Assembly (NCBI RefSeq): GCF_900114835.1
Contig: NZ_FOUJ01000003.1
Location: 186,001-250,000 of the forward strand
Source: Methanolobus profundi
Lineage (GTDB): Archaea > Halobacteriota > Methanosarcinia > Methanosarcinales > Methanosarcinaceae
Reading direction: 5' to 3'
Length of the DNA: 64,000 nt
In this document: piece after piece, positions 1 through 64,000 of the stretch
How the letters are laid out: each line of letters opens with the position of its first letter
Position numbering within the stretch: position 1 is the stretch's first letter
Made by a program: the position numbers and the translations under genes
The notes under the pieces: generated by a model
Told to the model about the DNA's origin: nothing
Database searches by the model: none
The model's input: the letters and a program-made list of their open reading frames with translations, nothing else

Positions 1-1238
1 TCAATGCCACTGGGGACGCAACAAGAAAAAGAAGCGAGAGCAGGAATTCAGAATCAGATTATCAGACGGTCAAGACAAATTTTGCTAATATAAAGTCAAA
101 GAACCCTAACCTGGATACTGAGGAAGCCATCAATAGTACCAAAGATTATCTTATTGGCACCATTGACTACATGATCGATCTGCTCGATGAAGACAATGAG
201 TATATCGATGACCTTGAAGATGAAAGGGACAATGTAGAGGATGCCACTACAAGGGAAGAGCTTGCGGACTCTGCAAAGAACATCAAAGAGATATGGAACG
301 ATGCACGTAAGGACCGTGTAACAGCTTCAAGTAAAGCTATCGATAACAAGATCAATGCTGTCCTCAAGACATCTGAGAACCTGGTGGTACGCCTTGAAAA
401 TGAGATAGCCACCATGAAGGAAAATGGTGAGGATGTGGAAGACCTCGAAGAGATGCTTGATGAATATAAAGAGCTTATTGATGATGCAAAGGAAAACCAG
501 GAGCAGGCCAGAAATACATACATGAATGGCAATGGAAACAATGGTGAGAACATCCGTGAAGCTAATCGATATATCGTTAAAGCCGGAGAGGACATCAAGG
601 ACGCTAATGCCATTCTCAGGAAAATGCTCCAGGAGCTCAAGCAAGAGAGAGAAGGTGTAGTAGTACTTACAGGCGCCGGGACACTTAATGCAGAAGGAAA
701 CGGTACAGCTGTGATATCAGGTAATGTTTCCATAGAAATAGAAACCGATGAATATGCAAAACTTGTCATCAAGGACCTTGCAGGTGATGCGGTCATTGAT
801 ACCGACGATGCTGACTATGAGACATCTAACATCGATTCGGGCAATAGCACGGACAACAACAGGGCATTCGTCTTCATAAACCTGACAGGTGAGGTATATA
901 TTGAAGGCAGCAGGCTTACCGTGATGGTCAGAGGAACTGACATAGAGCTCACAGCTGAAGGAACAGGCACTGCAGTGCTTTCAGGTGTCGGGGACTACGA
1001 GATCGACGGAGAGGAAGGCGAATGGGCCAGCCGCTACGTAGATGATGACGATGAGTCTGATGAAGAGGTTGATGACGACACCGTTGAAGCTGAAGAAGAA
1101 GAAGAAGAGGAGGAGGAAGAAGAAGACACCTCCGATGATGATGACGAAGACAGCGATGATGATACCTCTGATGATGATGAAGAGGACGACGAAGAGGATG
1201 ACGGGAACACGACCGAAGTGAACGATACAGAGGTCTGA
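1..1238 (+). CDS. Secreted or surface acidic protein, 5' end outside window
   Basis: The reading frame is open from base 3 to the stop at 1236-1238 (about 411 residues visible), so the start lies left of the window; the first in-frame ATG at 171 is probably internal. The N-terminal half is charged and helical, probably coiled coil. The middle (about bases 650-1010) is a Gly/Thr-rich beta-type domain with two similar stretches containing GTGTAVLSG and GNGTAVISG. The last 65 or so residues are almost entirely Asp, Glu, Ser and Thr. I do not recognise a named family. Domains of this kind occur in exported archaeal proteins, and the acidic tail could bind cations, but both are inference. It is followed 37 bp later by a small lipoprotein gene on the same strand, and the two may be co-transcribed. 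Confidence 0.8.
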   Translation, partial: NATGDATRKRSESRNSESDYQTVKTNFANIKSKNPNLDTEEAINSTKDYLIGTIDYMIDLLDEDNEYIDDLEDERDNVEDATTREELADSAKNIKEIWNDARKDRVTASSKAIDNKINAVLKTSENLVVRLENEIATMKENGEDVEDLEEMLDEYKELIDDAKENQEQARNTYMNGNGNNGENIREANRYIVKAGEDIKDANAILRKMLQELKQEREGVVVLTGAGTLNAEGNGTAVISGNVSIEIETDEYAKLVIKDLAGDAVIDTDDADYETSNIDSGNSTDNNRAFVFINLTGEVYIEGSRLTVMVRGTDIELTAEGTGTAVLSGVGDYEIDGEEGEWASRYVDDDDESDEEVDDDTVEAEEEEEEEEEEEDTSDDDDEDSDDDTSDDDEEDDEEDDGNTTEVNDTEV

Positions 1239-1275
1239 GAACTAAAATGAGAAACGATATAGGAGTTGAGAAGAA

Positions 1276-1542
1276 ATGACCAAATTTAGAAATATCGCCA
1301 TCATTGCAGTTCTGCTGTGTGCTCTTGTCATATCTGGTTGTACTGATAAAGGTACAACTGAAGATGATATCCAGATTGCTGAAGAAGAACAGAACCTCAG
1401 TGTTGCAGATGAGGCCCTCAATGAAGAAATGGTAGGCATCACAGACACTGAGATACAGGATCTGGAAGCAGAGCTTGCAGAACTTGAAGCTCTCATCAAC
1501 GAGATGGAGCTTGAAGAAGAGATCGTTGTCGAAGAAATATGA
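1276..1542 (+). CDS. Small lipoprotein, acidic coiled coil
   Basis: This 88-residue protein starts with a signal sequence ending in the lipobox ISGC (Cys about residue 22), so it is probably lipid-anchored outside the membrane. After the Cys it is nearly all Glu, Asp, Leu and Ala with heptad-like leucines, suggesting one acidic helix or coiled coil. An AGGAG lies about 10 bases upstream of the ATG. It follows the acidic surface protein by 37 bp and ends inside a strong terminator hairpin, so the pair looks like the end of one transcript. No function is recognised; a partner or spacer role for the upstream surface protein is only a guess. Confidence 0.75.
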   Translation: MTKFRNIAIIAVLLCALVISGCTDKGTTEDDIQIAEEEQNLSVADEALNEEMVGITDTEIQDLEAELAELEALINEMELEEEIVVEEI

Positions 1543-1567
1543 ATGGCTCCCATTCATATTCTTTTTT
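1536..1567 (+). terminator. Intrinsic terminator overlapping the lipoprotein stop codon
   Basis: An 11-bp perfect stem (1536-1546 with 1550-1560, loop CTC) is followed by six T at 1562-1567. The stop codon of the lipoprotein gene lies inside the left arm. Confidence 0.8.
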
Positions 1568-1750
1568 AATTTACCTATTTTTATTACATTGCTATTGGTC
1601 CATTACTACCAGGTCCTTATTTTCACCCTGAAGTTCCATCCATGGAATTCTATTTTGAATGTTTTGTCATGCATGCCAGAATGATCGATACACTTACCTG
1701 AAATCTTTTTATAATAAAAATAATATATGTAGTATGACATAATTTATTTT

Positions 1751-1840
1751 TGATCCCTGCGGAGAGGATCCTGAGATAATATCAGGAAGCAGGTTCAATG
1801 GCTAAAATGGCCAGAATACATTGATATTAGGGTGAAAAAG
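1751..1840 (+). other. Structured leader with short upstream reading frame before the chemoreceptor gene
   Basis: Two nested short stems are visible: CCTGC (1756-1760) with GCAGG (1789-1793), and CCTGA (1770-1774) with TCAGG (1782-1786). The right arm GCAGG would also serve as ribosome site for an 8-codon frame at 1798-1824 (MAKMARIH, stop TGA), so folding could hide that site. It does not match a riboswitch class I know. The rest of the 1568-1831 gap is A+T-rich and shows no gene. Confidence 0.35.
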
Positions 1841-4132
1841 ATGTTTGGTAATAATAAAGTGATAAAAGAGATCCCGGAAGTATTGAATTCAGTAATGAAT
1901 GGGGATACCGGAGCAAGGATAGGTCTTAATGGTAAAGGAGCTGATAACGAAGCTGCAAATGCGCTCAATATATTCATTGAGACGGCACTCCAGTGGCAGC
2001 TTGCAGCAACTGAACAGGCGGAGATCAAAAAAGAGATGGAACAACTTTTGAAACTTGCACAGGAAGGACAGCTTGAATCCCGTATGGACACGGACAGGAC
2101 CTGTGAAGATTCAAGAGTGATCGCTGAGAACCTGAACAACATAATGGATGCAGTTACAGAGCCCCTTACAGCTGCATCAAGATACATTGGAAGGATAGCA
2201 AAAGGAGATGTTCCACCCAGGATCGAAAAGGAATATAAGGGTATATTCAATGACTTCAAGAACAATCTGAACTGCTGTGTTGATGCTATAAACGCTCTTG
2301 TAGAAGATGCAGAAAAGCTTTCAATTGCAGGCATTGAAGGTGATATGGATGTCCGTGCAGATGCTTCCAGACACGGAGGAGATTTCAGGAAGATAATCGA
2401 ATACCAGGATGAATGCCTCGATGCGATCACAAAACCATTGAAGGAAACAACTGATGTACTTCTCAAGCTGGCGATCAATGACTTTGAGAATGAGGTTGAG
2501 GGAGAATACAATGGTATATTCAAAGATAATGTCTACGCAGTGAATGAAGTACGCAAAAGACTCCTCAACATCCAGCGCACCTTTGAGTATATGGCCAAGG
2601 GGGATTTCAGCGATCTTGAAAAGTACAGAGCAGTCGGAAAACGATCTGACAAGGATAAGCTCCTGCCATATACCATTGCAATGATGGACAAGATCAAGGA
2701 TATGACAGAAGAGTTCATACATCTTGGACATGCAGCAGAGCAGGGTCAGTTAGAATATAGAGCTGACACAAGTCGTTTTGAAGGCATGTTCACAGAAGCA
2801 GTATCATCTGTCAATGAAGCTATCGATGCACTGGTAAAACCACTTAACGAAGCAATGAGAGTGGTCGATGAGTATTCTGAAGGCAAGCTTGATTCAAGGT
2901 TCAGTTTCGAGAGCCAGGGAGATTTCAAGACCTTTGCAGAAAGCCTTGATCATTTCGGCGACAGCCTCCAGGCGATCATAGCAGATTCAAGTGCTGTACT
3001 TGATTCTATCTCAAAGAACAACCTTTCAAGACCTATAGAGGTAGAAGGTGTTGGAGAATTCAGAATGCTTACTGACGGGATAGAGAATAGCCGAAGATCT
3101 TTGAACAATATCGTTGCACTGGTCCAGAGCAGTTCTATGAATGTTGCTTCAACTGCAGAAGAGATGTCATCATCCGTGGAACATGTAACATCCTCATCAT
3201 ATCAGATAGAAGATACAGTATCTGAGATCGCACAGGGTGCTCAGAGCCAGGCATCCAAGACAGAAGAGGTTTCACGTGCAATGGTGGATATGACCATGAC
3301 CGTGCAGGAAGTGGCGGTCAACTCACAGAAGGCTGCAAGTAATGCAAAAGCATCCAATGAGCTCATGGAGAACCTCGGAACCACTACTAAGGAACTGCTC
3401 AGGAAGATGGAAAGCATCAAGAATACTTCAGGTGAATCATCAGAAGTTATAATGGACCTTGCAGGAAAGTCAAAGCAGATCGGTGAGATCGTCAATCTCA
3501 TTACCAATATTGCAGACCAGACAAACCTTCTTGCCCTTAATGCTGCTATTGAAGCAGCCCGTGCTGGTGAACATGGACGTGGATTTGCCGTTGTGGCTGA
3601 TGAGGTTCGTAAACTTGCCGAAGATTCAGGAAATGCAGCAAAACAGATCTCCCTCCTTATCAAAGAGATACAGGAAGGTACTGACAATGCAGTTGTGTCC
3701 ATACAACTTGGATCAGAAGAGGTCACCAATGGAGCCGAAGCACTTAACGAAGTTGCTACAGTGATCGAGCAGGTGGTCGAGTCAGGTTCAACAATTACAA
3801 ACATGGTACAGGACATTGCTGCTGCTGCTCAGGAACAATCAGCTTCTATTGAGGAGATCACATCTTCTATCGAAGAAGTAAGCGCCATATCAGAAGAATC
3901 AGCAGCAAGTACCGAGGAGGCTTCAACATCAGTACAGGAGCAGAATTCCACGATGCAGGAACTTGGAAGGTCTGCTGAACAGCTCTCATGTCTGTCGAAC
4001 GATATGAAAATGGTAGTTGAAAAGTTCATCCTTGACACCGGACAGGTGAATTCAGGCACTGGTAAAGGGCAAATACTGGAACTGAAAGAGGACAACGTTG
4101 ATAGCAATATGACAGAGCACTTACTTGTTTGA
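1841..4132 (+). CDS. Soluble methyl-accepting chemotaxis protein with tandem HAMP-like repeats
   Basis: The 763-residue protein has no transmembrane segment, so it is a cytoplasmic chemoreceptor. The first 420 or so residues are repeated HAMP-like units (recurring pattern of GD/EGxxxxR followed by NxxxDAxxxPL). The C-terminal third is the long coiled-coil signalling domain with the conserved hairpin tip at [19 protein letters not shown], where CheA and CheW bind in this family. I prefer the ATG at 1841 because GGTGA sits 5 bases before it; the in-frame GTG at 1832 is part of that ribosome site. No CheA, CheW or sensory domain is encoded nearby, so the input signal is unknown; a partner membrane sensor or redox/energy sensing are possibilities. 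The upstream leader may regulate it. Confidence 0.9.
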
Positions 4133-4319
4133 GCTATATTCGGAACATTTGGTTTTGCCACCCAGGCAGAACCATTTGTATACATTCAACATGACATATT
4201 TTTAAGCCCACTGATATTTATATCCATTAATAATGGATAATAAGATGACAGATACTTTTTTATAGAAGCACAATCAATTGATTTGTGCTTAGAATGATAT
4301 CATATCTAAGAGGAATATC

Positions 4320-5177
4320 ATGGGAAATATGATAAAAACAACTTTGTTGCTGGCATCCTTAACAGGTCTTCTGGTCATTGTAGGCCAGTTACTTGGCGGG
4401 ACGTCAGGTATGATCATCGCATTCTTATTCGCGATAGTCATGAATTTTGGAAGTTACTGGTATAGTGACAAGATAGTTCTGAAAATGTACCATGCTCAGG
4501 AAGTTACAGCAACTGAAGCACCACAGCTCTACGGCATAGTACAGAAACTGGCAATGCGTGCAAACCTGCCAATGCCAAAGGTCTATATCGTGAACACATC
4601 CATGCCAAATGCATTCGCAACAGGCAGAGATCCACAACATGCAGCAGTAGCTGCAACCACAGGAATACTTGAGCTACTTTCAGAAGAGGAACTTGAAGGT
4701 GTCCTTGCACACGAAATGGCACACGTAAAGAACCGCGACACACTGATAAGTGCTGTTGCTGCTACCATTGCAGGTGTTATCACCATGATAGCTACCTGGG
4801 TCAAGTGGGCAGCAATATTCGGCGGACTTGGAGGAAGAGATGACAACGGTACGAACAATATCGTTGGTTTCCTTGCACTTGCCATAGTTGCACCACTGGC
4901 AGCCACGATCATCCAGCTTGCTATCTCAAGATCAAGGGAGTTCGCTGCCGATGAAGAAGGAGCACGTATCTCACAGAAACCATGGGCACTTGCAAGTGCA
5001 CTGGAGAAACTTGAGTACGGAAGTACACATTATCGTCAGAGAAGAGGTGACGTCCAGCCATCTCAGACCACTGCACACATGTTCATCGTGAACCCCCTGA
5101 AGGGAAGCACACTCATGAACCTGTTCAGGACACACCCTGTCACGGAAGAGCGTATCAAGCGCCTTCGTGCAATGTAA
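4320..5177 (+). CDS. htpX: Membrane zinc metalloprotease HtpX (M48 family)
   Basis: The 285-residue protein has two N-terminal hydrophobic helices, then the zinc-binding HEMAH motif at about residues 131-135, two more hydrophobic segments (about residues 145-195), and REFAAD at about 211, which supplies the third zinc ligand. This order is that of HtpX, which degrades misfolded membrane proteins. Length is typical (280-300). AGAGG lies 5 bases before the ATG. The gene stands alone; a TATA-like GATATTTATATCC lies about 100 bp upstream. The 187-bp gap before it contains no other gene. Confidence 0.93.
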
Positions 5178-5188
5178 AATAAGATCAA

Positions 5189-5623
5189 TTAAAAACTAAA
5201 GAGGCTTGTCTGCCCCCTATCTATAAGGTGGATGACCTCTACGTCATTTTCTTCGAGCTTGATAGAAAGGTGCTCCCTGTGGCATCCCTTTGGACTTTTC
5301 TCTGCACACATGAGCACTATCCTGCCACCTTCATCATTCACCTTCTTTATATGAGCCATCAGCTTTGCAAAGCTGGCCTTGAAAGGTTCGGTCCTCATAT
5401 ATTCTATATATGTGGGCTCACGCATTCCACCCACACCGTCACAATGAGAATAAAGGATCCTGTTCTTCGGGAACAATACTTCTAAAGATTCCTTATCATA
5501 TACTTTGAAAGTAGACTGAGGATACCTTCGTATATCCACAAGATGGGTGATCTTGTTCTCAATGAGTATGGATATAAAGTCATCGATCCCACGATTCCCA
5601 TATCCTATCGTATAACACTTCAT
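5189..5623 (-). CDS. DUF488 family protein
   Basis: This 144-residue protein begins MKCYTIGYGNRG and carries the family's further blocks VDIRRYPQS and LMCAEKSPKGCHREHLS, so it belongs to DUF488, a widespread family of unknown function. The conserved Cys/His cluster near residues 105-115 suggests a metal or thiol role, but nothing is established. I chose the ATG at 5623 because GGTGC lies 5 bases before it; an ATG four codons earlier lacks such a site. It is convergent with htpX, 11 bp away. Confidence 0.85.
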   Translation of the reverse strand: MKCYTIGYGNRGIDDFISILIENKITHLVDIRRYPQSTFKVYDKESLEVLFPKNRILYSHCDGVGGMREPTYIEYMRTEPFKASFAKLMAHIKKVNDEGGRIVLMCAEKSPKGCHREHLSIKLEENDVEVIHLIDRGQTSLFSF

Positions 5624-5946
5624 TCTTTGCACCATTGGTCATGTAATAAGTGACGTATTATTATTTTAATTATTATCCGGATCTGGATGTTGTAGTTATC
5701 AGGATTATTTAATGGTTATTGAAGATAAGCGAATATACCAGCCTCTCCTGATAATACGACCCGGATCCCATCGATAAGAATATCACTGAGTAGGGCTATT
5801 TTGTCCGTGATATCATACATTACGAGGAAAAATTAATATTGGTTTTGTTCAAACTAATGATATGGTCTTTACGATGCATATGGGAATGGCATCAAAAAGA
5901 TATCGAATTATAGATCTTATTCAAACCTGTAATTAAAGAGGATAAA
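5624..5946. other. Gene-free interval between DUF488 gene and aroA
   Basis: It is A+T-rich with no convincing gene on either strand. It must hold the promoters of both divergent genes. A GAGG at 5938-5941 is the ribosome site of aroA. No long repeat or hairpin stands out. Confidence 0.5.
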
Positions 5947-7227
5947 ATGAAAGTATCTGTCAGTACTTCAAAGGTCAGTGGTGAGGTTTTTGCCCCACCG
6001 TCCAAAAGCTATACACATAGGGCTATCACCATTGCTGCCCTGTCGGATGAATGTGCTATTCACCGCCCCCTCATGTCAGCCGATACACTTGCAACAGTAC
6101 GCGCATGTGAGGCACTCGGAGCAACTATCGAGAGATCAGAAGATAAATTGCACATCAGAGGAGTAAATGGAAAACCATTCGTTCCAAACAATGTAATAGA
6201 TGTGGCAAATTCCGGAACTACCCTTCGTTTTATGACAGCTGTCTCTTCACTTACCAACGGAGTAACGGTCCTTACAGGTGATGGTTCCATAAGAAGCCGT
6301 CCTAATCAGCCACTACTGGATGTACTGAACAAACTCGGTGTTGAAGCCTATTCCACTCGTGGTAACGGATGTGCACCTCTGGTAGTACGCGGCGGACTGA
6401 AGGGAGCGATCACAACAATAGATGGTTCCATAAGCTCACAGTTCATTTCCGCACTTCTTATCGCATGTCCACTTACAACCCAGAGCACAACGCTCTCTAT
6501 CAAAGGTGAGATGAAATCCAGACCTTATGTAGACGTAACAATGGAACTCATCGAGAAAGCCGGTGGAGAGATACTTGTAGAAGAAGGCAACACGATCAAA
6601 TTCATAATCCCTGCTAACCAGAGATATAACCTCAAGGACTACACTGTTCCTGGAGATTTCTCATCAGCATCTTACCTTTTAGCTTCTGCAGCAGTAACAG
6701 GGTCCACTGTAACTGTAAAGAACCTCTTCCCATCCAAACAGGGAGACGTAGAGATAATAGATGTCCTCGAACGCATGGGAGCTGAGATCTCATGGGATAA
6801 AGAGAACGGAATTGCAAAGGTCACAGGCAATGGTCTGAAAGGAACCACATTCGATGCAGGAGCAACACCTGATCTTGTACCTACCATCGCGGTACTGGCA
6901 GCATGTGCAGAAGGAGTGACTGTCATAGAGAATGCAGAACATGTTCGCTATAAAGAGACAGACAGACTGCATGCCATGGCACTTGAACTTACCAAGATGG
7001 GCATCTCTGTAAAGGAAGAACCTGACCAGCTTATAGTCACCGGTGGAACTCTTCACGGTGCAGAACTGCACGGATGGCATGACCACAGGATAGTCATGGC
7101 ACTTACAATTGCAGGAATGGTAGCAGGCGATACGGTAATAGATACCGCAGACTCCGTAGAGATATCCTTCCCTAACTTCTTTGAAGAAATGAAAGCCCTT
7201 GGGGCAAATGTAGAACTGATAGATTAA
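5947..7227 (+). CDS. aroA: 3-phosphoshikimate 1-carboxyvinyltransferase (EPSP synthase)
   Basis: The 426-residue enzyme transfers enolpyruvyl from PEP to shikimate-3-phosphate, the sixth step of chorismate synthesis. Visible family motifs are SKSYTHRA near residue 19, SGTTLRF near 83, GDGSIRSRPNQPL near 105, the substrate site SSQFISALL near 162, and RYKETDRL near 334. Length is normal. GAGG precedes the ATG by 5 bases. No other shikimate genes are in the window, so it is a single gene. A 20-bp palindrome overlaps the stop and separates it from the convergent neighbour. Confidence 0.96.
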   Translation: MKVSVSTSKVSGEVFAPPSKSYTHRAITIAALSDECAIHRPLMSADTLATVRACEALGATIERSEDKLHIRGVNGKPFVPNNVIDVANSGTTLRFMTAVSSLTNGVTVLTGDGSIRSRPNQPLLDVLNKLGVEAYSTRGNGCAPLVVRGGLKGAITTIDGSISSQFISALLIACPLTTQSTTLSIKGEMKSRPYVDVTMELIEKAGGEILVEEGNTIKFIIPANQRYNLKDYTVPGDFSSASYLLASAAVTGSTVTVKNLFPSKQGDVEIIDVLERMGAEISWDKENGIAKVTGNGLKGTTFDAGATPDLVPTIAVLAACAEGVTVIENAEHVRYKETDRLHAMALELTKMGISVKEEPDQLIVTGGTLHGAELHGWHDHRIVMALTIAGMVAGDTVIDTADSVEISFPNFFEEMKALGANVELID

Positions 7228-7245
7228 GGGAAGAATTCTTCCCTT
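7226..7245. terminator. Palindromic terminator between convergent genes
   Basis: The 20-bp sequence is a perfect inverted repeat (arms AAGGGAAG and CTTCCCTT around AATT), followed on the plus strand by T-rich DNA. It can serve both aroA and the convergent hydantoinase-family gene. Confidence 0.65.
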
Positions 7246-7268
7246 GGTTATTTGTTTTGATATCCTTT

Positions 7269-9317
7269 TTATTTTCCTGAATATGAGTCTTCAGCAGAGC
7301 GGGAGCTCACAGCTTTCTTGCGCATGTAATCAGGGATAACATCCTTCTCTACAACAAGCTTGGATGTACCTATACCAACTACAATTACTTTTGTCTCAAC
7401 AGGTTCCTCTCCATCCCTTACCATGAGTTCCTTCTTAGTTACCTCGATCTCGACCTCGTCCTTACCATAACCGGCTGCTTTCATATAATCCATTATTATT
7501 CCCTTGCCGGTGTTCCTGGCAAAGTCAAAGGCCTGGATATAGTCAGGGAAGATCTGCCTTCCTTCAGGAGTGAACACAAAGTAACTGATGACCTCTTTTG
7601 CGTTCTTCAGTTCCTCATCTGTTACATCCTCACCCGTGATCGGAGCAAAGTCCTTCTTAATAAGGATCTCAACACGTTTGATGCCTTTTCCAACAAGTGC
7701 ACCGACAGCATTTCCAACATTTGCATGTTCAGGAACAACTATATCAGCATCGATGAGCTTTTCCATCTCTTCCTTATATGCAACAACAGGCCCACCCAAA
7801 AGGATAACTGGTGTTTCCACCTTGAAACGTGTGTAATTATCACCTGAAAGCATCTGGTCGATCACAGTCTGTGGAATGCCATCCACAAGGTAAGATACAA
7901 GGTCTGATGCCATGTTCTTTGCAACCTTTTTCTTAACCATGATGGCAACTTCCTCTTTTGTAATTCTTAGTTGCTTGGCGATCTTTTCAGCTCCCAGTAT
8001 AGAAGCTTCTGTTTCCCATAGATCGAACTCTCCAAGTACATGAAGTGCATCAGTTGGTGTGAAACCAATGGACTGTACGAGACGTTTCTGGATAAGACCA
8101 TCGAGTGCCCTCACGCTTGGTTGCTTCTTCAGACGCTGGAAAATGTCCACATAGGACACCGGAGATCCCTGGATCACATCGAATATCTCTTCCTCGGTCC
8201 TGCTAAGTTCAAGAGGTTTGAGACCGGTACGGACAAAGAATTTCGTTGGCTGTACATTTTCACAGAGAAGTTTTCTTGATGGTGATTTTGATTCTTTGAA
8301 CCTTTCAAGGAAACCCTGATACAAAGTTGCTGCACGACAAAGCGGGATAACTCTTCTGGGACCAATGTAGAACTTCTGGTCCTGGATCCATACGTGGCTG
8401 TCTCCACCTGTTGCTGAAGTTTCCATCCTGATGGCTTTTACCATTGTCTTCCAGCCGCCGACCACGGCACCCTGATCACTGAGTTCAGGAACACCATTTC
8501 TGATAAGAGCTACATCGGTACTTGTCCCACCAACATCGACCATTGCACATGTATCGTATTTTGTAAGGAAGGATGCACCTACAAGACTTGCAGCCGGTCC
8601 TGAGAATATAGATTCTATAGGACGCTCAAGGGCTTCTTCCATTCCCACAACAGAACCATCACATTTGAGCATGAGAAGGTTAGCATCCATACCTCTGGAC
8701 TTAATATCCTGCATTATTGACTGAATGAACTTGTGTGTGATAGGCAGAAGCTGTGCATTCAGATATGCAGTGATGGCCCTGTCGTATGCACCGACCTCCT
8801 GGGAAAGTTCGTGTCCGCAGACAACCGGAAGGCCGGTTAGCTCACGGATCATTTCCTTGACCCGAAGCTCATGTTCTGAGTTACGGTTGCTGAAGAATGA
8901 TGAAACGGAAAATGCTGCAACATGTTCTTTTACTTCAAGTGCAAAGAGCTTGACACCATCTTCGTCAAGAGGAGCAGCTTCCTCACCATTGCTTGTGTGA
9001 CCTCCACCGAGCTGGACATAGTATTTTGCCGGGAATCCCTCTTTTGGAATGACATAATCACCTACAAGGATCACACCTACAGGGAAACCAGTGTCTTCAA
9101 GGATCGTATTTGTAGACAGGGTGGTTGAGACTGAAACCAGCTTTACATCCTGGACATATTCAGGATCCAGCGAATCTATTACCTTTTTAATTCCGCCTAT
9201 TGGATCAGGATAGGTTGTCAGGACCTTTGTGGCATCCATTATAACTCCATCCGAGTCACGGATTATCACACCATCTGTAAATGTACCACCGGCATCAATG
9301 CCCAGACTGTATTGCAT
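7269..9317 (-). CDS. Hydantoinase/oxoprolinase family protein (HyuA-like)
   Basis: The 682-residue protein opens with GIDAGGTFTDGV, the phosphate-binding start of the hydantoinase A/5-oxoprolinase N-terminal domain, and has the second ATP-site block MVDVGGTSTDVALI at about residues 262-275. These ASKHA-fold proteins couple ATP hydrolysis to opening of cyclic amides. A winged-helix-like stretch may lie in the middle (about 370-430), followed by a C-terminal region with GNAVGALVGKG typical of the family. No HyuB partner is adjacent, so the substrate is unknown; related single-gene copies are common in methanogens. AAGGAG lies 8 bases before the ATG. The gene is divergent from the PGF-CTERM protein gene. 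Confidence 0.88.
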   Translation of the reverse strand: MQYSLGIDAGGTFTDGVIIRDSDGVIMDATKVLTTYPDPIGGIKKVIDSLDPEYVQDVKLVSVSTTLSTNTILEDTGFPVGVILVGDYVIPKEGFPAKYYVQLGGGHTSNGEEAAPLDEDGVKLFALEVKEHVAAFSVSSFFSNRNSEHELRVKEMIRELTGLPVVCGHELSQEVGAYDRAITAYLNAQLLPITHKFIQSIMQDIKSRGMDANLLMLKCDGSVVGMEEALERPIESIFSGPAASLVGASFLTKYDTCAMVDVGGTSTDVALIRNGVPELSDQGAVVGGWKTMVKAIRMETSATGGDSHVWIQDQKFYIGPRRVIPLCRAATLYQGFLERFKESKSPSRKLLCENVQPTKFFVRTGLKPLELSRTEEEIFDVIQGSPVSYVDIFQRLKKQPSVRALDGLIQKRLVQSIGFTPTDALHVLGEFDLWETEASILGAEKIAKQLRITKEEVAIMVKKKVAKNMASDLVSYLVDGIPQTVIDQMLSGDNYTRFKVETPVILLGGPVVAYKEEMEKLIDADIVVPEHANVGNAVGALVGKGIKRVEILIKKDFAPITGEDVTDEELKNAKEVISYFVFTPEGRQIFPDYIQAFDFARNTGKGIIMDYMKAAGYGKDEVEIEVTKKELMVRDGEEPVETKVIVVGIGTSKLVVEKDVIPDYMRKKAVSSRSAEDSYSGK

Positions 9318-9661
9318 ATTGATTCACTCCTTAAAATAAGATATAATAAAGATAGTGTAAAAAACAATGGTTTTGCACTATTTAAGCATTACCATATATT
9401 TCAAATAAACAGCAACGGAAAAAAGATACGGACGAACTAAGGAAGTACAAAATAACTTTCTCATAAAACTTATATACAGACGTGTGCATAGTTACACACA
9501 TATTAATATTCAATTATACAAATATAAAAGGTGATCACCCTGAACCTGTCAAAAACGGTAAAAACATCCATCTTGATTTTAAATTCAGATCTTACCTCAT
9601 ATGAAACTCTTCCTTTTGAACAATTCACCCAACTTACCCAAAACCCGGGAAGTGATGTGAG
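9318..9661. other. Divergent control region between hyuA-like and surface protein genes
   Basis: A TATA-like CTTATATAC at about 9469-9477 could start a plus-strand transcript near 9500, giving a leader of about 160 bases before the ATG at 9662. Within it a frame from GTG 9531 stays open for 44 codons and ends TGA at 9663-9665, overlapping the next start, but it has no ribosome site and I do not call it. The bases next to 9317 hold the AAGGAG ribosome site of the minus-strand gene. Confidence 0.4.
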
Positions 9662-12190
9662 ATGAAACACATCATTCTAGCAATTGCTCTTCTTGCGATA
9701 TTCGTATCTCCTGTAAGTGCAATGAACTGGCAGACAGAGACGGTGGATGACGCTTCCAGTTATTGTCCCTATGCTGGTCCCAATACTGGGAAGTATACTT
9801 CCCTTGCCTTCGATCCTTCAGACAATCCAGCGATAAGTTATCTATATTATAATTCCCACGAACTCAAATTCACACACTACAATAACTCAAGCTGGGAAAT
9901 AGAAACAGTGGACGATGCAGGACAGGTTGGACTCTACACTTCCCTTGAGTTTGATCATTCAGGCAATCCAGCGATCAGTTATTATGATTGGCTAAATGGT
10001 AGTCTCAAATTCACATACTACAACAACTCAAGTTGGGAAACAGAAACTGTGGACAATGCAGGACTGGTTGGACTTCATACTTCCCTTGCCTTTGATTCTT
10101 CAGGCAATCCAGCGATAAGTTATTACGATGCGTACCGGTACAACACCAGCCTCAAATTCGCATATTACAATGGCGGGATATGGGAAACAGAAACAGTGGA
10201 CAACATAGGAGATGTTGGAATATATACGTCCCTTGCCTTCGATCCTTCAGACAATCCGGCAATCAGTTATTATGATTTCAATACCAGCAAGGACCTCAAG
10301 TTCGCCCATTACAATGGTGCAAACTGGGAAATAGAAACAGTGGACAGTAGGCTGAATGTTGGAATGGGAACTTCCCTTTGCTATGATCCTTCCGGAGATC
10401 CGGCGATAAGCTATTTCGATCTGACAAACAAAGACCTCAAATTTGCACATTACAATGGCGCATACTGGGAAACAGAAACGGTAGGCAACGCACCAGGCTT
10501 GTACTTTGATGAAGACGAATACACTTATGGAGGCGATCTCACTTCCCTTGCCTTCGATGCTTCTGGAAATCCGGCGATAAGTTATAACGATGTTAATAAC
10601 GACGACCTTAAATTCGCATATTACAATGGTGCGAACTGGGAAATTGAAACCGTGGACAGCACGAATGATGTTGGGAGGTATGCATCCCTTTGCTTCGATT
10701 CTTCAGGAAATGCAGGGATCAGTTATTATGATTATACCAACTCGAATAACGCATTCCTCAAGTTTGCCTTTAGTATGACAGGTACGTTGCCTGTGAATTC
10801 CTCTGTACCAGATGCCTGGGTATATGTGGATGGGATCAACCGATCAGTACAGGCCAATACAACCCTGTATCTCTGGCCAGGTACATACAATATCACCGTA
10901 GTGAAGCAGGATTATGAAACACCTGCGATCCAGACCGTAAACGTTACTGAAGGGGCAAACCCGGAAATTGATTTTATTCCGGAACCTGCACCGCCGGTTG
11001 CCGGCTTTGTAGTTAATACAACATCAGTAACAGCAACGCAGGATGTAGCCTTTACCGACCATTCCACAGGTTTGATCAGCTCATGGTTATGGGACTTCAG
11101 TGACGGAACAACTTCCACCGACCAGAACCCTACACACAATTATACCACAACAGGAACCTATAACATCAGTTTAATTCTCACAAACCCATCCGGCAGCAGC
11201 ACACGTGTAAGAACTTCGTACATCACGATCGTTGATGCCCCGGTTGCCGGCTTCAGTGCCAATGTGACCTCCGGCACGGTTCCACTCTCCGTAGGTTTCA
11301 CCGATTCATCGACGAACGATCCGACAGCATGGTCATGGGATCTCGGTGACGGGAACACTTCCACCGACCAGAACCCGAACCACACTTATTCAGCCGTGGG
11401 AACCTACAATGTGAGCCTCAATGCAAGCAATGCTCAGGGAAGCAATATCATCACAAGGACTGCATATATTACTGTATCTGCGGTCAGTACAGAAAGTTCC
11501 GATCAAGGAAGTTCAAGTTCCAGCCATCGCGTATCCGTCAGTTCCAGTCAGGAACCTGATATTGTGATAAGCACCGACACATCCTTAATGCGTGTTTCAG
11601 GAAGCACGGCAATCGAGTTCGACCTTTCCGATGGTGATGGTCCGGTCCTTGGAATCGGTTTTGATGCAGAGGAGGATGAAGGTCTGGTTGTTACAAAGGT
11701 CCAGGTTCTCAATGGCACACCTGACGACGTACCGGTTCCAGGTGGCAACGTATATTCTGTGATGAGCATCGACGTTGGAGCCGAAGGTACGATCTCAAAT
11801 GATAATGCAGAGAACATAATGATACGTTTCAAGGTAAGCAGGGAATGGATCAATGAGAACAACATCGACCCTGATACCATCTCTCTGATGCATTTCTATG
11901 AGGGAGAATGGCAGGAACTTCCAACAGACCTGGAAAGTGAAGATGTGGATTTCCTGTACTTCACAGCCGAAACCTCCGACTTCTCGCTATTCTCGATTGT
12001 GGCAGACACTGCCAGCGAGGGAGTATCAGAAGAGAGCATTCAGGCAGAAGAAACTGCATCGATCGGTTCTGAAGAGGAACAAACAGACGAAGCAAGCACA
12101 GAAGATACAAAGAGCACACCAGGTTTTGGTGCACTGGTAGGAGTTGGCTTTGTATCACTTGCAATGCTTGTGATCAGAAAAAGAAAATAA
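9662..12190 (+). CDS. Surface protein with propeller-like repeats, two PKD domains and PGF-CTERM anchor
   Basis: The 842-residue protein has an N-terminal signal peptide. Residues 20-370 hold about seven degenerate repeats of 45-55 residues, each with a TSLAFDPS-like strand, NPAISYYD, LKFAYYN and WETETVD, probably a beta propeller. A PEGA-like segment follows (about 375-435), then two PKD domains (WLWDFSDGTTS and WSWDLGDGNTS at about 480 and 560). A Ser-rich linker leads to a PGF-pre-PGF-like domain (about 630-780). The C-terminus, PGFGALVGVGF plus a helix and RKRK, is a PGF-CTERM sorting signal cut by an archaeosortase. It is therefore exported and lipid-anchored to the S-layer side. Adhesion is likely but not shown. 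A strong terminator follows. Confidence 0.9.
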   Translation: MKHIILAIALLAIFVSPVSAMNWQTETVDDASSYCPYAGPNTGKYTSLAFDPSDNPAISYLYYNSHELKFTHYNNSSWEIETVDDAGQVGLYTSLEFDHSGNPAISYYDWLNGSLKFTYYNNSSWETETVDNAGLVGLHTSLAFDSSGNPAISYYDAYRYNTSLKFAYYNGGIWETETVDNIGDVGIYTSLAFDPSDNPAISYYDFNTSKDLKFAHYNGANWEIETVDSRLNVGMGTSLCYDPSGDPAISYFDLTNKDLKFAHYNGAYWETETVGNAPGLYFDEDEYTYGGDLTSLAFDASGNPAISYNDVNNDDLKFAYYNGANWEIETVDSTNDVGRYASLCFDSSGNAGISYYDYTNSNNAFLKFAFSMTGTLPVNSSVPDAWVYVDGINRSVQANTTLYLWPGTYNITVVKQDYETPAIQTVNVTEGANPEIDFIPEPAPPVAGFVVNTTSVTATQDVAFTDHSTGLISSWLWDFSDGTTSTDQNPTHNYTTTGTYNISLILTNPSGSSTRVRTSYITIVDAPVAGFSANVTSGTVPLSVGFTDSSTNDPTAWSWDLGDGNTSTDQNPNHTYSAVGTYNVSLNASNAQGSNIITRTAYITVSAVSTESSDQGSSSSSHRVSVSSSQEPDIVISTDTSLMRVSGSTAIEFDLSDGDGPVLGIGFDAEEDEGLVVTKVQVLNGTPDDVPVPGGNVYSVMSIDVGAEGTISNDNAENIMIRFKVSREWINENNIDPDTISLMHFYEGEWQELPTDLESEDVDFLYFTAETSDFSLFSIVADTASEGVSEESIQAEETASIGSEEEQTDEASTEDTKSTPGFGALVGVGFVSLAMLVIRKRK

Positions 12191-12200
12191 GAAAAATAAA

Positions 12201-12230
12201 TGACGGGACATGTGTCCTGTCAGCTTTTTT
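12201..12230 (+). terminator. Intrinsic terminator after the surface protein gene
   Basis: TGACGGGACA pairs with TGTCCTGTCA (one G-T pair) and is followed by TTTTTT at 12225-12230. Confidence 0.75.
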
Positions 12231-12273
12231 GTTTTTAGAGTAAGGTTTCCTGCCTATTTGGCCCCACTCATAT

Positions 12274-13410
12274 TCACTTGAACATCAGTGCCATTATTCC
12301 CGGTTTTGAAGGCTTCATAGGATTCTGGAAGAAGTCAGCCTCCATACTTGGGCCACCGAACATCTCATTATTCACCCTCTCGGTTATTTCATCCAGTATC
12401 ATCTTATAGGAGATACAATGTGGGTCCACGTCCTTTATTTCTCCACCAGTAGGAGTTATAGCATTGTAAGGACAGCCGCCTCTGCAGTATTTTATATGCT
12501 TGCAGTCCTTGCAGTTCTCATCCACATGAGCCTTGTAATCGAACATGAGCTTCCATGCAGCGGACTTTGAAAGTTCTTCAATACCTGGATCGTCACGGAC
12601 ATTGCCCATTACATATTCAGGCATACCTACAAAACGATAGCATGGATATATGCCTCCGTCAGGTCCGATTGCTAAGACATCTCCCATACAGTCTACGAAA
12701 GTGCATACTGCACCTCTGCCGCTGAATACGCCTTTACAGAGGTGGTCGATGTTCATTACCTCGATCTTGTCTATGTTCTCCAGATATTTGTCCAGGAGAT
12801 AGATGAGAAGCCTGCCGTATTCTTCCGGATCAAGAGCCCATTTTTCAGGTTCGTCGCCACGTAATGAAGGCAGAGCAGGGTGGAACTTAAGGGTCCAGCC
12901 ATTCTCCAGATAGAAATTGAAGATCTCCTCTCTGAATTTTTCAGAATGGGAAGTGAAAGTGGTAATGAATCTCACGGAAAGTCCATGTTCCTTTGCGATC
13001 TCATAGCCACGCATGGTCTTTTCATAATAGCCCTCTCCTCTCTGGAAATCATTAAGCTCTTTAGGACCGTCAAGACTGGAACCGATCGGAATGTTATATT
13101 CCGCGAAGATCTCAGCTATCTCATCGGTCATCTTCCAGAGGTTGGTCTGTATTGCAAAAGCCACTTTCTTCGGCTTTGCTCCCTCAGCAAGGAGCGGTAA
13201 CGCCTCCCTGTAAAAGTCTGCACCTGCCAGGAGCGGTTCTCCTCCATGGAAAGTAAAAGTAACCGAATCCTCCTCGAAGTTCTTGAGCCATTCAACTACT
13301 TCTTTTATGGTCTCGATACTCATAATAGGAGACTTTTCTTCGGAACTCCAGCAATAATTACATTCTCCCGGGCAACCCAGGGTTGGGATAAGCATCACGT
13401 GAAAAGACAT
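12274..13410 (-). CDS. Radical SAM/SPASM enzyme, putative peptide- or protein-modifying
   Basis: The 378-residue protein has the radical SAM cluster motif CPGECNYC (C-x3-C-x2-C) at about residues 13-20, FHGGEPLL near 54, and a C-terminal SPASM-type Cys set (CTFVDC, CYRF, CKDCKHIKYCRGGC at about 235-320) that would bind auxiliary Fe-S clusters. Enzymes of this build modify ribosomal peptides or mature protein side chains; from memory it resembles the methanogen family TIGR04083. Such enzymes usually sit beside a Cys-rich precursor peptide, but I find none within 230 bp on either side. The gene lies downstream of mcrA on the same strand, beyond a terminator. GGTGC precedes the ATG by 6 bases. 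The substrate is unknown; a role on McrA is possible but unproven. Confidence 0.85.
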   Translation of the reverse strand: MSFHVMLIPTLGCPGECNYCWSSEEKSPIMSIETIKEVVEWLKNFEEDSVTFTFHGGEPLLAGADFYREALPLLAEGAKPKKVAFAIQTNLWKMTDEIAEIFAEYNIPIGSSLDGPKELNDFQRGEGYYEKTMRGYEIAKEHGLSVRFITTFTSHSEKFREEIFNFYLENGWTLKFHPALPSLRGDEPEKWALDPEEYGRLLIYLLDKYLENIDKIEVMNIDHLCKGVFSGRGAVCTFVDCMGDVLAIGPDGGIYPCYRFVGMPEYVMGNVRDDPGIEELSKSAAWKLMFDYKAHVDENCKDCKHIKYCRGGCPYNAITPTGGEIKDVDPHCISYKMILDEITERVNNEMFGGPSMEADFFQNPMKPSKPGIMALMFK

Positions 13411-13590
13411 TTTTGTAGCACCTTGTTTTTAAGCTTCTTCAAGGTTTCAAGTTATTAGTAGTTTTCTAAGAAGCATTTCCCATTGATCAGTACTTGAATA
13501 GTTCTTCGAATAAAGGAATGGTCTTGAGATAAGAATCACAGAATAAAGAAGAACAAAGCAGAATGATGGGACAGAAAAGTAGAAATTATC

Positions 13591-13624
13591 CAAAAAAAGG
13601 GTAAGTAGTAGGCATAAAGCCTAC
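13591..13624 (-). terminator. Terminator of the mcr operon
   Basis: Read on the minus strand, GTAGGC-TTTAT-GCCTAC (13608-13624) forms a 6-bp hairpin, followed nine bases later by TTTTTTT (13592-13598). It separates mcrA from the radical SAM gene. Confidence 0.65.
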
Positions 13625-13637
13625 ACTTGTTTTAAAA

Positions 13638-15356
13638 TTACTTTGCTGGAATGATGAGTGATCTCTCACCAGCAGGCTCGAACTCTTTGAGAGCTCCTCT
13701 TGCGAACTCCTTCCTTGGCTTAGAGAAGTCAAATGGCAGGAGATCGTCTGCGAAACAGACCTTGACAAGTGGGTTGACTGCATATGCATCTCCACGTCCT
13801 GCGTGAGCAGCGGATGCAATAGCTGTGTAACCACCCTGGTGACCTACGTTCATTGCGTAGTTAGGGTAGTTTGGTCCACGGAGTTCAAGAGCAAGACCTT
13901 CGTCGGACTGGTATGAGAGTACGTTTGTAGCACCACACTGGTCCTGCAGGTCGTATCCGAAGAAACCGAGACGGCCGTGTGCTTCCTTGTGGAGGTACAT
14001 ACAGAGGTACCATCCGGAGAGACCAGCGTTTCCGTTTCCTGTTGCCAGGGATACAGCTGAACCAGCTGCTGCGGAAAGGCTTGTTGCTCTCTGGGATCCA
14101 CCGAAGTGGTCTTCGAGGGTTGTTGGGTACTTCTCGTAGTTCTCGAGACCGTAGATCGTGGACTCTGTTGCGATGTCCTTTACTACTTCGAGGTCTGCCT
14201 TTATCTTGTTGTCTGTACCTGTTGTTGCTGCACCATCGTACTTGTCGTTGATGTAGTCTACGTTGTAGTAGAGGTTGTCATCAAGGATGTTGTTACAGTA
14301 TGCTGCTGTTGCGTACTGGGTGAAACCTACACCACCAGACATGTATGAACCGAGCCAGATCTGGTCGTAAAGCATACATGCTCCACCAACTACCTCAAGG
14401 GTAACGTTTGCTGGGTCTTCTGGTGTCTTACGGCTGGTCTGGATGATATCAGCCATGTGACCGAATGGAATTCCTCCAGGCTCGTTTGGTGCACGTGCAC
14501 GTCTTGCAGGAAGCATTTCTCCCATCTGGATAACACCAGCGTGCTTTGCTGCGTATGAAAGGTCAGCTACTGCTGCTTCACCAGCACACATGCTGTATGC
14601 TGAAATGAAAGCCATACCGACCTGCATAGCCATCCATCTGCTTGTCTGACCACCGTCTGTGGTTCTGCTGACAATTGTTGGGATGTGTGCTGCCTGGAAT
14701 GAGTTCTTTCCGATCGCTGCCTTAAGCTGCTCTGCCTGCTCTGCAGGGAACTGCTTGTTGATGTCGATAAGGAACTGGCTGTCGATCTCATCTGCGAGTT
14801 CATCGTCACCGGTGAAGATCTTTACGAAACAGTCATCTACAAGAGCTGGGTGTGTTTCGACCATGTGTTCCTGGACAACTGCTCCACCAGGAAGTGCGTG
14901 GTTGAGTGTCTCAAGGTAGTGGTTGATCGTTTCTGGTGTGACTTCGATACCGAGCCTCTTCTCGAGGGTCTCGTGTGCCATGTCCAGACCCACAATTACG
15001 GTCCTTCTGATGTCATCCCACATCTGCTGCATTGCAGCGTTGTTGACGTAGTGAAGGTCATCGATCTCTACCATGTCATCTGTTCCGGAAAGGAATGATG
15101 GGGTAAGTGCTCTCTGACCGAGTGGTATACCACCACAGTGCATCATTGGGTTGTAACCGACAAGGCCTCTCTTCTCTGCGAGTTCCTTACCAGCTTTTTT
15201 CATCTCTAATTTACGTGGGTTCTGATCGACACCAAGTCTGTAGTACTCTACAGTCTTGTCAGTGATCTCTCCACCGTTCATCTTGTTAGTACCGTGTTCT
15301 TTCGTGTACTTGATTTCCATGTGTTTTGCAAACATTCTCTTTCTATCGTCTGCCAT
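13638..15356 (-). CDS. mcrA: Methyl-coenzyme M reductase subunit alpha
   Basis: The 572-residue catalytic subunit binds coenzyme F430 and, in the (alpha beta gamma)2 complex, makes methane from methyl-CoM and CoB. The positions that carry post-translational changes in known McrA are all present: the His of YAAKHAGVI (N-methyl), the Arg of [14 protein letters not shown] (C-methyl, made by Mmp10), the Gln of GGSQRA, the Gly of [12 protein letters not shown] (thioglycine), and the Asp and Cys of that same stretch. [16 protein letters not shown] near residue 345 is also conserved. The true start is ATG 15356, preceded by GAGGTGAT; the frame stays open upstream to 15443 but that part overlaps mcrG. 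It is the last gene of mcrBDCGA. Confidence 0.98.
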
Positions 15357-15366
15357 TATAATCACC

Positions 15367-16116
15367 TCAGTTCTCCGGCTTGAATCCGTATGTGGTTCTC
15401 TGGTCGAATACTCTGTGTACCCATTCGATGACCTCTGCGTCATCTCTGAATGCTACATTGTCGACACGGTAGATGGTTGTCCTCTTTGCTGCTTCTTCTG
15501 CAGACATTGGCTTACCAAGGTTTACCTTCTTGTCGATAGGTCTTCCTACCTGGTCCTTGTGCATAATGATTACATCGCCTTCTCTTCTGCACCTGTCGAG
15601 CATGTCGAACATTACGCCGTCCTCAGGAAGTCTGAGTGAGTGACCGTGTACTGTTGCACCTCTAAGACTTGCGAGTGCTGGGCAGGTCATTTCAGTTTCC
15701 ATCTGGAACTTTGCGATCTCTTCCATGTCTCTCTCACGAGCTTCAACGACCTGACGACCGGAAAGTGTTCCTGGGTCGACACCTCTGAAGTTGATTGATG
15801 CTGCGTAGGATCTGAAGTATGGTACTGATGGACCGTTGTACATTGAGTCAACGAACTGTACATACCTTACCCTGTCACCAGCTTTTGCGCCTGGTGTTGG
15901 TTCTACCATTTCTCTGACTGAACACTCTGGCTCGCCCATTTCTGCGAGTGGTGGGTGGGTGCTTGGGTAGTCGCTACCTGGTGCACGGTGTCCGAGAACA
16001 AGTGTCAGGTCATCGTCGGAGATCTCTCTGAGCTTCTCGACTTTACCAGACATGTGTTTTCTTCTGTTTTCAGCAACGGATGTTGCTCCTGGATAATATT
16101 GTAGTTCATATGCCAT
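15367..16116 (-). CDS. mcrG: Methyl-coenzyme M reductase subunit gamma
   Basis: The 249-residue protein matches the gamma subunit throughout: AYELQYYPG at the start, [17 protein letters not shown] near 42, and [17 protein letters not shown] near 150. It forms part of the (alpha beta gamma)2 enzyme and contributes to the F430 site. AGGAGTG lies 7 bases before the ATG. It ends 10 bp before mcrA and starts 12 bp after mcrC, consistent with one transcript. Confidence 0.98.
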
Positions 16117-16128
16117 TATTATTCACTC

Positions 16129-16731
16129 CTAATTCTCTAATGATCTCATTGTGGTTTTCACGGCTTTCACGAGTTCGTTCAGTTTTTCCCTGGAACATGA
16201 TTCGCCTCGTGTAACTCCTGTCACAATTTCCATTACCCTTCCTTTTGCTAAAATATCACTATCTTTGGGTTTAACAAGCCGGGTCTTAACTCCTGCCATT
16301 GCAAAATCCTCGAAATCAACGAGGGTCTGACAAACAACTACTGCAGGAATATCGGCTTCTTCAAGAATTGACTTTACTTTTCTGACCACATGGTCTCTGA
16401 TGTTCCCTGTGTGGATCACAGCAACTTTATGCCTGTTGATCTGTGCTATCTCTTCAGGACTTATTCCAAAAGAGCCGGAACCCATGTTGGTATCCGGAAC
16501 ACCTGAACCGGTGTTGAGCACGAGCACACTTACCTGAATTTCCTCACGGCGCATGCCATATGTGAGTTCACATACTGGTTTTGTGATATGTCTTCTTCCC
16601 GGACTCATTGCAACTGCGATGACATCAGGTCTTCCTGTTTCGGAAAGAGTACCGCGCTGAGCAAGTCCTCCTCCACGGCCAAGACCCATTCCGTGTCTGC
16701 AATCTACAACCTGTGTTTCCCGGTCGAACAT
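16129..16731 (-). CDS. mcrC: McrC, methyl-coenzyme M reductase activation component
   Basis: The 200-residue protein has the McrC start (MFDRETQVVDCRHGMGLGRGGG) and the internal SPGRRHITKPVCELTYGMR block. McrC is not a subunit of the final enzyme; it was found in the ATP-dependent complex that reduces F430 nickel to the active Ni(I) state. The conserved Cys at about residues 11 and 52 fit a redox or metal role. GTGATAGA before the ATG supplies a weak ribosome site. It sits between mcrD and mcrG, the order used by Methanosarcinales. Confidence 0.96.
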   Translation of the reverse strand: MFDRETQVVDCRHGMGLGRGGGLAQRGTLSETGRPDVIAVAMSPGRRHITKPVCELTYGMRREEIQVSVLVLNTGSGVPDTNMGSGSFGISPEEIAQINRHKVAVIHTGNIRDHVVRKVKSILEEADIPAVVVCQTLVDFEDFAMAGVKTRLVKPKDSDILAKGRVMEIVTGVTRGESCSREKLNELVKAVKTTMRSLEN

Positions 16732-16739
16732 TCTATCAC

Positions 16740-17246
16740 TTATTCCATGTCATTTGGTATGTCATCAGGTTTAAGGATACATACAGGATTATCCTTCAAT
16801 TTTCCCTTCGGATCTGTCATTCCTATCATCATAGGATCAGCGCCGGGTCCCCGTTTTGCATAATCGGTGACGGTCTGCCTGGTTGGTATGAAATGACCTA
16901 CTCTGAATTCAAAGGGCATTGTAAGGATAGTTTCACAAACTTCCCTGACCTGCTCCTTTACGTCTACATCTGCAACTTCTATACGAATGCTACCGACATA
17001 TACGGAAAGTTCTATTGTCTGACCTGCAACCTCTATGACCTTGTTCCCTGAATGCTGCACAGGTAAGCCTGTTGCAGGTCCGTAAGGAACGGTCTGAGGA
17101 AGTCTTGGACCATGAACGAACAGTCTTATTATACCATCGACATCTGCGATAGCGTTGAGCAAGGACTGAGCGGTTTCAGGTTTTAGCAGCCTTGAAGGAA
17201 ATACTTCAAGCTGCACAATGTTTGCGGCTGAACAAGCTTCGGACAT
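16740..17246 (-). CDS. mcrD: McrD, methyl-coenzyme M reductase operon protein D
   Basis: The 168-residue protein has the McrD blocks QLEVFPSRLLKPETAQ near the start, FVHGPRLPQTVPYGPATG near 43, and EFRVGHFIPTRQTVTDYAKRGPG near 118. McrD associates with unassembled or immature MCR and is thought to act as an assembly factor or chaperone. AGGTAA lies 7 bases before the ATG. It starts 50 bp after mcrB, the widest gap in the operon. Confidence 0.97.
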   Translation of the reverse strand: MSEACSAANIVQLEVFPSRLLKPETAQSLLNAIADVDGIIRLFVHGPRLPQTVPYGPATGLPVQHSGNKVIEVAGQTIELSVYVGSIRIEVADVDVKEQVREVCETILTMPFEFRVGHFIPTRQTVTDYAKRGPGADPMMIGMTDPKGKLKDNPVCILKPDDIPNDME

Positions 17247-17296
17247 TTTTGTTACCTTTATGATTATCTGTGATATTTAAGGAGGGGAGTTGGGCC

Positions 17297-18601
17297 TTAG
17301 AGTGCACCTGCCACTGCCTTGATTGGCTCCTTGAATTCTGGGATGGATCCAAATACGTTACCGACAAGTGTGGATGTCTTCTCTATGGTGGTCATCTGTG
17401 TGCCTGCATCAAGTGAAACTGCTGCACATACACAAGGAATTGCGAAACCTCTGGAGTGTCTGGTTACAACGTGGTTACCGTTGAAGATACCTGGTCCACC
17501 GCCACCATAGATGGAGTGACTGAAGAATGAGAATCCTACTGCAGTACCCTGTGCTCTACCCATGTCAGTACCTGGAAGACCTGTTTCCTTCTCAAGTATG
17601 TCGTTGTAGTAGAGGATGGTTGATGATACGTTCTGAGCTGCCCTGCCTGCACCACAGTTTACCATGGTTGCTGCAAGCTGACCTGCTGCTGCACATGCGT
17701 TCCACATTGAAACATCGTTTGCCTTGTAGAAGTTGTATCCGGATGGAGCTGTCTTGTCGACTGAGATGATACCTGCTTCAAGAGCTCTGTCAACTGTTGA
17801 CTGAATCACAGTACCGATCGTACCGTCCTTACCGTTCTCTTTTACGATGTCGTAAACGTAGTTGCCTGCGTTAAGACCCTGGTATGCAAGACCGAGTAAC
17901 TGGTGTCTCTCGAATGGTCCTACAGCGTTACCCATCTCGTACATTCCTACCTGCTCGAAGATTGATGAAAGTGCTGCTGCATTCATTGCCTTCTTGCCGG
18001 TAATTGCTGCTACGTGGTTTGTTGTGATGTTCCTCAGGGAGTAACCAAGACCTTCGTTGTTCTGTGGGATGCTGAGAATGGATGCGATGTTTGCGCCCTT
18101 CATGTCCATTGTCTGTGGGTAGCTTCCCCATACAGCGGACTTTACGATTGGTGCATCGAACATGTCAGTGTTGAACATGTCAATGATGGTCTGGACGACT
18201 GCTGCACCTGTTACGGTACTTGCAGATACGAAGTCAGCACCTATCTGGGTCCTTATGCTTGGGATCTGGACAAGAAGCTGCTTTCCGCCACTAAGTTCTG
18301 TTACTGCTGTGTCGTCATCATCGCTGACCTGGATGAGCTTCTTTACTGCATCACAGATAGCACCTGAGTTGCCTACGATATCGTACTCAAGTTCTCTACC
18401 GAGGATCTGCTTTTTAGCTCCACCCATTGAACCGGTCTTAAGTGCTTTGTCGATACCTGCGAGGTTAACAGCAACTGTCCTCTTTGTATCTTTGATGATG
18501 TTTTGAATCGCTGCGTTCCTTGTTGGCGCAATAGCTGTAAGATCAACGCCGCTTTCCAACAGTTTACCTCTGTCGTCGTAAATGTCTATTTTATCAGACA
18601 C
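17297..18601 (-). CDS. mcrB: Methyl-coenzyme M reductase subunit beta
   Basis: The 434-residue beta subunit is full length, with the family start [15 protein letters not shown], the central [17 protein letters not shown], and the C-terminal [21 protein letters not shown] that borders the CoB and F430 channel. It begins with GTG at 18601, with AGGAGG placed 11 bases upstream, the strongest ribosome site seen in this operon. It is the first gene of mcrBDCGA and is preceded by a leader of about 240 bases. Confidence 0.98.
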
Positions 18602-18967
18602 GTATATTTTCCTCCTATGTTTCTATTCAGAAATCACCCTTATGGAAACGTACAGATTAGCGAATGAAAGTCAATTACTCTGTACCACACAGTAATCTCT
18701 GTACGCACATTTTCCAATGGGAATTCTCGGAATTATTAAGCAACAATGACGTTTAAACCTTTTGCATCGTTTCTGACAATATCGTTATCATCGAACGCAA
18801 GTAAAAACCATTGATCAAAATAATTGAGTATGTTCATTGCCAGCATAGCGAATTACATAAACTATATAAATGCCAGTGAGAGAACTTAACCTGTTATAGA
18901 TAATTTTTCAGACAAAAGAGAAGGATCCGCAAACCTTTAAGTACCTATATAATATGTAATTCGTTCT
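18602..18967. promoter_or_regulatory. Divergent mcr / mmp10 control region with long mcr leader
   Basis: For mcr, the minus strand reads TTTATATAG at 18862-18870, a near-ideal archaeal TATA box, which puts the start near 18840 and a leader of about 240 bases before mcrB. In the leader CTCTGTAC (plus-strand reading) occurs twice, at 18678-18685 and 18697-18704, and ATTACT (18674-18679) can pair with AGTAAT (18691-18696). For mmp10, CTATATAATA at 18945-18954 or the CTTTAAGTA before it (about 18935-18943) lies so close to the ATG at 18968, with no ribosome site between, that the message is probably leaderless. Confidence 0.7.
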
Positions 18968-20200
18968 ATGGAGATCACCGCTGACGTAGGAGGCAATCCA
19001 GGGATCGATTGCAAGGGCTTCTGCACATATTGTTATTTCAAAAAGGTAAAAGAGAATCCTCCTTTTGGATGCAAATACTGTTTTCCCTTCAAAAAGGGCT
19101 GTGATTACTGCACCAGAGGTGTAAGGGAAGCCTACTCCAGCTTCAAACCAGGACAATACGTATTCCAGGAACTCTATCAGAGACTCATGATGGGAGGAGA
19201 CATAGAAAAGATAACCATCAGTGGTGGAGGGGACGTAAGTTGTTACCCGGACCTGAAGGAATTGGTTGCTAATCTGGCACAGTTCGGTCTGCCGATCCAC
19301 CTTGGATATACAAGTGGAAAAGGCTTCGATAAAGGCGACGAAGCAGAGTTCTTCATAGAATACGGAGTTACAGAGGTTTCCTTCACAGTATTCGCAACTG
19401 ATCCAGCTCTTCGAAAAGAGTACATGAGAGACCCTGAACCTGAAGCATCACTTGAGGTGCTCCGCCAGTTCTGCAAGCAATGCGATGTCTATGCAGCTAT
19501 TGTCCTGATCCCCGGGGTCAATGACGGAGATGTTCTGGACAAGACACTGACAGATCTTGTGGAAATGGGAGCAAAGGGAGCGATACTTATGCGCTTTGCC
19601 AACAGGACAGAAGAAGGCCTCATACTGAACAACGCACCTGTGATGGATGGGATAGAAACACACACCATAGAGGAGTTCGTGCAGATAGTCCGTGATGCCG
19701 ATGCAAAATATAACATAAGGATCACAGGAACACCACTTGAAGACCCGCTCATTGGTTCCCCATACGCCATCAGGAACGAAGAGGAAGCACTTGGCAAATT
19801 ACCAGAGGTCAGAAAGGATGCAACTGTGCTTTCAAGCAGAGCTTCTAAAGAAAGGCTTCAGGAGATATTCACAAAAATCGGAAGTCCTGTCAATGTCGTT
19901 GCCGTTGAAAAGGATATAGGATGCCTCATAACAATAGAGGATCTGGAAAGACTTGACCTGAACAACGTAAAGGAAACAGTGATCATGCCGGGAAGAGCGT
20001 TCGTGTATGATGCTGAAGCAACAAATGTTCTCTCAAGGGATGGAGTCTCACGTTTTGTGCGTAGAGGACCTGAAATGCTCACATATGACGGAGAGATGTC
20101 CATAGGTCACTCAAAGGAAGAAGTGCTCGAATTCGAGATCGAGCAGTTCACCGAGCTCATAAATGAGATAAATGCGATAGGTCTTCCGATAGCCGAATAG
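18968..20200 (+). CDS. mmp10: Mmp10, radical SAM methyltransferase of McrA arginine
   Basis: The 410-residue protein is methanogenesis marker 10. It carries the radical SAM motif CKGFCTYC at about residues 15-22, a close run of extra cysteines ([14 protein letters not shown], about 35-48) and [13 protein letters not shown] near 80. Mmp10 is a cobalamin-dependent radical SAM enzyme that methylates the conserved McrA arginine to 5-methylarginine, helping MCR stability. It is divergent from mcrB across a 366-bp region, an arrangement also known in Methanosarcina. No Shine-Dalgarno precedes the ATG, fitting a leaderless message. It converges on the PolD gene, with a small CTGGTA/TACCAG hairpin in the gap. 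Confidence 0.96.
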
Positions 20201-20238
20201 ATCCCTGGTAAAAATACCAGAAGCTGATACATAGACCA

Positions 20239-23200
20239 TTACATAAATTCCAGAAGGCCGGTCTGTTTTGACCGGTCATTCTCGAACAATGACTTCATAT
20301 CAAGACCAAGAAGGTCTATCCTCTGTTTTGTATAACTTGAAACATTGTACTCCACTGCAACCTTCTTTGAGACCTCGAGATACTTCTTCACAGCCCCTTC
20401 ATGGACCGTAAGTATCACACGTCCGCCACATTTAGGACATAGACCAGTAAGCGGAGGTCTTCTGAACTTTGCAGCACATTTAAGGCACCTTGTACCCTGC
20501 CTCGAGAACGCCCTGAGATTACCGAACATATCCGGCAGGAAGTGGGATATCAGTACCCTCTCTGCGACATTGGAAGCATCCACAGCGCGTATCTTATCCC
20601 CCAGTGCAAGCTGGGCATCCATCTTCTCCACCATGCTGCCAAGGGTCTTGTAAGCACTGTTAAGGGGGCCTGCAGCTATGTCAGAGGTATCATGAGTGAA
20701 CATGAAATGCTCATACTGGTCAGGAGTACCAAGTCTGGAACTTATAAGATCGAAAGTCGATTCCAGTTCCTTGGGATTTGTATATTCCAGACTTGCCTCA
20801 TAGAACTCAAGAGGATAATGGTCACAAACATCGATATTATGCGCTTCCTTGTCAACCTCACTTGGATCAAGACGTGTTGTGAGAACAAGAGGAGCATCCA
20901 TCTTACCTCCCCTCTTCTCAGGCAGATAGTCCCTTGAGAAGTTCATAAGACCATCCAGAAGAAGCATCACACAGTCCTCATCACCATCACAGTTCCTCCT
21001 CTTCGCAGCATGGAAGAATGGATGTGCATAACCCACAGATGCTTTGGTGAATCCTACAAGTCGTCCAAGTACACCTGCTGAAGTGTGCGGAGCAAGCCCC
21101 ATGAGCATCACACCAACAAGGTCCTCACGCTTCTTTGCATTATAATAAGGCTCCTCGCCATAATATTTCACAAGGAGATCATCGATGTACTCCGTGGTCC
21201 TCAGCAGATAGTCAGCACAATCATATGAGACAACAAGGTCCTGGACCTTGAGACATACAACCTGATCATCCCGTTCAAGAGGATTGCCGTATATATCCTC
21301 TGTGTAGCCGATCTGTTGCAACTTCTCGACACCTATAGCCAGCTCATCAGCACGTATATGCGTCAGAGGGATATCGGACATATCATATCTGACAGTCCCA
21401 TCCTTGAAAGTATAAAGATCATGTTTGGCCCTGAGTATCCCTTTTTCAAGTGGTTCCGGCGTCATGGTCCCGGACATCATGCGCTTGACACCCTTGACCT
21501 CGATATTCTCACGCTCGCCAACCTTTGCAAAGGCAGCCTGATATATTTCCTTGAAGTTGATGTTCTGCATCTTCACACAGGTTGTCTTCGAACCACATTT
21601 CGGACATGCATCCTTCTGTATGGATATACCACATCTCGGACAGAACAGTTTTGGAATAGTGAACTCACCACAATCACAGCGGTAAAGGAATGAATCCACT
21701 CCACATGCAGGACACACACGATTACCGATCTCAACCCGTATCTGGCCGACCTTCCCATTCATTGAAGACATATATCCGGCAGCAGCTTCCATCTTACGGG
21801 TATTCCCTGCAGAGTCACCTATCGGGAAAAGAACATGAGGAGCAGGAGACATCTTCCTTTTGTTGGATTTCTCCGGTCGACCCATCCTTGCACCGATCCG
21901 GATAGGAGCCCTGGGTCTGACAATGACACCACTGACCTCATTGACAGCATCCATTATCTCGACAGATTCCAATGAGCTCCATTTGCGACTCAGGTCTTTT
22001 TCAAGACCAAGACACCTGATAAATGGAAGTGGGTTCTCAATGACCATTTTCCCGTCGTTTATCCTGTGCAGTACAAGCAGGTTCTCCAGGATCTGCTTCA
22101 TACCATTACTATCTCCTGGCTCCAGTGGCAGTTCCAGAATGGAACCATCAGAAGAGAGAGAGCCTTTCTCAGATACGAATGCTGTAAGAGCAATATATTC
22201 ATCTACGGAAATATCATGCCACAAATAGGTATATGCTGGATGCAGAGGGACCTTATAAGTATCACATAATTCCAGAGCAAGTTCCTGTGAAGGCAACTTC
22301 AGTTCATCCCTTGTATAAGGGGAATTCTCTACATCCCTCTCGAATTCCTGTATCCACCATTCAAAACAATAAGAAGAAGGCACAAGCGGATGATTGTTCT
22401 CCAGAAAGTCACCGTAATTGATAAGGATCTCACCGATATCGATGATCTCCTCTACTTCAGGATGGATATCTATGGCCATCTGCTCATCATCCACTCTGAT
22501 GATATCACCTGATCTTAACCTGACAGTGGGACCTTCAATACTATCCACTGGCGCCATACCAGCAGCTTTTCCCGGACGTTCTACTTTAAGCTGGGTACCT
22601 GCGACGATAAAGCTGTCCATTATATACATGCTCGCAGGACTTATCCCTGCAGCTGCAAAGGAAGTGTTTCGTGACCTGCCATACCTTAACCTGAAACCTC
22701 CGGGTCGCATGGGGTGGGAGAAAACAGGTCTTCCTGCAATAAGATCCCTGAGATATTTGTCCTTGGGTTTGACACCGACAAAACCGCCATCATCATCATC
22801 TGAGCTTTTGGTTCCGGCTATGAGTTTGTTAAGCCAGTCCCAGCCATCCATTTCAAGCTTATTTACGTGTTTTAAGACCTTCGGGGCTTTTAACGCCAGA
22901 CCTTCTGCAAGTACAAGACACATACCTCCGCGCACCCTGTTGGTCTCTATCCTGTCCATGTTCCTGTAGCCTTCGACCTCTTCGGCCTCTGTGGGTTCCC
23001 CATCTATACATATGGGACAATTTTCAACGATAAGCCGGATCTCATCTTCAGATGGTGTGTATTGAAGAGTTGCCACACGCCTGTAGAGAAGGATCTCCTC
23101 CACGTACCTCTCAACCTCATCCTTGCGCGGCTTGAACCTGTCAATACCAACTGCACGCCGCACATAGTCCCCTACCAGTACTGAAAGTGCCTGGGCTGTT

Positions 23201-23658
23201 CCTCCTGCACTGCGTATAGGTCCTGAATAGAAGATCCTGATGTACTCGCTTCCATCATCATTCTTACCAAGGGTCACCTTGTCAATTCCCTCTATGGGTG
23301 CTGCAACGACACCTTCCGTGAGCATTGCCACAGATACACGTATGGCAGCCTCTATAGCTGCTTCCTTTGATTCGAACTCACCTACAGCCCCCTCTGCAAC
23401 AGCTTTTCCTATTGCAAGAGCACCTTCTTCACGGGACATGGTCTCATCGAATATTCGTATCTGTTCAGCGACACCTTTCACACCGATCAGGTTCTCAACC
23501 CTGTCTGCAAGGTCCTTGGCAAGCGGGATCTCTATATGGGGTTTGGGGTCCTTTCCTCTGGAACGTGCGCGATTGGCGATCTCTATCTCCTCATGGAGTT
23601 TGGACTCAAGTCCCTCAAAATACTCACCCATTGCTTCGCTGACTACTATTTCACCCAT
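20239..23658 (-). CDS. polC: DNA polymerase II (PolD) large subunit DP2
   Basis: The 1139-residue protein is the catalytic subunit of archaeal family D replicative polymerase. Visible features are the N-terminal regulatory block, [19 protein letters not shown] near residue 145, two zinc-binding clusters in the middle (CPACG, CDCG, CPRCG and CPKCG at about 640-690), the catalytic NCDGDEDC near 885, a C-terminal zinc ribbon (CLKCAAK and CPKCGG, about 1060-1085), and a last-residue PIP box QTGLLEFM for binding PCNA. There is no intein, unlike several archaeal copies. The small DP1 subunit is not in the window. AGGG lies 10 bases before the ATG. Confidence 0.96.
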
Positions 23659-23810
23659 TTAGAATGGCCCTCCGTGCTGTGGAAATATGCATTTGTTCTT
23701 CAAAATTGTTTTCCTGCTTTCTATGTGCGAGTTATTAATATAGATTAAGCTCAAATTACTATGTAACGGTTATTATAGAAAAAACTAAGTAAAATTCAGG
23801 AAGGATGTGG

Positions 23811-24272
23811 ATGAAAAAACCGATAATAGTATTAATGCTATTAATCACGATGCTGATCCCTGTTGCCAGTGCCGATGTGGTCAACGATCTCAGCGTCGCT
23901 GTGAATGAATATAATGAAAATGCGGATCAGGTACCGTCTTTTCTCAAAAGTCTCCTTGGTGACGAAGTGGTCAAGCTCGTGATCATGACAAATGATGGCG
24001 AGGAAATATACATAAAAGCTATCACAGAAGATGCTTACATCACTACCTTCGAAGAGGTCGATGCAGATACAGAGATCGGTGAGACCATCATAGTAGGAAC
24101 CAGTGAGGACACGGTACTTGAAATTCTCAGTTCAGATGATCCTCTTGGAACATTCCTTGATGCAAAGGACAATGGTGAGATCGTAATAGAACCAGTAGGA
24201 CTCACAAACAGCGTTACTTTCGCTGTTGCAAATGTACTATTGAAACTTACACAGTTGCTCGGGCTTGTATAA
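23811..24272 (+). CDS. Small exported protein of unknown function
   Basis: The 153-residue protein starts with a clear signal peptide (MKKPIIVLMLLITMLIPVASA) and then a mixed alpha/beta region with many acidic residues and a hydrophobic C-terminal end. I chose the ATG at 23811 because AAGG lies 6 bases before it; an ATG two codons earlier overlaps that site. I do not recognise the family. It resembles in style small secreted methanogen proteins that bind lipids or sterol-carrier-like folds, but that is only an impression. It converges on the winged-helix gene. Confidence 0.75.
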   Translation: MKKPIIVLMLLITMLIPVASADVVNDLSVAVNEYNENADQVPSFLKSLLGDEVVKLVIMTNDGEEIYIKAITEDAYITTFEEVDADTEIGETIIVGTSEDTVLEILSSDDPLGTFLDAKDNGEIVIEPVGLTNSVTFAVANVLLKLTQLLGLV

Positions 24273-24305
24273 CCCTGCAAGAATAGTTGTTCTAACACAT
24301 GGCCT

Positions 24306-24518
24306 TCAGCGAATTTCCAGTTCGCTGGCCATTTCTCTATATGTTTTCCCTTTGTCAGTAGTGATGAAAATATTCCCTTTTTGTTCAATGAGTTGTTTCT
24401 CTTCAAGTCTTGCAAGATATTTGTTTGCAATTGTTGAATTCAGATTTGCCCCATAAACTATCTGAGTTTTTTTTGCACCATCCAAAGCTATCTTTAGTAT
24501 ATCTAACGTAATATCCAA
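24306..24518 (-). CDS. Small winged-helix DNA-binding protein
   Basis: The 70-residue protein is a single winged helix: helix (ITLDILKIALDG), turn, recognition helix (STIANKYLARLEEKQLIEQ), then the wing KGNIFITTDKGKTYREMA. This build is common in archaeal single-domain regulators (HTH_45-like). It has no sensor domain, so it would act as a dimer on a palindrome. A 38-bp imperfect palindrome lies 53-90 bp upstream of its start and is a good candidate for its own operator. The codon-level start is the first ATG of the frame; the ribosome site is poor. Confidence 0.8.
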   Translation of the reverse strand: MDITLDILKIALDGAKKTQIVYGANLNSTIANKYLARLEEKQLIEQKGNIFITTDKGKTYREMASELEIR

Positions 24519-24570
24519 CCTACTCCGCCTAATAGCAATGCCCCCAGCATTCTATTTTTGTACCACAAGA

Positions 24571-24608
24571 ACTAATGATATAATATCGATCGATGATATA
24601 TCGTTAGT
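24571..24608. promoter_or_regulatory. 38-bp inverted repeat, candidate operator of the winged-helix gene
   Basis: The arms 24571-24589 and 24590-24608 match at 16 of 19 positions, centred on ATCGATCGAT. It sits upstream of the 70-residue winged-helix gene, overlapping TATA-like sequence. Binding by that regulator is inferred from position only. Confidence 0.5.
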
Positions 24609-24788
24609 CTAATAAATCTATCATTGAACACATATTTAACATCATCGATTTGTAACAATACTAAGTAAATATGTTACTAAATAAATAACTGTTTTTTTAG
24701 CTAAAAGGATCTTATATATAAGTACTACAACCGGCCAACAGTTAGGTTTATAATTAATACAGCAATAGAGGTATCGTTAATTCCATAT

Positions 24789-24874
24789 GCGGGAGTAACC
24801 AAGTGGCCAACGGTGGCAGACTCAAGATCTGCTCGCGCAGGCGTTCGGGGGTTCGAATCCCTTCTCCCGCACCA
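24789..24874 (+). tRNA. tRNA-Leu (anticodon CAA)
   Basis: The acceptor stem GCGGGAG pairs with CTCCCGC, followed by A73 and an encoded CCA (24872-24874). The anticodon stem GCAGA/TCTGC encloses the loop CTCAAGA, giving anticodon CAA. A long variable arm (GCGCAGGCG region) marks class II, and GGTTCGAATCC is the T loop. A TATA-like TTATAATTA about 30-40 bp upstream could be its promoter. It lies only 18 bp before the fumarase gene. No intron is present. Confidence 0.96.
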
Positions 24875-24892
24875 CACCAAAGGTGATCTTTT

Positions 24893-25732
24893 TTGTCAGA
24901 CGCTATCGACCATGATACTATTGTAACGGCTATTGTTGATATTTTAAAAGAGGCTGAGACCATTTTACCACAGGATGTTGTGGACTCAATTAAAAAAGCA
25001 GCCTCTGAAGAAACATCCCCTGTGGCTAAAGAGCAACTTGAAGCTATTCTTAAGAACATCGAGATCGCTGGCAGCAGGAAAGTGCCGATCTGCCAGGATA
25101 CAGGGATACTCATATTCTTCGTTGAGCTAGGCCGAAAAGCCGTAATAGACTGCAATATTGAAGAAGCGATACTTGAAGGAGTGAGAGTCGCAACTGACAT
25201 CATTCCCCTTCGCCCCAATGCAGTAGATCCGATCAGCAGAAGCAACAGCGGAAATAATACAGGCAGCGGAATACCGGACATAAAATATGAACTGGTAGAA
25301 GGCAGCAGCATCAAAATAACCGTTGCTCCGAAAGGTGCAGGTTCTGAGAACATGAGTGCTATCAAAATGTTCAACCCAACTGAGAAGGACAGGATACGTA
25401 ACTTTGTCCTTGAAACTGTGATGAACGCAGGTGGAAAACCATGTCCACCTATCGTCGTGGGCGTTGGCATCGGAGGATCGTTCGATAAGGCAGCAAGGCT
25501 TGCAAAATCAGCCCTTCTTGAAAAGATAGATGAAATGGATGAGGAAGAGATGAAACTGCTGGAAGATATCAATTCCCTTGGTATCGGACCAATGGGACTT
25601 GGAGGCAGGACCACCGCACTTGCCACCCATATCAAGAAAGCACACTGCCATACAGCATCCCTTCCGGTTGCCGTTAACATCCAATGCTGGGCAAACCGTC
25701 ATGCTTCGGTCACACTCGGAGGTGATCAGTAA
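24893..25732 (+). CDS. Class I fumarate hydratase, alpha subunit
   Basis: The 279-residue protein is the Fe-S-binding subunit of two-subunit class I fumarase, which interconverts fumarate and malate in the partial TCA pathway of methanogens. Family features are PICQDTG near residue 64, [12 protein letters not shown] near 121, [16 protein letters not shown] near 182, and the C-terminal [11 protein letters not shown] and CWANRHA; three Cys would hold the 4Fe-4S cluster. The start is TTG at 24893, with GGTGAT 7 bases before it. The gap to the tRNA is so short that the ribosome site lies just after the tRNA 3' end, suggesting joint transcription. The stop overlaps the beta-subunit start by one base. 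Confidence 0.93.
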
Positions 25733-26307
25733 TGGAATACAGACTGACAACACCACTTGAAGAAGAGGACGTGACCAGGCTCAATGCCGGAGATATAGTC
25801 TACCTCACAGGAACAGTGCTCACAGCAAGGGACGAAGCCCATGCCAGGATCCTGGAGATGGCAGAAGAGAATGAAGAGCTTCCATTCGATCTTGATGGCT
25901 CCGTGATCTATCACTGCGGCCCGCTCATGAAAGAAACAGATGGAAAGTGGGAGGTCGTTGCAGCAGGACCCACCACAAGTGCCCGTATGTCAAAAATGAC
26001 ACCAGAGCTTCTGAAGATACACAATGTACGTGCATTCATTGGCAAGGGTGGAATGGACAATGTAATTGATGCAATGGAGAACAAAGCAGCTTATCTTGCA
26101 TTCACAGGAGGATGTGCTGCACTTGCTGCCATGAGCATCGATGAAGTAAAGGACGTACACTGGCTGGACCTGGGTATGCCTGAAGCTGTGTGGGAACTCA
26201 AAGTTAAGGACTTTGGACCACTTGTCGTTGGAATAGACTCACACAAAAATAACCTGTTCCAGAATGTCAACAAAAAAGCAAAGGAAGCTTATTCGATGAT
26301 CGAATAA
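25732..26307 (+). CDS. Class I fumarate hydratase, beta subunit
   Basis: The 191-residue protein corresponds to the C-terminal half of single-chain class I fumarases. Motifs seen are [17 protein letters not shown] at the start, [11 protein letters not shown] near 80, GKGGM near 103 and [10 protein letters not shown] near 122. With the alpha subunit it forms the active hydratase. The start codon overlaps the alpha stop (TAATG), so translation is probably coupled. Length is normal for the split form. Confidence 0.94.
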
Positions 26308-26337
26308 GCAATTATCATATTCTTTTTTTATATCAGT

Positions 26338-27327
26338 TCATATCACAAAAGTGAACACTACCCAGGCGATCAGTGTCAGTATGATAGAGTGTTTAAGACC
26401 CTGGGACACTGAACCCTCACCCATCTGACCGGCAACAAGTCCACTCATGAATCCCTGTATCACACCTGTGTGCATCATGAGACGTGTGTACTTTGCCGGG
26501 TCGAAGGCACCAATGAACTGACTTCCTGCACCTGCTGCGGAAGCTGCTTTACCTGCTTCTGCCATGGTTGGCACAAAGGTTGACGTGAGCATTCCGATCA
26601 CGAACAGGAAAACGAAGAACGACATGTAACTGATGACCACATAGACCATCATATTACCACGCCTCTCGCGCTCCAGCATCTTCACTTCCCTTGCATCACG
26701 GGCAGCAGCTTCAAGAACGGAAGCCACACGACCTCCGGCCTTGCTTGCCTGTGTGATAAGGGACACTGTCCTTGTAATGATAGGCGTTGGAACTCTTTTT
26801 GCAAAGGTCTGCAAAGATTCCTCGAAAGAGACACCCCATGACATTGCAGCATCCATGCTCTGGACCTCTTTTGTCAGGGCACCATACTCACCCTTTGCAA
26901 CAGTATTGACAGCTCTTGGAAGGGTCAGTCCAGCCCTGCTCATCTCAGATATATCCCTCAGGAATGTCGGAAGATATTCCTCGATAGTATCCGTCCTTTT
27001 GAACTTCTTATGGAACGTGATAGCAGGAGGAGTGATCGTGATAAGAACAGTGAAAATGATAATATCATCTATCAACGGAGTACCCCAGGTAGCGACCATT
27101 CCAAGGAAAAAGAATACCAGAGCAACCGGAAAGCTCAGGAAGAAAGTATATTCCGGATGTGTATAGAGCATTTTCAATGGATCTTTGATGAACTCTTTCA
27201 AGAGGATATTCTTATGTGCTTCCTCCATCTTCATACTTATCTCAAAATCCTCAAGCTCGGATAATTCATCCTCTGTAAGAGAACCATCCAGAGGGGAAGA
27301 GGTATTGAAAATATCATACAGATTCAT
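26338..27327 (-). CDS. Type II/IV secretion platform membrane protein (TadC-like)
   Basis: The 329-residue protein has hydrophobic segments around residues 65-105, 235-260 and 285-329 surrounding a cytoplasmic T2SF domain with SRAGLTLPRAV and VSFEESLQTFAKRVPTP near 130-180. It is a GspF/TadC-type inner-membrane platform protein. It is the last gene of a four-gene set (ParA-like, ATPase, two platform proteins). GGAGG lies 6 bases before the ATG, and the start is one base after the stop of the paralogous upstream gene. The pair would form the membrane base on which the secretion ATPase works. Confidence 0.88.
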   Translation of the reverse strand: MNLYDIFNTSSPLDGSLTEDELSELEDFEISMKMEEAHKNILLKEFIKDPLKMLYTHPEYTFFLSFPVALVFFFLGMVATWGTPLIDDIIIFTVLITITPPAITFHKKFKRTDTIEEYLPTFLRDISEMSRAGLTLPRAVNTVAKGEYGALTKEVQSMDAAMSWGVSFEESLQTFAKRVPTPIITRTVSLITQASKAGGRVASVLEAAARDAREVKMLERERRGNMMVYVVISYMSFFVFLFVIGMLTSTFVPTMAEAGKAASAAGAGSQFIGAFDPAKYTRLMMHTGVIQGFMSGLVAGQMGEGSVSQGLKHSIILTLIAWVVFTFVI

Positions 27328-27328
27328 T

Positions 27329-28252
27329 TCAGGCCTCCGGGGTAAGGGTACTGATAAGAACTACATACATCAGACTACCGATCGGGATCAGTGCATATAT
27401 GATGATATAAAGGAAGACCATCTGGGCATTACCCATTATGGACATAATGGATATGACCACCACAAGGAAAAGCGGACCTGCAACAAAAGCAGTGACATAG
27501 GTCTCTCCAAGAAGACCCAGTGTTTCAAGGAATTCCTTCTGGTTCTGACGATTTTCCATGATATATTGTTCGGTCTTTATCTGGAAATAAGGCTCAAGCT
27601 GACCTCCCGAAGTAACAACTGTAATAGCACCCTGCAGAAATTCCTGCAATGCAAGAGAAGGGGTCGTTACAGAAAGGTTCTTCATGGCAGTTACAAGGTC
27701 ATGACCCAGTATCTCTAGATCACGTACAAGATAACGGCATTCCACTGACATCTCGCCATAGATGTCATTATTTGCAAGTGATCGGAAAAGATCCACCGGA
27801 AGTACACCTGCACCGGACATTGCAGACATATAGTTAACAGCATAAGGAAGCATGCTATCGATCCTTCTTTTCCTGTCACCGGCCATGAGAGCAGGATATA
27901 TCTGGAATATCTTATAGACAACTATGAACACCAGGGCCGTGAATACTACACCAAGTATAAGCCCCATGAAAATGGACTTATATTGCATCAGTGGTGCCAT
28001 CCAGCCAGGCAACAACAAGCGTGTCGCTTTCAGCTCAGGAACACCAAAGGCCAGAAGGGCCAGCGAAATAAAGAACAATGCACCGACAGCGCTTAAGATC
28101 GAACTCAGCAGTGCTCCGGACATATAGACATCGAAGGCCACGTCCATCCTGTTCTTCAGGAGACTATGACGCAGACCGAAGAAGTCAAGCCTCTTCTTTT
28201 CATAATGCTTCCCGAAAAGATTGTAAGCGAAGATGAAATAGGGATTAGCCAT
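27329..28252 (-). CDS. Type II/IV secretion platform membrane protein (TadB-like)
   Basis: The 307-residue protein has the same plan as its downstream neighbour: transmembrane segments near 45-70, 90-115 and at the C-terminus, and a T2SF domain with MSGAGVLPVDLFRSLANND near 140. Its start overlaps the end of the ATPase gene by 8 bases, pointing to coupled translation. In archaeal and Tad pili two unequal platform proteins like these work with one ATPase to insert pilins or secrete fibres. Confidence 0.88.
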   Translation of the reverse strand: MANPYFIFAYNLFGKHYEKKRLDFFGLRHSLLKNRMDVAFDVYMSGALLSSILSAVGALFFISLALLAFGVPELKATRLLLPGWMAPLMQYKSIFMGLILGVVFTALVFIVVYKIFQIYPALMAGDRKRRIDSMLPYAVNYMSAMSGAGVLPVDLFRSLANNDIYGEMSVECRYLVRDLEILGHDLVTAMKNLSVTTPSLALQEFLQGAITVVTSGGQLEPYFQIKTEQYIMENRQNQKEFLETLGLLGETYVTAFVAGPLFLVVVISIMSIMGNAQMVFLYIIIYALIPIGSLMYVVLISTLTPEA

Positions 28253-30362
28253 ATAATTCCTGCCTTACAAGTTTCATTACCATTTCCGGTTCACGGTTAT
28301 AGGCCACGACGATCTTTGCGAAATCCCTGAAGTGGGTTATCTTCTTCTCACGGGTCCATTCAAGGATATCCTGACGTCGTTTCAATTCATCGCGAACTCT
28401 TTCTTCTGTCCATCCACGACTCTCCATGACACTTTCTACAATATATGACCTGCCTGAATACTGGAACATATCCTTAGCGGCATCCCACATGAAAACATCA
28501 TTTGTCAGGAGCTCACCGGTCCTTGGATCAACACCAACTATTTCGGTAAGGGTCTTACAACGCCTGACACGTTCATCACCGACCTTTACCTGTACCTGGA
28601 TCGCCACAAGGTCCAGTGCCTGTATCATGATCCTCGGTACATTGATAGGTGGATTCTCCAGTCTGTGAACCACTGATTGTACAGAATCTGCATGCATAGT
28701 AGAGAATGTAGTGTGACCTGTTGACATTGCCTGGAAAAGTACATAGGCTTCAGCACCTCTTACCTCACCCACAAGGATGTATTCCGGCCTCTGCCTCAGA
28801 GAAGCTCTCAGAAGCTCGTACATTTCGATCGAACCTTTCTCTTCACCGGAGAATGCCTGTCTTGTAACACCAGGGATCCAGTTAGGATGGGTCAGGTTGA
28901 GTTCCCTTGTATCCTCAATGGAAACGATCTTCATTTCCGGCTGGATGAAAAGGGAAACAGCATTCATTGCCGTAGTCTTACCTGATGCAGTACCTCCTGC
29001 AAAGACAAGGCTCTTACTGGAATCAACTGCAAGCCACATGTATGCCATCATGGCAGTTGAGAATGTATGGAACTCTATAAGGTTAGCAGGAGTTATCGGA
29101 TTGTCCTTGAATCTCCTGATAGTAAAAGTAGTTCCACGAGTAGTGATCTCCCTTCCCAGTGTCATCTGGATACGGGAACCATCTGGCATGGTCGCATCAA
29201 GTAAAGGTCTTGCGATCGATATATGCCTTCCACATATCTGGGCTATCCTTATGGCGAACGAATCAAGAATATCATCCGACTCGAACTCGATGTTGGAAGG
29301 TATCGAATTGTACTCTTTGTGATAGATATAGATAGGAGTGTTCGGTCCGTCACAGGAAATATCCTCAAGATTAGGATCCCTCATAAGAACATCGATCTCA
29401 CCATAACCCACATAGTCACGGACTATATGGTACATGATCCTCTCACGTTTTCTTGGGGATATATCGATCTGGAACTCTTTCAGATACTCGATCACATTAT
29501 ACTTCAGATATTCCTCTGCATTCTTACGTGAGACTTCCTTGAGATTGACATCAAGGGTCTCGATGAACTTTAGTTTGATAGCATCCATGAGCTCCTGTTC
29601 CTTCTCAGTGAGGACAGGTTCTATGGATTGATACTGGAACTCATGGGATTCCGGATCATATGCTATTCTTATGTAAGCATATAGAGGATTCACCTCATAC
29701 AGCTCTACCTCTTTGAAAGGACTATCTGCTGGCATGGTCAGATCGACTATAGGACCATGTTCAACAACATTATAAGGATCAAGGTTGATCTTCTTTCTGG
29801 AGAATAGCTTGCTCACATGGTCCATTAAAGATTCCTTTTCTTCGTCATCGATAACGAATTCATCCTCAATGGGTTCCACTTTGAAGATATCAGAAATTGT
29901 CTTTTCCCAGAATGACTCCTGTTCATCTGAGATAAGATCATCATAAGAATCCAGATGAACATCATCTACCTTGCTCTTTAAGCTTTCAATACTGACGGGT
30001 TCCGCATCAGGAAGAATGAGATCTGAAAGTTCATCTATTACCTCATCCATATCCACGGATAGGATATTCTCAAGTATCCCCTCATCGCTCTCATCATCAT
30101 ATCCGACAGGCTCGGAAGGTTCCTCTTCCACAGACCCTGCAACCGGAATATCAGACTGATCGATATCCTCCGAAGGAGCTATCTCTTCCTTATCAGAAGA
30201 GGTGGGCTCTTTTTCGGACTTTGAAATGAGAGGGTCCTGATCATCTAAAGCATCTGTTCCCTCTCCAATGCTCAGTATTTGATCCTCTGGATCCACAGTT
30301 ACATCCGGAAGACCGCTCTCATCTTCTTTATCTTCGACCCGGTCACCTGAAATATTACTCAA
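28245..30362 (-). CDS. Secretion/pilus assembly ATPase (TadA/VirB11 type) with acidic N-terminal extension
   Basis: The 705-residue protein ends in a type II/IV secretion ATPase domain: Walker A GGTASGKTT near 455, the Asp box IEDTRELNL near 480, Walker B YILVGEVRGAEA near 520 and the His box STGHTTFSTMHADS near 540. About 200 residues precede this; the first 170 are strongly acidic and low in complexity, unusual for the family. The start is TTG at 30362, with a weak GGTTGG ribosome site. It would power pilus or fibre assembly with the two platform proteins downstream. No prepilin or prepilin peptidase gene is in the window. Confidence 0.9.
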   Translation of the reverse strand: MSNISGDRVEDKEDESGLPDVTVDPEDQILSIGEGTDALDDQDPLISKSEKEPTSSDKEEIAPSEDIDQSDIPVAGSVEEEPSEPVGYDDESDEGILENILSVDMDEVIDELSDLILPDAEPVSIESLKSKVDDVHLDSYDDLISDEQESFWEKTISDIFKVEPIEDEFVIDDEEKESLMDHVSKLFSRKKINLDPYNVVEHGPIVDLTMPADSPFKEVELYEVNPLYAYIRIAYDPESHEFQYQSIEPVLTEKEQELMDAIKLKFIETLDVNLKEVSRKNAEEYLKYNVIEYLKEFQIDISPRKRERIMYHIVRDYVGYGEIDVLMRDPNLEDISCDGPNTPIYIYHKEYNSIPSNIEFESDDILDSFAIRIAQICGRHISIARPLLDATMPDGSRIQMTLGREITTRGTTFTIRRFKDNPITPANLIEFHTFSTAMMAYMWLAVDSSKSLVFAGGTASGKTTAMNAVSLFIQPEMKIVSIEDTRELNLTHPNWIPGVTRQAFSGEEKGSIEMYELLRASLRQRPEYILVGEVRGAEAYVLFQAMSTGHTTFSTMHADSVQSVVHRLENPPINVPRIMIQALDLVAIQVQVKVGDERVRRCKTLTEIVGVDPRTGELLTNDVFMWDAAKDMFQYSGRSYIVESVMESRGWTEERVRDELKRRQDILEWTREKKITHFRDFAKIVVAYNREPEMVMKLVRQELYG

Positions 30363-30447
30363 CTATTACCAACCCCTACACCAGTGGTATTATAAGTCTC
30401 TTTGAAATTCATTTCTCTGGCATCCTGTTGTAAATATTCCGGATGTA

Positions 30448-31245
30448 TCACTTCTTACCCTTTGAAAGAGAGAACTTCTTGCCCTTCTTTTTCTTATCTT
30501 TGCTCTCTTCAGCAGAAGCCATCTCTGCAGATACCTTTATACCTGCGATCTCTGCAGCCTCTTTGTTAAAACCTACCGAAGCCGGAGATCCGGGATACTT
30601 CATCACCATAGGTGCCTTGAATGCAAGAGAGTTCTTGACATTGGGGTCTTCCTCTATGTTCGCCAGGATCTTAAGACCAAGAGCATTCTCTATCCTTTCC
30701 TTAGTGAGCTCATTCTGGGTCACACCGGTCCTGTTAATGAAAGCACCACGGAAAGGTTTGCCCATATTATCAGATATTGCCTTGATCTTCATTGCGCCTG
30801 CAAGAGAAGCAATATCAGGGTTTATCACCTGTATGAGCTCATCGGCCAATGATATGGAAAATATTGAATTCTTGTTGATACCTGTAGGTGAATCGATCAC
30901 AATAAAATCGTACTTGTCCCGGATACTTTCTACTATCCCTCCAATTATCTCAGTGTTCGCATTAAGGAAACTATGAAGAGAGATACTGCCCGGTAAGACA
31001 TGAAGATTGTTCGGGCCATCATAGATAGCCTCTTTTAACTCTGCGGTCCCGGAAAGAACATCATGAAGACTTGCTTTTGAAACATCCAGACCCAACATCA
31101 GCCCTATAGTGGGCATTCCGATATCAGCGTCAATTATCAAAGTCTTTTTTGCAAATCCTGCAAGTGCAGCACTAAGATTAATAGCAGCCGTAGTTGTGCC
31201 AACACCACCCTTCCCTGAAACAATAGTAATGATCTTTGCTGTCAT
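30448..31245 (-). CDS. ParA/MinD-family ATPase (TadZ/CpaE-like)
   Basis: The 265-residue protein has the deviant Walker A KGGVGTTTAAINL at residues 11-23, IDADIGMPTIGLMLGLD near 38 and the switch FIVIDSPTG near 112. This is the MinD/ParA class that positions complexes at membranes or poles. The last 25 residues are Lys-rich and may contact membrane or nucleic acid. It lies 85 bp upstream of the secretion ATPase on the same strand, matching TadZ-TadA-TadB-TadC order, so it probably localises the pilus engine. GAGG lies 6 bases before the ATG. Confidence 0.88.
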   Translation of the reverse strand: MTAKIITIVSGKGGVGTTTAAINLSAALAGFAKKTLIIDADIGMPTIGLMLGLDVSKASLHDVLSGTAELKEAIYDGPNNLHVLPGSISLHSFLNANTEIIGGIVESIRDKYDFIVIDSPTGINKNSIFSISLADELIQVINPDIASLAGAMKIKAISDNMGKPFRGAFINRTGVTQNELTKERIENALGLKILANIEEDPNVKNSLAFKAPMVMKYPGSPASVGFNKEAAEIAGIKVSAEMASAEESKDKKKKGKKFSLSKGKK

Positions 31246-31433
31246 AAAATGCCTCTATTGATGATTATAACTTCTGTCACCCAGTTGAAGACCCATCCAA
31301 TAATAATGTCATCTGGAGTATATACCAAACTAAATATCACTTAAAAATATAAATACATATCTATATTATCCCGTGATTAATATCCACAGTCCCTCAATTA
31401 GCAATATATATGATCAGATAACATCATGTTCAC

Positions 31434-31955
31434 ATGACACCTGCCGAAGAAAAAGATATCAAACTCTTCCTTTATCATGCAAAACAATGTGACCCCAAGA
31501 AGTGCACAGGCAAGAAGATGGCAAGATTCGGACTTGTGAACCTGTCCGAGAAAATAGAAAGGATACCATCAAGGTCCATACTTCTTGACCCTATGGCAGA
31601 GAAAGCCCTCTCACCGGCAGATAGCTCAAAGAAAGGGATAACTGTTCTTGATTGCTCATGGGAAGAAGTTGAAAGGGTCTTTCCACAACTCCTCAGAATG
31701 AGACTTGAACACAGAGCATTACCTTACCTTGTGGCTGCAAATCCTGTGAATTTCGGAAGACCTTTCAAACTCACATCAGTGGAAGCATTTGCTGCTTCAC
31801 TGTACATACTAGGGAATAAGAAGCAAGCTGAAACGATCATGTCCAAGTTCAACTGGGGACATACTTTCCTTGAACTCAATCATGAACCACTGGAAGAATA
31901 TTCGCAGGCAAAGGATAGCAAAGATATCCTGAGGATACAGAGCGAATATATGTGA
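31434..31955 (+). CDS. tsr3: Tsr3, rRNA aminocarboxypropyltransferase
   Basis: The 173-residue protein has the Tsr3/DUF367 blocks [20 protein letters not shown] at the start, LDCSWEEVE near 78, and [23 protein letters not shown] near 102. Tsr3 moves the 3-amino-3-carboxypropyl group of SAM to a conserved hypermodified uridine in small-subunit rRNA. No ribosome site precedes the ATG, and a TATA-like AATATATATG lies about 28 bp upstream, so the message is probably leaderless. It is followed 31 bp later by a LOG-family gene. Confidence 0.93.
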
Positions 31956-31986
31956 TCGCCTAATGCAAATACAAGGAACGAGTATA

Positions 31987-32439
31987 ATGATACAGATCGG
32001 CGTTATAGGTGCAGGTTCCTGTGATGAGGAACTGAGAAGGACTGCAGAGGAAACTGGTTCTGAGATCGCAAGAAATGGATCGGTACTTGTTTGTGGCGGA
32101 CTTGGCGGAGTTATGGAAGCATCTGCAGCGGGTGCAAAGAAAGAAGGTGGAACTACAGTGGGTGTTCTCCCGGGAGACAGCCGTGAAAGTGCAAACCCTT
32201 ACATAGACATAGCAATAGTGACAGAGATGGGACATGCCAGAAATGTTATAATCGCACGTTCTGCCGATGTACTGATAGCCATTGGCGGAGAATACGGCAC
32301 ACTTTCCGAGATAGCACATTCCCTGAAGATGGGTAAGACCGTGGTCACACTGGAATCTAAATGGGAGATCGAAGGGACCATTAAAGCAAATAGCCCACAG
32401 AAAGCTGTAAGAATAGCGATCGATAGCTTCAACAAATAA
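31987..32439 (+). CDS. LOG-family protein (TIGR00725 type)
   Basis: The 150-residue protein is a Rossmann-like fold with IGVIGAGSC at the start, VCGGLGGVMEASAAGAK near 42 and IGGEYGTLSE near 103, which is the relaxed PGGxGTxxE signature of the LOG/lysine decarboxylase-like family. Relatives cleave nucleotide phosphoribosyl bonds, but this short TIGR00725 group has no proven function. I start it at ATG 31987 because AAGGA lies about 9 bases before; an ATG at 31963 has none. It is probably co-transcribed with tsr3. Confidence 0.85.
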   Translation: MIQIGVIGAGSCDEELRRTAEETGSEIARNGSVLVCGGLGGVMEASAAGAKKEGGTTVGVLPGDSRESANPYIDIAIVTEMGHARNVIIARSADVLIAIGGEYGTLSEIAHSLKMGKTVVTLESKWEIEGTIKANSPQKAVRIAIDSFNK

Positions 32440-32526
32440 CTGCAGATATAGTACTATATAATAGTAGAAAAGGAAAGTCTATACAGGACCATAAAAGGTC
32501 CGGTACAGATGATCAGAAGATCTTGA

Positions 32527-33300
32527 TCATATCTCGAGATCAATACCAATAGGGCAATGATCCGAACCCATAACATCCGGCAGGATGAAAGCGTCCTTGA
32601 TATCATCCTTTGCATTATCGCTTGCAAAGAAATAATCGATCCTCCAGCCAACATTTCTTTCTCTGGCCTTTGTTCTCATACTCCACCAGCTATAGTTCTC
32701 AGGTTCTGTATTGAACATCCTGAAAGTATCGAAATAACCATTCTCCAGAAGCTTATCGATCCAGGCACGTTCTTCAGGCAGGAAACCTGATATATTCTCA
32801 TTCTCCTTCGGCCTTGCAAGATCTATTTCCTTATGTGCTGTATTGACATCCCCACATACGATTATCTTCTTGCCTTTGGACCTGAGGGTATTTGCATGGT
32901 TCAGGAATGCATCATAGAACTCCATCTTATACGCAAGTCTTTCAGCTGATGCCTTGCCATTGGGGAAGTAGATATTATAGAGAACAAAATCCCCGTAATC
33001 TGCGATCTGGGTCCGTCCTTCACTGTCGAACTTCTCGATACCGAAACCACATTTGATGTCAATTGGTTCCTTTTTGCTATAAATGGCAACACCACTATAG
33101 CCCTTCTTCTCAGCAGAGGCAAAATAGTTATGATACCCATCTATCTCAAGCATTTCCTCAGGAAGTTGCTCCCTTCGGGCCTTAGTCTCCTGTATGCAGA
33201 GTATATCCGGACCTTCTTCATTGAACCAGTCGAGAAAACCTTTTTTGTGAACTGCCCTGATGCCATTCACATTCCATGAAATGATCTTTATCCTGCTCAT
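32527..33300 (-). CDS. xthA: Exodeoxyribonuclease III (AP endonuclease)
   Basis: The 257-residue protein has the full ExoIII/APE set: SWNVNGIRA at 8-16, CIQETKA near 36, [10 protein letters not shown] near 70, [14 protein letters not shown] near 148, WRIDYFFAS near 222 and the catalytic GSDHCPIG at the end. It cuts at abasic sites in base excision repair. GGAGG lies about 8 bases before the ATG. It is divergent from the peroxide-stress operon, whose operator lies 150-190 bp upstream of this start. Confidence 0.95.
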
Positions 33301-33450
33301 TCTGTGCCTCCGTGAATTCTGAACGTTATTTGAGAACTTATCTCATAAGTACATTGCTCAATAGCTTGCTTTTTGTCCTGAATCATCCCAATATCCCTAT
33401 TTAGTAAATGTTGCAAAATATAGAATTAAATTAGTACAAATATCATTTGA

Positions 33451-33493
33451 GAACAAAACTTAAATAATAATAATTCTTATTTAGAATTTGTTC
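33451..33493. promoter_or_regulatory. Nested palindromic operator of the Fur/PerR-type operon
   Basis: An inner 21-bp palindrome (33462-33482) matches at 9 of 10 base pairs and resembles a PerR/Fur box in its A+T-rich form. A second pair of arms, GAACAAA (33451-33457) and TTTGTTC (33487-33493), shares exactly the same centre (33472). The inner arm CTTAAATAA may also be the TATA box, so a bound repressor would block TBP. The fur start codon is at 33539, with GGGGGT 5 bases before it. Confidence 0.65.
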
Positions 33494-33538
33494 TTACATG
33501 AAACCCATTAAAATACCAAACCAAAGTGGGGGTAAAGT

Positions 33539-33934
33539 ATGAGGAAAGCAGACATCAAGTATACAAACCAGCGGATCGAGATCCTGGATTTCCTTAGGGA
33601 ATTTGATGGTCATCCTACCGTAGATGATGTCTTTGAGGGAGTAAGACAAAAACTGACCCGCATCAGCAAAGCGACAGTTTATAACAACTTGAAATTCCTG
33701 GCCGAAAAAGGCCTGATCAAGGAGGTAAACACAAAAGGCGTTTCGAGGTTCGAATCTAATTTGATACCTCACCATCACACAATATGCCTTGAGTGCGGAG
33801 AAATAACAGACTACGAATCAGAAGAACTTAGCGAATATGCTATGCAGATCGCAGAAGAGATAGATGACTTCAGAATTGAATCAGCAGACACTAATTTTTA
33901 CGGAATATGCAAAAAATGCATGGAGATGGAGTAA
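33539..33934 (+). CDS. Fur-family transcriptional regulator (PerR-like)
   Basis: The 131-residue protein has the Fur winged helix (TNQRIEILDFL, HPTVDDVFEGVR, SKATVYNNLKFLAEKGLI), then the metal-binding HHHTICLECGEI near 79-90 and the second CxxC pair CKKC near 124-127 that binds structural zinc. Its downstream genes, a peroxiredoxin and a Dps-like protein, point to a PerR-type peroxide-sensing role rather than iron uptake, though residues alone do not prove it. It probably represses itself through the nested palindrome upstream. The stop is one base before the peroxiredoxin start. Confidence 0.92.
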   Translation: MRKADIKYTNQRIEILDFLREFDGHPTVDDVFEGVRQKLTRISKATVYNNLKFLAEKGLIKEVNTKGVSRFESNLIPHHHTICLECGEITDYESEELSEYAMQIAEEIDDFRIESADTNFYGICKKCMEME

Positions 33935-33935
33935 T

Positions 33936-34610
33936 ATGGAAGAAGAAATAGTAACAATGCCACTTATAGGCGATGATGCACCTACATTCAAAGCAAAGAC
34001 AACAATGGGAGAGATCAGTTTTCCTAAGGATTACAAAGGGAAGTGGGTAATCCTTTTCAGCCACCCTGCCGACTTTACACCGGTGTGTACAACTGAATTC
34101 ATGACATTTGCAACAATGCAGGAAGAGTTCAGGGAATTGAACACCGAGCTGATCGGACTTTCAATTGACAGCATCTACGCACACATCGCATGGCTCAGGA
34201 CGATCAAAGAGAAGATCGTGTACAAGGGAATGAAGGATGTTGAAGTGAATTTCCCTGTAATTGAAGATCTTAAAATGGATGTTGCAAAGAAGTTCGGAAT
34301 GGTACAGCCAAACGCATCAGACACACAGGCAGTAAGGGCAGTATTCATCATGGACCCTAAAGCAAAGGTAAGAGCTATCCTCTACTATCCACTTTCCAAC
34401 GGAAGGAACATGGATGAGATCAAGAGGCTTGTCCTTGCAATGCAGAAGTCCGATGCAGAGAACATTGCAACCCCTGCTAACTGGCAACCTGGGGACGACG
34501 TGATCATTCCACCACCAGGATCATGCGGAACTGCAAAGGAAAGAGTTGAGACAGAAGAAGAAGGAAAGTACTGCCTTGACTGGTTCATGTGCCTCAGGAA
34601 GCAGTCTTAA
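33936..34610 (+). CDS. Peroxiredoxin (archaeal Prx6-like)
   Basis: The 224-residue thiol peroxidase has the peroxidatic site HPADFTPVCTTEF near residues 39-51, the Arg in IDSIYAHIAWLR near 78, and C-terminal Cys at about 194, 208 and 213 like the archaeal 1-Cys/Prx6 form that makes a distal disulfide. It removes peroxides and peroxynitrite in the cytoplasm. The start ATG 33936 follows the fur stop by one base with GGAG 9 bases before it; a longer frame starting at 33864 lies within fur and is not real. It is the middle gene of a fur-prx-dps-like operon. Confidence 0.95.
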   Translation: MEEEIVTMPLIGDDAPTFKAKTTMGEISFPKDYKGKWVILFSHPADFTPVCTTEFMTFATMQEEFRELNTELIGLSIDSIYAHIAWLRTIKEKIVYKGMKDVEVNFPVIEDLKMDVAKKFGMVQPNASDTQAVRAVFIMDPKAKVRAILYYPLSNGRNMDEIKRLVLAMQKSDAENIATPANWQPGDDVIIPPPGSCGTAKERVETEEEGKYCLDWFMCLRKQS

Positions 34611-34646
34611 ATACCAAAGTAAATAGATAATCCATAGGTGACCATT

Positions 34647-35144
34647 ATGGGAACAAAAGGAGTGGAAATACTTGACCTGGATGTCAATGAACTGATAGAC
34701 CTGCTGAACAAGGCTCTTGCTGACGAGTGGTTAGCATATTACCAGTACTGGATCGGTGCAAAGGTGATCAAAGGCCCTATGAGGGAAGCTGCTACAGCTG
34801 AACTTATAGAACACGCAAATGATGAACTGCGCCATGCTGACATGGTATCCAACAGGATATTACAGCTCGGCGGAACACCGGTGCTCTCTCCACAGGAGTG
34901 GGAGAAGATAAGTAACTGTGGCTATGAATCTCCCGAGGATCCTTTTGTAAAGAAGATCCTTGAGCAGAACATAAAGGGAGAACAGTGTGCTATCCAGGTG
35001 TACAGCAATATCCTTGAGAAAGTAAAGGACAAGGATCCGGTTACCTATGAGATCGTATTGCAGATCCTCACCGACGAGATCGAGCATGAGGACGATCTGC
35101 AGGCGGTCATGGAAGATATCGAACTGATGCAGAGAATGGACTAA
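34647..35144 (+). CDS. Dps-like ferritin (DPSL/thioferritin)
   Basis: The 165-residue four-helix protein has iron ligands in DEWLAYYQYW near 25-35, ELIEHANDELRHADMV near 55-70, and DEIEHEDDL near 146. It also has the Cys pair SNCGYESP near 90 and GEQCAIQVY near 115, a hallmark of Dps-like thioferritins. These oxidise Fe(II) with peroxide and store iron, protecting DNA. I start at ATG 34647, which has AGGTG 5-6 bases upstream; a GTG three codons earlier is part of that site. It closes the peroxide-stress operon and is followed by a strong terminator. Confidence 0.92.
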   Translation: MGTKGVEILDLDVNELIDLLNKALADEWLAYYQYWIGAKVIKGPMREAATAELIEHANDELRHADMVSNRILQLGGTPVLSPQEWEKISNCGYESPEDPFVKKILEQNIKGEQCAIQVYSNILEKVKDKDPVTYEIVLQILTDEIEHEDDLQAVMEDIELMQRMD

Positions 35145-35161
35145 AACTTTGCATCAGATAT

Positions 35162-35208
35162 GACATTTCCTGTCATTTATTGATCAGGAAATGTCCGTCT
35201 CACTTTTT
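35162..35208 (+). terminator. Terminator of the fur-prx-dps-like operon
   Basis: GACATTTCCTG (35162-35172) pairs perfectly with CAGGAAATGTC (35185-35195), 11 bp, and a T-run follows near 35203. The rest of the gap to topA (about 230 bp) is A+T-rich and shows no gene. Confidence 0.8.
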
Positions 35209-35442
35209 TACTGTGCCTCAGCACACTTTTGTCAATTACTAGCAGTGATGGCACTTGTTGCTTATTTTAACAGTTGATTGTTTTTCTCCGATAGCGTATG
35301 CTCTGCGATAGATATATTTAGAAGAATGTTTGTTAGATTTAATCATTAAATAACCCTGTAAAAATAAAGATCTTTTATCAAAAGTATCGTATCAAATGAA
35401 CATTTTATCATCTATTGCACTTTCAAAATTCATGGAGATTAC

Positions 35443-37677
35443 ATGCATCTCATCATAGCAGAAAAGCACATTGCAGCAAAAAGGATAGCAGCAATTCTGG
35501 CTCCCAGTAAAACAAAGCAGGTTCGTGTGAGCGGTGTGGACACCTACGAATACGAATCAGATGAAGGTAAACAAATATTCATCGGACTTAGCGGACACAT
35601 AGTGAAACTTGATTTCCCAAAGGCATATAACAACTGGCAGAAAGTGGAAGCAAATGAGCTCATAGGGGCTGAGATCATCACAACTTCCACACAGGTGAAG
35701 ATCGTATCTGCACTTAAGAAACTGGGAAAGGAAGCCACAAGAGTAACTATTGCAACTGACTACGACAGAGAAGGAGAGCTCATAGGGGCTGAAGCACTGG
35801 AGATCATCCAGAAGGTAAATCCCGAGGTAGTGTTCGACCGTGTGCATTACAGTGCCATAACACCAAAGGCCATTGATGATGCATTCTCAAACCCTACAAA
35901 TGTCGATTTCAACCTTGCTGATGCAGGACATTCAAGACAGGTCATCGATCTTGTATGGGGTGCATCACTTACCCGTTACATCTCCCTTGCCGCAGGACGT
36001 CTTGGAAAGATGTTCCTGTCCGTGGGCAGAGTACAATCACCCACACTTGCACTTATAGTCGAGCGTGAGAAGGAAAGGGAAGCTTTTATCCCAAAACCAT
36101 ACTGGGAACTCTCAGCACTGCTGAAAAGCAAGACAGGAGAAGAGTTCAAGGCTGAACACCGCACTAAACGGTTCTGGGATAAAGCAGAAGTAGATGCCGC
36201 CATGGAGAAGCTATCCATAGGTGATGAGGCATTGGTCACAGAACTGACAACCTCAGAGAAAATAGACAAGCCACCAACTCCTTTTAACACTACTGAATTC
36301 ATCAGCGCCGCAAGTTCTATTGGCTTTACAGCCGCCAATTCAATGAGGATCGCTGAGACACTCTATACGAACGGTTTCATATCATATCCAAGGACCGATA
36401 ACACAGTTTACCCTGAAAGTCTGGACCTGCGGGCACAGATAGAGATATTCAAGACCGGCGCCTTCAAGCAGTACGCACTCAAATTGCTGGAGAAGAAGGA
36501 ACTGGTACCTACAAAGGGTAAGAAAGAAACTACGGACCACCCACCTATATTCCCTGCATCTATTGCGAAGAAGTCCGAAATGAACGAGCAGGAATGGAAA
36601 CTTTATGAGATGGTGGTCAGAAGGTTCTTCGCAACCTTTGCCGACTCCGCAAAATGGGAGACCATTAAGTCAAAGTTCGACATCAGTGGAGAAGAATTCA
36701 AAGCCAATGGTGCAAGACTTGTCGAACCTGGATGGAGATGGTACTACCATTATAACGCACCTGAGGACAGGCTGCTCCCTAAAATGGAAGAAGGGGACAA
36801 GCATACTCTGACCAAGCTGGACATGGAAGCAAAGGAAACCCAGCCACCGGGAAGATACGGACAGGGAAGGCTCATCAGGATCATGGAAGAGATGGGACTT
36901 GGTACAAAAGCAACAAGGCACGAGATCATCAGTAAACTCTATTCACGTGCATATGTACATGGAAACCCACTCCAACCCACAAAGACCGCTATAGCCGTTG
37001 TGGATACTCTTGAAAAGTTCGCACCCACCATATCAAAACCTGATATGACCAGCAAACTTGAAGCAGACATGGACCGGATAGCAGAAGGTAATATCCCTGA
37101 AGAGAATGTTCTGAACGAATCCAGAGAAATGCTTGAAGTTGTTTTCACTGAGCTTGGAAAGAACAAAGATGATATCACAGAGTCATTACGTGCTGGTCTT
37201 CGCGAGGACAAGATCATTGGTACCTGTTCACAGTGTAGTTCAAATCTGATGGTCATGAGATCAAAGCGTGGTTCACGTTTCATTGGATGTGAGGGTTATC
37301 CGGATTGTAACTTCTCATTACCACTTCCACGTTCCGGCCAGATAATAGTCACAGACAAAAGTTGTGAAGAACATGGACTGTACCATATACGCATCATAAC
37401 TCCCGGGAAGAGACCATGGAACCTTGGATGTCCTGAATGTAACTTCATAGAATGGCAGAAGGCACAGGAAGAAGAGAAAAAGAATCAGAATACCGATAAA
37501 GAGCGTCCTAAAACACTCAATGATATATCCGGGATCGGAAAGGTCACAGCCGAAAAGCTTGCTGATGCAGGCATATGCAGTGTGGACGAGCTATGTGAAG
37601 CAGATGCCTTAGAACTTGCGAAAGTTACAAGTATACCTGTCAAGAAAATAAAAACATGGCAATCAGATATTGTCTGA
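35443..37677 (+). CDS. topA: DNA topoisomerase I (type IA)
   Basis: The 744-residue enzyme relaxes negative supercoils. It has the TOPRIM domain (IIAEKHIAAKRIA at the start, metal-binding DYDREGELIGAEA near 106), the active-site Tyr in FISYPRTDNT near 313, and GLGTKATRHEII near 485. The C-terminal part has zinc-ribbon repeats (CSQCSS, CEGYPDC, CPEC at about 590-670) and ends in a helix-hairpin-helix segment (LNDISGIGKVTAEKLADAG near 690). GGAG lies 6 bases before the ATG. The beta-CASP nuclease gene follows 15 bp later. Confidence 0.96.
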   Translation: MHLIIAEKHIAAKRIAAILAPSKTKQVRVSGVDTYEYESDEGKQIFIGLSGHIVKLDFPKAYNNWQKVEANELIGAEIITTSTQVKIVSALKKLGKEATRVTIATDYDREGELIGAEALEIIQKVNPEVVFDRVHYSAITPKAIDDAFSNPTNVDFNLADAGHSRQVIDLVWGASLTRYISLAAGRLGKMFLSVGRVQSPTLALIVEREKEREAFIPKPYWELSALLKSKTGEEFKAEHRTKRFWDKAEVDAAMEKLSIGDEALVTELTTSEKIDKPPTPFNTTEFISAASSIGFTAANSMRIAETLYTNGFISYPRTDNTVYPESLDLRAQIEIFKTGAFKQYALKLLEKKELVPTKGKKETTDHPPIFPASIAKKSEMNEQEWKLYEMVVRRFFATFADSAKWETIKSKFDISGEEFKANGARLVEPGWRWYYHYNAPEDRLLPKMEEGDKHTLTKLDMEAKETQPPGRYGQGRLIRIMEEMGLGTKATRHEIISKLYSRAYVHGNPLQPTKTAIAVVDTLEKFAPTISKPDMTSKLEADMDRIAEGNIPEENVLNESREMLEVVFTELGKNKDDITESLRAGLREDKIIGTCSQCSSNLMVMRSKRGSRFIGCEGYPDCNFSLPLPRSGQIIVTDKSCEEHGLYHIRIITPGKRPWNLGCPECNFIEWQKAQEEEKKNQNTDKERPKTLNDISGIGKVTAEKLADAGICSVDELCEADALELAKVTSIPVKKIKTWQSDIV

Positions 37678-37692
37678 GAGGAGGCAGGTAAA

Positions 37693-38931
37693 ATGGAACT
37701 GGAATTCAAAGGTGCATGCAGAGAGGTTGGGAGATCGGCAGTCCTTATCGATGAAAAGATAATGATGGATTACGGGGTTTCCCCGGGAGAACATATCAAG
37801 TATCCAGTGAACGGATCACGGCCTGAAGCTATTTTAGTATCACATGCACACATCGACCACTCCGGTGCAGTTCCAAACCTTATGGACCTTGAACCAGATG
37901 TCTATATGACCCCGCCTACATTTGACCTTGCACACATGCTGGCAAAGGATACCCTTAAGATCGCAGAAAGGGAAGGAGAGATGCCGGCATATGATTCCAT
38001 CGAGCTTTCGAAGTTCGCACACCAGACAAAACAAATTGATACAGGTGTGGAGTTCCATGCTCATGGATATGATCTCGAGTTCTTCAATGCCGGACACATA
38101 CCCGGTGCTGCAGCAATACATGTGAAAGACAAAGAGAACAAGAGTTTATTCTACACAGGAGACATCAACACTTCGGACACACGACTTGTTTCTGGGGCAG
38201 TTGAATTCCCGGATGCCGATGTACTCATTACAGAAAGCACATATTTTGGTGATGAACACCCTCCACGCAAAGAAGTGGAGAAAGCATTCATAGATTCGGT
38301 TTTCGATACTCTCAATATCGGAGGCAGTGTCATCGTACCGGCCTTTGCTATTGGAAGAACACAGGAACTGCTTATGCTGCTGGATGCACATGGTATCAGA
38401 CCTTTTGTTGATGGTATGGGAGTACAGGCATACAAGATAATGTCAAAACACCCTGAATACATCCGTAATCCCACTCACCTGAAAAGGGCATTCGATAACG
38501 CAACAATGGTAGCTGGAAGAAAGAGAGATGGACTTCGCCTTGAATCATCGGTTGTAGTTACAACTGCAGGTATGCTAAACGGAGGACCTGTTCTTCGTTA
38601 CATAAGCAGATTATACAAGGACCCGAAGTCAAAGATAATACTAAGCGGCTATCAGGTAGAGGGAACAAACGGCAGGATGGCATTGGATACAGGCAACATC
38701 GAGAATGACGGAGTTATCCAGCACCTGAAACCAAAGATAGAACAATACGATTTCTCAGCCCACTCCGGTGACAAAGAGCTTAAACAAATGGTGAAGGATT
38801 TCTGTGACAGAGGTACACAACGCGTATTCACCATGCATGGGGATAACTGTGAAGGCTTTGCGGACTGGATCAAAGAAGAGATAGGCGTTGAAGCATGTGC
38901 TCCTGAATTGGGTGAACGTTTCACCATCTGA
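37693..38931 (+). CDS. Beta-CASP metallo-beta-lactamase RNase (archaeal CPSF-like)
   Basis: The 412-residue protein has the metallo-beta-lactamase motif SHAHIDHSG near 50-58, FFNAGHIPGAAA near 137 and YTGDINTSDTRL near 154. It also has the beta-CASP blocks ITESTYFGDE, VPAFAIGRTQE and TTAGMLNGGPVLRYI, and the C-terminal FSAHSGDK. Archaeal relatives are RNA endo- or exonucleases of the CPSF/RNase J group used in RNA decay or 3' end formation. The length fits the shorter aCPSF2 type without KH domains. It follows topA by 15 bp with GAGGAGG just before the ATG, so the two are co-transcribed. Confidence 0.92.
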   Translation: MELEFKGACREVGRSAVLIDEKIMMDYGVSPGEHIKYPVNGSRPEAILVSHAHIDHSGAVPNLMDLEPDVYMTPPTFDLAHMLAKDTLKIAEREGEMPAYDSIELSKFAHQTKQIDTGVEFHAHGYDLEFFNAGHIPGAAAIHVKDKENKSLFYTGDINTSDTRLVSGAVEFPDADVLITESTYFGDEHPPRKEVEKAFIDSVFDTLNIGGSVIVPAFAIGRTQELLMLLDAHGIRPFVDGMGVQAYKIMSKHPEYIRNPTHLKRAFDNATMVAGRKRDGLRLESSVVVTTAGMLNGGPVLRYISRLYKDPKSKIILSGYQVEGTNGRMALDTGNIENDGVIQHLKPKIEQYDFSAHSGDKELKQMVKDFCDRGTQRVFTMHGDNCEGFADWIKEEIGVEACAPELGERFTI

Positions 38932-38962
38932 GCTTTGATATCTTAAAGAAGACAATTCGACC

Positions 38963-39604
38963 TTAGAGACATGAGGTACTTTTGTACTTCATCTCATCAT
39001 TCATTTTCTTGGTCCTGGCCATTGCGGTCTTGAGGTTCTCTATTGCATCAAGATGTTCCGGATCAATTTTAAGGACCTTTGTGAAACACTTTATAGCATC
39101 CTCATATTTTCCAAGACCAAAATAGGAAAGTCCTTTTTTATGCCATACCACAGCGAACTTGTTGTCGAGTTCGATCTCCTTGTGGACCTTGCTGTAACAA
39201 TCTATGGCATCGTTATGTTTACCCATCAGTTCGAATATGTCACCTTTATTGACCCATGCATGCTCGTTACCGGGGTCGATAGTAAGTACCCTGTTGTAAC
39301 ATTTGATGGCTTCCTCATAACGTCCTGTGTTGAACATGACCACACCCATGTTACACCATACATCAATATCGCTCTTGTTAAGGTCTACAGACCTTTTGAA
39401 GCACTCAAGAGCTTCTTCTTCCATACCCAAAAAAGAAAGCGCTATGCCTTTATTATTCCATACAAGAGCAATAGCTTCATTGCTCCATAGCTCCGGATCA
39501 AGGTCCCTGCATTCGAGAATAAGGGAAAAATATTCTATTTTCTCTTCCGGATCTTCGGCATCAAACGCTAATTTGAACCATTCTTCCGGTGTATCAGGGT
39601 CCAT
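38963..39604 (-). CDS. Tetratricopeptide repeat protein
   Basis: The 213-residue protein consists of about five TPR units of 34 residues (for example NMGVVMFNTGRYEEAIKCYN and KGLSYFGLGKYEDAIKCFTK) and nothing else, so it is a soluble protein-binding scaffold of unknown partner. It starts either at ATG 39604 or at TTG 39622; GGAG lies 12 bases before the ATG, a little far, so the start is uncertain. It converges on the beta-CASP gene. Confidence 0.85.
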   Translation of the reverse strand: MDPDTPEEWFKLAFDAEDPEEKIEYFSLILECRDLDPELWSNEAIALVWNNKGIALSFLGMEEEALECFKRSVDLNKSDIDVWCNMGVVMFNTGRYEEAIKCYNRVLTIDPGNEHAWVNKGDIFELMGKHNDAIDCYSKVHKEIELDNKFAVVWHKKGLSYFGLGKYEDAIKCFTKVLKIDPEHLDAIENLKTAMARTKKMNDEMKYKSTSCL

Positions 39605-39822
39605 CCAGTATACCAACTCCAAGATTATGTATTTTTATCGTACTATCATAAATATGCAGTACATTCTCATATTTTGTATTCCTTAATGCACATAACATAT
39701 TTATTAAGTTATCGAAATTATTCGCATTCAGAAAAGATAGATATAAACAATGTGTGAAATTATTTCATACATCGTGAATTATATATTATTGAAATAAATA
39801 TAACAGAAAATACGGGATTCAC

Positions 39823-40341
39823 CTAGATCTTGTCAAGATCATCAATATGAACTACCTCATTTGCATCGATACCAACAAGACACATACCCTTCTTATCCAT
39901 CGACCACACACTATATTTCTCTGCTATATCTTCAGGGACAGGCTCCGATGGCAATGCCTTAAAATTGATACAGCTGGTCCTGAGACAATGGTACTCGTCG
40001 GGATTTAGCTCCATTATAGTTATCAACTTATTCAAAAGGGACAAAAGAACATTTATATCTTCATGGTCCCACTGCCGGATCTGCTCACTGAGGATAGAGA
40101 GCATATTCTTTGCCACACCGACATTTGCAAGGATCTTGTTCGAGAGACAGATCGCAGCATTGCTATATTTCACATTATCATTAGGCCCTCTGAAACAGAA
40201 TATACCTTCACCTACCAGTGAATCAAGATCAAGCGGTGTTTCTGAGAACGTTATCGCATTTTCCACGACATCAACGTCAAGACCATATTCATCCGCGATC
40301 TTCCAGATAGCCTTCTCTATAACAATACCATTGTCTATCAT
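39823..40341 (-). CDS. Conserved-looking protein of unknown function linked to mobA
   Basis: The 172-residue protein has no motif I recognise. It is acidic, mostly helical, and has two Cys close together (LRTSC and CL near 110). It lies immediately after mobA on the same strand; a GTG at 40371 overlaps the mobA stop, but ATG 40341 has GGGGGATC in front and is my choice. The coupling to mobA suggests a link to molybdenum or tungsten cofactor use or simply shared transcription. The 200-bp gap to the TPR gene is A+T-rich without a gene. Confidence 0.7.
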   Translation of the reverse strand: MIDNGIVIEKAIWKIADEYGLDVDVVENAITFSETPLDLDSLVGEGIFCFRGPNDNVKYSNAAICLSNKILANVGVAKNMLSILSEQIRQWDHEDINVLLSLLNKLITIMELNPDEYHCLRTSCINFKALPSEPVPEDIAEKYSVWSMDKKGMCLVGIDANEVVHIDDLDKI

Positions 40342-40367
40342 TCTAACAGATCCCCCCGGCAGGACGA

Positions 40368-40988
40368 TCACAGATCATCCGAATGCCAGCTATCCATATT
40401 TACAACATCAGATGGAGTATTTATGTTGACAAAACTCTTAAGATCTTTGTCTATAGACCTGATAGCTTCAGAATCAAGGTACAGTACATTGTCCAGGGAC
40501 GATACAGGTGCAAGTATGCTACGGTTCCCCTCTGCAAGGGATAGTTCGATAGCTTTAAGCATGACATCCCTTCGATATATCGCATGAAGAGGCTCTTTCA
40601 TACCATATTCACTAATAGGGATCAGGGCATCATGCTCACCGATCATGCCAAACATCACATCGATCAGTTCTCCGTTGAGAAAAGGCATATCGCATGCCAC
40701 TGTAAAGACATATTCACCTGAAGCCCGTTCAAAGCCTGCAAGCATACCTGCGAGAGGTCCTGCATTCCTTATTGTGTCCGTGACAATTTTTCTGTCATCA
40801 AGATATTCAGAGAACTGCTGTAGCTGATCTTCATCCCGAAGGGACACGATAACCTCATCAGATACATCATCAAGAACCTCAAGTGAGCGTTCCAGTAAAG
40901 TGGATTCCTGATACATCATGAGTGCCTTTTCCCTGCCATTCAGACGGGTACCCAGACCACCTGCAAGCAGAAGGGACGACCTTTTCAT
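40368..40988 (-). CDS. mobA: Molybdenum cofactor guanylyltransferase MobA
   Basis: The 206-residue protein has the nucleotidyltransferase start LLAGGLGTRLNGREKALM at 7-24, NAGPLAGMLAGFE near 76 and VACDMPFLN near 97. MobA adds GMP to molybdopterin, giving the bis-MGD cofactor of formate and formylmethanofuran dehydrogenases. Length is typical. A GGAG lies 12 bases before the ATG. It follows the DUF460 gene by 43 bp on the same strand. Confidence 0.92.
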   Translation of the reverse strand: MKRSSLLLAGGLGTRLNGREKALMMYQESTLLERSLEVLDDVSDEVIVSLRDEDQLQQFSEYLDDRKIVTDTIRNAGPLAGMLAGFERASGEYVFTVACDMPFLNGELIDVMFGMIGEHDALIPISEYGMKEPLHAIYRRDVMLKAIELSLAEGNRSILAPVSSLDNVLYLDSEAIRSIDKDLKSFVNINTPSDVVNMDSWHSDDL

Positions 40989-41031
40989 AAGGACAGAACT
41001 CCATCATTCACATTATAGTTAACTGTGCATT

Positions 41032-43011
41032 TCACGCAAGTCCTCTCCTGCGCTCACTCCTGTATTCTTCAAGGATGGACTGGAACTGTTCACGTTCCTT
41101 TTCCTTGCGCCTCTCTTCAGCTCCTTCCTGCCATTTATCGATGGCCTCTCCAAGTATCCCGGGATCAACTGAGGCCAGGTCCCCAACACGATGGACCTTT
41201 AAGCCTTTCAATACAGGAACATTGCCATCGTAGAAAGACTCTAGTGCAGCATAGGGAATATCCTCACTAATGATAACAGCCTTCACTTTTGCTTCAATTA
41301 ACAATGAAGCGGTTATAGGACCACCGCCACTTGGATTCTCCAGATAGATAACATCGTTCTCCCTGAGACCATAGAGTTCTTTTGTATGCTGGATCGCCTC
41401 CCTTGTGAAAGAAGAGATCACCTTCACTGGCAGACCTTCACCTTTTACTTCCTTCTTACGGATCTGTTTGAGACGCTTGTTCTGATTGCGCTGACTACGA
41501 AGGGACTTCTTTGTCTTTGCAAGTTCCTTGTTCAGACGTGCGATCTCATTATCCCTTATCTGAAGCTCCTTTTCCTTTCTGACCTGCTTGTATGTGGAAT
41601 TGCGGACCTTGTTGAGACGCAGTTCAAGTTTCTCTATCTGTTTTTCCTTCTGTACAGACTCGTATTTGAGCTCAGAGACATAATCTTTGAGCTGTTTTAT
41701 CTGAGAATTACGCTGTGCCAGCGTCTCACGTAGCTTCTTTACCTGCCCATCTGCATCTGAAAGGTCTTCTTTCACAGGTTCAGGCTCAGGTTTCATCTTT
41801 ACCTTTATTCTGGATTCTGATGCAACCTTTTCAATAGCCTCATCGATCGAGTCTCCGTTAATTACATGGAATTTAACCCTGTCAAGGTCGAGATACTTAG
41901 GAGCGCGCTTCTCTACCCTTGAAAAGACATTCTTATATGCTTTATAGCTAGCAAGTGCTGCTGTGAGTGAATCACGCTCGTGGTCATTGGAATATCCGAA
42001 CTTACGGGCAATAGCGATCTTGTCCTCTGCCCTGATCTCCCCTCCCGGACTCCAGATAACTGCGTTGAAACTGCGGCGTATCTTCTCTACGGCAGATGGA
42101 GTTGGATAGACATCTGTGGCAACGACCGCAGGTTTTCCATATTCGGCTATCGTCCTGACAACCTCATCATGTGATATTCCACGTATGCTGTCGGAGAGAA
42201 GAAGTTCTCCTTCAAGTGAGAGAATAGCAATACCTACGGTGGTACCGGGATCGATGCCGACGATGGTATACTTGCGACCCTGTCCTTTTAGAGGGATATA
42301 TTGGATCTTATCCCTCTCCACACTTTTTACCGTGACCTGAACATCAGCATTTGTAGACGGTTTTACAGGTACACGTTCACGCCTGGCGTTCACCGTGTAT
42401 TCAGCCCGGACATATCCGCCAAAGCCCGAGGTTATCTTCTCGGTATAAGTGTAACCGGTATCGCGGGAGAATTTACGCAGGATGCTCTCTACTTCCCTGC
42501 TCTTTTCCTTCACAGCGCCATGCACCTTACGACGGTAGCGGTTCTGGCTCCAGCCTCCTCTGCCAAGAGAACGGGCACGACTTACTTTTATTCGTGTTAT
42601 GTCCTCAAAAAGAGATACTTCCACACCCACACCAAGACTTGCAAGAATAGCACATGCTTCAGCTTCCTGGTTAGGGTCGAACTGATTGAAAGAAAGACCG
42701 TGTTCCTGTGCAAGACGAAGCAGGGGTTTCTGGTGAACACCTCCGGTGACCTGCACCAGTTTCGTGTTATCGGGGAGCTTTTCAAGAAGATGGATGAGAG
42801 CACGTTTGTTTGTAGCCAGCTCAAAGATATTATCAACGGCAATATGATCAGGCCGGTCCCTGTTCAGCATCCTGAGGATCCTGTGAAGCCGGACCATTGT
42901 ATAATGGTTTATTTCCCCGTCCTTTAGAACGGCAACGGCATATTTTGGAACCTCCTGTGCCCTGGAAGAGCCTTTAGCTATGTCAATGCCGTATATAACC
43001 CCGTTTTGCAT
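41032..43011 (-). CDS. DUF460 protein, RNase H-like fold with coiled coil
   Basis: The 659-residue protein starts IYGIDIAKGSSRA and has a second RNase H-like block YTIVGIDPGTTVGIAILSLEGE near 245, followed by a long Lys/Glu-rich coiled coil (about 420-520) and a C-terminal domain with YLENPSGGGPITASLL near 560. This is the archaeal DUF460 family, thought to be a nucleic-acid enzyme, perhaps a Holliday-junction or RNA nuclease; function is not established. No ribosome site precedes the ATG. It lies 32 bp after rio2, next to other RNA and DNA maintenance genes. Confidence 0.88.
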   Translation of the reverse strand: MQNGVIYGIDIAKGSSRAQEVPKYAVAVLKDGEINHYTMVRLHRILRMLNRDRPDHIAVDNIFELATNKRALIHLLEKLPDNTKLVQVTGGVHQKPLLRLAQEHGLSFNQFDPNQEAEACAILASLGVGVEVSLFEDITRIKVSRARSLGRGGWSQNRYRRKVHGAVKEKSREVESILRKFSRDTGYTYTEKITSGFGGYVRAEYTVNARRERVPVKPSTNADVQVTVKSVERDKIQYIPLKGQGRKYTIVGIDPGTTVGIAILSLEGELLLSDSIRGISHDEVVRTIAEYGKPAVVATDVYPTPSAVEKIRRSFNAVIWSPGGEIRAEDKIAIARKFGYSNDHERDSLTAALASYKAYKNVFSRVEKRAPKYLDLDRVKFHVINGDSIDEAIEKVASESRIKVKMKPEPEPVKEDLSDADGQVKKLRETLAQRNSQIKQLKDYVSELKYESVQKEKQIEKLELRLNKVRNSTYKQVRKEKELQIRDNEIARLNKELAKTKKSLRSQRNQNKRLKQIRKKEVKGEGLPVKVISSFTREAIQHTKELYGLRENDVIYLENPSGGGPITASLLIEAKVKAVIISEDIPYAALESFYDGNVPVLKGLKVHRVGDLASVDPGILGEAIDKWQEGAEERRKEKEREQFQSILEEYRSERRRGLA

Positions 43012-43043
43012 ACAATATATTTTATGTCGCTACTATGATATAT

Positions 43044-43940
43044 TTATGACTCCACAGGATCTTTCACACGTGATACGACCTCTGCTAAGTCCATATCGAT
43101 ACGATATTTGCGTTTGAAGTGTTTGAGCACATTGGAAAGGTCCCTTTCGAGAAGTTCTTCTGCGTGAGGATGGCTTATTTCCACACACTGAGGCCAGTCT
43201 ATGAACTGTACACCGCCTTCATTCACAAAGATGTTGTACTCGCTCAGATCGGAATGGATGTAACCTTTCTTATAGACCAGACCTACCTGTCTGATCATCT
43301 CATCGAGGAACCATTGAGGATCCTCAAGTTTTGTTTTGTAGAGAAGTGTTCCCTTTGCAACATCCATGACAAGTGCATGACGATTGTTATCGAGGAGTTT
43401 TGGCACAGAAACATCAGGATAGAGTTCCTTAATGATCTCGGCTTCCCTCTTTGCAGCAAGTCTTGCTGCATAGATCCATGAAAAGTGTTCCCTGTCATTG
43501 AGATGTGAACGTGTCCTCTTGACAGACTTAAAACTGGTCCTGCCTTCCCTGTGGAATTTAAGGATAACACCCTGCGGCTCTCCAAGGCCAAGTTCCGGTT
43601 CCTTCACAGCCTCATGGACAACAGATTCTTTCCCGACACCGATCTCATCACCAATTGCACTTATCGTACCTCTCTTCACAAGTGCATTAAGGGCAAGCAT
43701 ATCATAGCCATCAAAGTATATCTGATAACCCTCGTAAGGATTCTTGATGCCAATGACCATGTTCTTCTTTATTAGTAAGGTCAGCCTGTACTCAAGAGAA
43801 GAATAAGGCAGACGCGTATACTTCATGATCTCCTCGATCGGCACCCACTCAAAGTTTTTCATGCCTATCTCGATACCAGTGAGTATGCGCAGGTCCTTGC
43901 TGCTCATTTCCTTGAATAACTTCACAACGTCGTCTATCAT
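43044..43940 (-). CDS. rio2: RIO2 serine/threonine protein kinase
   Basis: The 298-residue protein has the RIO2 N-terminal winged helix (residues 1-85), then the RIO kinase with the flexible P-loop GVGKESVVHEAV near 100, the invariant Lys in GVILKFHREGRTSF near 123, the catalytic HSDLSEYNIFV near 223, and metal-binding IDWPQCV near 242. RIO2 acts in the last steps of small ribosomal subunit maturation. It is the probable first gene of rio2-DUF460. The start is ATG 43940 with GAG nearby. Confidence 0.95.
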   Translation of the reverse strand: MIDDVVKLFKEMSSKDLRILTGIEIGMKNFEWVPIEEIMKYTRLPYSSLEYRLTLLIKKNMVIGIKNPYEGYQIYFDGYDMLALNALVKRGTISAIGDEIGVGKESVVHEAVKEPELGLGEPQGVILKFHREGRTSFKSVKRTRSHLNDREHFSWIYAARLAAKREAEIIKELYPDVSVPKLLDNNRHALVMDVAKGTLLYKTKLEDPQWFLDEMIRQVGLVYKKGYIHSDLSEYNIFVNEGGVQFIDWPQCVEISHPHAEELLERDLSNVLKHFKRKYRIDMDLAEVVSRVKDPVES

Positions 43941-44095
43941 TTGCTCTTTAATTGATGGGATGGTTTAGATTGTTTGTGGTTAGTCAGGTACTAAATAATA
44001 AAAATATCTCTCATTCTTACAATATAACTAAGTACACTTCATTTCTCTTCTGTACATACAAAGTTATTTCACTAATAACTTTATTTATTTTTGTT

Positions 44096-46432
44096 ATGCT
44101 GAGAAAAAGATACGGATATTTAATTTCATTATTCATTGCGTTGGTAATACTAACTTCTGGATGTGTCAAAGATGACCAATCAATAACATCTCGACAAGAA
44201 GTCCTTCAAAATGAAACTCATACTAATTCTACAACGAATACAAGTAATATAGATAATGAAGTTAATACAAGCATTGATCCTGAAAATGAAATAAGCGCTG
44301 ATTCTATTGAAATCCAAGACCCCTATGAAATCAGAGTTCTAAAACTGGATGAGTATTTCACACTTCCTGAATTAACTGAAATAGGCACAAATACAAAAAT
44401 GTCACAATTTGGTGTTATTACCTATGCTGATAGACTTGAAGAAACGGCCGATGGTGGATATCTCTTACAAGGTCACACGTTATCTGAAAACATCTCATTC
44501 TGGATTAAAAATACAGATGTGAAAGGTAATCAGAATTGGGCAAAAACATATTCCAAAAATAATTTTACTGAAATTACAGGTATTGAAGAGATTAACGAAG
44601 AGTATGCAATATTTGGAAAAAACAACGGTAGCGCAAAAATTGTATTTCTAAATTCAGATGGAAATCAGGTATATTCTAAAGAATATAATGATTTCAACAT
44701 GAAAAATGCTCTAAAAACAACAGGAGGCTACCTTCTTCTAGGTTCATCTAAAACGACTATCTTGGAAGGGCATATGTACAGAGACTACCAGCATTTAGTT
44801 GTTGTAGGGATTGATAATGATTTAAATGAATTGTGGAGAGAAAAATATTCAAATATAACAGCTTCAGGAACTCCCAAAGCAGTCCATATAGAAAACTCCA
44901 CGTATTTAGTTGTTGGAGATAATAATGGTATTCCTATTGAAACTGAGCTAAGTGCAGGAAACGTAACTGATAAAGTAATTATTGATGAAAATCTCCTTAA
45001 TGATACCATAAAAGAAAACAATGCTTTTGTAATTAATGATAAATATGTTTCCAAAACTCAGGATTATTATACTACTACTCTAAACATAGTTGACGTAGAC
45101 ACTAATGAAAAAATAAGTTATACTAATCATAATTACAATACTTTTGATGGACCTTATTGTATCAAAGAAGCGTACAATGGTTATACGTTAATCGAGGCAG
45201 TTGGAACTGATTTGTACTTTTTACCTGTAAATGAAAGTGGTGCAATAAACAAAAATAACATTATAACAAAATATACGGATTTGTCTCAAAAAATGGAGTA
45301 TATGTTCATACAATTTAATAGTCCAATGAGGCTAAATCTAGGTGATGATGTAGGTAAGTTATTTGGAAGATATGGTATTTTACCTCAGTATTTCTATAAT
45401 GAGGCGTATATCCCAACAAACACAAGTTATCGTATTATGACTGTTAAGGCTCCAATAAATATTGATATAACAACTTTGCCGAAAGAACTGAATATTCATT
45501 ATATAGGGCAAGTATCTGAAGAGCACAAAAATGGAGTTCCTGAAAATACAACATTGGATAGTTTACCATCTAATTATAAAAGTAGTGATGGAAATTTTAT
45601 GTATTTCGAATTAAGCACGTGGGATGATGCAGAATTCGAAGAAATTGAAACCTTCTTTTTAAAACATGGTTTCATTGAAACAAGTGTAGAAGAATCAGAT
45701 TATGATGGTGTATATAATAAAATAGAACTTGTGTTTCCTGCAAATGAAAGTTACTTTAAAGGATATTATGGTAAATCATGGGATAGTGCTATATTTGCCT
45801 ATCCAGATACTAGTTTAATTCCTTATTTACTTGAATTTGATGAAATATGGTATGTTGGGTTATACGAAGTAAAACTTATTGGAAAAACAGTTCCTGAAAA
45901 ACCTGCTGTTTACTTATATCCTGAGCAAAATCAGAGCATATCCGTAAAACTCAATATTAACGGTGAGATTACAGAAGATATTCCTGAGTATAATTCTGGG
46001 TGGAATGTGTATGCCACCTCAGATGGCATAATATATGAGCGAGGGCAAGCGTATGATTATCTTTTTTATGAATGCACTTTAAACTCTCTGGAGTTGCCTT
46101 CTGAAGGTTGGTGTGTTTCATATGATGACCTTCCTGAATGGTTTGATGAAAACCTTATCAAACTCGGCCTCAATGATAAAGAAAAAAGGCAATTTGAAGA
46201 ATATTGGTTAAACAGGCTTCCAGAAGAGGAATATTACACCATAAAGATTCTTGATGACGAATTTTTGAATACAAATATGGGTTTGGATGTCTCACCGAAA
46301 CCAGACACAGTTATAAGAATAGAATTTGTCTTCAAGTCAAGTAATATTTATGTGGAATTAGAAGAACCAGAGATTACAGTACCACAAAGAAATGGTTTTG
46401 TAGTAGTAGAATGGGGAGGTATTGTTACATAA
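44096..46432 (+). CDS. Large A+T-rich lipoprotein of unknown function
   Basis: The 778-residue protein begins MLRKRYGYL and has a signal sequence ending in lipobox LTSGC (Cys about residue 23). An Asn/Thr/Ser/Glu-rich linker follows, then repeats resembling delta-60-type propeller blades (DGGYLLQGHT, TGGYLLLGSS) over about residues 70-400. The C-terminal 180 residues start KPAVYLYPEQNQ and end GFVVVEWGG, an uncharacterised domain I recall mainly from bacterial surface proteins. The frame is open to 43952 but ATG 44096 is the start that gives the signal peptide. The DNA is clearly richer in A+T than the flanking rio2 and larC genes, a sign of acquisition. Confidence 0.85.
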   Translation: MLRKRYGYLISLFIALVILTSGCVKDDQSITSRQEVLQNETHTNSTTNTSNIDNEVNTSIDPENEISADSIEIQDPYEIRVLKLDEYFTLPELTEIGTNTKMSQFGVITYADRLEETADGGYLLQGHTLSENISFWIKNTDVKGNQNWAKTYSKNNFTEITGIEEINEEYAIFGKNNGSAKIVFLNSDGNQVYSKEYNDFNMKNALKTTGGYLLLGSSKTTILEGHMYRDYQHLVVVGIDNDLNELWREKYSNITASGTPKAVHIENSTYLVVGDNNGIPIETELSAGNVTDKVIIDENLLNDTIKENNAFVINDKYVSKTQDYYTTTLNIVDVDTNEKISYTNHNYNTFDGPYCIKEAYNGYTLIEAVGTDLYFLPVNESGAINKNNIITKYTDLSQKMEYMFIQFNSPMRLNLGDDVGKLFGRYGILPQYFYNEAYIPTNTSYRIMTVKAPINIDITTLPKELNIHYIGQVSEEHKNGVPENTTLDSLPSNYKSSDGNFMYFELSTWDDAEFEEIETFFLKHGFIETSVEESDYDGVYNKIELVFPANESYFKGYYGKSWDSAIFAYPDTSLIPYLLEFDEIWYVGLYEVKLIGKTVPEKPAVYLYPEQNQSISVKLNINGEITEDIPEYNSGWNVYATSDGIIYERGQAYDYLFYECTLNSLELPSEGWCVSYDDLPEWFDENLIKLGLNDKEKRQFEEYWLNRLPEEEYYTIKILDDEFLNTNMGLDVSPKPDTVIRIEFVFKSSNIYVELEEPEITVPQRNGFVVVEWGGIVT

Positions 46433-46454
46433 GGATGAATTATTATTCATCCTT
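46431..46454. terminator. Hairpin between convergent lipoprotein and larC genes
   Basis: AAGGATGAAT and ATTCATCCTT form a 10-bp perfect stem with a TATT loop directly after the lipoprotein stop. No long T-run follows, so termination is likely but not certain. Confidence 0.5.
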
Positions 46455-46476
46455 AATGGCAACAATGAAGAAGATA

Positions 46477-47661
46477 TTATCCAAATTTCCCCCATGCCTC
46501 TTCCTCGACCCGCCTGATGATCTCTTTCAGCGGCAGACCTACCTTATCGGCAACCTTGCGGCAGTCCTCATATTCAGCAGACATGTGTAATATCTCACCG
46601 GCTTTGTCCTGAGCGATCTTCACAGCAACAGTGAACTCCTCGCCTTTGAGCATGATTGTGACCTTATCCATCCTGCGGTCTGCAACAAAACGGTGAGCTG
46701 TTGGGATCACGCGTATTCCAAGGGTTCCGGTTTCCTTCATCATCTCCCTGGCAACACTTTCGCTGTTCTCGGCCTTTGTAATGACCTTGATGATATGACC
46801 TGACCTGCCTTTCTTCATGATGGTAGGTGTGATCGCAACATCCCTTGCTCCGGCTGCAAGCAGCTTATCGAAAAGATTTCCGAGAACCTCACCTGTTACA
46901 TCGTCAACATTGGTCTCAAGCACTTCGATGCGGTCCTTTGTGAGCACATCTGCCGTTTCCATGAGAACTGTACGTAATACATTGGGATCTTCAGTGTCGG
47001 CATCCCCGGCACCATAGCCTACTGAAAGTACCCTGCCCTTAGGGAGGTTCTCCAGAGGTTTTGCAAAATATGATAACAAAGCAGCACCCGTTGGCGTGAG
47101 CAATTCCCTGTTACCCATACCGTAAGAAAGGAGACTTCCTGACCTGAGTATCTCAAGTGTCGCAGGTGCCGGTACTGCCATTGTACCGTGTGCAGCTTTT
47201 ACCCTGCCACCACCAACATTGACCGGAGTACAGAATACAGAATCTGCACCTATCTCATGGATAGCTGCGCATGAGCCTATAACGTCAGCAAGGGCATCGT
47301 TCTGTCCCACCTCATGGAAATGGATCGTTTCCAGTGACTCGCCGTGGACCTTTGACTCTGCCTTTGCCATGATCTCAAAGACATCAAGTGCACTCTTCTC
47401 CACCTGAGAAGGAAGTCCGGCAGCCTTGATGATATCCACAAGTTCATGATAATGTCTGGAATGTTCCTCATGTGGTACATGGACCTTAACATCTGTGGCG
47501 GATATGCCTCTTTTATTGGCCCTGTCAACAGATACTTCCACATCAACTGCGGATTCGATGATCCCACATATCTTTTCAGCATCCGCTCCAAGATCGATAA
47601 GGCTTCCAAGTATCATATCACCGGCAGCGCCGGAGAATGGATCGAATATAAGTGATCTCAT
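46477..47661 (-). CDS. larC: LarC, nickel insertion protein for the nickel-pincer cofactor
   Basis: The 394-residue protein has the LarC start FDPFSGAAGDMILGSLIDLGAD, the HFHEVGQNDALADVIG metal-binding block near 102, and ETNVDDVTGEVLG near 255. LarC is a CTP-dependent cyclometallase that puts nickel into the pyridinium bis-thiocarboxylate nucleotide made by LarB and LarE. An ATG three codons upstream (47670) is possible; neither start has a strong ribosome site. It lies 76 bp downstream of larB, so the two are likely co-transcribed. LarE and the target racemase are not in the window. Confidence 0.92.
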   Translation of the reverse strand: MRSLIFDPFSGAAGDMILGSLIDLGADAEKICGIIESAVDVEVSVDRANKRGISATDVKVHVPHEEHSRHYHELVDIIKAAGLPSQVEKSALDVFEIMAKAESKVHGESLETIHFHEVGQNDALADVIGSCAAIHEIGADSVFCTPVNVGGGRVKAAHGTMAVPAPATLEILRSGSLLSYGMGNRELLTPTGAALLSYFAKPLENLPKGRVLSVGYGAGDADTEDPNVLRTVLMETADVLTKDRIEVLETNVDDVTGEVLGNLFDKLLAAGARDVAITPTIMKKGRSGHIIKVITKAENSESVAREMMKETGTLGIRVIPTAHRFVADRRMDKVTIMLKGEEFTVAVKIAQDKAGEILHMSAEYEDCRKVADKVGLPLKEIIRRVEEEAWGKFG

Positions 47662-47737
47662 TTTATTCATTCCAGATTATTATTTTAAGTTTAAAACTTC
47701 AAATATAGGGTTTTCTGATGACGGGTCACAATTCTGC

Positions 47738-48514
47738 CTATTTGTGTTTCCTCGCCTCTGCAACCCTGTTGGCTATCCTTGCTGCGAATGAGCCGGCAAC
47801 AAATCCCGCATCGATGTTCACCACAGAGAGTACAGAACATGATTGCAACATGGAAAGCAATGCAGCCTCACCCTTTGCACCAGCTCCATAACCTGTGGAT
47901 ACAGGAAGTCCTATTACAGGAACATCAACAAGGCCCGAAACAACTGTCGGGAGAGTACCTTCCCTTCCTGCTGCCACAACAATGGAATCAGGTTTCTTTT
48001 CCTTAAGTATCTGCATTTCATTGATAAGCCTGTGGAATCCGGCAACACCTACATCATAGATCGCAATAGTATCACAGCCCATCTCATGAGCTACCATCCT
48101 TGCCTCTTCTGCAGCATCTATGTCAGCGGTTCCGGCAGTGATTATAGCAACAACTCCACCTGTTCTGGGTGCAGGAGTTCCATCATGGACCACAACACCT
48201 TTTGAATGAAGGTCCCACTCAAGCTCTTCTGAGGAGAAACTTTTCTGGATAATTTCCCTGTGAGCATCATTAAGTCTTGTTATAAGCACCCTTCTGCTTG
48301 CAGCAACCTGAGCCTTTGCTATTTTCACTACATCTGCAGGATCCTTGCCCTCTGCAAGGATAGCTTCCATTATCCCTGTGCGATGCTTGCGGAAAATGTC
48401 TATTTTAGCAATGTCTGTGACTGGTACATAACCCATTGAACGGATATCGGATTCTGCAGTTTCAATATCAAGTTCATTATTTTTGAGCTGATCCAATATA
48501 GTTTTAAGATCCAT
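47738..48514 (-). CDS. larB: LarB, nicotinate adenine dinucleotide carboxylase/hydrolase
   Basis: The 258-residue protein has an N-terminal helical part and a PurE-like C-terminal domain (VVAIITAGTADIDAAEEA near 123, GREGTLPTVVSGL near 184, STGYGAGAKGEAALLSML near 206). LarB carboxylates and hydrolyses NaAD, the first step of nickel-pincer cofactor synthesis. I use ATG 48514, which has GTGA 5 bases upstream; the GTG at 48523 is part of it. It forms a pair with larC. Confidence 0.92.
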   Translation of the reverse strand: MDLKTILDQLKNNELDIETAESDIRSMGYVPVTDIAKIDIFRKHRTGIMEAILAEGKDPADVVKIAKAQVAASRRVLITRLNDAHREIIQKSFSSEELEWDLHSKGVVVHDGTPAPRTGGVVAIITAGTADIDAAEEARMVAHEMGCDTIAIYDVGVAGFHRLINEMQILKEKKPDSIVVAAGREGTLPTVVSGLVDVPVIGLPVSTGYGAGAKGEAALLSMLQSCSVLSVVNIDAGFVAGSFAARIANRVAEARKHK

Positions 48515-48599
48515 TTGTTTCACTTCTGAGTTGGATTACTAATATAATTAACTGAACCTGGATATTCTGATATCCACATTCTTTCTTGCAAATGATCTT

Positions 48600-49253
48600 C
48601 TATTCCAATGCTTTTTCAGCGAATCTGACTCCCATCTCAAAGGCTTTAGCACGATCCTTCGAGAATTCCTCTTCTCGTTTCCTGGCTTTTTCTTCCAGGT
48701 CAAAAGCACTTGAAACGTATTTGGAGTAATCATCGAACTGATACGTATCGAATGAGCATAGTGATTCCGTATATCCGAAAAATCTCTGTAGCTGCATTTC
48801 CATGTTATTGAAAATAGAAGAATCATAACCCAGCATTTTCATCTGCTGTTCGTTAACATTCATTGTGTAGATAAAAGCAGTAGCTGTCTTTTTCTGACAA
48901 TTCACAGAGTAGTTCTCATCATATACAAGATACTGGAAAAACAATCTTTCCAGAAAAGACCTCATCTCTCCAGTCACATCACCAAAGTAAATAGGGGAAC
49001 CAAAAATAAGAACATCAGCTTCTTCTATCTTCTCAAGGACATTTTTCAGGTCATCCTTCATGGTACAAATGCCATCCTGGAACCCTACCCTCTTGCAAGC
49101 AAAACAGCTGATGCATCCTTTATAATCCAGATCATAAAGGTGGAAGAGTTCTGTTTCCGCACCCCTGGACTCTGCTCCTTTAAGCGCATGCTCAAGAAGA
49201 TCTGCAGTGTTCCAGTTCTTTCTTGGACTTCCGTTTATTGCTATAACTTTCAT
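48600..49253 (-). CDS. Iron-sulfur flavoprotein (Isf-like NAD(P)H-FMN reductase family)
   Basis: The 217-residue protein begins KVIAINGSPRKNWNTADLLEHAL, the FMN phosphate loop of the flavodoxin-like NADPH-dependent FMN reductase family, and has a compact Cys motif CISCFACKRVGFQDGIC near 47-63 that would hold a 4Fe-4S cluster as in methanogen iron-sulfur flavoproteins. GSPIYFGDVTGEMRSFLER near 86 is the second FMN contact. Isf proteins pass electrons from ferredoxin to oxygen, peroxide or other acceptors. GGTCAC precedes the ATG. It lies downstream of the aldo/keto reductase on the same strand but behind two hairpins, and no TetR-type operator lies directly before it. Confidence 0.88.
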   Translation of the reverse strand: MKVIAINGSPRKNWNTADLLEHALKGAESRGAETELFHLYDLDYKGCISCFACKRVGFQDGICTMKDDLKNVLEKIEEADVLIFGSPIYFGDVTGEMRSFLERLFFQYLVYDENYSVNCQKKTATAFIYTMNVNEQQMKMLGYDSSIFNNMEMQLQRFFGYTESLCSFDTYQFDDYSKYVSSAFDLEEKARKREEEFSKDRAKAFEMGVRFAEKALE

Positions 49254-49345
49254 GTGACCATCTCATTTCGATTTGTAATGGGATCCTTTCAGTTAACAGA
49301 GTTGTTAGCGATCCTTTTGTTTTTTAATTCACTTATTTAGGGAAT

Positions 49346-49397
49346 GGCAGAAGAAAGGCTTACTAGAAACCCTTCTGCCGAGTAAAGCATTTTACTC
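49346..49397 (-). terminator. Two hairpins after the aldo/keto reductase gene
   Basis: GAGTAAA/TTTACTC (49380-49397, 7 bp) and GGCAGAAG/CTTCTGCC (49346-49379, 8 bp, long loop) follow the stop of the reductase gene. They may end or attenuate its transcript before the flavoprotein gene. Confidence 0.45.
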
Positions 49398-49411
49398 ATT
49401 CTTGTTTAGAA

Positions 49412-50611
49412 TTATACCTGCTTGAACATCTCCCTTGCCATGGCAGCTCTTTGCTCAAGATCGGATCCTTCAAGTTCGTTGACTACAGAATCAAGGACAT
49501 TTGGGATGTCAATATGCTGTGGGCATTTCTCAAGACACTGTCCGCATTGGACACACAGGGATGCAAACTCTTCTCCACCTGTACCAACAGCACCACCCAC
49601 ACGTGCAGCATACATGAATCTTACTGTGTCTGGATCACCCTCCAGGTAAAGGTTGTTGTACATCTCAAAACAAAGTGGAATATTTACACCTGCCGGACAG
49701 GGCATGCAGTACTGACAACCGGTACATTCTACCTTCATCAATTCACGGTACTTATTTTCCACTCTCTTCACAAGCTGCATTTCTTCTTTTGTGAGTGAAT
49801 CCGGATGTGCTTCTCCTGCAATCCTGAGATTTTCTTCAACATGAGCTTCCTCGCTCATACCGGAAAGAACCACTGTGACTTCCGGATGGTTCCATACCCA
49901 GCGCAGAGCCCATTCTGCTGGTGTTCTCTTTATTGGTGCCTCGTCCCATATCTCTTCCACTGCCTGTGGTACAGTCTTTGTAAGACTTCCTCCGCGGAGA
50001 GGTTCCATAATGATCACTCCAAGGTCTTTTGAGGCTGCATATTCCAGACCGGCTTTACCTGCCTGGTTCTTTTCATCCAGATAGTTGTATTGTATCTGGC
50101 AGAAATCCCAGTCGTAAGCATCTACTATACGATTGAAATCCTCTGATGCTCCGTGAAAAGAAAAACCTGCATTGATTATGCGACCGTCAGCTTTTGCTTT
50201 GTCAAGGAAATCAGCTACACCTAATTTTTCAACAGTATCCCACAAATCACCAACAAGGGCGTGTATGAGGTAATAATCTATATGGTCGGTGTTCAGCTTT
50301 TCAAGTTGGGCGTTAAGATAATGATCCATATCCTCACGTTTCTCTATAAGCCATGATGGAAGTTTTGTTGCTATCTTTACTTTTTCACGGTATCCATCTG
50401 CAAGAGCACGACCAAGGAAAGGCTCGCTTGCTCCCATATGATATGGCCATGCAGTGTCAACATAGTTCACGCCCTGGTCGATCGCATCGCGTACCTGTCT
50501 GGTGGCCCTTTCTTCATCAATACTGCCATCCTCTTTTGAAGCAAGGCGCATACATCCGAATCCGAGTATAGAAAGCTCGTCTCCGTTCATTGGCATTTTT
50601 CTGTATAACAT
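49412..50611 (-). CDS. Aldo/keto reductase with C-terminal ferredoxin-type Fe-S motifs
   Basis: The 399-residue protein has an aldo/keto reductase barrel (LGFGCMRL, VNYVDTAWPYHMGASEPFLG with the catalytic Asp and Tyr near 52-57, KLPSWL, DYYLIHAL with the His near 115). A C-terminal extension has CTGCQYCMPCPAGVNIP near 297 and CVQCGQCLEKCPQHIDIP near 355, two 4Fe-4S sites. This type reduces carbonyl groups, possibly with ferredoxin rather than only NADPH; the substrate is unknown. CAGGAG lies 6 bases before the ATG. A TetR-type operator copy with a TATA-like box lies 42-80 bp upstream, so it probably belongs to the island's regulon. Confidence 0.92.
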   Translation of the reverse strand: MLYRKMPMNGDELSILGFGCMRLASKEDGSIDEERATRQVRDAIDQGVNYVDTAWPYHMGASEPFLGRALADGYREKVKIATKLPSWLIEKREDMDHYLNAQLEKLNTDHIDYYLIHALVGDLWDTVEKLGVADFLDKAKADGRIINAGFSFHGASEDFNRIVDAYDWDFCQIQYNYLDEKNQAGKAGLEYAASKDLGVIIMEPLRGGSLTKTVPQAVEEIWDEAPIKRTPAEWALRWVWNHPEVTVVLSGMSEEAHVEENLRIAGEAHPDSLTKEEMQLVKRVENKYRELMKVECTGCQYCMPCPAGVNIPLCFEMYNNLYLEGDPDTVRFMYAARVGGAVGTGGEEFASLCVQCGQCLEKCPQHIDIPNVLDSVVNELEGSDLEQRAAMAREMFKQV

Positions 50612-50652
50612 TTTAGTTCTCCTGAATATGAATTGTTTATCTATATTATGAT

Positions 50653-50666
50653 CGACCGATCACTCA
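50653..50666. promoter_or_regulatory. TetR-type operator copy before the aldo/keto reductase
   Basis: CGACCGATCACTCA differs from the island's copy TGACTGCTCACTCA at three positions. A TATA-like ATAAAAATTAAT (minus strand, about 50682-50692) lies about 27 bp upstream of its centre. Confidence 0.5.
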
Positions 50667-50681
50667 CTATGCAGTGAAAAA

Positions 50682-50855
50682 TTAATTTTTATTCGATAAG
50701 TTGAACACCTTTTCATTGATCTTACTCGCAATATCATGGATGCCACTGGAATGCGAAAAAGTACCTATACGAATTTTGTTTGTGTCTTCACCATTACTCG
50801 TAAATTCTTCTTTTGTCACAAAGATCATCCTCTCTGTCACTATATTATTGATCAT
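50682..50855 (-). pseudogene. Decayed flavodoxin N-terminal fragment
   Basis: A 57-codon frame ends at 50682 and contains IRIGTFSHSSGIHDIASKINEKV, close to the first strand, FMN phosphate loop and first helix of flavodoxins (for comparison, VVYFSHSGNTRKIAEKI). The remaining flavodoxin, about 110 residues, is missing, the usual NT after SSG is lost, and there is no ribosome site or signal sequence. It lies between the cyclophilin-like gene and the operator of the reductase gene, where bacterial relatives of this cluster often have a flavodoxin. I read it as a remnant left after acquisition. It could be chance, since the match is short. Confidence 0.4.
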
Positions 50856-50893
50856 TGATCATGGTCATTTTCAGACCACGATGTTCTCTATAT

Positions 50894-51409
50894 CTACACT
50901 TTTTCTATGAGTATCGTGCCTGACATATTTTTGATATGCTCACCACCTGATACGACATTACCTAACTCGTACAGACCACCTGCAGAGCCAAAACTAGCAT
51001 AGAACATCACAACATCTCCCCATGGTGCATAATATGCAAGCGTTCCGGCTTTTGCATTTGCCATAGGTGTGTTAGTTGTATCGAGCTTTTTTGGTGGATA
51101 GAATATCTTTTCATTATTGCTGAAATCTTCAACATCGATCGTTAAGGGTAATTGTTCATAGAGATCTTTTGCAGCTTTCCCATCATTAAGCTCAAAGATC
51201 GTTGTTTTTCCATTTGATTGCACACTTATCTGCATTTTTGTTTCCTCCTCTTCATGGATGATCTCATCCTGTTCTGACCGAACGCTGATGTTTCCTTGTT
51301 CCATATTATTTTGTTCAGCACATCCGATCGCTAAAAATACCAGTAAAAATACTCCCAAACAAATTAGCATCCTTTTTGTACTATCATTATGTTCCGGAGT
51401 AATTTCCAT
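50894..51409 (-). CDS. Cyclophilin-like fold lipoprotein
   Basis: The 171-residue protein has a signal sequence ending in lipobox AIGC (Cys about residue 29), then a domain of about 115 residues: QISVQSNGKTTIFELNDGKA near 59, LPLTIDVEDF near 90, YAPWGDVVMFYASFG near 128 and a C-terminal sheet. This is the bacterial-type cyclophilin-like fold (Cyclophil_like2), which has no proven activity. It would sit outside the membrane. GAGGGATC lies 8 bases before the ATG. It starts 10 bp after the DUF3737 gene stop and shares that promoter. Confidence 0.85.
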   Translation of the reverse strand: MEITPEHNDSTKRMLICLGVFLLVFLAIGCAEQNNMEQGNISVRSEQDEIIHEEEETKMQISVQSNGKTTIFELNDGKAAKDLYEQLPLTIDVEDFSNNEKIFYPPKKLDTTNTPMANAKAGTLAYYAPWGDVVMFYASFGSAGGLYELGNVVSGGEHIKNMSGTILIEKV

Positions 51410-51419
51410 TGGTGATCCC

Positions 51420-52370
51420 TCAATTCGTTATATGTTCTGAACAGGCGCATCTGCATTGTTTGATATATGTTTCATCACAGTTATCTGAATTTTGGATTTC
51501 TTCTTTATTCAGTTCGTCCCTGACCTCGATCACACATGTATCATCTGCCAGCTGATTATCATCCAGTATTATTTCTCCAATGGAATCAGCACTGATGCAT
51601 CCGCTGCGTGGATTCTTTACACTTGTGATCGAACCTGTGATCGTAGCATGAACATCACTGTATTCAAATGAAAGATCACAATCGATCATCTCGCAATCTT
51701 CAAGGACCAGACCTTTTGCATAACAAAGTGGCTGGGTTCCGATTATTGTACAACGGACAAGTTTGAGATCTTCAGAGTACCAGCCAAGATATTCGCCTTT
51801 TACGATACTGTCTGAAACGGTGACATTTTTGCTATGCCAGAAAGCATCTTTTGTATCCAGCCGGGAATTTCTGATCTCGACATTTTCCACATACTGAAAT
51901 GAGTATTTACCCTTCAACACGAAGTTATCAAGAAGGATATCTGTGCTGTAGAAGAATGGGTATTCAGACTCAAGCTCTGAATTCTTCATGGTTAGCCTGT
52001 GTGATAACCATCCAAACTCGGGTGATACAATGTTAGAGTTTTCAATAATGATATCCCCACATTCCCGTACAGCTTTGATGCCTCCCATATGACTATCTTT
52101 TATTGTTATCTGTTCGCTGTACCATAATGCAGCACGGCATGTATCTGTCATTCGAATATTTTCGATTTGAGCGTTACTTACATGCCAGAAAGGATAACGG
52201 AGTCTGAAGTCACAATCTGAAACGTGTATGTCTGAACTTTCCTTCAAAGCAGACTCCCCATCTGCAGGACCATCAAAGGTACATTGAGAGATCGTGGCGT
52301 TCTGTATGGCATACAGAGCACGCTCTTCATCCAATATCAAGTCCTTAAATTCATTGTTTTTTTGACTCAT
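51420..52370 (-). CDS. DUF3737 family protein (beta-helix of short repeats)
   Basis: The 316-residue protein is built of about 20-residue repeats with an I-x-x-x/S-x-I pattern (such as IQNATISQCTFDG, VTVSDSIVKGEYLGWYS, LVLEDCEMIDCDL), giving a right-handed beta helix like pentapeptide-type and carbohydrate-binding folds. I recognise it as DUF3737, common in gut and anaerobic bacteria beside cupin, reductase and CMD genes, with no known function. ATG 52370 is chosen because AGGTAA lies 5 bases before; the frame is open to 52418. Two TetR-type operators lie upstream. The protein is cytoplasmic. Confidence 0.85.
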   Translation of the reverse strand: MSQKNNEFKDLILDEERALYAIQNATISQCTFDGPADGESALKESSDIHVSDCDFRLRYPFWHVSNAQIENIRMTDTCRAALWYSEQITIKDSHMGGIKAVRECGDIIIENSNIVSPEFGWLSHRLTMKNSELESEYPFFYSTDILLDNFVLKGKYSFQYVENVEIRNSRLDTKDAFWHSKNVTVSDSIVKGEYLGWYSEDLKLVRCTIIGTQPLCYAKGLVLEDCEMIDCDLSFEYSDVHATITGSITSVKNPRSGCISADSIGEIILDDNQLADDTCVIEVRDELNKEEIQNSDNCDETYIKQCRCACSEHITN

Positions 52371-52428
52371 ATGTTTACCTTTTTTCCTGCCATTGATCAG
52401 AGTTATTTTTAACATCAAAGTATGTGAC

Positions 52429-52442
52429 TGACTGAACAGTCA
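52429..52442. promoter_or_regulatory. TetR-type operator copy (downstream member of a pair)
   Basis: TGACTGAACAGTCA is a perfect palindrome 59 bp before the DUF3737 start. A TATA-like GGATATATAC on the minus strand at 52461-52472 puts a possible start inside it. Confidence 0.65.
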
Positions 52443-52480
52443 ATTGAGGATAGTGGCACATTGTATATATCCATTGTGAT

Positions 52481-52494
52481 TGACTGCTCACTCA
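52481..52494. promoter_or_regulatory. TetR-type operator copy (upstream member of a pair)
   Basis: TGACTGCTCACTCA is identical to the copy at 61379-61392. Its centre is 52 bp from the partner copy. A second TATA-like CATAAATTA lies about 20 bp upstream on the minus strand. Confidence 0.65.
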
Positions 52495-52519
52495 TCATAA
52501 TTTATGAAAATAAAGAGTA

Positions 52520-52954
52520 CTATAGTCTATTGTACTCCTCATCACTAACAGTCTCTAACCATTCATTCTGGGTGTTTTCTCCAGGTATTTCAAAAGCAAT
52601 ATGAGAGAACCAGCTGTCAGCCTTTGCACCGTGCCAATGCTTCACTCCTGCAGGGATATATATCACAGAACCTTCCTGCAAACTAACTGCTTCTTTTCCT
52701 TCTTCCTGGTACCAGCCTTCTCCTGCAGTGCAAATAAGCATCTGTCCGCCACCACTCTCAGCATGATGTATATGCCAGTTGTTACGACATCCTGGCTCGA
52801 AGGTTACATTTGCTAAGAACACAGGAGTTTCTCCGGGTTTTGTCAACGGGTTCAGGAAAGAATCCCCTATAAAATATTGTGCAAACATCTCATTAGGCAC
52901 ACCAGTTCCAAACATATTTGCCTTTTCAAATTCTTCTTTGTCCATGTATTTCAT
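52520..52954 (-). CDS. Cupin domain protein
   Basis: The 144-residue protein is a single cupin barrel with NNWHIHHAESGGGQMLIC near 57-74 and IPAGVKHWHGAKADSWFSH near 101-119, which supply metal-binding His and Glu. The order and ends (NEWLETVSDEEYNRL) match the cupin part of the fused lipoprotein downstream-neighbour 53565-55091, so the two are paralogues. Bacterial homologues sit with CMD and aldo/keto reductase genes; the reaction is unknown. GAGG lies 9 bases before the ATG. There is no operator directly upstream, so it may be read from the next promoter to the right. Confidence 0.9.
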   Translation of the reverse strand: MKYMDKEEFEKANMFGTGVPNEMFAQYFIGDSFLNPLTKPGETPVFLANVTFEPGCRNNWHIHHAESGGGQMLICTAGEGWYQEEGKEAVSLQEGSVIYIPAGVKHWHGAKADSWFSHIAFEIPGENTQNEWLETVSDEEYNRL

Positions 52955-53051
52955 TTCTTTATCCTCACTTTGTTTTAATTATAGTAATATGTCTAATTAA
53001 TTCTATCAAACAGGATCATCCACGACCATCTGCAGTCTAAAAGTTATCTTG

Positions 53052-53429
53052 TCAGGCTAGTTCTATCAAAATATCAAAGCTACCTTTCAGTGAGGCCATC
53101 GTGGATGGGTCACAGTCAATAACACCAAGATTTACAAATTCACCATAACAATTTTCTTCGTTGTCGAACAGAATGGTAAAATAATCTCCCTGAGTGGTGA
53201 AGTCAATATCACCGTTTTTCCATCCTGGGACCAGGTCTTCATCACCGAATGACAATGGTTCGTCCATTACACCACAAACATCAAACTCATATCTGCTGGC
53301 CTGGACTGTATAAGGTAGTCTGCTGATGAGTTCCCTGGAAGGTTCACTATCATTTAGTATTCCAGGAATTACCTTGCTTCCAAAATGCATTTTGATCTTT
53401 GTTCCATTCTTAATTTTACGAGTTGCCAT
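53052..53429 (-). CDS. Cyclophilin-like fold protein, cytoplasmic
   Basis: The 125-residue protein has the same fold signature as the lipoprotein at 50894-51409 in a different branch: KIKMHFGSKVIPGILNDSE at the start, LISRLPYTVQASRYEFDVCG near 36, and FTILFDNEENCYGEFVNLG near 82. It has no signal peptide. GAGG lies 8 bases before the ATG. It lies between the cupin-hydrolase lipoprotein and the single cupin, all on the minus strand. Function is unknown. Confidence 0.8.
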   Translation of the reverse strand: MATRKIKNGTKIKMHFGSKVIPGILNDSEPSRELISRLPYTVQASRYEFDVCGVMDEPLSFGDEDLVPGWKNGDIDFTTQGDYFTILFDNEENCYGEFVNLGVIDCDPSTMASLKGSFDILIELA

Positions 53430-53564
53430 ATCCGAATCCTCATTTCATTACGTTTTTTGTAGTGGACGATACTTATTGTTGAAAAATTACGTTTTTATCT
53501 CGATCGAGAGAACTAAAAATAAAAATGGAAAATAGAAAAATAAGCATCTATTTTCCCGTTGTAC

Positions 53565-55091
53565 TTATTCGTTCAGGTTCTCTTTGAAGAATGATTCCAG
53601 TTTGTCAAATGGAATATAGTCATTATCTCCGCCATCGTACAGATCGATGTGTCTTGCACCAGGGACAATTACCAGCTCTTTAGGTTCAGCTGCTCTTTCG
53701 TATGCTTCTTCAGTATAATACCTGGAGTGAGCATTCTCTCCCATGATGAACAGAATTGGTCTTGGGGAAATTGTCTCAATGTAGTTCATCAGTGGGAAAT
53801 TCATGAATGACATACCGCTTGTTGCAGTAAATGATGCTCCTGCATTTGGATGGAATCCTCTTTCCATAGCATAGTATTCAAAGAATTCACTTGTAATTGG
53901 ATCCATTCCTTCTGGAATTTCTGTTGCTGGTTCACGAGGGAATCCCTCAGGCACCAATGGACTTCCATTCTCGAAGTCTACCCATCTCTGCTCAGCCATC
54001 TGGGCTAAAGCTGCAGCACGCTGCTCATCGGTCAATGAATATCCGAATCCATCTCTGAACATGCTGCTTATATCATACATACTTGCAGTAGCAACTGCTT
54101 TTATACGTGGATCGACCTGGGCTGCAGTAATTGCAAATCCTCCACTACCACAAATTCCAATTACTCCGATCTTCTCCCTGTCTACAAAGTCCCTTGTGCC
54201 GATGAAATCGACTGCTGCACTGAAATCTTCAACAAACATATCAGGGGATGAGATATGTCTTGGCTCTCCACCACTGTCTCCATTATAGGATTCATCGAAT
54301 GCTAAAGCAACAAAACCTCTTTGTGCCAGTTCCTGAGCATAGAGTCCTGCTCCCTGTTCCTTTACTCCACCGTAAGGTGTTCCAATAATAATTGCAGGGT
54401 ATTTTTGGGACCTGTTTATGTTTTCAGGCACGTATAAGTGTCCTGAAACCTCGACTCCGAATTTATTCTTGAATCTGACTTCTTCTAAAATTACGTTCTC
54501 ACTTAGTTCGAATGTAAGATCTCCAAGATCAAATCTTCCCTGTTCGTTATTTTCTACCATGTTATCTTCCTCTGAATTTTGTTCTGTATTAATGACTAAA
54601 TTAGTGTATTGTTCATCTGTAACATCTCCAAACCATTCTGCAGCACCTGAATCTGGATTGGTGGTTACTCCGACATGCTCAAATGTACTATCTGCTGTTG
54701 CACCATGCCAGTGTACGACATCTGGTGCAATTTCCACAACATCACCGGCTTTCAGTGATCTTGCTGGCTCACCTTCTTCCTGATAATAACCTTCTCCACT
54801 GGTTACGAACAGAAGCTGTCCTCCCGGGTGGGAATGCCAGTCGGTCCTTGCTCCTTTTGAAAATATTACGTTATATGATGGGGAGTTGTAAGTATCGTCA
54901 GTCACAAGCATTTCGACCCATACGTCTCCTGTAAAACTGTCTTCAAGTGGACTTCCGGCAACATTATTTCCTCTTGGAAATATTGTGTCATCTTCGAGTT
55001 CACCATCAGGCTCACTAATGCATCCTGCTGCAAAAATGAAGATCAAAGAAAAACACAGCATCAGTAACCTGGTTTTATTATTGTTTGACAT
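53565..55091 (-). CDS. Lipoprotein fusing a cupin to an alpha/beta hydrolase
   Basis: The 508-residue protein has a signal sequence with lipobox AAGC (Cys about 23), a cupin domain at about 55-170 (TDWHSHPGGQLLFVTSGEGYYQEE, VVHWHGATADSTFEH), a linker, and an alpha/beta hydrolase at about 190-505. In the hydrolase, GICGSGGFAITAAQ near 315 holds the nucleophile Ser, and HIDLYDGG near 483 the catalytic His; relatives are dienelactone-hydrolase-like esterases. The two parts are separate genes in most bacterial versions of this cluster. Lipid anchoring would place the enzyme outside the membrane. GAGAGAG precedes the ATG, and two operators lie upstream. Confidence 0.9.
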   Translation of the reverse strand: MSNNNKTRLLMLCFSLIFIFAAGCISEPDGELEDDTIFPRGNNVAGSPLEDSFTGDVWVEMLVTDDTYNSPSYNVIFSKGARTDWHSHPGGQLLFVTSGEGYYQEEGEPARSLKAGDVVEIAPDVVHWHGATADSTFEHVGVTTNPDSGAAEWFGDVTDEQYTNLVINTEQNSEEDNMVENNEQGRFDLGDLTFELSENVILEEVRFKNKFGVEVSGHLYVPENINRSQKYPAIIIGTPYGGVKEQGAGLYAQELAQRGFVALAFDESYNGDSGGEPRHISSPDMFVEDFSAAVDFIGTRDFVDREKIGVIGICGSGGFAITAAQVDPRIKAVATASMYDISSMFRDGFGYSLTDEQRAAALAQMAEQRWVDFENGSPLVPEGFPREPATEIPEGMDPITSEFFEYYAMERGFHPNAGASFTATSGMSFMNFPLMNYIETISPRPILFIMGENAHSRYYTEEAYERAAEPKELVIVPGARHIDLYDGGDNDYIPFDKLESFFKENLNE

Positions 55092-55169
55092 TTTTATCTC
55101 TCTCGTTCAATTTGTATTGTTAAGTTCCCTTTTCTGAAAGGCATTATATGCCCGGCACATCATCATGAT

Positions 55170-55183
55170 CGAGTAATCAGTCA
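55170..55183. promoter_or_regulatory. TetR-type operator copy (downstream member of a pair)
   Basis: CGAGTAATCAGTCA keeps the right half-site ATCAGTCA; the left half is changed. Its centre is 55 bp from the copy at 55225-55238. Confidence 0.5.
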
Positions 55184-55224
55184 CTAGTTTTCGTAAACTG
55201 CAGGCTGATCAGCATAGTTATGAG

Positions 55225-55238
55225 TGACTAATCAGTCA
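55225..55238. promoter_or_regulatory. TetR-type operator copy before the cupin-hydrolase lipoprotein
   Basis: TGACTAATCAGTCA lies in a longer run TGAGTGACTAATCAGTCA. A TATA-like box (minus strand, 55244-55256) lies about 19 bp upstream of its centre. Confidence 0.7.
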
Positions 55239-55275
55239 TTGCCATATATTATATACTACTATATAAAGCTAAGCA

Positions 55276-55851
55276 TTACAATGTTCTTATCACCCTTGCA
55301 GGCACACCAGCCACGACAGTGTTAGGTGGAACATCCTGAGTAACAACAGCCGCGGCTGCTACTACAGAGTTCTCTCCAACAGTTACTCCGGGTAAAATAG
55401 TTGCTGCAGCACCGACCCATACATTCTTTTTGATCCATATAGGAGTAGATACCAATTCCTTTCTATGGGCTGGATCCAATGGATGATTGGATGTGAGAAG
55501 ATTAGCTTTTGGCCCTATCTTGGTGTCATCATCGATAGTTATACCTCCTCTGTCCATGAAGGTGCATGCGTGGTTGATAAACACATTTTTGCCGAGCTTG
55601 ATATTCCGTCCGAAGTCTGTGTAGAATGGAGGAGTTACCCTGGTGGATTCGTCAACCTCTGAACCTGTCAACTCACTTATCAGACTTCTAGCTTCATCCT
55701 CATCATGATATGAAGTGTTCAATCTGGTAATCAGTTCCGCAGTACGAAGCATCACTTCCTTTAATTTCGGAAATTCAGGGTCATCTATAGAAACTGCTTC
55801 ACCTGATCTGTCACGTTCAAAAATATCTCTATGCAACACTTTTTTGCTCAT
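55276..55851 (-). CDS. Sugar O-acetyltransferase (left-handed beta helix)
   Basis: The 191-residue protein has an N-terminal helical part and hexapeptide repeats (NIKLGKNVFINHACTFMDRGGITIDDDTKIGPKA) ending in the loop VWVGAAATILPGVTVGENSVVAAAAVV, like maltose/galactoside acetyltransferases (LacA/Maa). The family's His is seen in NHPLDPAHR near 130. It would acetylate a sugar or small alcohol with acetyl-CoA. ATG 55851 is preferred over TTG 55872, with GAGAGAT about 9 bases before. It starts 30 bp after the CMD gene and shares its promoter. Confidence 0.88.
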   Translation of the reverse strand: MSKKVLHRDIFERDRSGEAVSIDDPEFPKLKEVMLRTAELITRLNTSYHDEDEARSLISELTGSEVDESTRVTPPFYTDFGRNIKLGKNVFINHACTFMDRGGITIDDDTKIGPKANLLTSNHPLDPAHRKELVSTPIWIKKNVWVGAAATILPGVTVGENSVVAAAAVVTQDVPPNTVVAGVPARVIRTL

Positions 55852-55881
55852 TGGAATTATCTCTCTGATCAATCACAAAAT

Positions 55882-56634
55882 CTATTCCGGGATCAATTCG
55901 TTCAAACAAGTGATCGCATTCAATGTTCTTGGATATCCGATATATGGCAATAGCTGTGTTACCGTACTAAGCAGTGTTTCTTTATCGGTCCCTACATTCA
56001 GATTACCCATAATATGTCCCTTTAACTGAGGTTCACAACCGCCCAGTGACAGGATAATAGAAAACGTAAGGAGCTCTCTTATTTTTACATCGAGACCTTT
56101 TCTGGTATAGTAATCGCCAAAACAGTTTGCAGACAGATATTTCTGAATATGGATCTGGTTTTCTGGCGATACTTCATACATTTGATCGATTATTTCGCCG
56201 AATATCCCTTTCTGCACTTCCAGTCCCTTTTCAAATCGTGTTTCTGGTGAAGTTGTAGACTGGCCTTCCAGTGGCAGTTCAATTCCTCTGCTTTCCAGTA
56301 TTTCATTGGTTGCGTGAATAAAGTCAACTACTTTTGCAAATCCTACATATGGAATGGATTGGTATACGATTTCCTTTACTTCGATTGGAGTTACACCAAC
56401 ATTGAGTGCACCTTCAAGCATTACATCATATTCACTTAAGCTCTGGCTAGCTATCAGGGAACTCAGAATTACCATCATTCTGGTCTTTTTGTCTAAATTT
56501 CCATAGCTGACCACTTCATCAAAAGCAAAATTATTGAAAACTTCCATAAGTTCCGGATCTGTTACATTCAGATCCGACATATTTTCGGAGAATAGATCTT
56601 CCAGATTCTTTTTTGCTGTTTCACTTATACTCAT
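55882..56634 (-). CDS. Carboxymuconolactone decarboxylase/AhpD-like protein, two domains
   Basis: The 250-residue protein has two CMD/AhpD repeats: residues about 35-115 (EGALNVGVTPIEVKEIVYQSIPYVGFAKV) and about 160-245 (LSLGGCEPQLKGHIMGNLNVGTDKE). The second repeat has a single Cys instead of the CxxC of AhpD peroxidases, and the first has none there, so peroxidase chemistry is doubtful. Bacterial relatives of this two-domain form sit with cupin, flavodoxin and aldo/keto reductase genes. GAGG lies 7 bases before the ATG. It is the second gene after the zinc alcohol dehydrogenase. Confidence 0.88.
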   Translation of the reverse strand: MSISETAKKNLEDLFSENMSDLNVTDPELMEVFNNFAFDEVVSYGNLDKKTRMMVILSSLIASQSLSEYDVMLEGALNVGVTPIEVKEIVYQSIPYVGFAKVVDFIHATNEILESRGIELPLEGQSTTSPETRFEKGLEVQKGIFGEIIDQMYEVSPENQIHIQKYLSANCFGDYYTRKGLDVKIRELLTFSIILSLGGCEPQLKGHIMGNLNVGTDKETLLSTVTQLLPYIGYPRTLNAITCLNELIPE

Positions 56635-56732
56635 TATTAAACCTCACTTTCATAATTAGATCATTCAGGACAATCTTGCCACTGAAATTTTCTTCGTTTA
56701 TTATGATAAAAAAGTAAGGACCTGATAAGGTC

Positions 56733-57797
56733 TTATTTTAAAGCTGACATGTCAATTACATATCGATAGCGAGCTTCCTTATTCACGACCTTTTCCCAAG
56801 TCTCATTGATCATTTCAGGTTCGATCATCTGAATTTCAGGATAGATCTTGTTTTCCGCACAGTAATCAACAACTTCCTGAGTTTCCGGGATCCCACCAAT
56901 AAGTGATCCGTTGAAGTTCACTCTGTTGAAGATCATATTGAAGTTATTAATTGTGAGCTCTCCGCCAATTGGCTGTCCTACCTGTGTGAAATAACCGTAT
57001 GGTTTTACACAATCAATGTATGATGACATGTCGTATGCGTATGGAACTGTGGAGATCATGAAATCCAGTTTTCCCCTCATTGGCTGCAGATCCTCTGCTG
57101 AGTTTACAACAATAACCTCTGTTGCTCCGAATGCAAGACAATCTTCTTTTTTGCTCTCAGTTGTTGTAAAAGCATAAACTTCAGCACCTTTGGATACAGC
57201 TAATTTGATAGCAATGTGTCCCAATCCACCAATTCCTACAACACCGACCTTATCTCCCTTTTCGATCTCAACTTTCATTAAAGGTGAATATGTGGTAATA
57301 CCTGCACATAGTAATGGAGCAGCATCCTGAAGCTCAATGGAATCTGGTATCTTTATTGCAAAATGCTCGGTGACAACGATGTTCTGGGAATATCCTCCCT
57401 GGCTTATGCCAGTTGGTGATGACTCTTCAGGATAACCGTATGTCATTATAGTTGCACCGTTGTCACAATGGTGTTCTTCGCCATTGTTACAGCTTTCACA
57501 CTCCATACAACTGCTGACCATGCATCCGACTCCTGCACGGTCACCGACTTTGAACTTTGTTACGTTCTTTCCAACAGCAGCGACAATACCTACAATTTCA
57601 TGACCTGGTACCTGTGGATATTGTTGTGGTCCCCAGTGACCTTTGATCTGGTGGATGTCTGAATGACAAACACCACAGTATTTTATGTCGATCAGGACAT
57701 CATTATCGCCTACCGGTCTTCTTTCAAATGACCATGAAGATAACTTTCCTGAATCATCTTTTCCAGCATAACCCTTTGATCGAATATTTTCTGTCAT
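56733..57797 (-). CDS. Zinc-dependent alcohol dehydrogenase (YahK/CAD type)
   Basis: The 354-residue protein has the catalytic zinc site GVCHSDIHQIKG near 43 and PGHEIVG near 66, the structural zinc loop CMECESCNNGEEHHC near 98-112, and the NAD(P) fold GVVGIGGLGHIAIKLA near 184. It matches the NADP-dependent aldehyde reductases of the YahK and cinnamyl alcohol dehydrogenase group, which reduce a broad set of aldehydes. GAGGAG lies 8 bases before the ATG. Two TetR-type operators lie upstream, and it heads an adh-cmd-acetyltransferase unit. Confidence 0.93.
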   Translation of the reverse strand: MTENIRSKGYAGKDDSGKLSSWSFERRPVGDNDVLIDIKYCGVCHSDIHQIKGHWGPQQYPQVPGHEIVGIVAAVGKNVTKFKVGDRAGVGCMVSSCMECESCNNGEEHHCDNGATIMTYGYPEESSPTGISQGGYSQNIVVTEHFAIKIPDSIELQDAAPLLCAGITTYSPLMKVEIEKGDKVGVVGIGGLGHIAIKLAVSKGAEVYAFTTTESKKEDCLAFGATEVIVVNSAEDLQPMRGKLDFMISTVPYAYDMSSYIDCVKPYGYFTQVGQPIGGELTINNFNMIFNRVNFNGSLIGGIPETQEVVDYCAENKIYPEIQMIEPEMINETWEKVVNKEARYRYVIDMSALK

Positions 57798-57888
57798 ATT
57801 TTTACTCCTCTTACTTATGTTATAATTTTGAACCGTATTTTAATTCACACTTTTTCAGAAAGTGCTATATGCTTACAATTGTTATGAG

Positions 57889-57902
57889 TGAGCAATCAGT
57901 CA
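57889..57902. promoter_or_regulatory. TetR-type operator copy (downstream member of a pair)
   Basis: TGAGCAATCAGTCA lies in TGAGTGAGCAATCAGTCA. Its centre is 57 bp from the copy at 57946-57959. Confidence 0.6.
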
Positions 57903-57945
57903 CCCATGGAAACATAACGCTGTTTGAAACAACAATAATTACGAG

Positions 57946-57959
57946 TGACTAATCAGTCA
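57946..57959. promoter_or_regulatory. TetR-type operator copy before the alcohol dehydrogenase unit
   Basis: TGACTAATCAGTCA is identical to the copy at 55225 and lies about 32 bp downstream of the TATA box CTTTATATG, at the expected start. Confidence 0.75.
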
Positions 57960-58112
57960 ATTGTATAGTATCATTACTAGCATATAAAGATGAGTACATC
58001 GGAGAATAATTGACTGTGAATCTTAATTACAGTTCATCTTTTTTCGTGAATGATACGAGACTTTTTATAACTCTCAGCTTATCGCTACATCCAGAAAACT
58101 TGTATTTCCTTA

Positions 58113-59282
58113 TCAGAAATCCCACCATGGAGTAATAGATATATCCATATCAGGATCTAACAAAACAGTCTCGCCGATCATTGGAGCAATTATATTCACT
58201 TCTCTTTCATTTGCTTCATCAAGTGCCCTTTCTATTGGTTCATTCCATGCATGGTTAGCCAGTGTGAACGCTCCCCAATGCATCAGCATCATGGTCTCAC
58301 CATTTACATCCAGATTGGCTTGTACTGCCTGTTCCGGAACCATGTGGATCTCAGCCCACCTCTGGTCATATTGGGCACCTTCCATCAATGTAATGTCAAA
58401 AGGTCCGTATCGATCTCCGATCTCCTCAAAGTGTGGACCGTATCCACCATCTCCGCTGGTATATACACGGGTTTTACTTCCCAGGATGACCCATCCACCC
58501 CATAGAGTGGTATCGATACTGAACAGATCCCTTCCGGAACCATGTCTGGATGGTGTCAGAGCAACGGTCAAACCCTCATACTCTGCTTCTTCCCACCAGT
58601 TAAGTTCCGTGACCCTCTCTTCAGGAATGCCCCATCGAATGAGATGAGCACCACAGCCAAGAGGTACAAAGAAATGTGATACTCTGCTGTTCAGTTTAAC
58701 AATAGATTGGTAGTCCATGTGATCGTAATGGTCATGTGTGATGAGAACTGCATCAATTGTTGGCATTTCATCTATAATATGAAGCATGATATCTTCACTG
58801 TACTCATATCTGTTGATCCCAACAAATGAGACAGGTGATGCAACAGGACCTAGCATGGGATCAAGCAATAATTTTTTGTCATCAATACTAAGCAGATAAG
58901 CAGAGTGTCCCAACCATGTCAAACTGTCGTTCTTACTGTTGATCATGTCCCAGTCTATCGTAGAAACAGGGATCGGACTTGCAGGATCACGATCTGCAAC
59001 CTCGGAACCAGAAGGATCATTTGCCGATAGGGTCTCTGATGGATCGATGAATGTGCTTGTAGGTATTTCATTTACAAAGTGCCCATCAACATAGTTACTT
59101 AATTGTTGATATGCCTCTTTTTGTTCTGTTGTAGGATCCCCGCCGAAAGCTGGCGCTACATTCATGAACAATATGATCCCTGCAAAAAATAGTATCAAAA
59201 GCAGGAACGAGTGTAATACGAGCTTTTTTAGTTTGATCTGTTTTAGTTTTTGAATCACAGGAACACCAATTTTTCTAAACAC
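58113..59282 (-). CDS. Membrane-anchored metallo-beta-lactamase-fold hydrolase (UlaG/NAPE-PLD-like)
   Basis: The 389-residue protein has one N-terminal transmembrane helix (about residues 22-45) and then an extracytoplasmic hydrolase with LTWLGHSAYLLSIDDKKLLLDP near 124, the zinc motif THDHYDHMDY near 185 and a later VYTSGDGGYGPHFEEI near 280. The fold resembles UlaG lactonases and NAPE-type phospholipases; the substrate is unknown. The start is uncertain: GTG 59282, or GTG 59258, which has GGTG 5 bases before it and overlaps the stop of a 12-codon frame (59255-59293). It is the last gene of a DUF362-permease-hydrolase unit. Confidence 0.85.
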   Translation of the reverse strand: MFRKIGVPVIQKLKQIKLKKLVLHSFLLLILFFAGIILFMNVAPAFGGDPTTEQKEAYQQLSNYVDGHFVNEIPTSTFIDPSETLSANDPSGSEVADRDPASPIPVSTIDWDMINSKNDSLTWLGHSAYLLSIDDKKLLLDPMLGPVASPVSFVGINRYEYSEDIMLHIIDEMPTIDAVLITHDHYDHMDYQSIVKLNSRVSHFFVPLGCGAHLIRWGIPEERVTELNWWEEAEYEGLTVALTPSRHGSGRDLFSIDTTLWGGWVILGSKTRVYTSGDGGYGPHFEEIGDRYGPFDITLMEGAQYDQRWAEIHMVPEQAVQANLDVNGETMMLMHWGAFTLANHAWNEPIERALDEANEREVNIIAPMIGETVLLDPDMDISITPWWDF

Positions 59283-59310
59283 CTTGCTTGCATAACTCCA
59301 CTATAAGATA

Positions 59311-60213
59311 TTACAGGGAGATATCTATAAAAATACCTGTTACGATGGCAAACAAAATTGTATATGCCAGATAGATACTGAATTGTTTTTTGCCAAGGAC
59401 AATTTTCACAGCACCAAGATTCGTAATTTTAGTTGCAGGTCCGGTTATCATAAATGCAGCAGCAGCACCCAGGCTCATACCATGCCTCAACCATTCCAGC
59501 AGCAAAGGGATGGTACCTCCGCCACACACGTATAAGGGTACACCAATGGTTGCTGCCAGTAGTACACCAACTCCTTGCTGGCTCCCGAAAAGACTGGCAA
59601 ATGCATCAGGAGATACATAGCGTTGGAACATTGCTGAGAGCACGATACCAAGAAGAAAATACTTACCAGTTGCCCTGATATTTCGCCATATATTCTTTAA
59701 CAGGCGCATTAGCATATTAGGGTCAGTATCCCTGCTTTCCGGTAGTACGAGAGTTGAAAAATTAAAGAAGCCTTTGTCCCGGAAAAATAACCTGACACAG
59801 AGGCCGGCAAGAATTCCACATATGATGGCTAAAACCAAACGTATGGAAAAAACGGTTTTCCCAAGAGCAGCGCTGTAAATGAGCAGTTGCGGATTCAGTA
59901 AAATAGAGCTCATCATGAACGCAGCAAGCCAGTCATCTCTCATTCCTTTTTCAGAGAATGAAGCTGCAATAGGAATGGTACCAAACATACAAAGAGGGGA
60001 GGCGATCCCCAGCAGACTTGCAGGGATCACTCCAAATATACCAAGACGTTTGCTCTGTATCGAGACAAACAACCTGTGGATCTTATCTTTGCCAAATACG
60101 GAAATTACTGAGCCCAGGAAAATACCAAAGACCCAGTATATAGCGATCTGGTTGAACAGAACGCTGGAATAATACCAGAGGTATATGAACTCTCTCTGAA
60201 GTATATCAAGCAT
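59311..60213 (-). CDS. ArsP/DUF318-type permease
   Basis: The 300-residue membrane protein has about eight hydrophobic segments and two related blocks, GIASPLCMFGTIPIAASFSE near 75 and PLYVCGGGTIPLLLEWL near 235, each with a Cys and a GTIP turn. This is the DUF318 permease family that includes ArsP, an exporter of organoarsenicals; the usual PLCSCG motif is only partly kept, so the substrate may differ. ATG 60213 is chosen because GGTGG lies 7 bases before and it overlaps the DUF362 stop by only 8 bases; the frame itself is open further upstream. Confidence 0.85.
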   Translation of the reverse strand: MLDILQREFIYLWYYSSVLFNQIAIYWVFGIFLGSVISVFGKDKIHRLFVSIQSKRLGIFGVIPASLLGIASPLCMFGTIPIAASFSEKGMRDDWLAAFMMSSILLNPQLLIYSAALGKTVFSIRLVLAIICGILAGLCVRLFFRDKGFFNFSTLVLPESRDTDPNMLMRLLKNIWRNIRATGKYFLLGIVLSAMFQRYVSPDAFASLFGSQQGVGVLLAATIGVPLYVCGGGTIPLLLEWLRHGMSLGAAAAFMITGPATKITNLGAVKIVLGKKQFSIYLAYTILFAIVTGIFIDISL

Positions 60214-61258
60214 CCAGATCCACCAATTCATATTCCTGGCTGCCCAGACCAAGCCCGGCACCATGATCAAGGATATGTGTAGCATTTCTTGATTCCATGC
60301 GCTCGATGAGATCCTGTCCGTCAGGAGCTGCATAGATCAGATCAACACTTGCCTGATCCAGTGCAATAGGGTCTAAAGAAGCCATTATTCCAATATCAGC
60401 CATAGTAGGCTCAGCAGGACTGGAATCACAATCACAATCTACAGATAATCTGTTCAGAACATTGATGTAGACCACATTGTCTCCGACCTCATTCATAAAG
60501 GCTCCATTAGCTTCTGCCATAGATTCTAGGAAATCATCCTGAGGAGTATTACCGAATGCTTCCCATATCTGACTAACATCGTCATAATTTCCTGCACCAT
60601 GAACGCCTGTCTTTCCATTAGCTGATGCAATACCAATTGCCACATTCTTCAGAGCACCACCAAAGCCGCCCATTGCATGACCTTTGAAATGAGATAGAAT
60701 CAGCCAGGAATCATAATTTTCGAAATGAGAGCCAACTATAAACTCATCAAGATGTTGTCCAGCTGGAACAGGAAGAGACATCTCACCTTCTTCATCCATA
60801 ATATCTGTTGGAGCGATAGCAGCGAAACCATGATCGATCATAACCTGTTTATGCATCAATGTTTCAGCGCGGCCGCCACCATATGCGGTATTGCATTCAA
60901 CAATAGTCCCATTAACTGACTGAACGAGGTCTTTGATAAGTTCAGGCTTAAGATAATTCTCTCCACCGGGCTCACCACTACTGATCTTTACTGCTACATT
61001 TCCGGTAAGATCACGGCCCATTGCTTCGTAAACGGCCATTAAGCCTTCCGGACCTATGTCAGTGGTCATGTAGACTTTAGGAATTTCAGTTACCATGTTG
61101 TCTGGGACAGCTGCCTGAGATTGCTCTGCAGAATTGTTATCTACTCCCAGTGTTTCAGGATCAGTTCCTGATATGCTGTTATCTGTGATGCATCCTGCTA
61201 TCAGAGTGAACATCATGATCGAAACCAGCAATATAATAATGTGCTTTTTCATTTCCAT
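60206..61258 (-). CDS. DUF362 family lipoprotein
   Basis: The 350-residue protein has a signal sequence with lipobox LIAGC (Cys about 23) and a DUF362 domain (VAVKISSGEPGGENYLKPELI near 90, ECNTAYGGGRAETLMHKQVM near 121, LSHFKGHAMGGFGGALKNVAIG near 190, PIALDQASVDLI near 295). Many relatives carry a C-terminal ferredoxin domain; here it is absent, and only a CDCD pair near 276 remains. The domain's role is unknown; redox or metal binding is suspected. GGAGAGG precedes the ATG. An operator lies 117-134 bp upstream, beyond the 3' end of the intergenic gap, and the gene heads a three-gene unit. Confidence 0.87.
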   Translation of the reverse strand: MEMKKHIIILLVSIMMFTLIAGCITDNSISGTDPETLGVDNNSAEQSQAAVPDNMVTEIPKVYMTTDIGPEGLMAVYEAMGRDLTGNVAVKISSGEPGGENYLKPELIKDLVQSVNGTIVECNTAYGGGRAETLMHKQVMIDHGFAAIAPTDIMDEEGEMSLPVPAGQHLDEFIVGSHFENYDSWLILSHFKGHAMGGFGGALKNVAIGIASANGKTGVHGAGNYDDVSQIWEAFGNTPQDDFLESMAEANGAFMNEVGDNVVYINVLNRLSVDCDCDSSPAEPTMADIGIMASLDPIALDQASVDLIYAAPDGQDLIERMESRNATHILDHGAGLGLGSQEYELVDLDA

Positions 61259-61374
61259 TTCCTCTCCTTTATATCTTACTTTAAAATTGCAAACAATAAT
61301 GATTATCCAGTGATGCCTCTATGTGGTCTTCGTCCTTTGTCATCCTCGAAACAGACGCAACATAAAAAAACATC

Positions 61375-61392
61375 TGAGTGACTGCTCACTCA
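61375..61392. promoter_or_regulatory. TetR-type operator copy before the DUF362 unit
   Basis: TGAGTGACTGCTCACTCA is an 18-bp palindrome with seven perfect base pairs; its last 14 bases equal the copy at 52481. A TATA-like ATAATATTT on the minus strand lies about 25-30 bp upstream. Confidence 0.7.
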
Positions 61393-61412
61393 GCAATTTG
61401 ATTAAAAAAATA

Positions 61413-61988
61413 TTATTTTTTGACCAGCCCACCCCATACGATCTTAAATCCATTTTCAATAGCTTCATTCTTGTCCTGTGGTCCTGAATAAAGAATATAG
61501 TCAACTATTGTCCTGCTTGACTGATAGAACATTGAAGTTATCATTTCTGATGGATAGTCTCCGAGCTCACCATTTTCCAATCCTTCCGTCACAAGATCGT
61601 GGAAGAAAACATACTCTTCCATAACTACTTCACGGGTATGACTTGTTATGTAAGGAGATGAACAGAACTGTCCGACAAAAAGGAATTTATCCTGATTCTC
61701 TGTTCCCCATTCGACCAGATTATACCACATTTTCCTTAACTTCTCTTCGTAAGTTTTCTGTGTCTGGACGTCTTTTCCCATTTTACGGCTTAATTCCCCT
61801 TTTACTTCAAAATATAGGCCATTGATGAGATCCTCTTTTGTAGGGAAATAATTGAATAAAGTGCCTGTGGCTACACCTGCCTCTTTTGAGATATGGGCAG
61901 TTGATGTGCCATGGAAGCCTCTTTCAGTGAAGAGCTTCAGGGCAGCTTCTAAAAGGGCTGTTTTCTTATCTTCAACCTGTTTTTTCAT
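61413..61988 (-). CDS. TetR/AcrR-family transcriptional regulator
   Basis: The 191-residue protein has the TetR helix-turn-helix near residues 10-55 (ALLEAALKLFTERGFHGTST, AHISKEAGVATGTLFNYFPTKEDLI) and a helical ligand-binding C-terminal part with YQSSRTIVDYILYSG near 155. It is the only regulator within the 48.6-63.5 kb island, and a perfect copy of the island's palindrome lies 17-30 bp before its start, so it probably controls itself and the other units. Most relatives are repressors released by a small molecule. GAGATC lies before the ATG. Confidence 0.93.
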   Translation of the reverse strand: MKKQVEDKKTALLEAALKLFTERGFHGTSTAHISKEAGVATGTLFNYFPTKEDLINGLYFEVKGELSRKMGKDVQTQKTYEEKLRKMWYNLVEWGTENQDKFLFVGQFCSSPYITSHTREVVMEEYVFFHDLVTEGLENGELGDYPSEMITSMFYQSSRTIVDYILYSGPQDKNEAIENGFKIVWGGLVKK

Positions 61989-62004
61989 GGATGATCTCTT
62001 GGGT

Positions 62005-62018
62005 TGACTACTTAGTCA
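62005..62018. promoter_or_regulatory. TetR-type operator copy before the tetR gene
   Basis: TGACTACTTAGTCA is a 14-bp perfect palindrome. The TATA-like TTATTAATATAAAAT on the minus strand (62019-62033) ends right beside it. It points to autoregulation. Confidence 0.75.
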
Positions 62019-62092
62019 TTTTATATTAATAAAAATGATTCGTCCTATAAATAACTTGTGTGTATTTTTCCAGTTACCACATCATGTTCAGT

Positions 62093-63337
62093 TCACTCGT
62101 ACCTCAGTGCATCCACTGGCTTCATTTTTGATGCATTGTACGCAGGTATGATACCTGACAGTACACCTATGAACATTGCGATCCCAATTCCCAGCAGCAT
62201 CAGGTCAGGAGCAACTGCCAGCCCTGTGGATGAGCGTACCATAGGAAGCCCAAGATACGGGAAGAAAGATGTCAGTACCAGACTTAGCAATATGCCGAGC
62301 ACTCCTCCAACAAAGCCTACCAGCGCTGAGTTGAACAGGAAGATCATGAGAATGTCACTATTTTTGGCCCCAATGGCCTTCATAGTACCGATCTCCTTTG
62401 TCCTTTCCAATACTGATGTGAACATTGTATTTGCGATACCCACAGAACCCACAACAAGTGAAACACCTGCTATTGCTCCAAGGAATATTGTAAATGATGA
62501 CATCATCTCGCTGAAGGATTCTGCCATGGATAGTGAATTCGAGACACTGAAATCACGGTCATCGTCATTCATGACATGCCTTGATATCTTGAGCTTCTCT
62601 TCGATATCATCTACGACCGTTTCAACATTATCGACACTATCGGCTTTTACTATTATACTGTCAAATACATCCGGCTCAGCATCGTCAATGATATCTACTG
62701 CCGAATCAATGGGCATGATAATAGCACTGTCACTTTCGCCTTCTGCAAGTATACCCACTACTCTGTATGATCTGCCCTCGATGGCAAGTAAACGGTTAAG
62801 ACCGATCTCCTGGTCATACATTTCATTAGCTATCCTGTAACCAATGACCACAACATTATTGTCAGTGGCTTCAAGCAATCTTCCGGATTCCACTTCATAA
62901 GTCACAGTGTACTGCCACACCTGCGGATCGACCCCGGTCACAGAAAGATCTGCTGTCTCACCCATAAAGTAGACCTCCAGACCACTACCAGATATCTGGC
63001 CATAGATGTAATCGATGTTCTCCACCAGTTTTATTGCCATTATATCCTTATCTGTAAGTTCTGCATCAGAGGATGAGGTACTACTACTACCAAAGCCACC
63101 GCCTCCTCCCCCTCTAAATCCTGACATTGCCTGTGTGTAGCCAGGAGTTACTGTGATAAGGGTGAGGTCCAGATCAGCTAGCCTCTCTTCCATGTCCGCT
63201 TCCATGCTATCACTAAGTGCCATGATAGTGACAACAGATCCTACACCAATAACGATCCCTATTATGGTTAGCCAGCTTCTGATCTTACTGTGGATCAGGA
63301 TATTTGTAGCAAGTTTAAAGTAGGTACTTTTCCTCAT
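62093..63337 (-). CDS. MacB/FtsX-type ABC transporter permease
   Basis: The 414-residue protein has one N-terminal transmembrane helix (about 20-42), a MacB periplasmic-core-like outer domain (about 45-275) with a Gly/Ser-rich loop near 75-95, and three C-terminal helices of the FtsX domain with ERTKEIGTMKAIGA near 313. Such permeases work with an ATP-binding subunit in export of lipoproteins, peptides or drugs, or in cell-envelope stress signalling. No ATPase gene is adjacent in the window. GGGAAG lies before the ATG. An operator with a TATA box lies 126 bp upstream. Confidence 0.92.
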   Translation of the reverse strand: MRKSTYFKLATNILIHSKIRSWLTIIGIVIGVGSVVTIMALSDSMEADMEERLADLDLTLITVTPGYTQAMSGFRGGGGGGFGSSSTSSSDAELTDKDIMAIKLVENIDYIYGQISGSGLEVYFMGETADLSVTGVDPQVWQYTVTYEVESGRLLEATDNNVVVIGYRIANEMYDQEIGLNRLLAIEGRSYRVVGILAEGESDSAIIMPIDSAVDIIDDAEPDVFDSIIVKADSVDNVETVVDDIEEKLKISRHVMNDDDRDFSVSNSLSMAESFSEMMSSFTIFLGAIAGVSLVVGSVGIANTMFTSVLERTKEIGTMKAIGAKNSDILMIFLFNSALVGFVGGVLGILLSLVLTSFFPYLGLPMVRSSTGLAVAPDLMLLGIGIAMFIGVLSGIIPAYNASKMKPVDALRYE

Positions 63338-63462
63338 TTCTTTTGCTTCCCTACGGATGTTTAATAAAGAATATTGGATAAATGATTAATTTTATTATGA
63401 CAATTGGAACCTTTTCCTAAAAGGCATTTGCTATTCAAACGGGTATTACTATATCTGCATGT

Positions 63463-63476
63463 TGACTGATTAGTCA
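63463..63476. promoter_or_regulatory. TetR-type operator copy before the ABC permease gene
   Basis: TGACTGATTAGTCA is the exact reverse complement of the copies at 55225 and 57946. A minus-strand TATA-like TTTATATTTATAAT (63494-63507) lies about 30 bp upstream of its centre. It could also affect the small plus-strand gene at 63591. Confidence 0.75.
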
Positions 63477-63590
63477 CTTTTAAGCTGATTAAAATTATAA
63501 ATATAAATACTTATGCTAAAAACATTAAGATCCCCCTGATCATGCGAAATTACAAGGATAAAAAAATGGCAATAAATAGAAAACTATAAT

Positions 63591-63824
63591 ATGGATAAAA
63601 TGATGTTGAACTCTATGGAAGGACCACTTGGTAAAATATACAGCATGCCAACAGCCATTTTGCTGATAGTGGGCATGGGGTTGAGCGCTTTCCTGTTCTA
63701 CAGCCTTATGAAGGCAGCAGAGAATGGGAACGTGTTAATGGTAGTATTATTAGCAGTAGCAATATCGATCGTAGCATTCGTAATAAGCAGAGCTATAAAG
63801 TTCCAGAAAATGAAGGAATTCTGA
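63591..63824 (+). CDS. Small membrane protein of unknown function
   Basis: The 77-residue protein has two hydrophobic helices (about residues 20-40 and 48-66) separated by a short polar loop (KAAENGNV), and a basic end (RAIKFQKMKEF). There is no clear ribosome site before the ATG; a 15-codon frame (63542-63589) ends one base before it, which could help by coupling. I do not recognise a family. It is divergent from the ABC permease gene and shares a control region with the operator at 63463. Confidence 0.6.
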   Translation: MDKMMLNSMEGPLGKIYSMPTAILLIVGMGLSAFLFYSLMKAAENGNVLMVVLLAVAISIVAFVISRAIKFQKMKEF

Positions 63825-63867
63825 TAATACAGAATTCAATGGAGAGAATTGTTCCTTATGACCGATG

Positions 63868-64000
63868 TCACAGGAACATATCGGCCATTGAGTTTCTGCT
63901 CTTTCTTTTAAGATAGCGGTCGCATTGCTGGACCCTGTCATACCCGAGCATTATTCCAAGTATGAAATCCTCTTCATCCGTATAATCAGAAAGGCTTTTA
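63868..64000 (-). CDS. C-terminal end of a protein continuing beyond the window
   Basis: A minus-strand frame is open from the right edge to TGA at 63868-63870. It encodes 44 residues including DEEDFILGIMLGYDRVQQCDRYL near the visible start, with protein-like composition and a Cys within an amphipathic helix. I do not recognise the family with certainty. It converges on the small membrane protein gene. Confidence 0.55.
   Translation of the reverse strand, partial: KSLSDYTDEEDFILGIMLGYDRVQQCDRYLKRKSRNSMADMFL

Follow-up and report, generated by a model that had tools for sequence, protein, structure and literature searches.

Anaerobic sulfatase maturases (anSMEs; TIGR03942, structures 4k36 and 4k37) combine a radical SAM core with a SPASM domain and oxidise the beta-carbon of a residue in another enzyme, with Asp277 serving as the catalytic base in anSMEcpe. 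Another SPASM enzyme, the ranthipeptide maturase PapB (NF047865), is described in PMC9413430 as linking Cys to the beta-carbon of Asp, which yields Cys-Asp thioethers in a dedicated peptide. Mmp10 (TIGR03278), a radical SAM protein that modifies McrA, is a cobalamin-dependent arginine methyltransferase according to PMC11659888. The system that shares its enzyme family with the protein described here is the TIGR04083/TIGR04165 pair of Methanobacteriales, in which a radical SAM/SPASM protein (TIGR04083, rSAM_pep_methan) is encoded beside a Cys-rich peptide (TIGR04165), and for which the database name implies a peptide and its maturase.

For the McrA of Methanosarcina acetivorans, PMC9081873 gives methyl-His, methyl-Arg, thioGly, methyl-Cys and didehydroAsp as modifications. 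Makers have been reported for methyl-Cys, thioGly and methyl-Arg (PMC7581889, PMC7058361), and for methyl-Gln, whose maker is MgmA (PMC11796369). Since three of the M. acetivorans changes have known makers and N1-methyl-His is found in every MCR of the table in PMC9081873, didehydroAsp is the one that is left. Its maker is stated to be unknown in passages of papers from 2020 and 2021 (PMC7581889, PMC8070964), and the first-pass annotation, too, had counted didehydroaspartate among the residues that may await a maker. This agrees with our survey of the open-access literature, a scope outside which most subscription papers and preprints lie: within it we found no enzyme assigned to didehydroaspartate and no paper naming TIGR04083.

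The window, by which we mean the whole stretch of 64,000 nucleotides of Methanolobus profundi DNA that was analysed, carries a TIGR04083 gene downstream of mcrA, among the following features:

7269..9317, minus strand: hydantoinase/oxoprolinase-type protein (Pfam)
12274..13410, minus strand: TIGR04083 radical SAM/SPASM enzyme gene, candidate McrA didehydroaspartate synthase (open reading frame and profile scores)
12406..12408, minus strand: codon of Tyr335, three residues past the last SPASM Cys, where the M. wolfeii-type genome has a stop codon (alignment)
12415..12705, minus strand: SPASM Cys 236, 241, 257, 300, 303, 309, 313 and 332, and Tyr258 (alignment of 90 members)
13351..13374, minus strand: CxxxCxxC motif of the radical SAM [4Fe-4S] cluster (Cys13, Cys17, Cys20; all three invariant among the 90 members aligned)
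13608..13624, minus strand: hairpin just 3' of mcrA, followed at a short distance by a T run (sequence)
13638..15356, minus strand: mcrA, proposed substrate (TIGR03256, 1002.3 bits); the probable start is at 15356 (MADDRKRM), and the reading frame extends to 15443
13935..13937, minus strand: S-methylCys site of McrA, flanking the Asp codon (motif position)
13941..13943, minus strand: Asp codon in the GYDLQDQC motif of McrA, proposed target (motif position)
13956..13958, minus strand: thioGly site of McrA, flanking the Asp codon (motif position)
15367..18601, minus strand: mcrG, mcrC, mcrD and mcrB, upstream of mcrA (translations recognised by eye)
18968..20200, plus strand: Mmp10, McrA arginine methyltransferase (TIGR03278, 622.9 bits)

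On the minus strand the genes run in the order mcrB-D-C-G-A-enzyme, with a gap of 227 bp between mcrA and the enzyme gene, and 366 bp past mcrB the Mmp10 gene begins on the opposite strand. The first-pass annotation had thus described the layout correctly when it placed the enzyme gene about 230 bp after mcrA on the same strand, with Mmp10 on the other side of mcr. One further gene (9662-12190) lies between the enzyme gene and the hydantoinase-type gene. The thioGly, Asp and S-methylCys sites of the window's McrA have the same spacing as Gly465, Asp470 and Cys472 of M. acetivorans McrA, as numbered in PMC7058361. The hairpin after mcrA, a palindrome that the consensus scan listed on the plus strand only, could be where the mcr transcript ends; with this hairpin and its T run in between, the enzyme gene may be transcribed independently, from a separate promoter.

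The enzyme gene is open at exactly 12274-13410 from an ATG start and encodes 378 residues, of which residues 4-378 align with positions 1-376 of the TIGR04083 profile at 688.4 bits (cut-off 300). As a SPASM domain is also recognised (TIGR04085, 64.7 bits against a cut-off of 27; Pfam SPASM, 32.3), the earlier description of the gene as a SPASM radical SAM enzyme is confirmed. The best model after TIGR04083 is that of the anaerobic sulfatase maturases, TIGR03942, at 189.3 bits and below its cut-off of 349.45, and the nearest solved structures are the sulfatase-maturating enzymes 4k36 and 4k37, at about 109 bits. In the family alignment (97 sequences, 90 of them distinct, with the two loci L267 and L268 of a gene split in genome G560 dropped), the three radical SAM Cys and the eight SPASM Cys are invariant in the 90 distinct members, Tyr335 is kept in 99% and Tyr258 in at least 98%. 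Tyr258 follows the third Cys of auxiliary cluster I and stands at the position of anSMEcpe Asp277, so that the enzyme family shares the radical SAM core and SPASM domain of the anSMEs but has Tyr in place of their Asp. This change and the score below cut-off rule out a sulfatase maturase as the identity of the protein, which by its sequence looks like an oxidising SPASM enzyme and yet not like a sulfatase maturase. PapB is likewise a SPASM enzyme and reacts at an Asp beta-carbon, the site proposed here, but the enzyme scores 111.2 bits against NF047865, whose cut-off is 340; Mmp10, although likewise a radical SAM protein encoded by this locus, is set apart by its described cobalamin-dependent chemistry. 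An AlphaFold model of the enzyme alone had a mean pLDDT of 50.6 and is left out of the argument.

Carrier and placement counts were taken over related genomes. TIGR04083 exceeds its cut-off in 131 of the 392 Halobacteriota genomes sampled, and mcrA is present in 218; all but four of the carriers (127/131; the exceptions are G145, G163, G300 and G363) have mcrA. Carriers number 151 of 237 genomes in the window's class and 10 of 27 in its own genus. Within the genus, all ten carriers have the enzyme gene on the strand of mcrA and 171-490 bp downstream of it, and the six examined with their flanks all have mcrA on one side of it and the hydantoinase-type gene on the other, while in the seven non-carriers examined mcrA and the hydantoinase-type gene directly adjoin. 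The hydantoinase-type gene itself stays downstream of mcrA in the carriers and the non-carriers examined alike. At one locus (L081, genome G061) the 3' end of a second, broken mcrA is found downstream of the enzyme gene (9691-10330); together with its flank, this remnant matches four of the seven non-carrier loci over 630-643 bp and carrier loci over only 534-548 bp, a pattern that would fit insertion of mcrA together with the enzyme gene through recombination at mcrA.

Across the tabulated carriers, that is, the 69 genomes with both genes on one contig among the matches listed, in which not every second mcrA copy is covered, no more than 10 kb separates the enzyme gene from mcrA in 30, representing 10 of 27 genera and six families, and the enzyme gene is downstream in every one of the 30. 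In closed genomes it is this near in 14 of 50, against 0.34 expected under random placement; without the window's own genus the figure is 7 of 43 against 0.30, six of the seven belonging to one genus. The proximity to mcrA is more than chance. The other 36 of the 43 closed genomes have the enzyme gene more than 10 kb from mcrA, and it is far from mcrA in the tabulated Methanosarcina genomes and in M. marburgensis. Three genomes of family f5 (G211, G685 and G701) have mmp10 and the enzyme gene side by side near mcr.

Elsewhere among methanogens, TIGR04083 is carried by 54 of 59 genomes of the Methanobacteriaceae (the family of G394). A scan of McrA in named records (80 loci, with the genomes of 34 searched) yielded 15 carriers, including all 12 of Methanobacteriaceae/Methanobrevibacter type. 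No match over the cut-off was obtained in the searched records of Methanocaldococcus, Methanothermococcus, Methanopyri, Methanomassiliicoccales, Methanomethylicota and Archaeoglobi; for bacteria, the search covered control genomes only. A genome of the window's own family (G314, C47:64335-65450) has a TIGR04083-like gene of 209.8 bits with an in-frame TGA, which is perhaps decaying.

The status of the residue itself can be compared with that of the gene. Table 1 of PMC9081873 records didehydroaspartate for both MCR I and MCR II of M. marburgensis and for M. barkeri and M. acetivorans, and PMC12413448 reports it for ANME-2c and two ANME-2d; the entries without it in PMC9081873 are M. kandleri, M. 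formicicus, M. wolfeii, M. thermolithotrophicus, Methermicoccus, ANME-1 and Ethanoperedens. Genomes were paired with these MCRs by McrA identity, M. acetivorans being a named control. The gene is present in all four residue-bearing organisms whose identity follows from their name or from an identical McrA: it is open in M. marburgensis (G555, McrA identical over 550/550 residues), has no internal stop in M. barkeri (G660, McrA 100% identical) or in the ANME-2d of structure 9QR1 (G603, McrA 100% identical), and is carried by M. acetivorans (the named control and also G380). In the single identified species that lacks the residue, M. wolfeii, there is no working gene (1/1, a stop codon). The comparison of gene presence with McrA modifications that the first-pass annotation had called for is thus favourable in these cases, but genome G604 disagrees: its McrA is 98.6% identical to that of the second ANME-2d structure, 9QQT, in which the residue is present, and this genome, 98% complete, is not among the TIGR04083 matches. 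TIGR04083 is likewise not found over its cut-off in a Methanopyrus relative (G407), three Methanococcales (G404-G406) or the control M. jannaschii, where M. kandleri, M. thermolithotrophicus and M. formicicus, as cases of absence, rest on relatives and not on the species themselves. Of the MCRs listed, the comparison covers M. marburgensis, M. barkeri, M. acetivorans, M. wolfeii and one ANME-2d directly, and the second ANME-2d, M. kandleri, M. thermolithotrophicus and M. formicicus through relatives; for Methermicoccus, the best McrA identity within the class genomes is 76%. Locus L197 was considered as ANME-1 and did not fit, family f2 was rejected as ANME-2c, and the contigs of family f38, where a match for the remaining MCRs was sought, carry no mcrA. 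Every one of the 192 scanned McrA sequences retains the target Asp, from TIGR04083 carriers and non-carriers alike, so the McrA sequence is no test of the modification.

The M. wolfeii case comes from genome G562, whose McrA I is identical to that of 5a8k, a structure from M. wolfeii, and whose McrA II is identical over 548 residues to that of 5a8w, which we take to be an M. wolfeii structure as well. Its TIGR04083 gene (L265) is 85% identical along its length to the M. marburgensis gene and is interrupted at codon 337 of 375 by a TAG, which removes the last 39 residues; the stop falls on the strongly conserved Tyr three residues past the last SPASM Cys. The case consists of a single stop codon, and the strain may differ from the one whose MCR was studied. 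Didehydroaspartate is the one change that PMC9081873 tabulates for M. marburgensis MCR I and that M. wolfeii lacks. Of eight Methanothermobacter genomes, six have open genes, G562 has the stop, and in G560 (L329) a single-base difference within a run of Gs splits the gene. The split is possibly a sequencing error and was not counted as a loss; if it is real, that organism should be without didehydroaspartate.

With an intact copy in the checkable organisms that bear the residue and a broken copy in a relative that lacks it, the enzyme gene is probably the maker. We put the probability that TIGR04083 proteins install alpha,beta-didehydroaspartate in McrA, at the Asp of the GYDLQDQC loop, at roughly 0.7, an assignment that we infer from genomes and do not offer as a demonstration. 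The suggestion of the first-pass annotation that McrA or another MCR protein is the target gains support, at the level of sequence, from the distribution, the placement downstream of mcrA and the broken M. wolfeii copy.

TIGR04083 could instead modify the adjoining Cys-rich TIGR04165 peptide, with the Halobacteriota members being either orphans or accompanied by a peptide that has gone unseen. That relatives have such a peptide next door, as had been stated earlier, holds for Methanobacteriales-type genomes, where TIGR04165 adjoins TIGR04083 in 32 of 40 (upstream in 31, some genes being represented twice) and where it lies about 10 bp upstream of the enzyme gene in all eight Methanothermobacter genomes (L260-L268, L327-L329). 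It does not hold for the Halobacteriota loci examined, of which 72 of 73 have no adjoining TIGR04165 and one has a weak look-alike, and the modification of the peptide is a matter of annotation, the pairing being implied by the database name. Two TIGR04165 members score 88 and 86 bits against the cut-off of 60; among the 392 Halobacteriota genomes, 131 of them enzyme carriers, none exceeds it in a search run without a positive control, which gave weak matches of up to 30.8 bits in 45 of them. In the window's own genome the best match reaches 15.1 bits, so that a search for a Cys-rich precursor elsewhere in the genome, made with TIGR04165 only, gave nothing over the cut-off, and the flanks are as free of a Cys-rich peptide as the first-pass annotation had found them, the four touching reading frames of at least 20 residues having one Cys each. 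On the flanks and on the TIGR04165 search of the genome, the window's enzyme does not form part of a TIGR04083/TIGR04165 peptide-maturase pair. Nor does any cluster of conserved small reading frames beside 91 enzyme loci span more than two labelled groups, among the clusters listed. TIGR04165, although named a Cys-rich peptide, resembles a zinc ribbon, and in the M. wolfeii-type genome (G562) it is intact beside the broken enzyme gene. TIGR04165 is an unlikely general substrate of TIGR04083, and this explanation as a whole seems to us improbable, while in Methanobacteriales the peptide may be a substrate or a partner of the enzyme.

The placement and distribution would also fit if the enzyme acted on MCR through another change, either at an unreported residue of McrA, McrB or McrG or in a step of assembly. 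Of the reported changes, however, methyl-Cys, thioGly, methyl-Arg and methyl-Gln already have makers; N1-methyl-His is in all the MCRs tabulated in PMC9081873, whereas the TIGR04083 gene is not everywhere; 6-hydroxy-Trp is listed there for M. formicicus, the sampled genomes of whose order are without TIGR04083; and didehydroaspartate is the change that sets M. wolfeii apart from M. marburgensis MCR I. We hold such another change in MCR to be quite improbable. It is highly improbable, in our judgement, that the enzyme serves a methanogen protein outside MCR and lies near mcr through incidental gene order. Such an account draws on the enzyme gene being more than 10 kb from mcrA in closed Methanosarcina, Methanothermobacter and most of the other closed genomes tabulated, but it has to contend with the 14 of 50 closed genomes near mcrA, where 0.34 would be expected, and with the neighbouring genes: among neighbour families present in at least 3 of 21 stretches, the mcr and mmp10 genes are the only ones found across more than one taxonomic family, and certain other neighbour families are present in two stretches.

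Returning to didehydroaspartate synthesis as the preferred role, we infer the substrate, chemistry and timing of the reaction as follows. The CxxxCxxC cluster would cleave SAM, and the resulting 5'-deoxyadenosyl radical would abstract a hydrogen from the beta-carbon of the Asp, before or during the assembly of MCR. Loss of the alpha proton and transfer of one electron to the SPASM clusters would then leave a Calpha=Cbeta bond, a conversion of radical to double bond that we propose by reasoning. The net result would be a two-electron oxidation as in the anaerobic sulfatase maturases, on another residue and without their Asp base. For the attack of a SPASM enzyme on an Asp beta-carbon, PapB provides a chemical precedent. 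We also think it reasonably probable that the fuller picture holds, in which TIGR04083 is the missing didehydroaspartate synthase of MCR, a SPASM desaturase acting on an Asp of a large catabolic enzyme, and TIGR04165, where present, is an accessory zinc-ribbon partner.

Having a named candidate gene makes the question of the didehydroaspartate maker directly testable in Methanosarcina acetivorans, an organism in which, as PMC7058361 reports, deletion of other genes for MCR modification has been combined with mass spectrometry of McrA. If the assignment is true, the database label of TIGR04083 as peptide-modifying would need correction, the didehydroaspartate status of an organism would be predictable from its genome, and the enzyme would be of relevance for producing MCR in other hosts.
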